IMG/VR virus record: IMGVR_UViG_3300037827_000284
Span: 1-39,820 of that record
Source of the DNA: a virus
Strand: one strand, 5' to 3'
DNA length: 39,820 nt
Of the stretch, positions 1 through 39,820 are shown piece after piece. The notes under the pieces were generated by a model that did not search any database, was not told the origin of the DNA, and saw nothing but the letters and a program-made list of their open reading frames with translations. The stretch's first letter is position 1; every line of letters begins with the position of its first letter. The position numbers were made by a program, and so were the translations under genes.

Positions 1-160
<160 letters not shown>

Positions 161-167
161 TCGAGCG

Positions 168-515
168 TTACTTCGAGGCGTTCCATTTTGCTGCGTCCAC
201 GTCGATCAGCGAGATGAGCGCCCGCAACGGAGCGCGGACGCTTCCTACGTCATCAAGTTTCGTCCCTGAAAGCGGCCCATTGCGTAGCTCGCCCAAGCCC
301 CTGGTGGTGCCCCAGATGCGGAGGTTCTGCGCGTTCTTAATAAGCACCCAATCGTTAAAAACCGATACATCGCCGACGTAAACGAAGCCACGGTCGAGCA
401 CGACGATTTTCTTGTCGGACTCCACTATCGTCGTCGGGTCAGCGGTTTTCGCGCCTCCGCAGAGGGTTTTCGATAGCTCGGCAACCTGCGCGAGCGTGAG
501 GTTCGAGAGGTCCAT
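168..515 (-). CDS. Small conserved phage-type hypothetical protein
   Basis: A 115-aa soluble protein with no signal peptide or membrane segment. The central block (about residues 37-75) alternates beta strands, with IVVLDRGFVYVGDV, then a WVLIKNAQNLRIWGTTRGLGEL stretch (broken here as WVLIKNAQNLR and IWGTTRGLGEL). That layout recalls short phage/plasmid proteins annotated as DUF6948-like; the family name is from memory and uncertain. The longer ATG at 551 is rejected because it overlaps the -10 box. The ATG at 515 has an AAAGGA ribosome site six bases upstream and a leader of about 28 nt. It is the only leftward gene of the early region and is divergent from the early operon. A regulatory or host-interaction role is only a guess. 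Confidence 0.72.
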   Translation of the reverse strand: MDLSNLTLAQVAELSKTLCGGAKTADPTTIVESDKKIVVLDRGFVYVGDVSVFNDWVLIKNAQNLRIWGTTRGLGELRNGPLSGTKLDDVGSVRAPLRALISLIDVDAAKWNASK

Positions 516-549
516 TCGCATCCTTTCGTAAGTGAGGGGGAGATGCCTC

Positions 550-578
550 ATTATACACCACTATCTCGCGTTTGACAA
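550..578 (-). promoter_or_regulatory. Leftward sigma70-type promoter
   Basis: On the minus strand TTGTCA (578-573), a 17-bp spacer and a perfect TATAAT (555-550). Predicted start about 543, giving a 28-nt leader with a Shine-Dalgarno before the ATG at 515. Its -35 is the reverse face of the -35 of the rightward promoter. Confidence 0.85.
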
Positions 579-600
579 CCTGCGTTTGACAACGTATAAT
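572..600 (+). promoter_or_regulatory. Rightward consensus sigma70 promoter of the early operon
   Basis: TTGACA (572-577), exactly 17 bp, TATAAT (595-600): full consensus. Only seven bases separate the -10 from the GTG at 608, so the transcript should be leaderless. A 12-bp direct repeat GCGTTTGACAAC (568-579 and 582-593, period 14) covers the -35 and spacer and is a plausible operator. Confidence 0.9.
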
Positions 601-607
601 ATTAAGG

Positions 608-856
608 GTGAAACGTCCATACAGTATCGCCATTCGCCTGAGCCGCAACGAGTACGCAGCCATCAAACGCCACGCCAAGAAGCGGGACGAACCGCCTTCG
701 ACGTGGGCGCGCGAGGCGCTAATGGAGACGCTAGGGATGGGGCACGCCGCGCCAGCGGCACAGGAGCAGCCCGTCTCCGAAGTCCGGGCAGCAACGAACG
801 AGGCTGGAACGGCGCAAACCGCGCCAGCCTCCTCTCACAGAATGGACCTGGAATGA
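608..856 (+). CDS. Ribbon-helix-helix-like small DNA-binding protein
   Basis: An 82-aa protein. The first 45 residues (SIAIRLSRNEYAAIKRH then DEPPSTWAREALMETLG) match the strand-helix-helix pattern of Arc/CopG/MobC-type ribbon-helix-helix proteins. The rest is Ala/Pro/Glu-rich and probably disordered. The GTG start lies seven bases from a consensus -10, hence leaderless translation. As the first gene of the early operon it is a natural candidate to bind the direct repeats in its own promoter, though this is inference. Its stop overlaps the next start (ATGA, 853-856). Confidence 0.7.
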   Translation: MKRPYSIAIRLSRNEYAAIKRHAKKRDEPPSTWAREALMETLGMGHAAPAAQEQPVSEVRAATNEAGTAQTAPASSHRMDLE

Positions 857-1059
857 AAGATAGCACGACCGCGGCCGAGCCGCAAGCGCCGTTCACCTTC
901 CGCGCCGAAGTCGAGCAAGTATCTCGCCAGGGGCAGCGGTTCGAAAATCGGATTTGCACGCAGGGGTGGGAGCTTCGCGTGTATCTCCAAACCGATGCGC
1001 CCCTAACGATTGGCGCGGCCTACGACGTAACCTTTACCCCGCGCGAGGCGGGCGAATAA
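853..1059 (+). CDS. Small hypothetical protein, beta-rich
   Basis: A 68-aa protein starting at the ATG that overlaps the preceding stop. The open frame extends farther upstream but that part crosses the promoter. Residues 16-67 alternate polar and hydrophobic positions (FTFRAEVEQVSRQGQRF, ELRVYLQ, YDVTFTPREAG) like a small beta barrel. No recognised family. The pattern is reminiscent of small OB-fold proteins, but I would not name it. Coupled to the next gene by TAATG (1057-1061). Confidence 0.65.
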   Translation: MKDSTTAAEPQAPFTFRAEVEQVSRQGQRFENRICTQGWELRVYLQTDAPLTIGAAYDVTFTPREAGE

Positions 1060-1232
1060 TGGGTGACCTCATATCGGGCGGCACCTCGACGGCAACGTGC
1101 GACCACGGCTGCCACGCCGACCTGAGCGACGATGCGATTCGCGCCGAGTTGGCGCTGGACCGCGAACGCGCGCAGCGGCGATACGAGGCGGCCCGCGATA
1201 GCGCGCTGCCGATGGGCTTCCCGCCGTGCTAA
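1059..1232 (+). CDS. Small hypothetical protein
   Basis: A 57-aa protein beginning in the TAATG overlap. It has a CDHGCHA motif near residue 14 that could bind metal together with the C-terminal Cys, followed by an acidic-basic helix (LSDDAIRAELALDRERAQRRYEAA split after 20 residues). No family recognised. It overlaps the nuclease gene start by seven bases, so it is probably co-translated with it. Confidence 0.55.
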   Translation: MGDLISGGTSTATCDHGCHADLSDDAIRAELALDRERAQRRYEAARDSALPMGFPPC

Positions 1233-2017
1233 ATTACGTCGAGTTGATCGACCGCGCGCTTTCCGACGAGGCAACGTTGGCGCGCGCGAACGAGCTTGCC
1301 GCGCAGCAATCGGCCGAAAGCTACCGCCGTTCGCACGACCGCGACGGCCTGCGCGTTTCCGACGCTGGCGAATGCGTACGCCGCACCTGGGCGCGCGTTC
1401 ACGACGCCGAGGATATTCCCGAGAGCCCGCGCGGGCTACGAAAGATGCGGGACGGCTCGCGCTCGGGTGTCGAGACGGCCTGCCTTATAGTCGCCGCTAT
1501 CGAAGCCTGGTGCCCCGAGTACGGCGCGCGCTGCGAGGTGGACGTTGATTACAACGGCATCCCCGGTCACGCCGACGTTATCGTGTACGCCGCCGGGCCG
1601 AAAGCGGTCGAGGTCGTGGAGTGCAAGCGCACGGGAGGATACTGGGCGCCGACCAAAGCGAATCCGCAAGGCCCAACGCCCGAAACGAAGGCGCCGTGGT
1701 ATATCACCCAGGCGTGCGCCTACGCAGCAGGCGTCGAAGCCGAGACGTTCGTTATCCTCGTTGACACGCCAGCCGATCGCGACACCGACCTGCGGCAGTT
1801 TCGCTACTACACCGACGAATGGCGGTTCGATACGGCGTCCGATTATGCGCGGTTGAGCGCTGCGCTGGATGACGAGCCCCCCGAAGGTGATGCCAAGGAA
1901 GAATTCCGCTGCGTGTCGTGCCGGTTTAGTAAGTGCGCTCGCAACGCGAACCCGCTGCGCTTCACGGATGACGTTGCCGAACAACTTGAAAGGAGCCTAC
2001 ATGAGCAGCCTGCCTGA
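1226..2017 (+). CDS. Cas4/RecB-like PD-(D/E)XK exonuclease with Fe-S cysteines
   Basis: A 263-aa protein with the RecB/Cas4 nuclease set: H115/D117 in GIPGHADVIV, E132-C-K134 in VVECKRT, and the QxxxY motif at Q162-Y166. C50, C229, C232 and C237 have the one-plus-three arrangement that holds a 4Fe-4S cluster in Cas4 and AddB. The family degrades DNA from ends. In phages such genes usually sit beside a single-strand annealing protein, as here. The GTG at 1226 overlaps the previous stop and lacks a clear ribosome site, so coupling or a slightly later start is possible. There is no CRISPR array in the window. Confidence 0.85.
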   Translation: MLNYVELIDRALSDEATLARANELAAQQSAESYRRSHDRDGLRVSDAGECVRRTWARVHDAEDIPESPRGLRKMRDGSRSGVETACLIVAAIEAWCPEYGARCEVDVDYNGIPGHADVIVYAAGPKAVEVVECKRTGGYWAPTKANPQGPTPETKAPWYITQACAYAAGVEAETFVILVDTPADRDTDLRQFRYYTDEWRFDTASDYARLSAALDDEPPEGDAKEEFRCVSCRFSKCARNANPLRFTDDVAEQLERSLHEQPA

Positions 2018-2825
2018 AGTCATCGACGCTGAGCATCGCGTCACCGGGAGCGAAATAGTCCCGATGAAAGTGGCGCAGCCGGTCGCTCCGGTCCCGCGCT
2101 ATTTCCAAGATATTTCGCCTGCCGAGCAGGTGCAGTACGCCGTGGACGTTGCCAACGCGCTCAAGCCGATTATCGACGCGAAAGGGCTCGCGCACAAGCT
2201 GAACAAGAAAAACCCCAACGACGAGTACGTCGAGCTTGAAGCATGGCAAACGTGCGGAAAGCTCTGCGGCATGAGCGCGAAGGTCGAGTGGGTCAAGACA
2301 ATCGACAAAGGCTATGAATCTCGCGCTGTCGTGATTCGCGTTGATACAGGCTTGGAAATAGGAGCCGGTGAAAGCCGCTGCACCCGCGACGAATACAACT
2401 GGAAAGGACGCGACGACTACGCGGTTAGTGGAATGGCGCAGACTAGGGCACAAAGCCGGGCGCTGCGCGGGCAGTTGGCGTGGATTCTCGTACTGGCTGG
2501 CTACAAGGCAACGCCAAGCGAGGAAATGCCCGACACGACGCCTACTATGCCCGCGGCGAAACCAATCCCACCACCGCGCGACGAGGATACGCCTGAAGCG
2601 CGAGCCGCAGGCATCAAAGCGGTTCACGCCCTGGCGCGCAAGCACAACGTCGATCTCGATTCGCCCGCCTCGCCGTATCGCAAAATCTTAATCGAACACT
2701 TCGACATCTTCTGCGACCCTGAAGTCGAGGTTTCATCGAAGGCGCTGACGGCGCCGGAGTTGCGGGAGCTTTACCGGCTGGTTACGGAGCACATCCGCGA
2801 GCGCGACAAGGCTGGCGCCGCATGA
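2001..2825 (+). CDS. Putative single-strand annealing/recombination protein
   Basis: A 274-aa protein. The ATG at 2001 has a strong AAAGGAG site, and the open frame upstream is discarded. The core (about residues 65-175) contains EYVELEAWQTCGKLCG, RCTRDEYNW and the signature DDYAVSGMAQTRAQSRALRG then LVLAGYKATPSEEMPD. These are typical of a widespread actinophage/proteobacterial phage family found next to Cas4-like exonucleases. I infer a Rad52/ERF-like annealase role from that pairing, but the sequence does not prove it. The C-terminal third after residue 180 is Pro-rich then helical. Overlaps the nuclease gene by 17 bp. Confidence 0.7.
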   Translation: MSSLPEVIDAEHRVTGSEIVPMKVAQPVAPVPRYFQDISPAEQVQYAVDVANALKPIIDAKGLAHKLNKKNPNDEYVELEAWQTCGKLCGMSAKVEWVKTIDKGYESRAVVIRVDTGLEIGAGESRCTRDEYNWKGRDDYAVSGMAQTRAQSRALRGQLAWILVLAGYKATPSEEMPDTTPTMPAAKPIPPPRDEDTPEARAAGIKAVHALARKHNVDLDSPASPYRKILIEHFDIFCDPEVEVSSKALTAPELRELYRLVTEHIRERDKAGAA

Positions 2826-3007
2826 GGCCGTGCTGGGAGTGCCGCGAAGAAGCCGCGCCAGCCGGGGCGCAAATCCTCGAACGCTGCGAGGCGCACCTTC
2901 GCGCCGCGCTCCGTTTGGCGATGGGGCTCGACGGCGAAACGCGGATTCCCGCCGACGCGCTCCCTCTGTGGGACGACCACCTGCTCGGGATGGAGGGAGA
3001 AATATGA
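2822..3007 (+). CDS. Small Cys-containing protein
   Basis: A 61-aa protein coupled by ATGA to the annealing-protein gene. The N-terminus MRPCWECREE carries a CxxC that, with a third Cys at residue 21, may be half of a zinc site. The rest is helical and acidic. One of many tiny Cys-rich early proteins in this operon. Function unknown. Confidence 0.6.
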   Translation: MRPCWECREEAAPAGAQILERCEAHLRAALRLAMGLDGETRIPADALPLWDDHLLGMEGEI

Positions 3008-3108
3008 GCCACGCTGACGCCGAAATGCTCAACGCGACGATCAACCATTGGGCGTGGTGGATTTGCCTGTGGCTCGCCATCGGCGCGCTCAACGGGGTGT
3101 CCCGATGA
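3004..3108 (+). CDS. 34-aa single-span membrane peptide
   Basis: Start ATG overlaps the preceding stop and the stop overlaps the next start, so coupling is exact on both sides. Residues 14-30 (NHWAWWICLWLAIGALNG) form one hydrophobic, Trp-rich segment after a short polar N-terminus. Function unknown; possibly an early membrane-active takeover peptide. Confidence 0.6.
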   Translation: MSHADAEMLNATINHWAWWICLWLAIGALNGVSR

Positions 3109-3218
3109 AGCGCCGCGAGCCCCGCTCGGCGTTGCTGTGGGATTTGCTGGCGTGCGGGATACTCGCCAGCCTCTCCCTCTTTGCAGCCGCGGTTTATAAC
3201 GGAGCGAGCCTCCGGTGA
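3105..3218 (+). CDS. 37-aa single-span membrane peptide
   Basis: Begins MKRREPRSALL and has one hydrophobic segment (residues 9-29, LLWDLLACGILASLSLFAAA). The basic N-terminus predicts N-in topology. Coupled by ATGA upstream and GTGA downstream. Paired with the preceding 34-aa membrane peptide, it may act as a two-component membrane factor, but no homologue is recognised. Confidence 0.6.
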   Translation: MKRREPRSALLWDLLACGILASLSLFAAAVYNGASLR

Positions 3219-3562
3219 TCGCAGGTTTTAGTTTGGCGGGCGGCTCGACGTGCTGCCGCCCCTGTCAGCGCCGCCGGCGCTTCGAGTGGGAAACCATCCT
3301 CTCGCCCGAGGACGCCCGCGACCGGCTTTGCGTTTGCTGTGGCGAGAAGCTCGTCCCGCCCCCACCGTCCGGTGAGTTCGACCCGATGCTGGCCGACTAT
3401 TGCTCCGCCTGCCGAGAAGTGCTCGTCCGCTACAATGGCGTCGGGAAGGCGGGGCCGTGCTCACGCTGTAGGACCGCTCACGATCTAGCGCAGCGCCGAG
3501 AACGGCAACGTGACCACCGGCCGGCACGGACTTGCGCCGAACGTCGCGAGGCGGTAAAATAA
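3215..3562 (+). CDS. Multi-zinc-ribbon early protein
   Basis: A 115-aa protein with repeated Cys knuckles: CCRPC (13-17), CVCC (39-42), CSAC (63-66) and CSRC (82-85), enough for two treble-clef/zinc-ribbon sites. The C-terminal 30 residues are highly basic (AQRRERQRDHRPARTC), suggesting nucleic-acid contact. The GTG start is coupled to the previous stop. Specific role unknown. Confidence 0.65.
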   Translation: MIAGFSLAGGSTCCRPCQRRRRFEWETILSPEDARDRLCVCCGEKLVPPPPSGEFDPMLADYCSACREVLVRYNGVGKAGPCSRCRTAHDLAQRRERQRDHRPARTCAERREAVK

Positions 3563-3569
3563 TAAGTGC

Positions 3570-3659
3570 GAGCGCCGCCCGACGGGGTGACGTAAGCGAA
3601 GTAACTACTGCGCCGCGTGCTTGCAGTAGGGCCGCGGCGCGTGGTGAAAGCCGGCGCTC
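3570..3659 (+). other. Candidate structured RNA/DNA element
   Basis: An outer stem GAGCGCCG/CGGCGCTC (3570-3577 with 3652-3659) encloses a short CCC-GAC-GGG hairpin and two mutually exclusive inner stems: CTACTGC/GCAGTAG (3605-3611 with 3623-3629) and GCGCCGCG/CGCGGCGC (3610-3617 with 3633-3640). It spans the gap after the zinc-ribbon gene and the proposed start of the next gene, so alternative folding could gate translation. No known riboswitch core was recognised. Confidence 0.4.
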
Positions 3660-4351
3660 AACCCTTCCGAAGCCTCCACGACGCGAACCGTTGGAGGCTT
3701 CGTCGTACCCTGAACCCCCAGCAAGAGGCCGTAGCCCTCTGGAAATACCTCGAATCCCGAGGCATGAATCCGTCGATCAACCAGGTCGGCCGGGCGCTCC
3801 ACACCCTGGGAATCAAATGGCGCCGCCAGGACCTTTATGCCTGGCTACGACCATTCCGGGAACGTTCCGTGTCACAGGTCGGGAACAGCGAATCCCTCAC
3901 GCCGGAACAACCCGGGAACAACTCGGGAACAGCCTTCGCGCGCGCGGTAATTGTACCTCTACTCTCTAATTCTGATGACTCAGTACCTTCGTCATCCGGC
4001 GTTGCGCCGCAACAGCCCGCCGTGAAGGCTACGAAGGCAGAACGGGAATCACGCGATAGGGCTCTCCCTTTCGACCGCCCGGTCCTCGACTGCCGCAACG
4101 CAATCCTGCGGGCGGTGTGGGAACGCGTCCAGCCCTTGGTCGCCCGATCAACCACCTTCACGGATTGGCGGAAACGAAACGCCGTCATCGCCGCGTCATT
4201 TGCCCTGGGGGGCTTTACCCCCGACCAAATCGTCTATGCCTGGGAGCAGTGCCGCACCCGCGACGGCGACCCGGTGAGGGAGCTTTTCATGGTTCAGAAA
4301 TGGCTCGAAAGAGTCCAAGCCGTCAAAGCCCGACAGGAGGCTCAAGCATGA
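3617..4351 (+). CDS. Helix-turn-helix protein, possible replication/regulatory factor
   Basis: Up to 244 aa. Residues 32-80 (LNPQQEAVALWKYLESRG, INQVGRALHTLGIKWRRQDL) look like a winged or helix-turn-helix domain. A Ser/Pro/Gln-rich linker (about 85-140) leads to a helical C-terminal domain. That two-domain layout is seen in phage replication-initiator or early regulator proteins, but no motif fixes the function. The start is uncertain: GTG 3617, 3641 and 3644 all lie inside the structured element, and a perfect 11-bp inverted repeat (3668-3702) sits in the proposed coding region. Confidence 0.6.
   Translation: MLAVGPRRVVKAGAQPFRSLHDANRWRLRRTLNPQQEAVALWKYLESRGMNPSINQVGRALHTLGIKWRRQDLYAWLRPFRERSVSQVGNSESLTPEQPGNNSGTAFARAVIVPLLSNSDDSVPSSSGVAPQQPAVKATKAERESRDRALPFDRPVLDCRNAILRAVWERVQPLVARSTTFTDWRKRNAVIAASFALGGFTPDQIVYAWEQCRTRDGDPVRELFMVQKWLERVQAVKARQEAQA
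3668..3702 (+). other. Perfect 11-bp inverted repeat
   Basis: CGAAGCCTCCA (3668-3678) and TGGAGGCTTCG (3692-3702) flank a 13-nt loop. No T-run follows, so it is not a standard terminator. It lies near the proposed start of the helix-turn-helix gene and may be an operator or a translational hairpin. Confidence 0.5.
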
Positions 4352-4692
4352 GTTACCCCCGCCTAGGAACCCCCGAGTTCCGAAACCCACGATCGTTCGC
4401 CGATTGGGAAGCGTTCCTGGTCGCGCACCGCGCGCCACCCTCGACGCGGGAGAAACCGCAGTTCGGCGGGCCGTGGGGCTACGCCATGCGGAAGCGCTGG
4501 GATTGGCTCCAGGACGCGCTAGACCGCGGAATCGACTACCAAGCCGCGGAGGGAGCCTTCGACGCCGTGGTGGACCGGGAACGGGGCGAAGAACGAGCCT
4601 CGGCGAGCGAGCCGAACGCCCGCGCGCACCGTCGCGCCACGCGCGACACCGCTGACGCTCTACTCGACCACGCCCAGCGAGTCGGGCTGTGA
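4348..4692 (+). CDS. Hypothetical helical protein
   Basis: A 114-aa protein starting at an ATGA overlap with an AGGAGG ribosome site. The first half is aromatic-rich (FADWEAFL, WGYAMRKRWDWLQDALDRG) and the second half is a charged helix with many Arg. Immediately follows the helix-turn-helix gene and could be a partner such as a helicase-loader type protein; that is speculation based on position only. Confidence 0.55.
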   Translation: MSYPRLGTPEFRNPRSFADWEAFLVAHRAPPSTREKPQFGGPWGYAMRKRWDWLQDALDRGIDYQAAEGAFDAVVDRERGEERASASEPNARAHRRATRDTADALLDHAQRVGL

Positions 4693-4697
4693 GGGGC

Positions 4698-4726
4698 TTG
4701 CATCGCGCAATGCGATGCGCTAGGCT
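4698..4726 (+). promoter_or_regulatory. Promoter with operator-like palindrome in its spacer
   Basis: TTGCAT (4698-4703), 17 bp, TAGGCT (4721-4726). The inverted repeat GCATCGC (4700-4706)/GCGATGC (4712-4718) fills the spacer. The start codon at 4733 is six bases after the -10, so the transcript would be leaderless. The repeat fits autoregulation by the ribbon-helix-helix-like protein that follows. Confidence 0.6.
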
Positions 4727-4732
4727 AGAGCT

Positions 4733-4891
4733 ATGCCAGAAGCATTGAAAGAGCAGTTCGTCGCCCGCTGCACGAAGGCGGAAATCGTCGCCGCTCGGCG
4801 GGCCGCGAAGCGCGCGGGCACCAGCCTCGGCGCGTTCATCCGCTGCGCCGTCGCGGAACGCATCGCGGGGCAGGCTACCGACCGTGGCTAG
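4733..4891 (+). CDS. Small ribbon-helix-helix-like DNA-binding protein
   Basis: A 52-aa protein: a strand-like FVARCTKAEIVAARRAAKR followed by GTSLGAFIRCAVAERI, the usual ribbon-helix-helix order (strand, helix A, turn with Thr/Ser, helix B). It is smaller than the 82-aa protein at 608 but has the same architecture. It has its own promoter with a palindrome in the spacer, which suggests a self-regulating repressor. No toxin partner is seen nearby. Confidence 0.62.
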   Translation: MPEALKEQFVARCTKAEIVAARRAAKRAGTSLGAFIRCAVAERIAGQATDRG

Positions 4892-4921
4892 CGCGGAAGC
4901 CGCTAAGGGGGAGACGGGGAA

Positions 4922-5242
4922 GTGAGGCGGCGGGCACTTCCAAGGCGCACCGGGACCAGCATGACGCAGACGACCTACGGGAAGTGGCTGGCTTGCGACT
5001 ACGACAGGTTTATCGGCGTGATGGGCGACAGTGAACCAGAAGCTATCCTGAATCTCGCCGCCGCGCAAAAACGTGCCGATGCAATCATGGCGCGGATAGA
5101 CAAGCGAATGGACGAAGCGCCGGAAACTGACGTTGGACTTTTGCCGGATGAGTTAGCCGCCATTGCGGAAGCCGAGGCCGATCTCGCTCGCGGAGATTTT
5201 ACCACCTTCAAAGCCGAGCCAACGCTAGAGGAGCGCAAGTGA
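4922..5242 (+). CDS. Hypothetical protein with C-terminal tail shared with QueC
   Basis: A 106-aa (GTG start) or 93-aa (ATG 4961) protein. GTG 4922 is preceded by a purine-rich ribosome site. The middle (EAILNLAAAQKRADAIMARI) is helical. The last residues TFKAEPTLE are identical to the C-terminal tail of the QueC homologue, from a 27-bp identical DNA block that also carries the ribosome site of the next gene. Function unknown; sits directly before dpdA and overlaps it by one base. Confidence 0.6.
   Translation: MRRRALPRRTGTSMTQTTYGKWLACDYDRFIGVMGDSEPEAILNLAAAQKRADAIMARIDKRMDEAPETDVGLLPDELAAIAEAEADLARGDFTTFKAEPTLEERK
5203..5229 (+). repeat. 27-bp gene-end repeat, copy 1
   Basis: Identical to 6661-6687. 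It encodes the TFKAEPTLE tail of the gene 4922-5242 and leads into the ribosome site for dpdA. Confidence 0.9.
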
Positions 5243-5985
5243 TGAGGCGGTTCTTCCTCGGAACGCATCGCCCGCATTGGCTCGAAATAATGCAGGTCCC
5301 GCTGTTCGTGAGCCACCGACAGTTACGGCGCTATAAGAAGTTGCCGCGAGCTGCAGTTATTTGGGCGCTCGATTCCGGCGGCTTCACGGAGTTATCTATG
5401 AATGGCAAATGGGAAACATCCGTGGACGAATACGTCGAGGCGGTCGAACGATACAGCGAGATCGGAAACCTGCGATGGGCCGCGCCGATGGATTGGATGT
5501 GCGAACCTTTCATTCTCGGAAAGACGGGGCTGAGCATCCGCGAGCATCAGGAGCGAACGGTCGAGAACTACCTCGTCTTACGGAACCGCAGCCCGGTCTT
5601 TATCCCCGTTCTTCAAGGATGGGAGATCGGCGACTACCTTCGGTGCGTTGAGTTGTACGCCTCGGCTGGCGTGGATTTGAGAGACGAGCCACTAGTGGGG
5701 CTTGGAAGCGTCTGCCGTCGCCAGGCCGCGTCTGAAATAGGCGCTATTGTTAGAGAGTTACAACCCCTGGCGCTTCATGGCTTTGGCGTCAAGATGGACG
5801 GGATACGCCGCTACGGGCACCTGCTTCATTCGTGCGACTCGATGGCTTGGTCTTTCGGGGGTCGGCGGTCTGCGCCAATGCGTGGATGCCTTCACAAGCA
5901 TTGTGGAAACTGCCAAAAGTTTGCTCTGCGCTGGCGCGAAGTTGCGCTGGCTACACTACGACAAGGGGAGTTTATCTATGCGTGA
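5242..5985 (+). CDS. dpdA: DpdA-like DNA deazaguanine transglycosylase
   Basis: A 247-aa protein of the phage DpdA type, a paralogue of tRNA-guanine transglycosylase that swaps guanine in DNA for a 7-deazaguanine. Family hallmarks: MRRFFLGTHRPHWL at the N-terminus, WALDSGGFTEL (candidate catalytic D44), AAPMDWMCEP (D84), and a C-terminal metal-site candidate CLHKHCGNCQKFALRW. The ATG at 5242 overlaps the previous stop and has AGAGGAG upstream; a GTG one codon earlier is possible. It overlaps queC by eight bases, tying base synthesis and base insertion into one unit. Expected effect: phage DNA resistant to some host restriction enzymes. Confidence 0.85.
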   Translation: MRRFFLGTHRPHWLEIMQVPLFVSHRQLRRYKKLPRAAVIWALDSGGFTELSMNGKWETSVDEYVEAVERYSEIGNLRWAAPMDWMCEPFILGKTGLSIREHQERTVENYLVLRNRSPVFIPVLQGWEIGDYLRCVELYASAGVDLRDEPLVGLGSVCRRQAASEIGAIVRELQPLALHGFGVKMDGIRRYGHLLHSCDSMAWSFGGRRSAPMRGCLHKHCGNCQKFALRWREVALATLRQGEFIYA

Positions 5986-6703
5986 GTCTGCGCTCGTTCT
6001 TTTCTCAGGCGGCCAGGATTCCACGACTTGCGCGGCTTGGGCACTTCAAAGGTTTAATCGGGTGGATACGGTCGGTTTCGCTTACGGCCAAGAGAACGCA
6101 AACGAGTTACTACAGCGGGACACCATCTTTAATGCGTTGCGGCGTGACTTCCGCGAATGGCCTGGCAAACTCGGGAGCGATCGCATCGTGCGGCTCGACC
6201 TGTTCGGGCAACTCGTCAAAAGTTCGCTTCTTGGCGACGAAGGATTGCCGCCGCGAACCGATGGGCTCCCCGTTAGCTTCGTCCCCGGTCGGAACGTCGT
6301 TTTTCTAACCGTTGCGGCGATTATGGCGAAGGAAGGCGGCCACGATGCGCTGGTTGCCGGAATGTGCGAAACCGATTACGAGGGCTATCCCGATTGCAGG
6401 GACGACACGATTAAATCGTTGCAAGCCAGCCTAAACCTTGGGCTCCAGGCTCGAACATCTATCGAAACGCCGTTGATGTATCTCGACAAAGGCGACACTT
6501 GGAAACTAGCGGAGCAGATCGGCGGCAAGCGGCTCGTTAACCTAATCGTTAATCAAAGCTGCACCTGCTACGGCGGGGAGTTGACTTCGATGCAGCCCTG
6601 GGGGATGGGGTGCGGAAAGTGCGCCGCGTGCGAACGCCGCGCGAAAGGGTGGGCTAAGTACACCTTCAAAGCCGAGCCAACGCTAGAAGGAGAGGCATCG
6701 TGA
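5978..6703 (+). CDS. queC: 7-cyano-7-deazaguanine (preQ0) synthase
   Basis: A 241-aa, full-length QueC homologue. It converts 7-carboxy-7-deazaguanine to preQ0 using ATP and ammonia. Seen: the PP-loop FSGGQDSTT (9-17), FVPGRNVVFLT, CETDYEGYPDCRD, ETPLMYLDKGDTW, and zinc cysteines C197, C212, C215 and C218 in CTCY and CGKCAAC. All key residues look intact. The ATG at 5978 has an AAGGGGAG site. No FolE, QueD or QueE gene is present, so the substrate must come from the host. The extreme C-terminus (TFKAEPTLE) is a graft shared with gene 4922. Confidence 0.93.
   Translation: MRESALVLFSGGQDSTTCAAWALQRFNRVDTVGFAYGQENANELLQRDTIFNALRRDFREWPGKLGSDRIVRLDLFGQLVKSSLLGDEGLPPRTDGLPVSFVPGRNVVFLTVAAIMAKEGGHDALVAGMCETDYEGYPDCRDDTIKSLQASLNLGLQARTSIETPLMYLDKGDTWKLAEQIGGKRLVNLIVNQSCTCYGGELTSMQPWGMGCGKCAACERRAKGWAKYTFKAEPTLEGEAS
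6661..6687 (+). repeat. 27-bp gene-end repeat, copy 2
   Basis: Identical to 5203-5229, at the 3' end of queC, again followed by the ribosome site of the next gene. Confidence 0.9.
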
Positions 6704-6784
6704 GTGACGGCATCCACAACAATAAGCGGCTGCTAGAGCGCGGCGCAAGCCTCCCTAGCACCCCTACCAGCGCCAGCGAACCGA
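6700..6784 (+). repeat. 85-bp direct repeat, copy 1
   Basis: Matches 7015-7099 with two differences: the first base (GTG versus ATG start) and one silent change (AAT/AAC). It supplies the N-terminus of each module of the flanking ORF. Confidence 0.92.
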
Positions 6785-7335
6785 AAGAAGCGTTGGCGCA
6801 ACTCCGCGACGAGATGATTGCGTGGCGCGACCAATGGGCGCGGGTGGAGCATAACAACGAATCCTTCGCGCAGGCGCGGAGAAGGCTCGACTTGTGGCTT
6901 CGCCTTCTCTCGACCATCGAATCCCAAGTGATGCCGATCGCGCTTGGATGTGCGCGGGATGCGGCGGAAGATTCTGCGCGCACCACGTTTGCCAAGAATG
7001 CGGGGCTGTATTCCATGAGTGACGGCATCCACAACAACAAGCGGCTGCTAGAGCGCGGCGCAAGCCTCCCTAGCACCCCTACCAGCGCCAGCGAACCGAG
7101 CCTTGAGGAGCGGCTGTTAAAGCTGTGCGACCCGGATTGTCGGCCCTACGGCTACGACGAAACGATGTGGAAATCGGTCCAACGCGATTGGCGCAAAGCG
7201 GTGGCGGAGCTTGTACGGTTAAGGGGGCTCGAAACGAAGCTGCGCGCACTTTGCCATTCGTCAAGTTGGCGCGCTACCCCATACACCATCAAAGCAGACG
7301 AACTGCGCGCCATACTCTCGGAGGAAAAACCATGA
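6700..7335 (+). CDS. Tandem-module hypothetical protein with internal N-terminal duplication
   Basis: A 211-aa protein. Its first 28 residues (MSDGIHNNKRLLERG onward) recur at residues 106-133 with the same DNA, 83 of 85 bases. Module 1 (1-105) has a helical, Arg-rich core. Module 2 (106-211) has a CDPDCRPYGY motif and ends AILSEEKP. The second copy begins with its own ATG (7015), so a separate shorter product is possible. GTG start coupled to queC (GTGA). Looks like two paralogous genes fused in frame by recombination. Function unknown. Confidence 0.65.
   Translation: MSDGIHNNKRLLERGASLPSTPTSASEPKEALAQLRDEMIAWRDQWARVEHNNESFAQARRRLDLWLRLLSTIESQVMPIALGCARDAAEDSARTTFAKNAGLYSMSDGIHNNKRLLERGASLPSTPTSASEPSLEERLLKLCDPDCRPYGYDETMWKSVQRDWRKAVAELVRLRGLETKLRALCHSSSWRATPYTIKADELRAILSEEKP
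7015..7099 (+). repeat. 85-bp direct repeat, copy 2
   Basis: Second copy, 315 bp downstream of the first and in the same frame, which makes the ORF read through as a fusion. Confidence 0.92.
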
Positions 7336-7451
7336 CACTCGTACTTTGCCCTAAGTGCTACCCGGTCATCGGGTATGCCGGGCCGATAGTCTACAAACTT
7401 TGCCAAGCCTGTTCGGAGGCTGTAAAGCAGCCGTATGGACAAGGGCGATGA
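7332..7451 (+). CDS. 39-aa zinc-ribbon peptide
   Basis: MTLVLCPKCYPVIGYAGP followed by KLCQACSEA: two CxxC knuckles 15 residues apart, a minimal zinc ribbon. ATG with GGAGGAAAAACC upstream; coupled by ATGA on both sides. The ribosome site lies in a 16-bp block repeated at 7743-7758. Function unknown. Confidence 0.62.
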   Translation: MTLVLCPKCYPVIGYAGPIVYKLCQACSEAVKQPYGQGR

Positions 7452-7768
7452 AACTTGAGGAGGAGCTGACCGAAATGCGGTTGACCCCGCTTGGCGCAAT
7501 AGTTTACGGCGCTCTCGATGCGAAGGAAACCGCGTACATGAGCGCGCCGGTTGATGGCTGCCGGTTCGGTATTGTATTCTGGGGCGACAGCAAACCAACG
7601 CGCGAATCCTGGTTGCGCCTCATTGAGTATGCAAAACTCGCTGCCGACGTTGGGGAGCCAGACTGTAATCACGGTCCAGGAACAGGCGCGGACATTCACG
7701 GTTGCACTACTCCGCTCGCCTTAAGCAACGAGATCGACCGCCCCATACTCTCGGAGGACCCGAAATGA
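7448..7768 (+). CDS. Hypothetical protein
   Basis: A 106-aa protein. N-terminal helix MKLEEELTEMRLTP, a beta-rich centre (CRFGIVFWGD), then a CNHGPGTGADIHGC segment that could bind metal. It ends PILSEDPK, nearly the same tail as the gene ending at 7335. Coupled by ATGA at both ends. No family recognised. Confidence 0.6.
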   Translation: MKLEEELTEMRLTPLGAIVYGALDAKETAYMSAPVDGCRFGIVFWGDSKPTRESWLRLIEYAKLAADVGEPDCNHGPGTGADIHGCTTPLALSNEIDRPILSEDPK

Positions 7769-7950
7769 TTATCAGCGCCGTTTATGTTAGCTACGCTTGC
7801 GACTTCGACGATTGCGACGAGGAGGAAACCGCGTACAAGACAACTATGGCCAAACTGAAGCGCGTTATGCGTTCTCACGGTTGGAGTTTTCCGAGTGGAG
7901 CGCGGGCGTACTGTCCGAAGCACGCACGGGGTAAGGGAGTAAAACCATGA
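7765..7950 (+). CDS. Small Cys-rich protein
   Basis: A 61-aa protein: a strand MIISAVYVSYACDFDDCDEEE, a basic helix, then RAYCPKHARG. Three Cys and a His are spaced as a possible zinc site, as in small Clp/DnaJ-like knuckles. The DNA for GGAAACCGCGTACA also occurs in the preceding gene (7525-7538 and 7824-7837). Coupled to both neighbours. Function unknown. Confidence 0.6.
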   Translation: MIISAVYVSYACDFDDCDEEETAYKTTMAKLKRVMRSHGWSFPSGARAYCPKHARGKGVKP

Positions 7951-8387
7951 CCCGCCCCACTGAAGCGGAAGTGAAGCCGATTGCCGAGCTTCTAGAGATT
8001 TTTGCCGAATACGGGCAGGCGTGCGGCGAATACGAAAGCGCACGGGAGCGATTAGAGCGTGACCGCGCAGCCGCGGACTGCCGCGAAATCAAAGCCCGCT
8101 TTACTGCCGCATTGGAGTCCCAGGCCAAGCGCATCGCAGAGTTGGAAGCCTCGCTTCTACGGGTGCGAGCGACACTAGACGACCCGGCGAAGTTCAACAC
8201 TATCGACCTCCGTAACGAGTTGCAGCCGTTCCTGAACGAGTGGCTCGCCAAGGCTAACCGAGCATCGCAGCGCCACGGATTCGCTGAGAGCTACCGCCAC
8301 GACTCGAACGACCGCCAACTACTCGACTATATCCTCATTGCCGTATTTGGTAGAGTAACCGCCGCGCTTGAGGGGACACAGCAATGA
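7947..8387 (+). CDS. Coiled-coil hypothetical protein
   Basis: A 146-aa, mostly helical protein. Residues 20-75 carry heptad-like spacing (YESARERLERDRAAADCREI, AKRIAELEASLLRVRATL), suggesting a dimeric coiled coil, followed by a separate helical C-terminus (DLRNELQPFLNEWLAKA). No enzymatic motif. Coupled by ATGA. Might be a scaffold or inhibitor; not assignable. Confidence 0.58.
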   Translation: MTRPTEAEVKPIAELLEIFAEYGQACGEYESARERLERDRAAADCREIKARFTAALESQAKRIAELEASLLRVRATLDDPAKFNTIDLRNELQPFLNEWLAKANRASQRHGFAESYRHDSNDRQLLDYILIAVFGRVTAALEGTQQ

Positions 8388-8533
8388 GGCGGATACTGTG
8401 CGCTATATTCGGCCATTCTTGGGCGGATGACGAGGATTACAGCTTCATTCATATTTGCCAGCGGTGCAAAAGCGAGAAGATAGACTACGCCACCCCTAGC
8501 CCCCTGCCAGCTACGAGAGAGGAACACCCGTGA
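8384..8533 (+). CDS. 49-aa zinc-ribbon peptide, DUF1660-like
   Basis: MRRILCAIFGHSW then HICQRCKSEKID: the C-x-x-x-G-H-x-W then CxRC pattern seen in small prophage zinc proteins (DUF1660-type, from memory). Coupled by ATGA upstream and GTGA downstream. Too short for routine ORF calling; the pattern of conserved metal ligands makes it likely real. Confidence 0.62.
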   Translation: MRRILCAIFGHSWADDEDYSFIHICQRCKSEKIDYATPSPLPATREEHP

Positions 8534-8820
8534 AAGTAACCGACGCGATGGTTTCCGCAGGCGCAGCGTTGAGCACGACGGGGCGCGAGAACGACCCCAG
8601 CTATCGCGAAAAGGTTCGTCGCATCATCGAAGTCGCGACCGAGCAGGGCGAACGTGACTACCTAAGCGCGCTTATCGAAGCCTCGCGTAAACGGAAAACG
8701 GGTGACCCTATCGAGCGAACCGAGTGCGCCGTCACCTCTTGCACCTGTGGCTATTGGCATTCGTGCTGGTGTAACAAATGCGGGCACGTTCAAGCCATCG
8801 TTATCGAGGAGCCAAAGTAA
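8530..8820 (+). CDS. Small zinc-binding hypothetical protein
   Basis: A 96-aa protein: a helical N-terminal 60 residues and a Cys/His-rich tail (CAVTSCTCGYWHSCWCNKCGH) with six to seven Cys, sufficient for two zinc ions. GTG start coupled to the previous stop. The N-terminal VTDAMVSAGAAL(S) pattern is common in short phage early proteins of unknown function. Confidence 0.6.
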   Translation: MKVTDAMVSAGAALSTTGRENDPSYREKVRRIIEVATEQGERDYLSALIEASRKRKTGDPIERTECAVTSCTCGYWHSCWCNKCGHVQAIVIEEPK

Positions 8821-8858
8821 TGGAGCAGCTCCTACAGCCGAGAAATGAAAGCCGATGA
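8820..8858 (+). CDS. 12-codon minigene bridging two genes
   Basis: An ATG overlaps the previous TAA (TAATG), and 12 codons later the TGA overlaps the next ATG (ATGA). The encoded peptide MEQLLQPRNESR has no recognisable function. Its value may be to carry ribosomes from one gene to the next by termination-reinitiation. It could be coincidental. Confidence 0.35.
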   Translation: MEQLLQPRNESR

Positions 8859-9169
8859 GTTTGTGGACGCTGGCTTTGGCCGAGATGGAAAAGAAACTGC
8901 TGGACGACGAGACGGCCACCCTCTCGCGGAAAGACTGCTTCACGCTTCTGCATCAGGTTACGAAACTTACGCGACCGTCGCCGTTAGACGACTTAGACCA
9001 CTGCGAGTTGGAGCTAGATATGATTGAACAGAATATGGGTAGCGGGTTCGCGACTCAGTTGAAGCGTTGCTTCGACGCAGCGGATGCGGTCCACGAACAC
9101 CGGCTAGGAATCGTCTTTCCAGAGTTCGGAGCCGCCGCGTTCGCGCACAAGACGAAAGGCCAGCAATGA
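8855..9169 (+). CDS. Hypothetical helical protein
   Basis: A 104-aa protein starting MSLWTLALAEMEKKLL (an internal Met at residue 11 is an alternative start). Acidic and helical, with the segment LDDLDHCELELDMIEQN. No motif that fixes a role. Coupled to the glycosyltransferase gene by an ATGA at 9166. Confidence 0.58.
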   Translation: MSLWTLALAEMEKKLLDDETATLSRKDCFTLLHQVTKLTRPSPLDDLDHCELELDMIEQNMGSGFATQLKRCFDAADAVHEHRLGIVFPEFGAAAFAHKTKGQQ

Positions 9170-9945
9170 GCGATTCCCCCCTATCCGCTACCGAGCTTGC
9201 CGAGATTGCAAAGCGGGACCTCGTGTGTGTGAGCTACGACCCGCAACTAGGTGACGCGCTGATGGCGCTTCCCGCGATTTGCGCGCTCGCCAAAAAACAC
9301 AGCCGAGTATTCCTCGAAATGCAGAACCGCGCCGTGTGTGAGATCGCCGATTTCCCCGAAAACGTGCATCTCAATCTTTGGGGGAACGACGCGCGCGACC
9401 CCGCCTTTGTGTTTCTCGGGATGGCCGCGGCGATAAACTACCGCTTCGAGCCGGGGATGCTCCACCCGACGCAATCGCTGATACGGATGGCGGGGTTGCC
9501 CGTGCCCGATGAAGTGCCACAGCCGCGCATTAAACGCTACTTCCGCCGGGTGGAGTCATTCGACGTTATCCTCGCGCCGTTTGCGAGCGCGCCGGAGCGC
9601 ACGCTGGACGTTCGGCAGGTTGAGGCGCTGGTTAAGAAACTGCAGGATGGGACGGATAAGCGCATCGCCATTCTCGGAGGCGGGACCAACCCGAACGTGC
9701 CGATAGCGGTTCCGCACCTCTACGACTACCCGCTCGATTACGCGGCGCAGCTTCTCCGTCAGTGCCGCGTGTTTGTTGGCGTGGATAGCTTCCCCAACCG
9801 CTTGGCGCACGCGGCCGGCTGCGAGCGCGCCTTCGTCCTCGATACCGGGGCTACCCCCGTTCAAACGCAAACATGGCCTGGCTGCACCGCGCTCCAGGCG
9901 TACAACGTCCCGCTGATAGCGAAGAAGGTACTGGAGGCGCTGTGA
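9166..9945 (+). CDS. Family 9 (heptosyltransferase-like) glycosyltransferase
   Basis: A 259-aa protein. The N-terminal CVSYDPQLGDALMALPAICA matches the GD-x-hh-x-x-P start of GT9 enzymes. The C-terminal domain has RIAILGGGTN and CRVFVGVDSFPNRLAHAAG, the GT9 donor-site motif (usually VGxDSGxxHxAAA) with Phe-Pro-Asn in place of the normal Gly-Pro-Met/His, so activity is not assured. It is shorter than bacterial heptosyltransferases (about 320-350 aa). Candidate targets are host LPS, virion proteins or modified bases; context does not choose. Start at ATGA overlap. Confidence 0.72.
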   Translation: MSDSPLSATELAEIAKRDLVCVSYDPQLGDALMALPAICALAKKHSRVFLEMQNRAVCEIADFPENVHLNLWGNDARDPAFVFLGMAAAINYRFEPGMLHPTQSLIRMAGLPVPDEVPQPRIKRYFRRVESFDVILAPFASAPERTLDVRQVEALVKKLQDGTDKRIAILGGGTNPNVPIAVPHLYDYPLDYAAQLLRQCRVFVGVDSFPNRLAHAAGCERAFVLDTGATPVQTQTWPGCTALQAYNVPLIAKKVLEAL

Positions 9946-10100
9946 ACCTTGGGAAGTTCGATAAGGACCGCTACATCGACTGGATAATGCGGTACGGTGA
10001 CGCCTGCACCGCAAAGGGTGAATATATGTTTAACGGATTGCCGGAATTTTCGATGGAATTGCTCCGCATTCTCAACAACCAGTCGGAACCCGGGAAGTGA
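9942..10100 (+). CDS. 52-aa hypothetical protein
   Basis: GTG start overlapping the glycosyltransferase stop (GTGA). Sequence MNLGKFDKDRYIDWIMRYG then YMFNGLPEFSMELLRILNN: soluble, helical. Function unknown; coupled to the next ORF by GTGA. Confidence 0.5.
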   Translation: MNLGKFDKDRYIDWIMRYGDACTAKGEYMFNGLPEFSMELLRILNNQSEPGK

Positions 10101-10237
10101 AAACCGTCCTCGTAACCCACGTCTACAAGGGAGGGTTATCGTTCAATGAGACAATGCGCGTGTGGCGAACCCATCAGAGGCACGAAGCACAAGGTCGATT
10201 GCTACAAGTGCGCGGAGGCGAAGCGGCTTCAGCGTAA
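10097..10237 (+). CDS. Possible 46-aa ORF overlapping a zinc-ribbon ORF
   Basis: GTG coupled to the previous stop; encodes MKTVLVTHVYKGGLSFNETM onward. The N-terminus looks like the first strand of a nucleotide-binding fold, but the rest is in the shadow of the zinc-ribbon frame (10146-10271). It may be a gene remnant or a leader that brings ribosomes to the internal ATG. Confidence 0.35.
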   Translation: MKTVLVTHVYKGGLSFNETMRVWRTHQRHEAQGRLLQVRGGEAASA

Positions 10238-10271
10238 GCGCGACCTGCACGCACAGAAGAAGGCGAAGTGA
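10146..10271 (+). CDS. 41-aa zinc-ribbon peptide
   Basis: MRQCACGEPIRGTKHKVDCY then KCAEAKRLQRKR: CxC and CxxC knuckles with a Lys/Arg-rich helix, a typical small phage zinc-ribbon protein. A GGGAGG ribosome site lies about ten bases upstream of the ATG. GTGA couples it to the resolvase-like gene. Overlaps the 46-aa ORF in another frame. Confidence 0.6.
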   Translation: MRQCACGEPIRGTKHKVDCYKCAEAKRLQRKRDLHAQKKAK

Positions 10272-10612
10272 GTACCCGCCAAATTGGCAATCGCACGGAA
10301 AACCTTGCCGTCTACTTCCTTGAAGAAAAGTACGGATACTTCTGTTATCCGTCCCGCGGTTCTCGCGGAATCGACGTGGTGTGTCTCTCCACCACGACGT
10401 TACCGCATCTGCTGCTGGAAGTGGGGACGAAGAATAAACGGGCGCGCGGAGCGTTTGCGAAGATGAGCGAGCAGCCGAACTTTCCCGGCGCGTCGTTGCT
10501 GGTCGTGCGAAAGGTGAAGGTGAAAGGGCGCAACGTGCTTCGCTGGCACGTGCCCGGCGTAGTGCGCGGCTTCGATGAGTTTACGGCGGCTATCGAGGCG
10601 CGACCGCTCTAG
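10268..10612 (+). CDS. Hjc/VRR-type Holliday-junction-resolvase-like nuclease
   Basis: A 114-aa protein with the archaeal-resolvase fold order: NRTENLAVYFLEEKYGY (E11), PSRGSRGIDVV (D36), HLLLEVGTKN (E51), then a basic C-terminal half. The usual E-x-K is not exact: two residues after E51 is Gly53 and the Lys is at 55, so the metal site may be shifted or impaired. Probable role: resolving recombination or replication intermediates before packaging. Last rightward gene; its TAG overlaps the stop of the converging leftward gene. Confidence 0.7.
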   Translation: MSTRQIGNRTENLAVYFLEEKYGYFCYPSRGSRGIDVVCLSTTTLPHLLLEVGTKNKRARGAFAKMSEQPNFPGASLLVVRKVKVKGRNVLRWHVPGVVRGFDEFTAAIEARPL

Positions 10613-10716
10613 CGCCGTCTGCCTTTCTTCCGCTCCTTCTTCATGCGCTTCTTCGCGCCGAACCCGCCGAACTTTCCGTCCATCTTCTCGTCTTTGTCAG
10701 GCTCCATCTTCTTCAT
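10609..10716 (-). CDS. 35-aa Lys/Arg-rich basic peptide
   Basis: MKKMEPDKDEKMDGKFGG followed by a tail with KKRMKKERKKGRRR. The ribosome site AAAGGAGGG is near-perfect. It is the last leftward gene and its stop overlaps the resolvase stop by three bases. Strong positive charge suggests nucleic-acid binding or a virion-internal DNA-compacting peptide; not proven. Confidence 0.6.
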   Translation of the reverse strand: MKKMEPDKDEKMDGKFGGFGAKKRMKKERKKGRRR

Positions 10717-10999
10717 CGTTGCTCCCTCCTTTCGACTTTTTTTCGTTCTTCCCCGAAAGATGGTTGAGCGACCGCAGCAGTAGCTTCGACGCTTCGAGGT
10801 CGCAGTTGTGCTGGCCCGGGTAGTCGCGCGCGATGCCGAGCGTGAGGATAGCGACGTGCGCGAGCGCCACATCGTGCGCCCGCTCCGCCTTCATCATCAG
10901 GTCCCGCAACTCAGGCGGAGGGCCATCGCCCGTTGCCCCCATCATTGCGCGCAGCGCCCCCGGCGGCATATCGATCGATCGTGCTCCCCGAATATCCAC
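10697..10999 (-). CDS. Hypothetical protein, late operon tail
   Basis: A 100-aa protein: disordered N-terminus, a helical core (ELRDLMMKAERAHDVALAHV, NCDLEASKLLLRSLNHLSGK) and a Lys/Ser/Glu tail. GTG start three bases after the upstream stop. No family recognised. The pattern CDLEASKLLLRSL is common in small phage virion-associated proteins of unknown role. Confidence 0.55.
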   Translation of the reverse strand: MDIRGARSIDMPPGALRAMMGATGDGPPPELRDLMMKAERAHDVALAHVAILTLGIARDYPGQHNCDLEASKLLLRSLNHLSGKNEKKSKGGSNDEEDGA

Positions 11000-11002
11000 G
11001 GT

Positions 11003-11194
11003 TTACTCGCCCTGCCAGGATGCTACGGCCACGGTGATACCGTCGTTGCCGACGCGAATCGGGCCGATGGAGCCCTTGCCCTGAGATAGGCCAGTACCGA
11101 TCGTAATAAATGCTTGCCCGATTTGTGATTCCTCGGGCCAAAAGGCGAGAATGAGCCCGCCCGCGGCTACGAAGATTTTACCGATAGTTGCCAT
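11003..11194 (-). CDS. 63-aa hydrophobic small protein
   Basis: MATIGKIFVAAGGLILAFWP is weakly membrane-like, followed by a Gly-rich segment (GTGLSQGKGSIGPIRVGN). ATG directly abuts the upstream TAA (TAAATG). May be a membrane or virion component; unknown. Confidence 0.52.
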   Translation of the reverse strand: MATIGKIFVAAGGLILAFWPEESQIGQAFITIGTGLSQGKGSIGPIRVGNDGITVAVASWQGE

Positions 11195-11491
11195 TTACGG
11201 AGCCCCTTTCTGTGGAGCAGAGATTGGGAGTGTTGAATCCGTGGAAACGGTGGTTGCGCCCGTTGGCGTCCCCGCTAAGGTTACCATAGGAGCGCCAGTA
11301 ACGACCTGCTGGGCCGGGGCCGGGAACAGAACGCCCATCGCGCCCGCCAGGCCAACGACCGCCGCGCCCGCGCCAATCCACATCACCGAGCGTTTTGCGT
11401 CCACGATTGCGAGGAACGCGAAAACGGTCGAAAGGCCGCCGCCGCTGATATAGAGCGCGAGTTTGGTCCATTTTAGCGCCTTGACGTTCAT
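11195..11491 (-). CDS. Two-span membrane protein, holin candidate
   Basis: A 98-aa protein with two hydrophobic segments, residues 10-29 (KLALYISGGGLSTVFAFLAI) and 36-56 (VMWIGAGAAVVGLAGAMGVL), and a polar Thr/Ala/Pro tail. Size and topology fit a class II holin, but it lies about 5 kb from the amidase, so a virion or membrane role is equally possible. Confidence 0.55.
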   Translation of the reverse strand: MNVKALKWTKLALYISGGGLSTVFAFLAIVDAKRSVMWIGAGAAVVGLAGAMGVLFPAPAQQVVTGAPMVTLAGTPTGATTVSTDSTLPISAPQKGAP

Positions 11492-11504
11492 GGTCAGACT
11501 CCTT

Positions 11505-13595
11505 TCATGGCCGTGGCGACGGCGGCCTGTGCTTTTTCTTCCCCGGCTTGTTCTGCGAGTAGACGCCGATCATGTCGAGCAGACTCCTGGCGGCCGGCGG
11601 CAACGGCGACTTGTACGGGTTCGAGAGATAGTCGAGGATAGCCGGCCCGAAGGGAACGAGCCCGGCTGCGAACTCTGCGGGCTTCACCTGCGGATTGAGG
11701 AGATTGGCGATGGGTCCGATGGACGACGACCCGCCGAAGTAGCTGGGATAGCGCGATGCGCCAACGCGCCGCACCGGGTCGGCCAGGGCGCTCGCGAACT
11801 CCTCGGTCGGGCCGCCTGTGCTGATTCTGTACGGCGCCTTCTTTCCGGGGAAAACCTGATCGTTGGCGTTCTGCTCGCCGCGCGCGAGGCGCTCGACACG
11901 CCCCGGACTGCGGAGGAGCGCCCGAGCGGACGACGTGAGCGCGATGTAGTCGTGCCATTGCGGGAAGTTGGCCCCGATGCCCTGGAGCAGCTTCACGTAT
12001 TGGGGCTTGAGGTTGTACGCACCGAGGTCTTGATTTACGCGGTCCATTTTGCGGAACTCGTTCCAATCGGGATGCTGTTTGTCTATCTGTTCCAGCCGTG
12101 CCGCGCGCAAGGCTTGGTCCCACCGATCGAGCGCGCCGGTCGTAGCTTGACGGACTTGCGGGAGGATGCGGGCCGGGGAGAACTTTCCGGGAACGCGCGT
12201 CCCGAAATGCGAGGCGCCGCCGCTCTCGTCCAGCCGAGCGAGAAGCTCCTTCGACGGATTCAGCATAAACTGCGTGGCCCGAGCGATTCCGCTTTCACCC
12301 ATCGCGTTGTAGCCCATGATGGCGACGTTCCTCATGTGCGGCAGGCCCGTATAAAGCAGCGCGTCAACTTGAGCACGCGAGAGCGCCTGAAGCGGGCCGA
12401 AGCCGCCCACCTTCGATTCGGTCGCGAGGCTGCGAGCCATATCGGGCGTGACGCCCAGGTGCTTCTCTAGGTCCGAGGCGGTGGAGCGAAAGCGGGTGAC
12501 GGCTCGGCCGGCGGCCAGCCGCGCCTGCATCCGATCAAAAAGCTCGGCGGTCGGTGGCGCCCCCGTTTTTGATTGCTCGAACCCGGCTTTGGGCTCGCGG
12601 AGCTTTTCTTCTTCGCCGAGCAGTAGGTTCTCAAATGACCCTGGCTGCCGGACGCCGGTGTGCGGGTCGTAGTTTTCTTCGAGCCGATACTTCAGTAGCC
12701 CGGCCGGCGGTTTGGCGGCCTCGGCTGGCGTCGGCTTGAAGCCGTGCGCGACGGCCTGCTCCCGCATTTCGTTATCGCCCCCCACGTATGCCTCGCGGAG
12801 AAGCCGCTGCTGAACGTCCGGCGGAATCGCGCCATCTTTCAGGGCGCCTTTGTTCTTGGCCAGGAGCTTGGCATCGGCGGTGTGCTGCACGCGGGACCGG
12901 GTAATGTCGCGGTTCCGAATCGAGTTTATGGTTGAGACTTCCTCGGGCGTGTAACCGCCCTCGCGCTCGGCGACGTTCGTCATCAACGTGCGCGCGGTTG
13001 GGCTCCCAGACTTGATCGCCGCGGTGCCCGCACGGCCGATACCCTCCAGGGCCAACTCGCCCGCCTTCGCAATACCGGGCGCCACGAGGTTGAGCGGGTC
13101 GGTCACCGTCTGGAAGCCCGTCCGCACCGCGAAGTTGCGGAGCTTGCCACGGAAGCGCGGGTCGCTGGTCATCAGCCGGTTGACGCCGGTCGCTTTTTCA
13201 GCGCCTTCTTCCACCCGCTCATCGTTGGGATGGAAGGCGGCGTACACTTCATTCCCGACCTGTTTCCTCACTGACGGCGAGAGCAGCACGGAAGGCCCGA
13301 GAAGGGGCGCTGCGTTGGCTCCCAGCACCCCGGCGGGGTTCGAGCGGAAGTTGCCTATCTCGGACGCCACAGCACGCTGCGGAGCCCCTAGGACGGCGTT
13401 GAGCCCTTCGGCGGGCAGAGAGGCAAACTCCATCGCCGTCTTGCCTATCGGCGTCTTGGGAAAATCCTTGTTGATCTTGCCGAGCCGGCTGAGTAGCGAC
13501 GGGCCGGAGGCTGCTTTGACGGAGCCAGGGTCGGGAGTGAGTGGCCCCGCAGGTTTAACTGAGCCAGGGTCCGGCGTTAGGGTCCCGGTAGCCAC
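11505..13595 (-). CDS. Large putative internal virion/ejection protein
   Basis: A 696-aa protein with no membrane segment. N-terminal LTPDPGSVK is repeated twice within the first 30 residues. The middle is helical and charged; the C-terminal 200 residues have aromatic-rich helices (DLGAYNLKPQYVKLLQGIGA, PSYFGGSSSIGPIANLLNP). Length, position at the end of the structural operon and absence of a tape measure suggest an ejected internal protein of a short-tailed phage; no enzymatic motif is visible. GTG start overlaps the upstream gene by 19 bases. Inference only. Confidence 0.6.
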   Translation of the reverse strand: MATGTLTPDPGSVKPAGPLTPDPGSVKAASGPSLLSRLGKINKDFPKTPIGKTAMEFASLPAEGLNAVLGAPQRAVASEIGNFRSNPAGVLGANAAPLLGPSVLLSPSVRKQVGNEVYAAFHPNDERVEEGAEKATGVNRLMTSDPRFRGKLRNFAVRTGFQTVTDPLNLVAPGIAKAGELALEGIGRAGTAAIKSGSPTARTLMTNVAEREGGYTPEEVSTINSIRNRDITRSRVQHTADAKLLAKNKGALKDGAIPPDVQQRLLREAYVGGDNEMREQAVAHGFKPTPAEAAKPPAGLLKYRLEENYDPHTGVRQPGSFENLLLGEEEKLREPKAGFEQSKTGAPPTAELFDRMQARLAAGRAVTRFRSTASDLEKHLGVTPDMARSLATESKVGGFGPLQALSRAQVDALLYTGLPHMRNVAIMGYNAMGESGIARATQFMLNPSKELLARLDESGGASHFGTRVPGKFSPARILPQVRQATTGALDRWDQALRAARLEQIDKQHPDWNEFRKMDRVNQDLGAYNLKPQYVKLLQGIGANFPQWHDYIALTSSARALLRSPGRVERLARGEQNANDQVFPGKKAPYRISTGGPTEEFASALADPVRRVGASRYPSYFGGSSSIGPIANLLNPQVKPAEFAAGLVPFGPAILDYLSNPYKSPLPPAARSLLDMIGVYSQNKPGKKKHRPPSPRP

Positions 13596-14725
13596 GTTTT
13601 GCCGCCGTCAACGCTGTGAATCGGCTTGCCTTTCGAGGTTGCCGTAAGGTGCTGCGACCCCGCTCCGCCGCCCCCGCCGAAGTGCTGCTGAAACCAGCCT
13701 TCCACCGCCTGCAGCGGATTGGGCGCAGACGACGGCGCGCCGGTGGGAACAGCCTTTGGAGCCGGAGCACGTGAGCCGGGAACCGCGGCTGGCGCGCGAG
13801 CGGGTTGCTGCACCTGCCCGCTGGGGCTCATCATGATCACGGTCGGCTGCGTCGAGCCAGGCGTCATCACATAAACCGGATACGGTTGAAGCTGCGGCTG
13901 CGAGGGCGCCGGGTTGTTGTCCGGGTCGGAAACATGGAGGTCCGACTGATAGCGGAAAACCGCCTCCTGCACCGCGTTCTGGGCGTTTACACCTTCGCGT
14001 GACGCAGCGTTGAGCGCCGCCATCTCGGCCCGCTGCTCGGCCGCTGCGCTCCCGCTTCCACCGCCCGCCCGCCGGTACGCTGCGTGGATGCGCGCGATCG
14101 ATTCCGCGCTCACGCCGCGAGCGTGAATCATATCGAGGTCGTGCTGGAACTTTCCAGCCGTGTTTTTTACCTCGGCTTCGGTGAGTTGCGTCCGCGCCCC
14201 GTAGTATCCGGTTTCGGCGCCTTTGAGCCCGCCTAACGAGGCCGTGCTGGCGTTCTCCCGGTATTGCGTGGCCAGCGCTGTGTAGCGACCGGCGGTGTAC
14301 GCATCGGGTGCCGTCGCGGCTTGCTGGTCATAGAAGTCCGCGATAGCCAAGTCACGCTCGGGGGAACCTTGTTTCCCAGGCAGCGACGGAGCCGCACCCG
14401 GAGCGGTCGTAGGCGTTACCATCGAGCCGGTGCGTCCCGCCTTGCTGTCCGAAACGAGCTTTGCTTCCATCGCTGGCGAAACGCCCGGCGGTGGCGAGGT
14501 CGGCGCTGGTTGCGGCCCCATCCCGGGCGGTTGCGCGAGCGGCGTACCGTTCGGCTTGAGGTCCGGGCCTAACCCGTACTGCTGCGTGGCGATCGCTTTA
14601 TTTATCTGCGTCTGCTGCTGCTCGTTCTTGAGTCTAGCGTTCTCGTTCTTGATTTGGAAGTAGGCGCTGGCGAGCCCCGCAAGCGCTGGAATGACGGGAG
14701 TAGGCCCCTGCACCTCGTAAGGCAT
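13577..14725 (-). CDS. Ala/Pro/Gln-rich putative virion protein
   Basis: A 382-aa protein. The ATG at 14725 in a TGATG overlap is preferred to the ATG seven codons upstream. N-terminal hydrophobic helix (PVIPALAGLASAYFQIKNEN) leads to a helical centre (about 125-250) and a Pro/Gly/Gln-rich low-complexity C-terminus (GGGGGAGSQHL). Composition resembles internal core or ejection proteins. No recognised domain. Confidence 0.58.
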   Translation of the reverse strand: MPYEVQGPTPVIPALAGLASAYFQIKNENARLKNEQQQTQINKAIATQQYGLGPDLKPNGTPLAQPPGMGPQPAPTSPPPGVSPAMEAKLVSDSKAGRTGSMVTPTTAPGAAPSLPGKQGSPERDLAIADFYDQQAATAPDAYTAGRYTALATQYRENASTASLGGLKGAETGYYGARTQLTEAEVKNTAGKFQHDLDMIHARGVSAESIARIHAAYRRAGGGSGSAAAEQRAEMAALNAASREGVNAQNAVQEAVFRYQSDLHVSDPDNNPAPSQPQLQPYPVYVMTPGSTQPTVIMMSPSGQVQQPARAPAAVPGSRAPAPKAVPTGAPSSAPNPLQAVEGWFQQHFGGGGGAGSQHLTATSKGKPIHSVDGGKTWLPGP

Positions 14726-15363
14726 CAGAGCCCTAGCATCGCCCAAATGTTGTTATTGGGCTGAACGCCGAAGTTGTTCGATTCGTTGCTTCCGAGTTGC
14801 CCGCCGGCCCCGAGGCCCTGGCCGAGAATGCCTGCAAGCCCGCCTGCCTGCGTTCCCCACGCGCTCTGAAGAAGCTGTGCGAGTTGCGACCCGGCGTTAT
14901 TTGCGGCGCTAGCGTTAAACTCGTTGCCTTGCATCAAATTCTGAAGGTTCGTGTCGGTCATTCCGGTCGCAAGCCCGGCGTTCCCGAGCCCCTGCTGAAG
15001 CTGCTGCCCCTTCGCCGTTTGGATGGCGTTGGCCAGCGTCGGCGCGATCGACGCGGAAAGCTGCCCTTGAAGAAGCTGCTGCGCGCCCTGCCCGCCGCCG
15101 CCGACGATACCGGACGCCGCGAGGTTGTTGTTGAGCGCGCTCGTCGCCTGGCGCTGCACGGGCATAAAGCCCTTCATGATTTGCGCGAGTTGCTGCTGCG
15201 GTGAAAGGTTGATGTTCGAGAGCGTGGCCTGCCCTTGCGGGGCGTTCGGCGCGTAGGTCGGCTGGAGCGGGTTGTAGCCCTGCGGCTGCGCGCCGCCAGG
15301 CTGCATCTGCTGCCCTTGGCCGCCCGTCACTTGAACCGGAGGCTGTGCTCCGCCTTGCGCCAT
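14725..15363 (-). CDS. Gln/Asn/Gly-rich putative virion protein
   Basis: A 212-aa protein dominated by Gln, Asn, Ala and Gly. Residues 50-190 are helical with repeated LQQG/LAQLL patterns (QQLLQGQLSASIAPTLANAI). ATG start; TGATG coupling to the gene below. Comparable low-complexity proteins occur in the internal-core region of short-tailed phages. Function not determinable. Confidence 0.58.
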   Translation of the reverse strand: MAQGGAQPPVQVTGGQGQQMQPGGAQPQGYNPLQPTYAPNAPQGQATLSNINLSPQQQLAQIMKGFMPVQRQATSALNNNLAASGIVGGGGQGAQQLLQGQLSASIAPTLANAIQTAKGQQLQQGLGNAGLATGMTDTNLQNLMQGNEFNASAANNAGSQLAQLLQSAWGTQAGGLAGILGQGLGAGGQLGSNESNNFGVQPNNNIWAMLGL

Positions 15364-15737
15364 TATCCGCCTCCTCCCATAATCATCGCGGCGATTTGCG
15401 CCAGCGGTAAAGCTGCGCCTTTGGGGCCTTGCGGGCTGTAGCTACCAGCGCCGCCTGAGTGCCCTTGGCTTTGCTGCGCGTCGTCCGCGGCACTCTTGAC
15501 CAGTTGCATCGCCTGCATCGCGTTAGCAAGCGACGACGGGTTCTGCGACGGGGGTGGCTGCTGCGGCGTCATCGCGCTGTTCGGCGGAGTCGAAGCGGCC
15601 GGCGGAGGCGCACCCATCGCCATCGCGGCGTTCTGCGGAATCCCTGGCATCGGCAACCCGCTCAAACCTTGAGGAGCGGTAATCGGAGGCGTAGCGCCTC
15701 CACCCGCGCCCATTGCGGACGCTCCACCGCTAGGCAC
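15363..15737 (-). CDS. Pro/Ala/Met-rich small virion-type protein
   Basis: A 124-aa low-complexity protein rich in Pro, Ala, Gly, Met and Gln, with one helical patch (SLANAMQAMQLVKSAADDAQ). GTG start overlapping the upstream stop by eight bases; stop overlaps the next start. Part of a run of similar genes. Confidence 0.5.
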   Translation of the reverse strand: MPSGGASAMGAGGGATPPITAPQGLSGLPMPGIPQNAAMAMGAPPPAASTPPNSAMTPQQPPPSQNPSSLANAMQAMQLVKSAADDAQQSQGHSGGAGSYSPQGPKGAALPLAQIAAMIMGGGG

Positions 15738-16011
15738 TTTTCTTCACCGTTGGTTTGGGCGGCGGAGCGGACCCGACTGCATCCTTCAGCTTCCCGCTTC
15801 CGCCAATGTATCCGCCTCCGACCGTTGAAGGCTCGCCAGCGAACGACGGCGGCTTGATCGCGCCCCAGCCGGAAGCGGGGCTCGGGTTCTGCGTAAAAAA
15901 GCTGGCCCAATCGCCGAGAGCCTGCTGCTTCTGCTGGGCAAGATACTGCTCGGCTTGGTTCTGATTGCCCTGCTGGGCGGCGGCGGACTGAGCGGCGCTA
16001 TTGGACGGCAT
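15730..16011 (-). CDS. Gln/Ala-rich small virion-type protein
   Basis: A 93-aa protein: N-terminal Gln/Ala helix (AAAQQGNQNQAEQYLAQQKQ), then WASFFTQNPSPASGWGAIKP and a basic Pro-rich tail. ATG overlaps the preceding stop by one base. Same compositional class as the two genes below it. Confidence 0.52.
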   Translation of the reverse strand: MPSNSAAQSAAAQQGNQNQAEQYLAQQKQQALGDWASFFTQNPSPASGWGAIKPPSFAGEPSTVGGGYIGGSGKLKDAVGSAPPPKPTVKKSA

Positions 16012-16415
16012 TAGCCTAGCTCGACCCCGGTGATTTGCAAGCCGCGTTTGATGAGCGCATCCACTAAGCCCTGCCTATCGCTGGGCACAATTGTGTGTAC
16101 CCGCACCCCCGAATCCTTCGCTCGGATAACATCTTCGATGAGGGCCGCCAAACACCGCTTCCCCGAAAGCGTGCCGTCGTCCAGCACGTCCGTCACCGTC
16201 ACCGTCACGGGGTAGTCCGGGAGCGTCGAAATGAAGCCTCCGCCGGCCGCGTGAATCACGCCATCCTCCTCCACCACCACCCACATCGGGGGCGGCGGGA
16301 CCTTGCCAATAAACTCCCGCTGCTGCATCTCGCGAAGCTCAAGGATGCGGGGGAGGTCGTCGGGCACGGCCTCCCGGACAACCACGCGGCGGGAAGCCAT
16401 CGGCATGGCGCTCAT
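16011..16415 (-). CDS. GNAT-like acetyltransferase domain protein
   Basis: A 134-aa protein with the GNAT order: VVVREAVPDDLPRILELREM (strand 1/helix 1), WVVVEEDGVIHAAGGGFIST, then VTVTDVLDDGTLSGKRCLAA with a G-x-x-x-G/A-like acceptor loop and helix. Short-tailed phages often carry a GNAT-fold gene next to their internal-core genes. The usual acetyl-CoA loop is degenerate, so it may be structural or catalytic; the substrate is unknown. Confidence 0.62.
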   Translation of the reverse strand: MSAMPMASRRVVVREAVPDDLPRILELREMQQREFIGKVPPPPMWVVVEEDGVIHAAGGGFISTLPDYPVTVTVTDVLDDGTLSGKRCLAALIEDVIRAKDSGVRVHTIVPSDRQGLVDALIKRGLQITGVELG

Positions 16416-16419
16416 TTTT

Positions 16420-16932
16420 TTATTCCTTATCTATGGTGTACGCCTTGACGGCGGGGATTTGCGCGTACAGGGCATCCCCGGGGCAAGCCGTAGCCACGCT
16501 TGGGTCGTTCGCAATGCCAGCCACGTCGCGATGACCGATGGTGCTGTCGATGGTCGGGTAGTGCTGGTGTATTTCCACCGAAAGGTCTTTGAGCGCCTGA
16601 AGTTGCACGGGCGGGACGACGCTTTGGTAACCGTCCGTCCCCGGCTCGAAGTCACCCAGGAGGCACACGTCGATACTTGGCGTGTTGAGGTCCTCGGCCG
16701 CAGCGGGAACTACGTTGGTCGGCCGTCCTTGGTAAACTGTTCCATCGCCCGCAATCACGAAATTGTAGCCAATCATCGCGAAACCTTCGGCGCGGTGCTC
16801 GGCATCGATCGCGAGCGGGTCCTGGTCGGGCGGCCCGTCGCTGTGATGGATGATGAGGTACGTTATCTGAGACACGTCACGCGGCGTCATGGCGAACGCG
16901 GGCGGCGGATAGTTTGGGCTCTTAATAATCAT
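16420..16932 (-). CDS. N-acetylmuramoyl-L-alanine amidase endolysin
   Basis: A 170-aa PGRP/Amidase_2 enzyme that cuts the amide bond between MurNAc and L-Ala. Zinc ligands H30 (LIIHH), H134 (TIGHRD) and C150 (TACPGD); Y56 in GYNFVIAGDGTVYQGR. No signal peptide, so export needs a holin. The ATG at 16932 (ATGA with the upstream stop, AAGGGA site) is preferred to the upstream start. No wall-binding domain. Clustered with three small membrane genes that may form the lysis set. Confidence 0.9.
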   Translation of the reverse strand: MIIKSPNYPPPAFAMTPRDVSQITYLIIHHSDGPPDQDPLAIDAEHRAEGFAMIGYNFVIAGDGTVYQGRPTNVVPAAAEDLNTPSIDVCLLGDFEPGTDGYQSVVPPVQLQALKDLSVEIHQHYPTIDSTIGHRDVAGIANDPSVATACPGDALYAQIPAVKAYTIDKE

Positions 16933-17117
16933 TCGTCGTGTTTCCCTTGCTGCTCTGAGGCGGAACTTAGTTCGGTTTTTAACCATGCGATTTCGTTCAG
17001 GGCATCGGTCATCTTGCTATTCACCAAGACGTGAATCTCGTTGACACGCTTACCGAGGTACAAAAGGAACACGCCGATTCCGGCTTGGATGAGGTATCCG
17101 ATGGCTGCGTGTAGCAT
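16929..17117 (-). CDS. Single-span membrane protein with coiled coil, lysis candidate
   Basis: A 62-aa protein: one membrane segment (residues 4-21, AAIGYLIQAGIGVFLLYLG) then KRVNEIHVLVNSKMTDALNE with heptad spacing. The EIHVLVNSKM motif is common in phage membrane proteins encoded beside endolysins. Topology fits an inner-membrane spanin-like or holin-accessory protein; no outer partner is obvious. ATGA coupling to the amidase gene. Confidence 0.65.
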   Translation of the reverse strand: MLHAAIGYLIQAGIGVFLLYLGKRVNEIHVLVNSKMTDALNEIAWLKTELSSASEQQGKHDE

Positions 17118-17118
17118 T

Positions 17119-17385
17119 TCAAAACAGCGCCTTCAAAAATTCACCTATCGTTCTGGCTAGCACGGGTGGCTGATGCAGCGCGGTTAGCACGACGGCGACC
17201 GCGATGACGATAAGAAGGGGCATTCCCACTCGCGCGATTGAGACTTCAAATCGTCGCTGGTCCGCGATCGACTGGAGGAGCCCATCGACCCAGACTCCCG
17301 AGGCATCGTCAAGATGTCCGAATAAAGCGCGGTCAACGCGCCAATGCCATTTTTCGTCATACCTAACATTCTGGTCATCCGGCAT
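17119..17385 (-). CDS. Membrane protein, holin candidate
   Basis: An 88-aa protein: polar, Trp/Asp-rich N-terminal 50 residues and one hydrophobic segment near residues 54-71 (GMPLLIVIAVAVVLTALH). The ATG at 17385 is chosen over a TTG one codon earlier. It lies next to the coiled-coil membrane protein and the amidase, so a holin/antiholin role is likely by position. Confidence 0.58.
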   Translation of the reverse strand: MPDDQNVRYDEKWHWRVDRALFGHLDDASGVWVDGLLQSIADQRRFEVSIARVGMPLLIVIAVAVVLTALHQPPVLARTIGEFLKALF

Positions 17386-17411
17386 CAAATACTTTCATTG
17401 GCTATTTCTAG

Positions 17412-17489
17412 CTACACTCCGTTTTTCCAAACGATGGCGGTTCCCCAAATACCGAACGCCACGAATAGCGCCAACCCGCTCCACCACAT
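17412..17489 (-). CDS. 25-aa single-span membrane peptide
   Basis: MWWSGLALFVAFGIWGTAIV then WKNGV. Almost entirely one transmembrane helix. The ATG overlaps the upstream TGA by one base (TGATG). Too short for automated calling; position just above two lysis-type membrane genes suggests a lysis regulator or small holin. Confidence 0.5.
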   Translation of the reverse strand: MWWSGLALFVAFGIWGTAIVWKNGV

Positions 17490-17974
17490 CACAGCGAAGC
17501 CTCGTAGTCGATAGCAACGCCGCTCTCAGGTGCGTTTTGCGCGAGCGAGCAGGACGTATCGCCGCCGGTCCATTCGGGGTATGCCGCCCACGCTACGCCG
17601 CCGTTACTCTCGGTCGCTGTGTAGCTGCACGTTTCCAGAAGTTGATTCTTCCACGTCACCTGCATCGCGACTTCGGTACACGCGCCGAGCGCGCCGCTAA
17701 ACACCGTCGTTTGGCCGGGTTGCAATTGCCAGCCGGTGCGCGGTGGCGGTTGAAGTGGCGGCCCGGTTTTGCAGTAGCCCTTGAGCGGGAGCTCGATGAC
17801 CGTCACGATTTGCGAGAAGCCGTTAGTGATTGCCGCGCTGGTGTATGCGCCGCCGCTCGCCGTATCGGTGTCGGCGGTGCGCGGTCCGAGCGGACAAGCG
17901 AGGAGAACGCCGCATCCTCCGCAACCCGAGAGCAACAGCGCAAGAAGCAGGCGCGTCAAATCGGTATCCACCAT
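17489..17974 (-). CDS. Putative secreted lipoprotein-like tail/surface protein
   Basis: A 161-aa protein starting MVDTDLTRLLLALLLSGCGG, a signal-like segment with a lipobox-type LLLSGC. The mature part is Thr/Gly/Tyr-rich beta sequence with four further Cys that could pair as disulfides (GYCKTG, GACTEV, LETCSY, DTSCSL). The ATG at 17974 overlaps the upstream stop by 19 bases. Could be an outer spanin or a superinfection-exclusion lipoprotein. No family recognised. Confidence 0.55.
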   Translation of the reverse strand: MVDTDLTRLLLALLLSGCGGCGVLLACPLGPRTADTDTASGGAYTSAAITNGFSQIVTVIELPLKGYCKTGPPLQPPPRTGWQLQPGQTTVFSGALGACTEVAMQVTWKNQLLETCSYTATESNGGVAWAAYPEWTGGDTSCSLAQNAPESGVAIDYEASL

Positions 17975-19245
17975 GACGGGCACGAACCGTAGATCGTAAC
18001 CGACGTTGTGCCGCTTGCTGCGACTTGGCAGACAAACGTTAGGGATGCCCCGTTCGCAGCCGTTCCCGTCCACATCGCGTGAGAATCGGCTCCGGCTCCG
18101 CTTGCAACCAGCGTCGAGCCAAACAGCGACGTTCCAGCAATGCTCCCGGAAGCCGCCGTGTTGCAAGGAGTGGTCGTGCTAGCATTCGTTCTTGAAATGG
18201 TCGTGACGGTTGAAGCCGTCGTGATACAGCCATAGTTCGCCTGCGTTGCGTTGAGAACCCCAAGCGCCACCCACAGGTCCATCGTGACCGTGCCGAACCA
18301 TTTGCCTTGCGGGCCGTAGGACGTGCCGAGCGTCACCGTATCCGTGACGAGGGTTTGATAGGTATTCCCCGTCGTGCCGGTGGCTGCGCTGGCAATCGGG
18401 AACGGCGTCGATACCGCCTGCGCGCCGTAGCCGCTGCACGCAATCGCCGCGCCGGTCGTTAAGCAGCCACCACCGCTTGCCGGGGACGGCATGGGCGAAG
18501 GCGTCGCGGTCGTGCCTGTGCCGCCGTTTGCGACGGGGAGGACTTGCGAACCGCAAGAAACCAGCGTGTTAAAACTGGCCGATATAGGGTCGGGCGAAGC
18601 GCAAACGAAGGTGTTAGCAGAGAGCGATTGCAGAGACAGCGAGCAGTTGTTCGAGCCGCCGCTCTGTCCGACAAGGATGTTCACGCCGCTGCCGGTGGTT
18701 TTCAAGGCGCAACTATTGAAGCTAAACGTTAAGCCACAAGCGAACGCGCAGCCTGAAGTGCCGGTGAATAAATCTTGGACCGTTGTAGTTCCCTTGATGC
18801 CGACGGTTCCTAAGTGGTCAACGGTCACAACCGGGATGCCGTTACAGCCCGCTCCGAGAACCTCGCCCGTGACACCTTGGATTGTTAGGCCGCTTCCAGT
18901 GGTTCCCCACGTTGCTGGGTTGCCTGAGCATCCCGAAGTCGTAACGTTTATCGCCGCCGGAACGTAAGCCGTCGCAGTCGGCCACGGGCTCGGGCCGATG
19001 AATAACCCCGCAGAGAGCGCGGCGTAGCCGGTCTGCGGAACCGGCGTCGGCGAGGTTTGTAAGTTAACGCCCGCCGGGCCAGCGCTCGCGCTGCACCCGC
19101 TTACGCAGTTGATCGCCAACGGGTTGGCGGTTGAAGCCGGTCCGCCATTCGTCCATAGCGTTACATACGGAGCATCTGCCGCAACGACGCCTACGGCGAG
19201 AAGGACGAACAGCGCGCCGAAGGTTAGAAGTATCTTGCGCTTCAA
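17956..19245 (-). CDS. Secreted, Gly/Thr/Ser-rich tail-fibre-like protein with signal peptide
   Basis: A 429-aa protein. TTG start coupled to the upstream stop (TTGA). Residues 1-24 (MKRKILLTFGALFVLLAVGV) are a clear Sec signal. Then DAPYVTLWTNGGPASTANPL, followed by Thr/Ser/Gly-rich beta sequence with many Cys and a VANGGTGTT motif typical of phage tail fibres. A signal peptide is unusual for a virion tail protein. The N-terminus is a paralogue of the 52-aa gene next to it. Confidence 0.65.
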   Translation of the reverse strand: MKRKILLTFGALFVLLAVGVVAADAPYVTLWTNGGPASTANPLAINCVSGCSASAGPAGVNLQTSPTPVPQTGYAALSAGLFIGPSPWPTATAYVPAAINVTTSGCSGNPATWGTTGSGLTIQGVTGEVLGAGCNGIPVVTVDHLGTVGIKGTTTVQDLFTGTSGCAFACGLTFSFNSCALKTTGSGVNILVGQSGGSNNCSLSLQSLSANTFVCASPDPISASFNTLVSCGSQVLPVANGGTGTTATPSPMPSPASGGGCLTTGAAIACSGYGAQAVSTPFPIASAATGTTGNTYQTLVTDTVTLGTSYGPQGKWFGTVTMDLWVALGVLNATQANYGCITTASTVTTISRTNASTTTPCNTAASGSIAGTSLFGSTLVASGAGADSHAMWTGTAANGASLTFVCQVAASGTTSVTIYGSCPSWWIPI

Positions 19246-19400
19246 ATGTTTTGCGCCGGGAGCGGATTCGCGGTAGACACCGGCCCTCCATTACTCCAAA
19301 GAGTGACGTAGGGGGCGTTGGCAGATCGAACTTGGCCGACCGCCAGGATGATGACGACCAGCGCGAACGTCACGCCGAGCGTAATATTAACGACTTTCAT
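19242..19400 (-). CDS. 52-aa mini-paralogue of the secreted fibre N-terminus
   Basis: Signal/anchor segment (NITLGVTFALVVIILAVGQV) followed by NAPYVTLWSNGGPVSTANPL and a stop. The last 20 residues match the start of the mature 429-aa protein next door at 17 of 20 positions by eye. ATGA with the upstream gene, TTGA with the downstream gene. Either a remnant of a tandem duplication or a free membrane-anchored module. Confidence 0.65.
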   Translation of the reverse strand: MKVVNITLGVTFALVVIILAVGQVRSANAPYVTLWSNGGPVSTANPLPAQNI

Positions 19401-19810
19401 TCTAGCCTCACTAAGCAGTTGGTCATGATTATGTCTGCCGAGATGGTCGCTTGCGTGCGGGTCGGAGCGGTCCCCGAAGCCAGCGTCATCTGCGGGTTCT
19501 CCGCCGCACCGCCGTCATTCTGTAGCGCCACGATTCGTTGCGGGACGCGCCCGAGGTTGTGCGTAACGGTAACCGGCTCGCCAACCGCTACCGGGTCGGT
19601 CACGCCGACCGGCACGATAACACCCCTCCCGTCCCGCGTATTGCGGGCGAAGGAAATGAACGGCGACGTTACGCCGGTCAGCACCGGGTACACCTGGCGC
19701 AGCGGCGACGACGGGCCGATGGGCGGCTTGGAGTTGCCGGGCAGCATCTTCGTGCCAAGGCTGGCGAAGTGCCCCGCAATCATCGGCTGGCTGATCGCGT
19801 TGCCGATCAC
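19397..19810 (-). CDS. Small tail-associated protein
   Basis: A 137-aa protein whose centre PVTVTHNLGRVPQRIVALQN matches the 'H-N-L-G-x-x-P' strand seen in the C-terminal region of many phage tail-fibre or spike-associated proteins. Beta-rich, no signal peptide. GTG start one base after the upstream stop. Confidence 0.62.
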   Translation of the reverse strand: MIGNAISQPMIAGHFASLGTKMLPGNSKPPIGPSSPLRQVYPVLTGVTSPFISFARNTRDGRGVIVPVGVTDPVAVGEPVTVTHNLGRVPQRIVALQNDGGAAENPQMTLASGTAPTRTQATISADIIMTNCLVRLE

Positions 19811-19811
19811 G

Positions 19812-20876
19812 CTAGTACCACGTGCATTCCCACGCCACGGTCTGCGTGAGGTTCGGCAGCGCCGTTGGGTTGGGGTTCACGATATTGAACTGCACCTTGG
19901 TGGCGTTAATCCATTGCACTTCGGTCTGCGTGTTATAGATGATGTCGTTGTTGGTTGCGTGGCACGGGAATCCGTTGGTGATCGTGAACGGCGGCGTTCC
20001 GGGCGCGAACGTCGCGACCGAGCCAGGCGTCTGTATCGGGCACACGCTGCTTGCCGGGCACGTCGTTCCAGAAGTCAGCGTCGTAAACCCCGTAACGGTG
20101 TGCCAGGTCGTTGGGCACGGCGACGAGTTTGAAGACTGGTAGCACGGCGGAACCGGGCCGGGCGATGGCAAACTCGTGAAGGCTGGCACCGCTTCCATGT
20201 AGCCAGACGCTACCACATTCCCAGGAGCGGCCACGTTCCCGGATTGGTTAATCGTGAGGCACGGGTTGGTCGTGAGCAGCGAGCACAGCCCGGCTGGATT
20301 GGTCCCGCCGATGAAGTTGCCGCTAGCCGCGGTTATCGAGTTGCGGACGATTGAGCCGAACGAGTTGCTGTAGCCGCCCTGGCAATCGAGCGAAGCCTGC
20401 ATCGTGCCAGCCACCCGGAACTGATAGGAGCCGGTCCCGCCGCAAGCGTTCATATCAAAGTTAATGCCGTAGGAACCTCCGCCACCTCCCGTCGCGTACA
20501 GCCACAGCGGGCCGGCGACGGTCGTGAGCGGGTAGTTTTGCGTCCCCTGCACCGCGACACCGGCCGGGAAGTTGTATTGCAGCGACCCGCCAAACGTGGC
20601 TTGCGCCTGCGAAGTCGGAATGATGTCGGAAGCGTAAATCGTTGAGAGGCAGTTGAGCAACGCTTGGAAGTTGGCGTTGACCTGCCCGGCTTGCGCCACG
20701 GTCCCGTTCACGAAGTAATACGGCACCGTACAGGGCACCTCGGCCACCATCGTACCGTATTGCTGATCGAACTGCTTGATGCCGATGTCCAGCCCCGGAA
20801 TCACCACGGGGATGCGCTCGACGTGCGCCGCCCCCAGCAGCGCGAGGCTAATAGTTAAGAGGCTGATAATTCGCAT
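19812..20876 (-). CDS. Putative tail fibre/spike protein with signal-like N-terminus
   Basis: A 354-aa protein. Residues 1-18 (MRIISLLTISLALLGAAH) form a signal-like segment. Residues 55-75 contain NGTVAQAGQVNANFQALLN, a motif common in phage tail/spike proteins just before the fibre domain. The rest is Gly/Thr/Asn/Cys-rich beta sequence. ATG start inside the 3' end of the neck gene (29-base overlap). Confidence 0.62.
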   Translation of the reverse strand: MRIISLLTISLALLGAAHVERIPVVIPGLDIGIKQFDQQYGTMVAEVPCTVPYYFVNGTVAQAGQVNANFQALLNCLSTIYASDIIPTSQAQATFGGSLQYNFPAGVAVQGTQNYPLTTVAGPLWLYATGGGGGSYGINFDMNACGGTGSYQFRVAGTMQASLDCQGGYSNSFGSIVRNSITAASGNFIGGTNPAGLCSLLTTNPCLTINQSGNVAAPGNVVASGYMEAVPAFTSLPSPGPVPPCYQSSNSSPCPTTWHTVTGFTTLTSGTTCPASSVCPIQTPGSVATFAPGTPPFTITNGFPCHATNNDIIYNTQTEVQWINATKVQFNIVNPNPTALPNLTQTVAWECTWY

Positions 20877-22602
20877 ACAGTGCTAATCCTATCATTATCC
20901 ACGGGACCACCGATGATTCGGTAATCACGATTTGGAGCAAGTGGCCGCGCGCGGCGTTCTGGAGCGGGATTTTTACCACGGCAAAACCGTACTGCGAGGA
21001 CGAGCCCCATTTCATCGCCCCCCATTGGCTGGCACCCCACACGCCGGCAGGGTTGTCGCCCTGAGCGATAAGCTGCGCGATGACCTGGGGCAACAGAATC
21101 GTGTTGTCCACCATAATCGCGCCCTGGAAGTTTACTTCGGCTTCGGCGCCCGGCGGCGCCCCGAGCAACTCCACGAGCGCGTAGGCGGACTGCGCCTGCT
21201 TTTCGGCGATAATGGCATCCGGGCCGAGGTCCGCGAGAAGGTCGGCCAGCCCGGCAAGCGTCACGGTAATCGGCACGGCCGAACCATTTGCTCCCAGGTC
21301 GGCGTACCCCAGGCCGAACAGGCCGATTTGGTCGAGCGCCGCATCGCACCACGCCATATTGCCGCTGTCTTTGGCGCCGGTTAGTTGCGCCGCGCCGCCG
21401 ACGTTCATCCCCTCGATTTGCCCGGCTAGCGGATTCCCGGTCGGCGATTGCTTGGTGAAGTCGAACCACAGCCCGCTGGTTATCGGTGCCGAGAGCGCCT
21501 CGAAGAACAGCAGCAGCCGCGGGCCTTGCCGCACGCCAATCGCCGTCTGCCGGTTCACGATGAGCGCCGGCTGCCCGTTCTGCGTGGAGTCGAAGAAAGT
21601 CGGCACGTCGCCGGAAATCTGCCATATCGTATTGCCGTCAGTCGCGTACACGCCGTCGATCGCCAAGAAGCAAATGAACGTATCGAAGGCGGTGATGGAG
21701 CGCGGCGAGAGGCACCCGCGGTCGTTACTGACCTGCACCACCTGCCACGCCGGGACTTCCCCCAGCAACACGGTAAACACCATGTTATAGATGGCGCACT
21801 CTTTGAAGACGGTCATCGCTGAGCCCAGCGTTTCCAGCCCGGTGATTGCGCCGCCGTCTACGCCGTCGTTGTTGCCGATGATGGCGGGAATGTACTGCCC
21901 CGGCTTGTTCGCCTTGGTCGGATTCACTTGCATCGCGGGGCTATTGAACGATTGCGGATAGAACGGGTCGGAGATGTAAACCGCGCTTGGCTCGTCTTCG
22001 TCGCCGCTGTAAAAAAGGTGTGAGTTGTTGCCGAGCGTTGCGACGAACTGCGGCGTTATCGGATAAACGCTGTTCGGGTCCTTGGACGGCAGCCCGCTGC
22101 CATCCGGCTGCGTGTTGGCGCCGAACGCCACGGGTTTGAGCATCGAGCCGGGGCCTGCCCAATACTGCGGAATGGCGATGCCGTCACAGAGGAAGACGCA
22201 TTGCGAGCCGTTGCTGCCCACGGTCGGGTCGAACATCTCCGCGGCGGTCGTGAACTGCGTCGTCGGCGAAACGTTGCCGATGAGGGTCGGCGTCGAGCCC
22301 GGCGTGGCAAGCCCGGCGTACACCTTTCCGCCTTGCTTCACTTCGATGAGGTAGGTCGTGTTATTGAATCGGCAGGCGTGCAGCGAAATGGCTGGCAACT
22401 TCGAACCGCTACTCCACACGAGAACCGACCCCGGGCGCTTGGCTTCGGCTTGCGTGTAGTTCGGCCACGAGTTGACCGACACGCTGAGTTGCCCACGTTG
22501 CAGCGCGTCGGGGGAAAGCGCGGTATTCAGGCCCAGCCCGAGCGGGCGATAGGGAATAACGACTGGCCCGGCGTCTGGCGTGGTGAAATCGGAAACGGTC
22601 AC
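20848..22602 (-). CDS. Putative tail/neck hub protein (beta-propeller-like)
   Basis: A 584-aa beta-rich protein with repeated short strands and Asp/Gly turns (VFLCDGIAIPQYW, FICFLAIDGVYATDGNTIWQ), as in stabilisation or tail-hub proteins of short-tailed phages. The C-terminus has GVWGASQWGAMKWGSSSQYG, sharing a W-G-x3-W-G motif with its upstream neighbour. GTG start in a GTGA overlap. Likely a ring or nozzle protein between portal adaptor and spike; exact homologue unknown. Confidence 0.62.
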   Translation of the reverse strand: MTVSDFTTPDAGPVVIPYRPLGLGLNTALSPDALQRGQLSVSVNSWPNYTQAEAKRPGSVLVWSSGSKLPAISLHACRFNNTTYLIEVKQGGKVYAGLATPGSTPTLIGNVSPTTQFTTAAEMFDPTVGSNGSQCVFLCDGIAIPQYWAGPGSMLKPVAFGANTQPDGSGLPSKDPNSVYPITPQFVATLGNNSHLFYSGDEDEPSAVYISDPFYPQSFNSPAMQVNPTKANKPGQYIPAIIGNNDGVDGGAITGLETLGSAMTVFKECAIYNMVFTVLLGEVPAWQVVQVSNDRGCLSPRSITAFDTFICFLAIDGVYATDGNTIWQISGDVPTFFDSTQNGQPALIVNRQTAIGVRQGPRLLLFFEALSAPITSGLWFDFTKQSPTGNPLAGQIEGMNVGGAAQLTGAKDSGNMAWCDAALDQIGLFGLGYADLGANGSAVPITVTLAGLADLLADLGPDAIIAEKQAQSAYALVELLGAPPGAEAEVNFQGAIMVDNTILLPQVIAQLIAQGDNPAGVWGASQWGAMKWGSSSQYGFAVVKIPLQNAARGHLLQIVITESSVVPWIMIGLALYANYQPLNY

Positions 22603-23540
22603 GGCGCTAACAAGCCCGTCATCGGATAGGAAAGGTATATCCCTTCGTTGGCGTCACGGATGCGGAGCGTGTCGCCCGTCGAGCGGTCGCGCAGCACGTC
22701 GCGGATGCGGCCTAGCTCCCCGGCGTGCCCGGTCTGCCCGTGGTACGCCATCTTCATCTCTTGCATCAGAGGGAACATCTTAAGTTTCGGGCAGCACAGG
22801 TACGTCGCCCACAGCACGATGAGGTCGTGCGTTGGGTCGGGAATCTGCGGCACGTCCGTCCCGTTCATTAGCGGCGGCCACTCGCTATTGGGCGTCAACT
22901 CGGGCACGTACTCGACGCCAATCGTATCGCCCGCATCCGCGCTTCCTGGGAAAAACGAGAGAATCTTTCGATCGGGCGACACGGCGCAGTAATCGGGGAT
23001 GATGTTGTAGCAGAACGGGCGCAGGTAGCCAAACGCCGACTGCCGCATAAACTGCTGCCACGATACCAGCCGCACGCCGCCCTCGAAATCCATCAGCCAC
23101 GGTTGCCCGATAGGCCCGTACACGACGCGCGTTATCCGCTGAATGTTCGGAGGCCCGGCCTGCGTACCCCATTGCATCTGCCCCCATGAGCCTTGTCCCC
23201 AAATGCCGGCGGTTTGCGGAGCGCCCGCGCCGAGTTGCGCCGACCCCCACACACTGCTTCCCCACAGCGTATTCTGCGGCGGAGCTAATGGCGGGAGCGG
23301 GTAGTCGGACACCTGCGCGATAGAGGCAAACACCCAGCGATAGAGCGCTATTTGAATGTCGGCTAAATCTTGAATCACCCGCATATACGAGCGGTTGATT
23401 TGCGTCGTTAGGAACGGCTGGAGAATCCCAGGGTTCGTCGCGTCCGACCAGTTCGGCGCTTCCGTGAAATCCTCGGTGTTGAGCAACTCGCTTTGCTGCA
23501 AGTTGGCAAGCGTGAGGTTTTGGATTTCGTTGAGGTTCAC
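22599..23540 (-). CDS. Putative neck/tail adaptor protein
   Basis: A 313-aa protein. The helical N-terminus (residues 1-75) and central FMRQSAFGYLRPFCYNIIPD, ILSFFPGSADAGDTIGVEYV resemble phage head-tail adaptor proteins that dock under the portal. Contains TLWGSSVWG and IWGQGSWGQMQWG, the W-G-x3-W-G motif shared with the next gene. GTG start. The pair is probably the tail adaptor and its hub partner. Confidence 0.62.
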   Translation of the reverse strand: MNLNEIQNLTLANLQQSELLNTEDFTEAPNWSDATNPGILQPFLTTQINRSYMRVIQDLADIQIALYRWVFASIAQVSDYPLPPLAPPQNTLWGSSVWGSAQLGAGAPQTAGIWGQGSWGQMQWGTQAGPPNIQRITRVVYGPIGQPWLMDFEGGVRLVSWQQFMRQSAFGYLRPFCYNIIPDYCAVSPDRKILSFFPGSADAGDTIGVEYVPELTPNSEWPPLMNGTDVPQIPDPTHDLIVLWATYLCCPKLKMFPLMQEMKMAYHGQTGHAGELGRIRDVLRDRSTGDTLRIRDANEGIYLSYPMTGLLAP

Positions 23541-23588
23541 GACGTGAAGCCGGGCCTAGACTTCGGGGAAAATCCAGACCCGACGCTT

Positions 23589-23771
23589 TTAGTCGTTCTC
23601 GCGCTTCCCGTCCCGATCGAAGTCGAAGTAGGCTTCGAGAGCGTGATGTGTGCTGGACTTGCCCGATGGAGCGTCTTGGGGGATACTAACCGGCTTCCCG
23701 TAGGATAGAGGGTTGGCTCCGCTTGACACCGCGTCAACGAGTTTGTTCCCGAGCGATTCTTCACGCTTCAC
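23589..23771 (-). CDS. 60-aa hypothetical protein
   Basis: GTG start in a GTGA overlap with the upstream gene. Contains EAYFDFDRDGKREND, an Asp-rich loop like a calcium-binding hand. A competing 75-aa frame (23537-23764) ends in a GTGA overlap with the downstream gene but has the Ser/Arg/Thr-rich composition of a shadow frame. The 60-aa frame is preferred on composition and start coupling. Confidence 0.5.
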   Translation of the reverse strand: MKREESLGNKLVDAVSSGANPLSYGKPVSIPQDAPSGKSSTHHALEAYFDFDRDGKREND

Positions 23772-24415
23772 TTCGCCGCCGCCGCGACCGCCTTACGGTT
23801 GCGCTTCTCCAGCATCTCTGCCAGCTTCGCGAGTTGCGCGTCGTCCAGAACGTCCAGCGAAATCGCGCCCTGCCCGCCCTTGCGGGACTGCAACCGCGCC
23901 ATCTCGCGAGTCGCGCACTCATCGAGAATCTCCTCGAAACGCCAGAACTCCAGCGGCCGGAACGTCCAATCGCCGACGTGGTTCCCCGAAGCGTTGACAT
24001 TGGTAAGCTTGACGTTGGGCACCCGCGGCACGGCAATCCGCACCGTCGTGTACCCCAGCTTCTCACCATCCTTCTCGGCAGCGTAGAGGTAGTCGCCCCA
24101 CACGCGCGCCACCCGATCGCGTTCGTTGTTGAACGACGGCAGGAGCTTGTCGCGCACGGCTTGCAGGTCGGTGCCCGCGCGCCAATCACCGAAGTGATGC
24201 GTCGCGACTTCGTTGGGAATCAGCGCCGACTTCTCGCCGTCTTTCCAGCAGAGCGGCCAGCGCCGTTCTTGAACCGGAGTGCCGACGCGCTCGCCGCGCA
24301 TCTCCGTTACGAGGTGGTTATCGAACGCGCCGAACGACATGGGGACCGTCACCTCCGCACCAAAATGCAGGTTGATGTCGCCCCCGAAATCCTCCAATAA
24401 CGTTACGCGAATCAT
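23768..24415 (-). CDS. Hypothetical structural-cluster protein
   Basis: A 215-aa protein with mixed fold: beta N-terminus (MIRVTLLEDFGGDINLHFGA), middle WGDYLYAAEKDGEKLGYTTV, and a helical C-terminus (DVLDDAQLAKLAEMLEKRN). No signal or membrane segment. Located between the capsid group and the adaptor group, so a head-completion or decoration role is plausible but unproven. ATGA coupling upstream. Confidence 0.58.
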   Translation of the reverse strand: MIRVTLLEDFGGDINLHFGAEVTVPMSFGAFDNHLVTEMRGERVGTPVQERRWPLCWKDGEKSALIPNEVATHHFGDWRAGTDLQAVRDKLLPSFNNERDRVARVWGDYLYAAEKDGEKLGYTTVRIAVPRVPNVKLTNVNASGNHVGDWTFRPLEFWRFEEILDECATREMARLQSRKGGQGAISLDVLDDAQLAKLAEMLEKRNRKAVAAAAK

Positions 24416-24960
24416 ACGCTGATGTACGCGTTGATGACTTTAGTGGCGGCCGTGTTACCGGCCATGATGGCGCTACCGGCGGCCGAAGCCGAGCCGGTCG
24501 CCAACGCGAAACCGATGTTTACGCCCGTCGCCGCGGCCGTTCCGCTAACGGCTCCGTAGAGCCCTGCGGTATTCACCACGCCAATGAGTTGCGACCCGAC
24601 GTTGATCGCGGCGCTACCGGCCGACGTACCCGAGGTGGTCGTCTGTCCGAGAACCAGGCCGTAGCCCTTTTGCCGCGCGTAAATCGGGAAATACTGGCTT
24701 GCTCCGTTGGAAGCGATCAGCGCCGTACCTTGCAGCGTGGCGCCTTGGTAGATGCCGAAAATGCGGCAACTGTTTGCGTTTGGCGCCGGCAAAACTTGGT
24801 CGGCACCCTTCGTGCCGGGGACGCAGGTTTGGTCATACCAAACGGCTTGTCCCTGGTAGAGCGTTCCGGCGCTACCGAGCAGCACGCTGCACGACAGGTC
24901 GAAAAACTCGGTTTGGAAGTTGTAGCCCGAAGAACCCGGGCCTATGCTAAATAATGGCAT
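24412..24960 (-). CDS. Putative capsid decoration/stabilising protein
   Basis: A 182-aa beta-rich, Ala/Gly/Thr-rich protein with few charges, starting MPLFSIGPGSSGYNFQTEFF. Composition and position two genes after the capsid gene fit a head decoration or cement protein. ATG immediately after the upstream stop (TAGATG). Confidence 0.55.
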   Translation of the reverse strand: MPLFSIGPGSSGYNFQTEFFDLSCSVLLGSAGTLYQGQAVWYDQTCVPGTKGADQVLPAPNANSCRIFGIYQGATLQGTALIASNGASQYFPIYARQKGYGLVLGQTTTSGTSAGSAAINVGSQLIGVVNTAGLYGAVSGTAAATGVNIGFALATGSASAAGSAIMAGNTAATKVINAYISV

Positions 24961-25212
24961 CTAAGGTTTACCTCCGCCGTTGCCTTTGAAAAACGCTTTG
25001 ATCGCGCGCCCCGTACCGCCGCCCATCTTCTCGCCGGTCGGAATCTCGCCGTCACCCGGTGCGCCGTAGCAGCCGACTGTCGGCGGTTTTCCGAGCCCAG
25101 CGTCAGACGAGAAACCCTCGACGGGGCTCATCACGTTCCCGGGCGTGATGTGGACCTGCTTTATTTCCGAGCGGTCGTCGCCCGCAGTTGGGTACTGTGA
25201 TTGTTTGCCCAT
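24961..25212 (-). CDS. 83-aa hypothetical protein after the capsid gene
   Basis: Starts MGKQSQYPTAGDDRSEIKQV with AGGGA upstream, and ends in a Gly/Lys tail (KAFFKGNGGGKP). The frame continues upstream into the capsid gene but the ATG at 25212 fits the ribosome site. Mostly loops with Gly/Pro. Could be a minor head protein. Confidence 0.55.
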   Translation of the reverse strand: MGKQSQYPTAGDDRSEIKQVHITPGNVMSPVEGFSSDAGLGKPPTVGCYGAPGDGEIPTGEKMGGGTGRAIKAFFKGNGGGKP

Positions 25213-25214
25213 GG

Positions 25215-26225
25215 CTAAGCTCCCTGTATCCACGCCACGGCATTTGAACTGGGCCTGAGCACAGTCAAGTTGCTGGCGTGAAGGATTCTTGCGATTACTT
25301 GTGCGGTGGTGGTGCTGACGAGCCAATCGCCGACGCTGAAGTTCATCTTCGGGTCAACCACGTACTTGATCGTGCCGCGGTTAATCATGTAGAAGTAACC
25401 GCCGCTGTTTGGCGATGGCGCGCTACCGCTGAAAACGGTCGCTACGCCGGTCGGAATGTGCGGGTCCCAAACGATGGGATTGCCGTTGAAGATTACGTCG
25501 TAACCGCCGATGCTTCTCGCCATGTTCGGCTGGTTGTAACGGTCGATGGAGAACAGCGAGTTTTGAATCGTCGCGAACGCGAGCCTCGTCGTCGCGTAGA
25601 AGTTCGGCTTGTGACCGTCGATCTGCGCCGCGAGGTCGAGCGAATACAGCGTTTGCACCAGGTTCGAGGTCGTGAGCAAGTCGTAGTTCGTCTGCGCCTT
25701 CCACGTTGGGTACGTGCTGCGCGATATGTTCGCGTAGCTCGTCGCCACGGTGCCGTCGTCGATCGCTTCGGCCAGCCCGTTGATTTGCAACGGGAACGCG
25801 GCCTGCGTCGAGTCGATGAAGTCCGTCGCGATGCGGTCGGCAATCGACATCTTCACGATGTCCATTTGCGAATCGACCAGCGAAGCGATGGCTTCGGGCG
25901 AGTCGGCTTGCTGAAGGTCGGTGACGTTGAGCGCGAGCGCGTCGGCGTAATACTTCCAACCCAGCGATGCGCGAATGAACGAGTCGAGCGAGTTGGCCGG
26001 GAGCCCCTGGCCGCCCGTGAACGCCACGGTGTTGCTCGACTTGCCGATGTTGATGGGCCAGGTCAGCGCGAGCGCGCCGTTCTGCGTATCCATCAAATCG
26101 CGAATCTCTTGGAAGAATCGCTGCGACGTGAAGAACGTGTCAACGATGGTCTTAGTTACGAAGCCTTCCCGAATCAGAGCTTGCAGCGTGTCAAGGTAAG
26201 CATATTGTCCAGAATAATCCGGCAT
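25215..26225 (-). CDS. Major capsid protein (HK97-type)
   Basis: A 336-aa protein. N-arm (MPDYSGQYAYLDTLQALIRE), spine-helix and P-domain (DIVKMSIADRIATDFIDSTQ) and A-domain (YDVIFNGNPIVWDPHIPTGV) appear in the order of HK97-fold capsids lacking a protease domain. Preceded by scaffold and followed by small head genes, with portal and terminase upstream. A GGGAGG site in the end of the HNH gene serves its ATG. Assignment rests on order, size and pattern. Confidence 0.82.
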   Translation of the reverse strand: MPDYSGQYAYLDTLQALIREGFVTKTIVDTFFTSQRFFQEIRDLMDTQNGALALTWPINIGKSSNTVAFTGGQGLPANSLDSFIRASLGWKYYADALALNVTDLQQADSPEAIASLVDSQMDIVKMSIADRIATDFIDSTQAAFPLQINGLAEAIDDGTVATSYANISRSTYPTWKAQTNYDLLTTSNLVQTLYSLDLAAQIDGHKPNFYATTRLAFATIQNSLFSIDRYNQPNMARSIGGYDVIFNGNPIVWDPHIPTGVATVFSGSAPSPNSGGYFYMINRGTIKYVVDPKMNFSVGDWLVSTTTAQVIARILHASNLTVLRPSSNAVAWIQGA

Positions 26226-26690
26226 TTAGCCCTCCCACTTTTCGAGATAGCTAATCATTGCTTGCAGTATCTCCTTCGACTCTCGTACTTTCCCGAGAGA
26301 CTGATTGCAGTTCGTACACAGCAAGCCCCGAACTTTGCCGGTCGTGTGGTTATGGTCTACGCCTAGACCCTGGTGTTCATCTATACCTTTGCAAATCGCG
26401 CATACCCCGCGCTGCGCTGCCAGCATATCGGCGTGTTCGGCTGGCGATATTCCGTATTGCTTTTTGAGCCACGACTTCATCGAGAGATGCGAGTAGCGTG
26501 CCGGAAACTTTGCGTGATAAGCCTTTTGCCAGGCGCTTACGCACGCTCGACATCTTAGCTTGCGTCGCGAGCCTATAATGCACAGGTTGTCACTTAGGGA
26601 ATGCCCTCTAAGGCAGACGTTATAGTCCGCTTCCATTTGGCTGATGCTTCCCGCATGAGGAAATCCCTCATGAAGTTTGGCTGCGGCCAT
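26226..26690 (-). CDS. Endonuclease VII-type HNH nuclease
   Basis: A 154-aa protein. N-terminal zinc site (CLRGH, CRAC), then a helical linker with YGISPAEHADMLAAQRGVCA and the recombination-endonuclease-VII core: C97/C100, VDHNHTTGKVRGLLCTNCNQ (D112, H113, N114, H115, C125, C128). It sits between scaffold and capsid genes with TAAATG at both ends, as a free-standing homing-type insertion would. It might also act as a phage resolvase or nicking enzyme. Confidence 0.85.
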   Translation of the reverse strand: MAAAKLHEGFPHAGSISQMEADYNVCLRGHSLSDNLCIIGSRRKLRCRACVSAWQKAYHAKFPARYSHLSMKSWLKKQYGISPAEHADMLAAQRGVCAICKGIDEHQGLGVDHNHTTGKVRGLLCTNCNQSLGKVRESKEILQAMISYLEKWEG

Positions 26691-27386
26691 TTACGCGATT
26701 CTCCGACGCGCGCGTTCTAGCTCGATGATGCGGTTCCGCATCGCTTCCTGCGGCGTTGGACCGCCTTCAGGAGCTGCAGGGGTGGACGGCCCGGGAATTC
26801 CCGGGTCACCCGCATCGGTGCTGAGTGATATGGGCGGCGCGTTACGCTCCGCCTTGACAAAGCGCCATGAGTTCTCGTTCCACACGGTGGCGAGCGGCGC
26901 GAAATCTTTTGCGGCGGCTAACTCCGCCATCCGGCGGAAGTCGCCATCCTCTAAATCGGGATGATCGGTTTTGAGTTTGTTGTAGAAGCGTTCGTTGGCT
27001 GGGTCGTGCGTCCACGTGTTCCACTTCTGCTGCCGCGCTTTTTGCGGCGCCTCGGCGGCTTCTTGCCGTTCCTTGGCGAGCGTGTCGGCCATCTTGCGGA
27101 TGACGCCGATGTCCTCGGCGAGCGGTTGCAGCGACGGGTCGATCTTTGGCTGCTGCCGCTTCTTCATTTCGTCGTAGGCGCTCCACGCATTGGAGGCCAC
27201 TTCTCCGTACTCGGGGTTCTCCACGAGCATACGGATTTTTTCAGCGTGAGGGGAGAGTTGCTCAACGAGCGCATCGAACTGCGCCGCGCGCGCAACCGCC
27301 GCTTGGTAGTCTTGCGGGTCGATATGACCCGAAGGCTCGACGGAAGCCGGTGCTGGTGTCGGCTGGATTAGCGGTTCGTCAGGCAT
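26691..27386 (-). CDS. Putative scaffolding protein
   Basis: A 231-aa acidic/helical protein: Pro-rich N-terminus, a long coiled-coil core (about 75-135: MKKRQQPKIDPSLQPLAEDI, AKERQEAAEAPQKARQQK) and a charged C-terminal helix (RNRIIELERARRRIA). This layout, with placement before the capsid gene, is typical of phage scaffolds. GAGGGGAAAG precedes the ATG. Confidence 0.75.
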   Translation of the reverse strand: MPDEPLIQPTPAPASVEPSGHIDPQDYQAAVARAAQFDALVEQLSPHAEKIRMLVENPEYGEVASNAWSAYDEMKKRQQPKIDPSLQPLAEDIGVIRKMADTLAKERQEAAEAPQKARQQKWNTWTHDPANERFYNKLKTDHPDLEDGDFRRMAELAAAKDFAPLATVWNENSWRFVKAERNAPPISLSTDAGDPGIPGPSTPAAPEGGPTPQEAMRNRIIELERARRRIA

Positions 27387-27420
27387 ACTTTCCCCTCACT
27401 CTGTCTTTCCTAGGCAGGCG

Positions 27421-27477
27421 CTACTTGCGCTTGCGACCCTTACGCCGTTCCGGCATCACTACGCTATTGTCGAACAT
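27421..27477 (-). CDS. 18-aa basic peptide ORF
   Basis: ATG with AAAGGA upstream, encoding MFDNSVVMPERRKGRKRK and a TAG. It lies in the gap between the gene ending at 27490 and the scaffold gene. The ribosome site is good and the basic tail resembles the 35-aa peptide at 10609. Whether it is translated is not certain. Confidence 0.4.
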   Translation of the reverse strand: MFDNSVVMPERRKGRKRK

Positions 27478-27489
27478 ATAGCGGTCCTT

Positions 27490-28023
27490 TCACCCGGTCA
27501 GACCGGGAGGCTGGGACCCGGGACCTGCTCCGCCACCCATCGCGCCCGCCATTGCGGCAAGCACGCCTGGGTTTTGAGCGGGGCTGACCCCCGGTGGCTG
27601 TGCACCTGGGCCGCCCGGAGGCGGACCTGATGGAATCGGCACGCCGGGTACTTGCGGCGGACGATTTATCGTCGCCCATTGCTGTTCGCATTGCTGCGAC
27701 AGTTGGGGCGCGATATTTTTGAGCAGTTGCGCGGCGGCGAGTAGCGCCACTTGCGGCGGCGGGACTCCAGCCATCAGCTTCTCGGTTGCAGAAGCCATCG
27801 CGCTGACCGTATCTTGCACGGCCGGTTCTTTGTCGTCGAGGTGCTCATCGAGATCGTGCAGCGATTGGCGAACGCGCTGAAGGCCGATGAGCCACGAATG
27901 CTGCGGGTCGGTGCGGACGAATGGGACGCTGGGCTTGGCGGCTGGCGGGCTGACGTTGGAAAGCGCCGACGCCAGGGAGTTTTGCTGCCCCCCGGTGAGC
28001 GGTTGCTGTCCGGGCGCCGCCAT
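27490..28023 (-). CDS. Hypothetical head-cluster protein
   Basis: A 177-aa protein starting MAAPGQQPLTGGQQNSLASA. A TTG three codons upstream (28032) is better spaced from GAAAGGGG and may be the true start. Residues 55-130 are helical (LIGLQRVRQSLHDLDEHLDD, PPQVALLAAAQLLKNIAPQL); the C-terminus is Pro/Gly-rich. It follows a terminator hairpin directly, so its expression probably depends on readthrough. Function unknown. Confidence 0.6.
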   Translation of the reverse strand: MAAPGQQPLTGGQQNSLASALSNVSPPAAKPSVPFVRTDPQHSWLIGLQRVRQSLHDLDEHLDDKEPAVQDTVSAMASATEKLMAGVPPPQVALLAAAQLLKNIAPQLSQQCEQQWATINRPPQVPGVPIPSGPPPGGPGAQPPGVSPAQNPGVLAAMAGAMGGGAGPGSQPPGLTG

Positions 28024-28048
28024 TGCGGTCAAGTAAGCCCCTTTCGCC

Positions 28049-28080
28049 AAAAAGAAAAGACCCGCCGACTGCTCGGCGGG
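28049..28080 (-). terminator. Rho-independent terminator inside the late operon
   Basis: On the minus strand CCCGCCGA (28080-28073), loop GCAG, TCGGCGGG (28068-28061), followed by TCTTTTCTTTTT (28060-28049). A textbook hairpin plus T-tract lying upstream of the gene 27490-28023 and not at the operon end. Confidence 0.85.
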
Positions 28081-28143
28081 CCGGTATTTCCGATTCCCGT
28101 TGCTGGTGCGAAGCCTACCACGCCCCGCTGCGGGCGTCAATCC

Positions 28144-28344
28144 CTACTTCGCCGTGAACCGCACCTCGACGTACTGCAATCGCCCGCCCACGAAAACGAG
28201 CCCGACCGTCGCGGTATGCGGCGGCGAGGCTATCGTTTCGGCGAAAACCTCCATCGCGCGCGGGCATTCCCCGTGCAGCCGCTCCAAATCTTTGAGCATC
28301 CCAAACGGCAAATCCGGTAGCTCGGGAACGCGCATCGCCGTCAT
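28144..28344 (-). CDS. 66-aa hypothetical protein
   Basis: ATGA overlap with the portal stop. Sequence MTAMRVPELPDLPFGMLKDL, then VGLVFVGGRLQYVEVRFT: one helix and two strands. No family recognised; last gene before the internal terminator. Confidence 0.58.
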   Translation of the reverse strand: MTAMRVPELPDLPFGMLKDLERLHGECPRAMEVFAETIASPPHTATVGLVFVGGRLQYVEVRFTAK

Positions 28345-30254
28345 TGCTGCGCCTGCTGTCCAGTGGGCGGCGGCTTCGCCTTAGGTAGCTGCTGCCTCGT
28401 GCGCGGCGGCGGCGGCTGCACCTGCGGCGGCATCTCCATCATCCGCTCCATTATCGACGGCCAATCCTCAATCTTAAGCGCCTTCCAGGTCGAAACCTTA
28501 TCGCGCAGCCCTTGCTGGAATTCTTCGATGACGCGCGCGCGCACGGCGCTCTCACTCCATGCAAGACTCGACCCGGTAAGCACGCGATAGTTGAACGACC
28601 CCTGAAGCGACCCGGGCGTAATCCGCTGGTAGGTGATGTTCCCGGTCAGGTTCTCCACCTTCACCGCGTGGCGCTCGTCGTAGTGCTTCTGCATCATCTG
28701 CCCAACGATTTCGATGAGGTCCTCGATCGACCGCTCCATCCGCTGCGTGCATTTCACGATGCGCGAGCCGCCGATTTCCGCCAGCATATCGTACCCAGCC
28801 GCGCTGTCCACCCGGCCGGCCGCCTCGCCCTGCATAATGCCCGTCGCGCCGATCACCTTCTCCATGAGGCCGATAATGGCGTTAAGCCACGCGAACCACG
28901 CTTGGGAGATTTCCGCGACCTGTAGCGATTCGAGCGTCCCCTTCTCGCCGCCGCGCAGAATCTCGCCCGGGTTGATATTCATGTTGTTCCGGTCGATCAA
29001 ACTCCCCGTCCACGCGATGTAAGCGCGGTAGGCCGAAAAGCGCAGGTTGTCCAGCATCGTAGAGATGCTGACGTTGAACGCGCCCTGAAGCGTTTCCAAC
29101 TCTAGCAGCGACCCCTTCACCCAATAGCCTTCGAGCGGTTCGCCGTCGTGAAAGTCGGCGTAGGGAAGCTCGTAGTCCCACGGGTCGTCCTGAATGACTT
29201 TGGCATCCGGGAGCATCATGACCAGCTTGCGCCACCACGGATACAGACGCTCCTGCACGTCCTCGTACACGTCCTCCATGACGAGCTCGTACATCGGAAT
29301 AGTGAACGGCGTACCGTCCATCGCTTGGTGCTGCGTTTCCCCCGCGTGGTTGAACTGCGGCATCCCGTCGTCGTCGGTCTTCACTTTCTGAATCGTGCGC
29401 CCGTACTTGTCTTTTTTCTTGCGCGGCACCTTAACCATCGTGTAGTCTTTGATTTGCAACTCCACTAACTGCACGAGGTCGTTAGACGGCGATACGCCCG
29501 GCACGAATCCAGTGTAGGAAAGCAGCGTCGGCGTGCCGTTCATAATCGCGGTGGTTGGGAAGTCGAACGCCAGCTTCTGCCACGGGTCGCGCAACGGTGA
29601 ACCCTGCCCGCTTGCGTTAGCCGATGGCCCCTGCTGCGACGTAGACGGCGCATCTTCCAACTTCTTGGCGGCTTTCGGGTACAGCATCATCGCTCGCGCG
29701 CGCGGCATTTGCACGCGGTGACCGGAGAACTGCCCCTTGCGCTGGTCCTTCACGCGCGGGTCTACGATGCGGCGCCAACCGGGGATGGCTTCAACCGCAA
29801 TATCCCCCGCGCCGTCGTAGAGCGATGGGTCCCAAAACGCGTGAAGCGAAGCCGATCGCGTGCAGCACGCCAGCGTTTCGGCGTTCTCCACGAGCGCCTG
29901 AAGGTTGCCGCGCTCCCACCATTGCATGATGCACGACCGCATCAGCCGCGCGGATTCCTCGTCCCCGACATCGTTGTTCTCGATGACTGGAATGGGCTGC
30001 TGCTTGGTCATAATCGAGATTTTATGGTCGATGATGGCCGATGCGACGTTTACCGTAAGCGCCGCGCGCTTATCGGAAACCTGGACGTTCCAATGCCGCG
30101 AGTAGCGGAGGTTGCCGCCGATGCGGTCGCTCTTGCGCCGCGCCTCCTCGTGCTTGTCGCTCATCGAAACGTAGGACAGTAGGCGCTTCACCATCCGAAC
30201 TTCAGGGTCGGCGTCTTTGCTCAGCGGTTGCGAAAGCGTGGGCGAGTTAGCCAA
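28341..30254 (-). CDS. Portal protein
   Basis: A 637-aa protein with the features of short-tailed-phage portals: N-terminal KHEEARRKSDRIGGNLRYSR, NVASAIIDHKISIMTKQQP, a wing domain, FNVSISTMLDNLRFSAYRAY, ASGI-like GIMQGEAAGRVDSAAGYDML, and a C-terminal QVQPPPPRTRQQLPK tail. Forms the dodecameric ring at the packaging vertex. Start is TTG (30254), overlapping the glycosyltransferase stop by eight bases, with GGAAGAA upstream. Confidence 0.85.
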   Translation of the reverse strand: MANSPTLSQPLSKDADPEVRMVKRLLSYVSMSDKHEEARRKSDRIGGNLRYSRHWNVQVSDKRAALTVNVASAIIDHKISIMTKQQPIPVIENNDVGDEESARLMRSCIMQWWERGNLQALVENAETLACCTRSASLHAFWDPSLYDGAGDIAVEAIPGWRRIVDPRVKDQRKGQFSGHRVQMPRARAMMLYPKAAKKLEDAPSTSQQGPSANASGQGSPLRDPWQKLAFDFPTTAIMNGTPTLLSYTGFVPGVSPSNDLVQLVELQIKDYTMVKVPRKKKDKYGRTIQKVKTDDDGMPQFNHAGETQHQAMDGTPFTIPMYELVMEDVYEDVQERLYPWWRKLVMMLPDAKVIQDDPWDYELPYADFHDGEPLEGYWVKGSLLELETLQGAFNVSISTMLDNLRFSAYRAYIAWTGSLIDRNNMNINPGEILRGGEKGTLESLQVAEISQAWFAWLNAIIGLMEKVIGATGIMQGEAAGRVDSAAGYDMLAEIGGSRIVKCTQRMERSIEDLIEIVGQMMQKHYDERHAVKVENLTGNITYQRITPGSLQGSFNYRVLTGSSLAWSESAVRARVIEEFQQGLRDKVSTWKALKIEDWPSIMERMMEMPPQVQPPPPRTRQQLPKAKPPPTGQQAQQ

Positions 30255-31344
30255 TCGCTTCTTCCAGGATGGCGCGGGATTGCGCGTCGTCGTAGTTTCC
30301 GGCCGGGAGCGTTACCGTTTTTTCGCCGAGCCACGCGGCCTCCCACTGCGGGAGAATCGTGGCGTCAGTCCATTTCTCGCGCAGATGTTCAAGTCCCACG
30401 CTCGCCATATTACGGCGGTTCTCCTCGTTATTTATCATCGCTGAAATCGCCATAAACCATTCGCTATGCGTGCTCGCTATCATCGTCGGCCACGAAGCAT
30501 AGGCACCATACGCGCTCGCCACAACCGGCACGCCATTCATCCCGTACTCGAAGAAGCGAATGTTACTCTTGCACGAGTTGAAGATGCTCGGCTCTAGCGG
30601 CGCTAGACCGATGTCGAGGTCCAACTCGCCGATCTCGCGATAGTAGCGGTACATAAACTGCGCGAGGTAGCCGTCTTTCTGCGGGTCGAACCACGTTCCG
30701 ACGTGATGCTCCACGCGGTGCTTATCGAAACCCGCCGGCAAGACGAACGGCTGTCCCATCGACACGAGCTTCACTTGCGGATACTTCGCGCAAATCTCAA
30801 CGAGCACGTCTTTGATACAAGCGATGTCGAGCAAGTGCGTGTACGAGCCGACGTACCCGATGCGTATTTCGCCCTCGCGCTTGGGTTTGCCGGTAATCTC
30901 TTTCGGCGCGACGGCCTCGACGTGTTCGCTCCACGCGAAGTTATGGCAGACCGCCAACTCGCGGCCCGTCTTCTCGCGGTAGTAGTCGGCTAGCGGTTGC
31001 GTCGAGCAGGAAAGAACGTCGGCTTCGACGCACGCCTTGTCGAAAATCGGGAGTGCGTCGGTATGCTGGAACGGCTCGTGGCACATCGACCACGGCGGAA
31101 TCTCGTGGAAGCAGTCGTCAAAATCGACGATGACGCGCTTGCCCATCGCCTTCGCCTGCCGCATAAACGTGATGCCTTCTTTGGACGATACGCGCGGAAA
31201 CACGATGGCATCGCCGTCGAATCGCAGCTTGTCGATTACGAAGTCTATCTCGATGCCGAGCTTTTTGTGGAGCGCAATGAGCGGCGCAGCAATGCGATAC
31301 CACGAGCAGCCGCCCCACTCGCCGATTGTGCCTAGTATCTTCAT
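30247..31344 (-). CDS. GT4-like glycosyltransferase
   Basis: A 365-aa GT-B fold protein: N-terminal MKILGTIGEWGGCSWYRIAA, linker RVIVDFDDCFHEIP, second domain IRIGYVGSYTHLLDI, and the C-terminal motif SNIRFFEYGMNGVPVVAS (the E-x7-E-like region of GT4 enzymes, here F-F-E-Y-G-x-x-G-V-P-V-V-A). Transfers a sugar from an NDP donor. It sits between the portal and zinc-ribbon genes, so a late role, such as virion glycosylation, is possible. ATGA coupling upstream. Confidence 0.78.
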   Translation of the reverse strand: MKILGTIGEWGGCSWYRIAAPLIALHKKLGIEIDFVIDKLRFDGDAIVFPRVSSKEGITFMRQAKAMGKRVIVDFDDCFHEIPPWSMCHEPFQHTDALPIFDKACVEADVLSCSTQPLADYYREKTGRELAVCHNFAWSEHVEAVAPKEITGKPKREGEIRIGYVGSYTHLLDIACIKDVLVEICAKYPQVKLVSMGQPFVLPAGFDKHRVEHHVGTWFDPQKDGYLAQFMYRYYREIGELDLDIGLAPLEPSIFNSCKSNIRFFEYGMNGVPVVASAYGAYASWPTMIASTHSEWFMAISAMINNEENRRNMASVGLEHLREKWTDATILPQWEAAWLGEKTVTLPAGNYDDAQSRAILEEAIG

Positions 31345-31775
31345 GGAATCTTTACCCCCGATTGTTGAAGTTGCTTCAAAACAGTAAGATTCCCCGGCTT
31401 GCTATCCGGGTGTGGTGCCTTCTCGAACCCCTTGTCGCGTTGCCCGCCATGCTTCACGTGTTCGGCGTACTCGCGGCCTTCCTTCCATTGCGCGGGCTCC
31501 GTCGCGCGCGACACGGGCTCGGCGCCGATTCGGTCGAGTTCCTTGTAATATTCGCGGCGCGTTTCGGGACGTTGCTGCCCGAGAACATAGTCGAACTTCG
31601 TGCCATCCACAGTATTTTGGAACTGGCGCACACGATCTTCCTGGAAGTAAGGCGCGGTAAACACGCGGCGCGCAGAGGTACGGCACCAACACGCGACAGG
31701 TTCACCCACTTCGCTCATCGAGTGTTGGATGTCGAACCTGCCGTGCTGCGGGCATTCGTATTCGTAAAGCGGCAT
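31341..31775 (-). CDS. FmdB-type zinc-ribbon protein
   Basis: A 144-aa protein with the FmdB N-terminus MPLYEYECPQHGRFDIQHSM and a second knuckle (ACWCRT). The rest is charged, without a known domain. Genes with this ribbon are common between terminase and portal in phages; regulatory or assembly roles are suspected. TGATG overlap with the spike gene stop. Confidence 0.72.
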   Translation of the reverse strand: MPLYEYECPQHGRFDIQHSMSEVGEPVACWCRTSARRVFTAPYFQEDRVRQFQNTVDGTKFDYVLGQQRPETRREYYKELDRIGAEPVSRATEPAQWKEGREYAEHVKHGGQRDKGFEKAPHPDSKPGNLTVLKQLQQSGVKIP

Positions 31776-33376
31776 CAGCTTCCGAAGAACGTCACGCTAG
31801 GCGAACCGGACCAATCTATTTGAAAGTACGTGTACGGGTCGGGAATCGGGAACGCCCCCGAAACGGGGCCAGCCGCATTCCCCGCAATCATCGACGTGCC
31901 TCCCAGCTTCACCGCGCTTACCGTGCCTCCCGTCACGTACATCGTACCGGGGCCGTAAAAACCTAGGCCCGCCAGGTTGGTTTGGGTAGCGTTCGCGGGC
32001 GTTGCGTTACTGATGAGATTGAGCAAACCGTTATAGCCTTGGCAGTTGAATAGCTTGAGCGTACCTGGCGACGACGTGTAGAGTGTTCCTGTAGCGCAGC
32101 CGCTCACGTCGCAACTGTTTGCGATGCACCCACCGCTCCCGCTCACCGCCAGCGCATACGGCGACTGTCCGCCGTTGAAGGAGAACACTCCCGACATATC
32201 TATGCCGTTTAGTTTCACGCGCACTGCAGCAGCCGTGATCGCGACATTGGCGCCGACCGGGGTAGACGACGGGTTCAAACCGTTGCTCGAAATCTGGCCG
32301 CCGTTAAAAACGATGTCCTGCGCGACGTTCACTTGCAGCCCCGCATTGGCCCATCCGTAGATAACGTTCCCATCCCCATAGATGCTCGCCACGTTGGTGG
32401 ACGGGCCGCCGTTACTGTCGATGTAGACGCCGGAACTTTGAGCGGTTGACGACAAACTCTGCGAGATTTGATTGGCGACCATGAACACCGCATTCACCGA
32501 GTTGCTAACGATATACACGCCATTCGTCCAGGCCGCAACCGAGCTTCCGATGATGTAGATGAAGCTCCCGGCCGCGATAACGATACCCTGGTTAAAGTCC
32601 GAAATGTGACTGTTCGTTATCCACGCCTTGTCCGAACCGCTGTTAATTTGCACGCCGATGCAGCCAGTTGGACCGGACGAAGAAATTGGCTGCTGGTAGA
32701 GGATGCACTGCGAGATGAAGCACTCCGCCTGGGAGATCGTCACCTGCGTGCTGTTGTTGAGATTGCCCTGGAACACGCGGCAGGCGAACATGCCGCTGTA
32801 GAGCGCACCGAGTTTCATCGCTTGCGGGCAGTTGGTGAACAGGCAGAACTCCGCAGTCGTGTTCTCGCCTGAAGAATTTACGTTAATCGCGATACCGCTA
32901 GTCGAGCCTTTTGGATACTGGAAGCTGATGTCGCGGAAGCGCGTGCCACCGTAAACGCCGTTGTTGTTGTTTACCTGGAACATATCGCCGCTGCCTTGCG
33001 CGACGAGTTGCGTTCCGGCCGATGAGCCTTGGATGACGATGCCGCCGGTGGTAAGCCCGCTGATAACGACGGAGGGAGACATATTGTAAATGCCTGCCGG
33101 GATGAAGACGATACCGCCACCGGCAGCGATAGCGGCGCTTACCGCAGCTTGAAGCGCGGCGGTGTTTGCCGTTGGGGTATTCGCGACAGCCATTCCATAA
33201 GGTGCCGCTGCAGCGTTGAGGAAAGTTGGGTATCCGGCGGTTGAGGTTTGCGCGTTGAGCGCGGCGATGATTTGGTTGATCGCGCTGGTCAGCGCGGTGA
33301 AGTCGGCGTTGACGTACTCGGCGAGAAACGTCGTTTGGTCTTGAAAGACGTAGGGGACGCTAACGGTGTTAAGCAC
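31775..33376 (-). CDS. Tail spike with pectate-lyase-type beta-helix
   Basis: A 533-aa protein. Residues 1-45 (AEYVNADFTALTSAINQIIA) form a helical head-binding stem. From about residue 65 (NTAALQAAVSAAIAAGGGIV then FIPAGIYNMSPSVVI) it has the start of the single-stranded right-handed beta-helix fold, with repeated strands, Asn/Ser ladders and GIAINVNSSGENT-type turns. Likely receptor-binding or glycan-degrading; catalytic residues cannot be assigned by eye. GTG start, TAGTG overlap. Confidence 0.8.
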   Translation of the reverse strand: MLNTVSVPYVFQDQTTFLAEYVNADFTALTSAINQIIAALNAQTSTAGYPTFLNAAAAPYGMAVANTPTANTAALQAAVSAAIAAGGGIVFIPAGIYNMSPSVVISGLTTGGIVIQGSSAGTQLVAQGSGDMFQVNNNNGVYGGTRFRDISFQYPKGSTSGIAINVNSSGENTTAEFCLFTNCPQAMKLGALYSGMFACRVFQGNLNNSTQVTISQAECFISQCILYQQPISSSGPTGCIGVQINSGSDKAWITNSHISDFNQGIVIAAGSFIYIIGSSVAAWTNGVYIVSNSVNAVFMVANQISQSLSSTAQSSGVYIDSNGGPSTNVASIYGDGNVIYGWANAGLQVNVAQDIVFNGGQISSNGLNPSSTPVGANVAITAAAVRVKLNGIDMSGVFSFNGGQSPYALAVSGSGGCIANSCDVSGCATGTLYTSSPGTLKLFNCQGYNGLLNLISNATPANATQTNLAGLGFYGPGTMYVTGGTVSAVKLGGTSMIAGNAAGPVSGAFPIPDPYTYFQIDWSGSPSVTFFGS

Positions 33377-33525
33377 TACTTCTTCTTCCTCTTAGCTCCC
33401 CGAGATTTTTTTCGCTTGTGGCGCGGGAGGTTCTTTTGACCGGGAAACTCGTGCGCCCAACGCTCCGCCACCTTAGGCTCAAACTTCCAGAGATACCGCC
33501 TTTGGGATTCTGACGCGAACGGCAC
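33376..33525 (-). CDS. 49-aa basic phage protein
   Basis: MPFASESQRRYLWKFEPKVA then ERWAHEFPGQKNLP and a Lys/Arg tail. This is the common small phage protein pattern M-P-F-x-S-x-x-Q-R-R-Y/W-L. GTG start immediately after the TerL stop with GAGGGAG upstream. Role unknown. Confidence 0.72.
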   Translation of the reverse strand: MPFASESQRRYLWKFEPKVAERWAHEFPGQKNLPRHKRKKSRGAKRKKK

Positions 33526-35655
33526 CTAAATCACTCCCTCGAAAACTCCCGCGATTGGGTTCGCGGGCACCGAGAGGATTCCATCCCCCCACAGCGCCTC
33601 GCGCACGTTTTGCGGCAGGCCGTCCCGCAGCTCCCCGGTCGGAATCTCCATAAACGCCTTCATCGTGGCCGCCGCGTTCGGCACGGGGGCATCGTTAATC
33701 ATCGACTCCACGGCGGTCGGAATGTGCCGGCGGCGGTCCTCCATGAACTTCATCAGCATCTTGGGGCTCTGCTTGATGCACAGGAGCGCCAGCCCCAGCG
33801 CCATCACCCGGTCGTCTTTGTTGTTGGAGTCGGCCGCGAACTTCTCGCTCCCATCGTCGCTCACGGTCTGGACGAACGTGCTCATCTCGGCCAAGAGGTT
33901 CTGCGAAGCGATGGCGAGGTAGTGCTTCGTCACCACGTCCACCATGAAGGCCACCATTACCACCTTCTGATCGTGGGTCGTGTAATGCCCGAACTTGTTG
34001 ATCTTCAGGCCGACCTCATCCCACTTTTCCTCGCGCCCGAGGTGCGGGTACTGCCAAATCTGCTTGAGCCGTTTCATCGTGACCACGCCGATGGAGTTGA
34101 TTTCCGGGTACAGCCACGCGCAATTGTAGAACCAGCCGATCGCGCAGCTATCGTCGGCCAACTGCTCCGGCCCGACCCGTCCGCAGTATTCCCCCACTTG
34201 GCGGCCCGTGGTCGCATCGAGGATGCAGTTGACGCTGTTATCGCTTTCCATCAGCCCGCTGGCCGCGTCGATGCCGCATACGTAGGCGTGGTCGGGCATC
34301 GGCGGCTCCCACAGGCTGAGATGCCCGTTGGGGTCCTCCACGAACTTGGGCTTGAGCATCAACTGCTGCAGCGTCATCGGCTTGTTGCCGAACGGCGAGG
34401 GCGGCGGGGTGTACTCCATCCGCCCGCGCATGAAGTTGCGCCCGGGCTGCAGCACGATTTGACGCTTGGCGAACTCCGCCGGCGCGCGGCGTTCGGCCTC
34501 CAGCACCGTCGCGTTGAGGTAGCGCATATCGGCTTTGAAGATGGAGCGCGACCGCAAGAGGAAGCACGTCTCGTCATCGGAGGGGTACTCGCGGTCCATC
34601 ACGTCCTGGTTACCTTCGCACTCCGTCGCCAGCGTTTGCTCGTACCAGTAGACCTGCGCCGGGGTGATCGTGCCGATGCCGTCGATTTGCTTGCGGATGT
34701 GCCCGAGGTTGGCCGCCCATTCGCGCTGCTCGTCGCTTTGTTTCCAGCCGTGCGGCGGCGTGATCGAGTATTCGTCCTCGGCCACCATCCACGGGAAGAA
34801 GTCGGCGTGCCACTCGCTCTCCTCGTCCTTGGCCGTCTGCCACAGCGAGTAAAAGTCGTTTTTGCCGTTGGGCGTACTCTCGATGAAGACCGAGCATTGC
34901 AGGCGCGCGGAGCTTCCGGCGGGCGGGAGTTGCGGCATCATCGACCCCAGCAGCCGCGCCGCGTTGGGGTAGAAGGCGTATTCGGCGAGATGGTTGTGAA
35001 GCGCCGACCGCCCCCGGGACTCCGTGTTCTTCTCGACTACGATCGTCGTCACTTTGGAGTTCGTTTCGGCGTAGTAGAGTTCGTCCTTCGGCACGCGAGC
35101 GGTTTTCGCCGCGGCGCGCAGGTGCCGAATGAGTCCCGGCACGTCGGGCAGTTCGTCGTGAAAGATTCGGAGCCGGTCGATGAAGGAGTACGCCAGTGGT
35201 TTTTCGTGTACGAACAGGTTGCACTCCACGTCTTTGAGGCGCCACACCTGCCAATGTCCCATGCCGTTGATGAGCGTGCTCATCCCGAGTTGGCGGGCTT
35301 TGAGAACCACGCTCAGCAGCGTTTGCTTCCCGGCGATGCGCGCGCAGATCCGGTTCCACTCCAGCAGTTGGGTCCGGTTGAAGATATACGGAATGCGGTG
35401 CCCGACCTTCTTGGCCCATATCTTCTGCACCAGCGCCGCGAAGCTCGGGTAGTCGCCCCACAGAATCGTCAGCAGTTCGGCGTATTTGGCGGGGTGCTTG
35501 GCGTAAAGCTCCTTCCACGCTTCGAGCGGGACGCCCCGGAAGTTGGGGATGCCGTTGGCGTCGTAGCCGTTGGGCACTCGAAAAACGAGGTCGATGATTG
35601 CCAGCGCCGCCGGGGCGATTTGCTGTCGGACGCCTGGGCGCGCGGCGTTGTTCAA
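33526..35655 (-). CDS. terL: Terminase large subunit
   Basis: A 709-aa packaging motor: ATPase Walker A-like VVLKARQLGMST (117-127), Walker B-like HLAEYAFY (222-229, E225), coupling motif IESTPNG (259-264), and a C-terminal RNase H-like nuclease starting CGIDAASG with later acidic residues (DDRVMALGLALL). It translocates DNA into the prohead and cuts it. TTG start one base after the upstream stop. A 719-aa antisense frame here is a shadow. Confidence 0.92.
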   Translation of the reverse strand: MNNAARPGVRQQIAPAALAIIDLVFRVPNGYDANGIPNFRGVPLEAWKELYAKHPAKYAELLTILWGDYPSFAALVQKIWAKKVGHRIPYIFNRTQLLEWNRICARIAGKQTLLSVVLKARQLGMSTLINGMGHWQVWRLKDVECNLFVHEKPLAYSFIDRLRIFHDELPDVPGLIRHLRAAAKTARVPKDELYYAETNSKVTTIVVEKNTESRGRSALHNHLAEYAFYPNAARLLGSMMPQLPPAGSSARLQCSVFIESTPNGKNDFYSLWQTAKDEESEWHADFFPWMVAEDEYSITPPHGWKQSDEQREWAANLGHIRKQIDGIGTITPAQVYWYEQTLATECEGNQDVMDREYPSDDETCFLLRSRSIFKADMRYLNATVLEAERRAPAEFAKRQIVLQPGRNFMRGRMEYTPPPSPFGNKPMTLQQLMLKPKFVEDPNGHLSLWEPPMPDHAYVCGIDAASGLMESDNSVNCILDATTGRQVGEYCGRVGPEQLADDSCAIGWFYNCAWLYPEINSIGVVTMKRLKQIWQYPHLGREEKWDEVGLKINKFGHYTTHDQKVVMVAFMVDVVTKHYLAIASQNLLAEMSTFVQTVSDDGSEKFAADSNNKDDRVMALGLALLCIKQSPKMLMKFMEDRRRHIPTAVESMINDAPVPNAAATMKAFMEIPTGELRDGLPQNVREALWGDGILSVPANPIAGVFEGVI

Positions 35656-35656
35656 G

Positions 35657-36070
35657 CTAGCTGCTCAGCCACGGCTTCGTCTCGGAATCCTCCGGCGAGT
35701 AGCTCCCGTTGCGCGGCATCTTATCCCCGCGCAACACCGCCTCCATCTCCTCCCGTTGCTCGGGGGTAATCTGCTGCTTCGCCATCTCGGCGGCGATGAT
35801 CGATTGCAAGGTCGCCGGCACTTCGGCATCGCCGAACAGCGTCAGCGGATCGACGATCGGCTCGGAAAGCTCCGGGGTCGGCGTGGGAATGGTTCCATGT
35901 GGAACGGTCTCCCGAGAGCGAGGAGTCGCCGCCGATGAAGCACGACGACGGCTCCTCGTCCGCGCCTTCGGTGCCGTTGCCTGCGGGGGTTCGGCATCGA
36001 GGCACGCTTGCATTAACCCGCGCGCAAACGCGCTCAGTAAATCTTCAGCTTTCACGCTGCACCGTGGCAT
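35657..36070 (-). CDS. Hypothetical protein between terminase subunits
   Basis: A 137-aa protein: helical N-terminus (AEDLLSAFARGLMQACLDAE), an Arg/Ser/Ala linker, and a helical C-terminus (TLQSIIAAEMAKQQITPEQR). ATG 36070 overlaps TerS by 26 bases; GTG 36055 is a second option. May be a terminase accessory. No family recognised. Confidence 0.58.
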   Translation of the reverse strand: MPRCSVKAEDLLSAFARGLMQACLDAEPPQATAPKARTRSRRRASSAATPRSRETVPHGTIPTPTPELSEPIVDPLTLFGDAEVPATLQSIIAAEMAKQQITPEQREEMEAVLRGDKMPRNGSYSPEDSETKPWLSS

Positions 36071-36551
36071 TCAAGGCCCGCGGCACCATCGGCGGCAAAT
36101 CCGCGGGCGGACCGCCTTCCCCCGATAGGTGAACCACCGTCGCCGCCACTTTACTGGCCGGCTGCGGCATCGTCATCTTCTCGTACGCCAGCAACGCCGA
36201 CAGCGACGGCTCCTTCTTCACGGTCACAAACTCCCCGCCCCCGATGTGTACCTGCCGATCGATCTCGCCTCGCATGTGGCGCACGTGCAACTCCGCGGCT
36301 TCGACAACGTCAAAACCGCTCGCCTCGAAAATCGTGCTCAGCCGCTCCTGAATGTCTCCCCGCTTGAGCAGTTGCTTGGCCTTGGCTAGCGCCATCGTCT
36401 TGGCTTGCGGTAGCTCCCCCGAATAGCACTTCCCAGGACCATTAAACGTCCCTTGGACCGCCTCGACCATCGCTTCAGGCGTCAGCACGCCGTCGGCCGC
36501 CGCAACCTCACGCGTCAGGTTCTCGCAGAATCGAACGTACCGCTCACGCAT
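36045..36551 (-). CDS. Putative terminase small subunit
   Basis: A 168-aa helical protein: N-terminal helix-turn-helix-like part (RFCENLTREVAAADGVLTPE), then KAKQLLKRGDIQERLSTIFE, an oligomerisation part with HVRHMRGEIDRQVHIGGGEF, and PSLSALLAYEKMTMPQPASK. Order and position upstream of TerL fit a DNA-recognising small terminase. Size is normal. Function by context. Confidence 0.72.
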   Translation of the reverse strand: MRERYVRFCENLTREVAAADGVLTPEAMVEAVQGTFNGPGKCYSGELPQAKTMALAKAKQLLKRGDIQERLSTIFEASGFDVVEAAELHVRHMRGEIDRQVHIGGGEFVTVKKEPSLSALLAYEKMTMPQPASKVAATVVHLSGEGGPPADLPPMVPRALNATVQRES

Positions 36552-36801
36552 TGAAAGGCCGCCGCCCCGTTTCGATCAGCCGTCCTTCGCTATGACCGTC
36601 TTTTAGGCGGAAACGCACTTCGCAACGGTAGTTCCGCCATTCAAGCCCCGAGAGCGTTACCACCGGGATTCTAACGTCAGGAGAAGCCATCTTCCAGTCG
36701 GTCCAGTTCCGCTTGTCCGAAGTCCGAGCTATATCCGGGTACGTAATTACGCTCGACGCAGCGATACTGGCCAACGCGCCAAGAGCGGCACCACGCTTCA
36801 C
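36544..36801 (-). CDS. Small hypothetical protein near TerS
   Basis: An 85-aa protein. The GTG at 36801 in a GTGA overlap with the upstream stop is preferred to the longer frame beginning at 36849. Hydrophobic N-terminal helix (MKRGAALGALASIAASSVIT) then a beta-rich C-terminus (VTLSGLEWRNYRCEVRFRLK). Unknown function. Confidence 0.52.
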   Translation of the reverse strand: MKRGAALGALASIAASSVITYPDIARTSDKRNWTDWKMASPDVRIPVVTLSGLEWRNYRCEVRFRLKDGHSEGRLIETGRRPFNA

Positions 36802-36986
36802 GCCTTCACCTTCGAGGACGGCTTTGAAGGAGCCGCTTCCGTCGCACACACCGTCGGCTCACCATTACGAAACGGACCGTCCAACGTCCCGCGAGGACCT
36901 GCGTGAAAGTGAACCCCCTCAGAAGCGAGGCTCGTCCGCTGGCACTTACTCGGCCCATCGCCCACCTTTACCCGCCAACCGCTCAC
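36798..36986 (-). CDS. 62-aa hypothetical protein
   Basis: GTG start in GTGA overlap with the gene above and GTGA overlap with the gene below. Sequence MSGWRVKVGDGPSKCQRTSL then VHFHAGPRGTLDGPFRNGEP. Beta-rich, no motif. The exact couplings on both sides are the main support. Confidence 0.5.
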   Translation of the reverse strand: MSGWRVKVGDGPSKCQRTSLASEGVHFHAGPRGTLDGPFRNGEPTVCATEAAPSKPSSKVKA

Positions 36987-37120
36987 GCCTTTTCCTCGGG
37001 CGAGGCCACGGCCGGGTTCGGTACGAGAGGAACCATCGAAAGCTGGCCCGCTGCCGCCATCTCCGTCAAAAGGTGGCTGGCGTAGTACTCCACTCGCTGG
37101 GATTCGCTCATGCTTGGCAT
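36983..37120 (-). CDS. 45-aa protein, first gene of the late operon
   Basis: MPSMSESQRVEYYASHLLTE then MAAAGQLSMVPLVPNP. ATG preceded by a near-perfect GGAGGT site. Helical, acidic. First leftward gene below the regulatory region. Function unknown. Confidence 0.6.
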   Translation of the reverse strand: MPSMSESQRVEYYASHLLTEMAAAGQLSMVPLVPNPAVASPEEKA

Positions 37121-37685
37121 ACTATTACCTCCGGTCAAAAGTGGGCGGGCAAGGACCGGAAGGAACTCACCCGCTCATCACACTCTACCACGACACCACA
37201 ATCCCTCATAGCCGTACCACTTAGGCACGCCTACAAACCTCCCCCGCGCGCGCGATTAGAAGTACGCGTGCGCTCGTACGCGCGATTCAACTCTACACGA
37301 TCAGCGTGAGGTACGCTCAACGTGAGACAACGCTCGCCCGCCTGAACAGAGCTTCGCCCGGCGAAGCAACCCACGCTCAACCGAAAATAACAAAAAAAAT
37401 TGGCAACCCGCACACGACTTCCATACGTCGGCGGGCAGCGCCGTTGGGGCCGATCAGCCCCCCCCTGCGTGCGTAGAGGGCGGCCTCGCTGTGCCAGCGA
37501 AGTGGCACTTACCTCAGGCGGTGGTAGGTCGTTTTTTCGGTAGAGGTTCGTGTGAGGCGTTGGTGAGTTGCTCCGCGCTGTGGCGCTTCGCCTCATCCCC
37601 TCGCCCCTTTAGTGGCGGTGGTGTTTCTCGTTGTTGCGGCTTCGCCCTTCGTCGCCCTGTGACCTTTGGTCACTGGATCGGGCTC
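37121..37685. promoter_or_regulatory. Late-operon control region with repeats and hairpins
   Basis: About 565 bases without a convincing gene. Leftward: the candidate promoter at 37292-37320. Short repeats: CGTGAG (37305, 37321), ACGCTC (37313, 37330, 37373), GTACGCG (37262, 37276; period 14). Hairpins: GCTTCGC/GCGAAGC (37351-37367), GTGCCA/TGGCAC (37491-37508), GTGACC/GGTCAC (37659-37673). An A8 run at 37389-37399 is AT-rich. Probable operator and leader DNA of the late operon. Confidence 0.45.
37292..37320 (-). promoter_or_regulatory. Candidate leftward late promoter
   Basis: Minus strand TTGAGC (37320-37315), 17 bp, TGTAGA (37297-37292). Weak match, but the spacing is ideal and the repeats CGTGAG/ACGCTC lie on it. 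Leader would be about 160 nt to the ATG at 37120. Confidence 0.4.
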
Positions 37686-37811
37686 CTACGTTTTGACCTT
37701 TGGCGCAACCAGGGCTGAGTAAACCGGGTCCTCGACCTTGAACGTCACCGAAGGCCGTTTATCGGCCTTTCGGCCTGGCGGTTTTGTCGGTTCCCCGTTC
37801 TTCTTGGGCAT
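37686..37811 (-). CDS. Small DNA-binding-like leaderless gene
   Basis: A 41-aa protein: Lys/Pro-rich N-terminus (MPKKNGEPTKPPGRKADKRP), then SVTFKVEDPVYSALVAPKVK, like the first strand and helix of a ribbon-helix-helix protein cut short. The ATG is eight bases from an extended -10, so leaderless. Probably a regulator or a truncated one. Confidence 0.5.
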   Translation of the reverse strand: MPKKNGEPTKPPGRKADKRPSVTFKVEDPVYSALVAPKVKT

Positions 37812-37819
37812 TACCGCAA

Positions 37820-37848
37820 AGTATAGCAGGTGAGCGCGTAGCCGCCTA
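37820..37848 (-). promoter_or_regulatory. Extended -10 promoter of gene 37686-37811
   Basis: Minus strand TGCTATACT with TATACT at 37825-37820. A good -35 is lacking (TAGGCG at 17 bp), but the extended -10 compensates. Start predicted at or two bases before the ATG. Confidence 0.55.
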
Positions 37849-37887
37849 TTTTATGGTATTAAATGCCATTTAATAGGGTTCATTGCC

Positions 37888-37916
37888 TTGAAATCCCCCA
37901 ATATATGGGGTACAAT
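37888..37916 (+). promoter_or_regulatory. Strong rightward promoter with palindromic spacer
   Basis: TTGAAA (37888-37893), 17 bp, TACAAT (37911-37916). The spacer contains CCCCAATATATGGGG, an inverted repeat with five-base arms. An ATG eight bases past the -10 would make another leaderless start. Confidence 0.72.
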
Positions 37917-37924
37917 GTCTTTGG

Positions 37925-37996
37925 ATGCGGCGCCTTGTTGCGCCAGTCACAGCAAAGGGCCTCGCCTACATGGCGGGTCCTTTGCCTATTACGTGA
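37925..37996 (+). CDS. Possible leaderless 23-aa peptide within a hairpin-rich transcript
   Basis: ATG eight bases from the -10 encodes MRRLVAPVTAKGLAYMAGPL then PIT. The same RNA folds into GGCGC/GCGCC (about 37929-37944) and a long hairpin starting CAAAGGGCC and ending GGGTCCTTTG (about 37952-37984). Might be a peptide, an antisense/regulatory RNA, or a 71-aa frame from TTG 37921. I cannot decide. Confidence 0.3.
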   Translation: MRRLVAPVTAKGLAYMAGPLPIT

Positions 37997-38247
37997 TCGG
38001 GCACCCTGCCGGCACCCGCGGAAAGCATTTCGCTCCGAAGCCAAGAATCCGGCCATCCCGGAAACGGCAGAGCTTTCGAAGGGCAACGTCGCCGACGCTT
38101 CGCCGTTCGTCGGCGGTTTGTTCTCGACTGGCTTAAAATCCGGGTCGAATCCAATGTCTACAAAAAGGGTCGGGCCAAGCAACCCCAGGGTATCAACGCC
38201 CCGAACGCCCGGGGTGTCGATGAAGCCGCACTTGGCCTCTTTGGGCA

Positions 38248-38481
38248 CTAACTCGCTATACGGTACATAATCGAAGCAGGGAGGGCTATTTCCGAAGCAC
38301 CAACCTGTCTAATCAGGTAAGGTCCCCGCCCAAATCGCTGGACCGCCTGGTCGGCGGCCGACTCGAAGCTATCGTAGATGCCGAACAAATCCGAGCCATA
38401 GAAAACAACCCATTTTGCTGGATGGTTGCTTTCTAGGTTGGCGCGCATAGCGTCGAACGCTGCGATCTCTTTTTCAAGCAT
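38248..38481 (-). CDS. Small conserved protein, DUF5678-like
   Basis: A 77-aa protein: MLEKEIAAFDAMRANLESNH, KWVVFYGSDLFGIYDSFESA, FGRGPYLIRQVGA and ALPASIMY. This pattern belongs to small bacterial proteins often encoded just upstream of retropepsin-like proteases (recalled, not searched). It is full length here. The ATG is nine bases from an extended -10, so leaderless. Looks like host-derived cargo. Confidence 0.68.
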   Translation of the reverse strand: MLEKEIAAFDAMRANLESNHPAKWVVFYGSDLFGIYDSFESAADQAVQRFGRGPYLIRQVGASEIALPASIMYRIAS

Positions 38482-38490
38482 TGGTTTCTT

Positions 38491-38499
38491 AGTATATCA
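38491..38499 (-). promoter_or_regulatory. Extended -10 of gene 38248-38481
   Basis: Minus strand TGATATACT with TATACT at 38496-38491, nine bases from the ATG. The -35 is weak. Fourth instance of a promoter placed directly at a start codon. Confidence 0.5.
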
Positions 38500-38565
38500 C
38501 TCTCACTGCAAGGCTCTATGAGAACGTCTGTTCGACCTGTCACGGCAGACCAAGCACACCCTTAC

Positions 38566-38598
38566 TTGCGGCAGTGCGTCAAGTATATAATACCGCAA
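38566..38598 (+). promoter_or_regulatory. TATAAT box inside an inverted repeat
   Basis: TATAAT at 38586-38591 within GTATATAATAC, flanked by TTGCGG (38566-38571) and CCGCAA (38593-38598), which are reverse complements. TTGCGG is only 14 bp from the -10, so the -35 is uncertain. Probably drives 38659-38829 under control of a protein binding the repeat. Confidence 0.5.
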
Positions 38599-38658
38599 TA
38601 ACACGGTGACTGGCAGGTTCGCCAGGTCGCGCACGGTCCAAACGCGAAATGAGCGCAA

Positions 38659-38829
38659 ATGGATACTCTTACTAACCCCGACAGCGCGACGGTAGAACGG
38701 AAATCCAAGGTAACGGTCGCGGGGATTGAGGGCAGCGTGGCGTTATTTCGTGACGCAAGCGGTTTCCCGGTAGCGGCAATTGACGATTGCGGAAACCTCG
38801 GGATACGTGGTTTGTTGGTTACGGGGTAG
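38659..38829 (+). CDS. 56-aa beta-rich small protein
   Basis: MDTLTNPDSATVERKSKVTV then AGIEGSVALFRDASGFPVAA and IDDCGNLGIRGLLVTG. The 'ALFRDxxGxPVAxIDxxGNL' pattern resembles the start of phage tail-fibre repeats. Weak ribosome site. Followed by a strong terminator, so it is a single-gene unit. Confidence 0.6.
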   Translation: MDTLTNPDSATVERKSKVTVAGIEGSVALFRDASGFPVAAIDDCGNLGIRGLLVTG

Positions 38830-38880
38830 TTACTTAATTTCGTCCACCGTGGGAAGCCTGAAGGCGGCCCAACCTCCTGA

Positions 38881-38932
38881 GAAAACGCCCTAATTAAGCG
38901 CCCCGCCCCCACGGCGGGGCGCTTGGCGTTTC
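38881..38932 (+). terminator. Long-stem terminator
   Basis: AAGCGCCCCGCC (38896-38907), five-base loop, GGCGGGGCGCTT (38913-38924): 12 perfect pairs, extended outward by AAACGCC/GGCGTTT. The T-tract is short. Ends the unit of 38659-38829. Confidence 0.75.
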
Positions 38933-38942
38933 TGCCGGCGGA

Positions 38943-39045
38943 TTGACGGAAACCGCGCCGACGTGGTACGCTCGCAGCGGTCGAAGCCCTCAAGAAGTTA
39001 GACCGAAGCCCTGTGGACGCCAGTCTGCGGGGCTTCTTGCATTCT
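38943..39045 (+). ncRNA. Candidate small RNA or attenuator with own promoter
   Basis: Promoter TTGACG (38943-38948), 18 bp, extended TGGTACGCT (-10 at 38967-38972). The predicted RNA starts near 38979. It has CGAAGCCCT twice (38982, 39004) and one GGGGCTTCTTG (39029-39039) that can pair with either copy; GAAGCCC/GGGCTTC encloses an inner GAC/GTC stem. A weak T-rich stretch follows. No coding frame. Confidence 0.45.
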
Positions 39046-39570
39046 GGACAGTCTTGCGCGACAGCGAAGCCGCCTAAGCCGCCTTAATATTAGCGAGCGT
39101 TATTCCGCTAGGAAAACGCGAGCGCTTGTACAAGCGCCAACCTAGGAACAGGAAAAGGGCTCGCGAGTGCTAGCCCGTGAGCCCCTGATTCTCGGGCCTC
39201 GTCCTCCGCACCACGGAATTCGACGGGGCTCCCTCAACTCGGACACGATCCGCAAGCCCATGGGGGCCGATCGTGCTTCGGTAAACGTCATCTAGGTAAC
39301 GACCCTAGAGGCCAAGCCGCGGCTCAACCGCCGCCACCGTACCACGAGCGGCTTCGCTCCGTCAATCTTTCGCCGGCCGACGCTAGGAGCGGTTTTCGCT
39401 TTCCCGCCCGACTCCCAACCCATCCTCCCTCGCTGCCGCGCCTCTAGCGCGAAACCTGGGCCTCGCTTTTCCTCGCTTTTGGCCGAATTGGCGCTTTTCG
39501 AGCGTTTTCCCGCGAAGGCGCGGCGCGGCCGATCGCGAACCCCCTGAGTGAGAATCGCCCCTAGGGGTAG
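39046..39570. other. Non-coding palindrome-rich region
   Basis: I find no convincing gene. It holds AAGCCGCCT twice in tandem (about 39067-39085) beside AT-rich TTAATATTA, the perfect 16-bp palindrome GCGCTTGTACAAGCGC (39122-39137), GGGCTC/GAGCCC (about 39157-39184), and CCCCTAGGGG (39558-39567). It may hold a replication origin or packaging site. Confidence 0.4.
39122..39137. repeat. Perfect 16-bp palindrome
   Basis: GCGCTTGTACAAGCGC reads the same on both strands. Candidate operator or origin-binding site in the non-coding right end. Confidence 0.85.
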
Positions 39571-39574
39571 GGTA

Positions 39575-39611
39575 GAACGCTCGACCGAAAGGCCGGGCGT
39601 TCTTTCTGTTT
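39575..39611 (+). terminator. Rightward rho-independent terminator
   Basis: GAACGCTCGACC, loop GAAA, GGCCGGGCGTTC (39575-39602, one mismatch and one wobble pair), then TTTCTGTTT. Stops rightward transcription from the non-coding region. Confidence 0.75.
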
Positions 39612-39623
39612 GTCAGCGGGGGC

Positions 39624-39655
39624 GGAAAAAGAGAAGCCCGCCGAAAGGCGGGCGT
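39624..39655 (-). terminator. Leftward rho-independent terminator
   Basis: Minus strand GCCCGCC (39653-39647), loop TTTC, GGCGGGC (39642-39636), then TTCTCTTTTTCC. It faces the rightward terminator. No leftward gene exists to its right in the window, but gene 168-515 would be read into it if the ends are joined. Confidence 0.8.
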
Positions 39656-39680
39656 TTGGAGCGCAGCGGAGAAGGGCGCT

Positions 39681-39733
39681 AGCCGTAGCCGGAGCCGGAG
39701 CCGGAGCCGTCGCCGTAGCCGTCGCCGTAGCCG
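39681..39733. repeat. Hexanucleotide GCCGNN tandem repeat, right end
   Basis: About nine units of the same kind as positions 1-160 (GCCGTA, GCCGGA, GCCGTC). Ends at the first copy of GCCGCAATGAGGCC. Confidence 0.88.
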
Positions 39734-39820
39734 GCCGCAATGAGGCCCGGCGATGAACGCCGGGATCACCTGATCTCGTCCGTTACCACTAGGCGCGTCG
39801 CACGCAGCCGCAATGAGGCC
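39734..39820. repeat. 73-bp-spaced direct repeat and hairpin at the contig end
   Basis: GCCGCAATGAGGCC occurs at 39734-39747 and again at 39807-39820, the last bases. Between them lies CCCGGCG/CGCCGGG (39746-39764, loop ATGAA). The placement between two hexamer tracts suggests a repeat-driven assembly end or a terminal repeat. Confidence 0.8.

Follow-up and report, generated by a model that had tools for sequence, protein, structure and literature searches.

The described phage DNA 7-deazaguanine systems that most resemble the locus reported here fall into two of the groups of Hutinet. In group 2 (CAjan, Rosebush), DpdA and QueC are clustered, and FolE, QueD and QueE are also encoded; group 3 phages (Orion, 7-11) have DpdA with no preQ0 pathway gene and rely on their host for most pathway steps (PMC6884629). 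When expressed in E. coli, dpdA of phage 9g alone gave 0.03–0.3% dPreQ0, and 9g dpdA together with gat-queC gave 9–18% dG+ using host QueD and QueE. A queC deletion left this modification in place, and a queD deletion abolished the restriction resistance (PMC6884629), so that DpdA can evidently be supplied from host CDG by a phage QueC-type enzyme. For Orion, which has only DpdA and grows in a host without preQ0 synthesis, no deazaguanine was found in the DNA (PMC6884629). Two further systems are related through QueC. These are the Dpd restriction-modification islands, which in their alphaproteobacterial type hold dpdA, dpdB, queE, queD and queC, and Cap9 of type IV CBASS (9nto), which shares the QueC fold, does only the first activation-and-amide step and couples CDG to a protein amine, with no preQ0 made (PMC13329287).

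On the plus strand of the 39,820-base window (the whole stretch of DNA that was analysed), two frames with ATG starts encode a predicted DNA guanine/7-deazaguanine exchange enzyme of the TGT superfamily, from the "singleton" DpdA clade (dpdA, 5242–5985, 247 amino acids), and a member of the 7-cyano-7-deazaguanine synthase family (queC, 5978–6703, 241 amino acids). The start of queC lies inside the end of dpdA, with the eight bases ATGCGTGA (5978–5985, plus strand) shared between them, exactly as the sequence-only reading had described. A GGGGAG Shine–Dalgarno sequence lies upstream of the overlap, and this arrangement makes translational coupling of the two genes probable. The base composition of the cassette showed no difference from that of the neighbouring early genes and no foreign signature. 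The cassette is best read as a moron-like two-gene unit, a variant within known phage DNA 7-deazaguanine modification.

Identification of the 247-residue protein as DpdA, proposed from the letters alone together with a profile search and a structural comparison with TGT and DpdA as suitable checks, was upheld by profile, fold and motifs. The protein matched PF23859 (4.3e-91, 305 bits against a curated cutoff of 27) and phrog_1279 (1.2e-97). A sequence search of the PDB gave no true match, and fold comparison was therefore used, with AlphaFold models of DpdA and QueC built from alignments of relatives. For the DpdA model (pLDDT 94.9), the top PDB match was 7ui4, the crystal structure of a DpdA that is a DNA preQ0 insertase (E 1.3e-7), and TGTs came next. 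Across 53 relatives, D44, D84, Q125, G153, G155 and D199 showed no variation, and C221/C224 were nearly invariant. The invariant positions presumably correspond to the substrate-binding and nucleophile positions of TGT, and D199 is likely to be the nucleophile, judging from fold and invariance.

DpdA is 55–58% identical to the singleton DpdAs of mycobacteriophages Struggle and DarthP, and the mycobacteriophage singletons of group 3 belong to the same DpdA clade. For comparisons, Struggle (Pegunavirus), which we take to be of the same group as mycobacteriophage Orion, stood in for Orion, and Arbiter (Rosebushvirus) for Rosebush. The DpdA of 7-11 is of a different subfamily, and so is that of group 2, the Arbiter/Rosebushvirus DpdA being unmatched by the singleton-clade profile. 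We know of no member of the singleton clade that has been shown to modify DNA. The phage also departs from group 3 in adding a QueC of its own.

The QueC identity was likewise borne out by profile, fold and motifs. The protein matched PF06508 (5.4e-59) and scored 180.1 bits with the NCBI equivalog TIGR00364, above the cutoff of 150.3; its model (pLDDT 92.3) had QueC 3bl5 as the best solved fold (E 6.6e-19), with Cap9 far behind. It had been described as complete, which is right for the domain but not for the motif histidine, replaced by N40, nor for the last 12 or so residues, which come from a repeated linker. Intact are SGGQDS, Y36, Q38, E43, VPGRN, YPDC, K171, Y198 and the zinc cysteines, spaced Cx14CxxCxxC and not Cx8. 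The features of canonical QueC (cluster 1 of PMC13329287) are accordingly present (SGGxDS, VPxRN, YPDC, a conserved lysine, zinc cysteines and the tyrosine in TCY), and all residues of canonical QueC supported by mutagenesis are kept (PMC13329287). Membership in Cap9/QatC was ruled out by score and length: the QatC profile gave 14.8 bits against a cutoff of 280, and the phage protein, in contrast to Cap9, is a full-length QueC of 241 amino acids above the equivalog cutoff. No CD-NTase partner was recognised, nor were other QatC/Cap9 partner genes near queC.

Taken together, it is likely that phage QueC and DpdA turn host CDG into preQ0 (or ADG), which is exchanged into the phage DNA against restriction. 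CDG would come from the host, a plausible proposal already made in the sequence-only reading; that reading had remarked on neither N40, the kinship of QueC with those of Dpd islands nor the repeat that flanks the cassette. From its family and motifs, QueC would activate CDG with ATP and amidate it to ADG, and would probably then dehydrate ADG to preQ0, a step made less certain by N40. DpdA would swap selected guanines in phage DNA for the modified base by a TGT-type mechanism, and DNA modified in this way would withstand restriction by the host, a Dpd system of the host perhaps included; restriction protection is proposed here by analogy. The 9g pair, likewise a QueC-type enzyme and a DpdA working on host CDG, suffices in E. 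coli (PMC6884629), but phage QueC differs in having no glutamine amidotransferase domain, so that a gat-QueC identity is ruled out and no archaeosine is expected. Counted against the capture of host CDG were the Orion result, N40 and the occurrence of the pair in a single phage with no close relative for a selection test.

The YxQxHxxE motif reads YGQENANE in phage QueC, with N40 at a position that is His in 86 of 86 other motif-bearing QueC loci of our phage-centred collection, and in all 11 that were read of the 12 cellular-type QueCs with which it groups. A single base error (CAC to AAC) could produce N40 but not the adjacent E39, where Arg is usual. Cap9 also lacks this His (PMC13329287), as alignment to its structure 9nto shows at the same position. 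N40 may affect the second step, from ADG to preQ0. Because the motif His is missing, preQ0 cannot be called with confidence as the product, and QueC may also stop at the amide ADG. An explanation in which QueC stops at, or mainly releases, ADG, which DpdA then inserts to give dADG without a DpdC-type hydrolase, makes dADG the main alternative product; it accords with N40, with the first-step enzyme Cap9, with the long QueC branch described below and with the finding of dADG in the DpdA-only phages MED16 and 7-11 (PMC8306585, PMC6884629). All other tested QueC motif positions are intact, however, and one residue in one assembly is weak evidence for ADG, and we consider this explanation unlikely.

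Whichever base is made from host CDG, the QueC itself appears to be of cellular type. The nearest QueCs by identity (51–55%) were those of alphaproteobacterial plasmids, QueCs of Dpd islands among them, and two IMG/VR contigs carry a QueC 53% identical to it. In a maximum-likelihood tree, phage QueC grouped with twelve cellular-type QueCs (support 100/99), beside Bradyrhizobium 41S5 and Microvirga (90/90) and, unlike the QueCs of group 2, outside the main phage QueC clade; an origin from phage preQ0 operons is unsupported by this tree. Its terminal branch measured 1.0, and those of other clade members at most 0.42. Dpd clusters with a long DpdA and DpdB (DGQHR) hold 6 of the 12 clade QueCs (L005, L090, L317, L326, L327 and Azospirillum, L320/L334), and most of the others are in queE-queD-queC triads, of which one retains a DpdB remnant. 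L326, L327 and L334 are Dpd clusters on alphaproteobacterial plasmids; each has DpdA, DpdB, queE, queC and a VUT transporter, and two of them also have queD.

With half of the clade in such clusters, a Dpd island is a likely, though not proven, donor. The source of QueC would be a cellular lineage of Alphaproteobacteria in which Dpd islands abound; the tree shows the lineage, and the donor context is deduced from it. The phage is not itself a Dpd island, as it has neither DpdB nor the long bacterial DpdA, nor QueD/QueE. A bolder account, in which the phage took QueC from a Dpd anti-phage island, remodelled it, as the lost motif His and the long branch would reflect, and with DpdA writes the very amide or nitrile deazaguanine that serves the host Dpd system as its self mark, seems to us improbable. 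If true, host CDG from the Dpd island would disguise the phage, and a QueC stopping at ADG would give dADG in one step.

The absence of FolE, QueD and QueE, claimed from the sequence alone, held throughout the 39,820-base record. Family profiles for GTP cyclohydrolase I (FolE), PTPS (QueD), radical SAM (QueE) and Vut_1 (YhhQ) found no match while controls worked, and nothing was found with FolE, QueD, QueE and YhhQ profiles built for this analysis. These absences apply to the record, a linear IMG/VR contig that may not be the complete genome, and so does the difference from group 2 in FolE, QueD and QueE. The whole preQ0 pathway could in principle be carried by the phage, making the "minimal" cassette an artefact of assembly, and in 77 of 80 viral QueC loci one or more of FolE, QueD and QueE do lie within 8 kb, accompanied in most cases by a CAjan-type DpdA. 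In nearly all of those loci, however, the pathway genes are close to queC, whereas here kilobases were sequenced on both sides without them. Repeats of a single GCCGTA/GCCGGA type also occupy the two contig ends (GCCGTA/GCCGGA/GCCGTC hexamer arrays, 1–163 and 39690–39741). From the left end the early genes are read rightward, from the right end the late genes leftward, and the contig has genes for terminase, portal, major head protein and amidase as well as an exonuclease-like gene. Together these suggest a nearly complete genome, as expected of one broken at the repeat, and an incomplete contig is thus quite an improbable explanation of the two-gene cassette. By terminase and capsid comparison the phage is an orphan tailed phage. 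A glycosyltransferase-like gene (30247–31344, minus strand, phrog_7162 1.8e-30) lies between late genes, and a gene at 9160–9945 (plus strand) is GT9/heptosyltransferase-like by eye; further DNA or surface modification by these is possible.

A scan of IMG/VR gave 398 relatives of phage DpdA. Among the best 80 of these viral loci, a YhhQ-type gene was present in 24 and QueC beside DpdA in one, L081 (8950–10768), which has the order QueC-QueD-DpdA in a 109-kb record without a FolE or radical SAM match; in L088 a full pathway is present separately, at another site. One more locus, L179 (8207–10798), came from a second scan and has QueE-QueD-QueC-DpdA with a DpdA of the same clade. The IMG/VR scan with QueC alone gave no match. 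In bacterial genomes, chiefly those of Actinomycetes, 12 of the best 80 DpdA loci, of which some may be prophages, had a YhhQ-type gene and none had QueC. Most relatives in the singleton DpdA clade thus stand alone or adjoin a YhhQ-type transporter, and the exact DpdA and QueC pair was seen in this phage only, among the loci examined. The term "minimal" has to be seen in this setting, as singleton DpdAs mostly occur without any QueC, and linkage to it is very rare. YhhQ-type (Vut_1) genes adjoin singleton-clade DpdA repeatedly (L002, L004, L011, L023, L072 and others), suggesting import of a preQ0/queuine-type base in place of synthesis; this phage, in contrast to those loci, has no transporter. 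Phage QueC shares only 37% identity with the QueC of L081 and 30% with that of L179, and the three QueC-linked DpdAs did not cluster in the DpdA tree, which is of low resolution. These results point to separate acquisitions, and QueC has probably been recruited at least three times in the singleton DpdA clade, which argues that its pairing with DpdA is functional.

The cassette is flanked by two exact copies of a 27-bp direct repeat, CACCTTCAAAGCCGAGCCAACGCTAGA, on the plus strand. The left copy (5203–5229) closes the upstream gene (..FKAEPTLE) and lies immediately ahead of the Shine–Dalgarno sequence of dpdA; the right copy (6661–6687) lies in the C-terminal QueC tail (..TFKAEPTLE), immediately ahead of that of the next gene. 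Across 20 shuffled sequences, the longest exact repeat measured 14–17 bp. Since the repeat also ends the gene before dpdA, the QueC tail TFKAEPTLE is, by sequence, linker-derived. The simplest reading is that the cassette was inserted or exchanged at repeated linkers; its point of entry into the early operon would have been a linker next to a ribosome-binding site, now the flanking 27-bp repeat. No relative with an empty cassette site was found, TerL having distant matches only and the major capsid protein being unmatched among 50,697 phage records. Nearby, an 84-bp direct repeat (6701–6784 and 7016–7099) duplicates the start of gene 6700–7335 (MSDGIHNNKRLLERGASLPSTPTSASEP) within that gene, and a 20-bp repeat with one mismatch (7306–7325 and 7739–7758) comprises a gene end and a CTCGGAGGA ribosome-binding site, resembling the 27-bp repeat.

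Such a setting, with the long QueC branch and N40, would also fit a pair that is inactive baggage on a mobile linker. Both frames are nevertheless open and coupled, with good ribosome-binding sites, and the invariant residues of DpdA and most of those of QueC are kept, which leaves inactivity very unlikely. Least likely of all is a service to tRNA, with QueC raising host queuosine and the TGT-like protein acting on tRNA, which agrees with the TGT superfamily fold of DpdA and with the annotation of such proteins in phage records as "queuine tRNA-ribosyltransferase", but not with a best fold match to a DNA enzyme, a Pfam family that is DpdA or a length of 247 amino acids against 348–383 in the matched solved TGT chains.

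Phages and genomes of actinobacteria commonly carry a DpdA of the singleton clade, which to our knowledge has no measured DNA product. Since the cassette is a two-gene unit in nature and brings its own QueC, singleton DpdA activity becomes testable in any CDG-making laboratory strain. Should QueC be of Dpd-island origin and end its reaction at ADG, the DNA modification of this phage would be linked to bacterial 7-deazaguanine defence, and a function would be given to the motif His of QueC.
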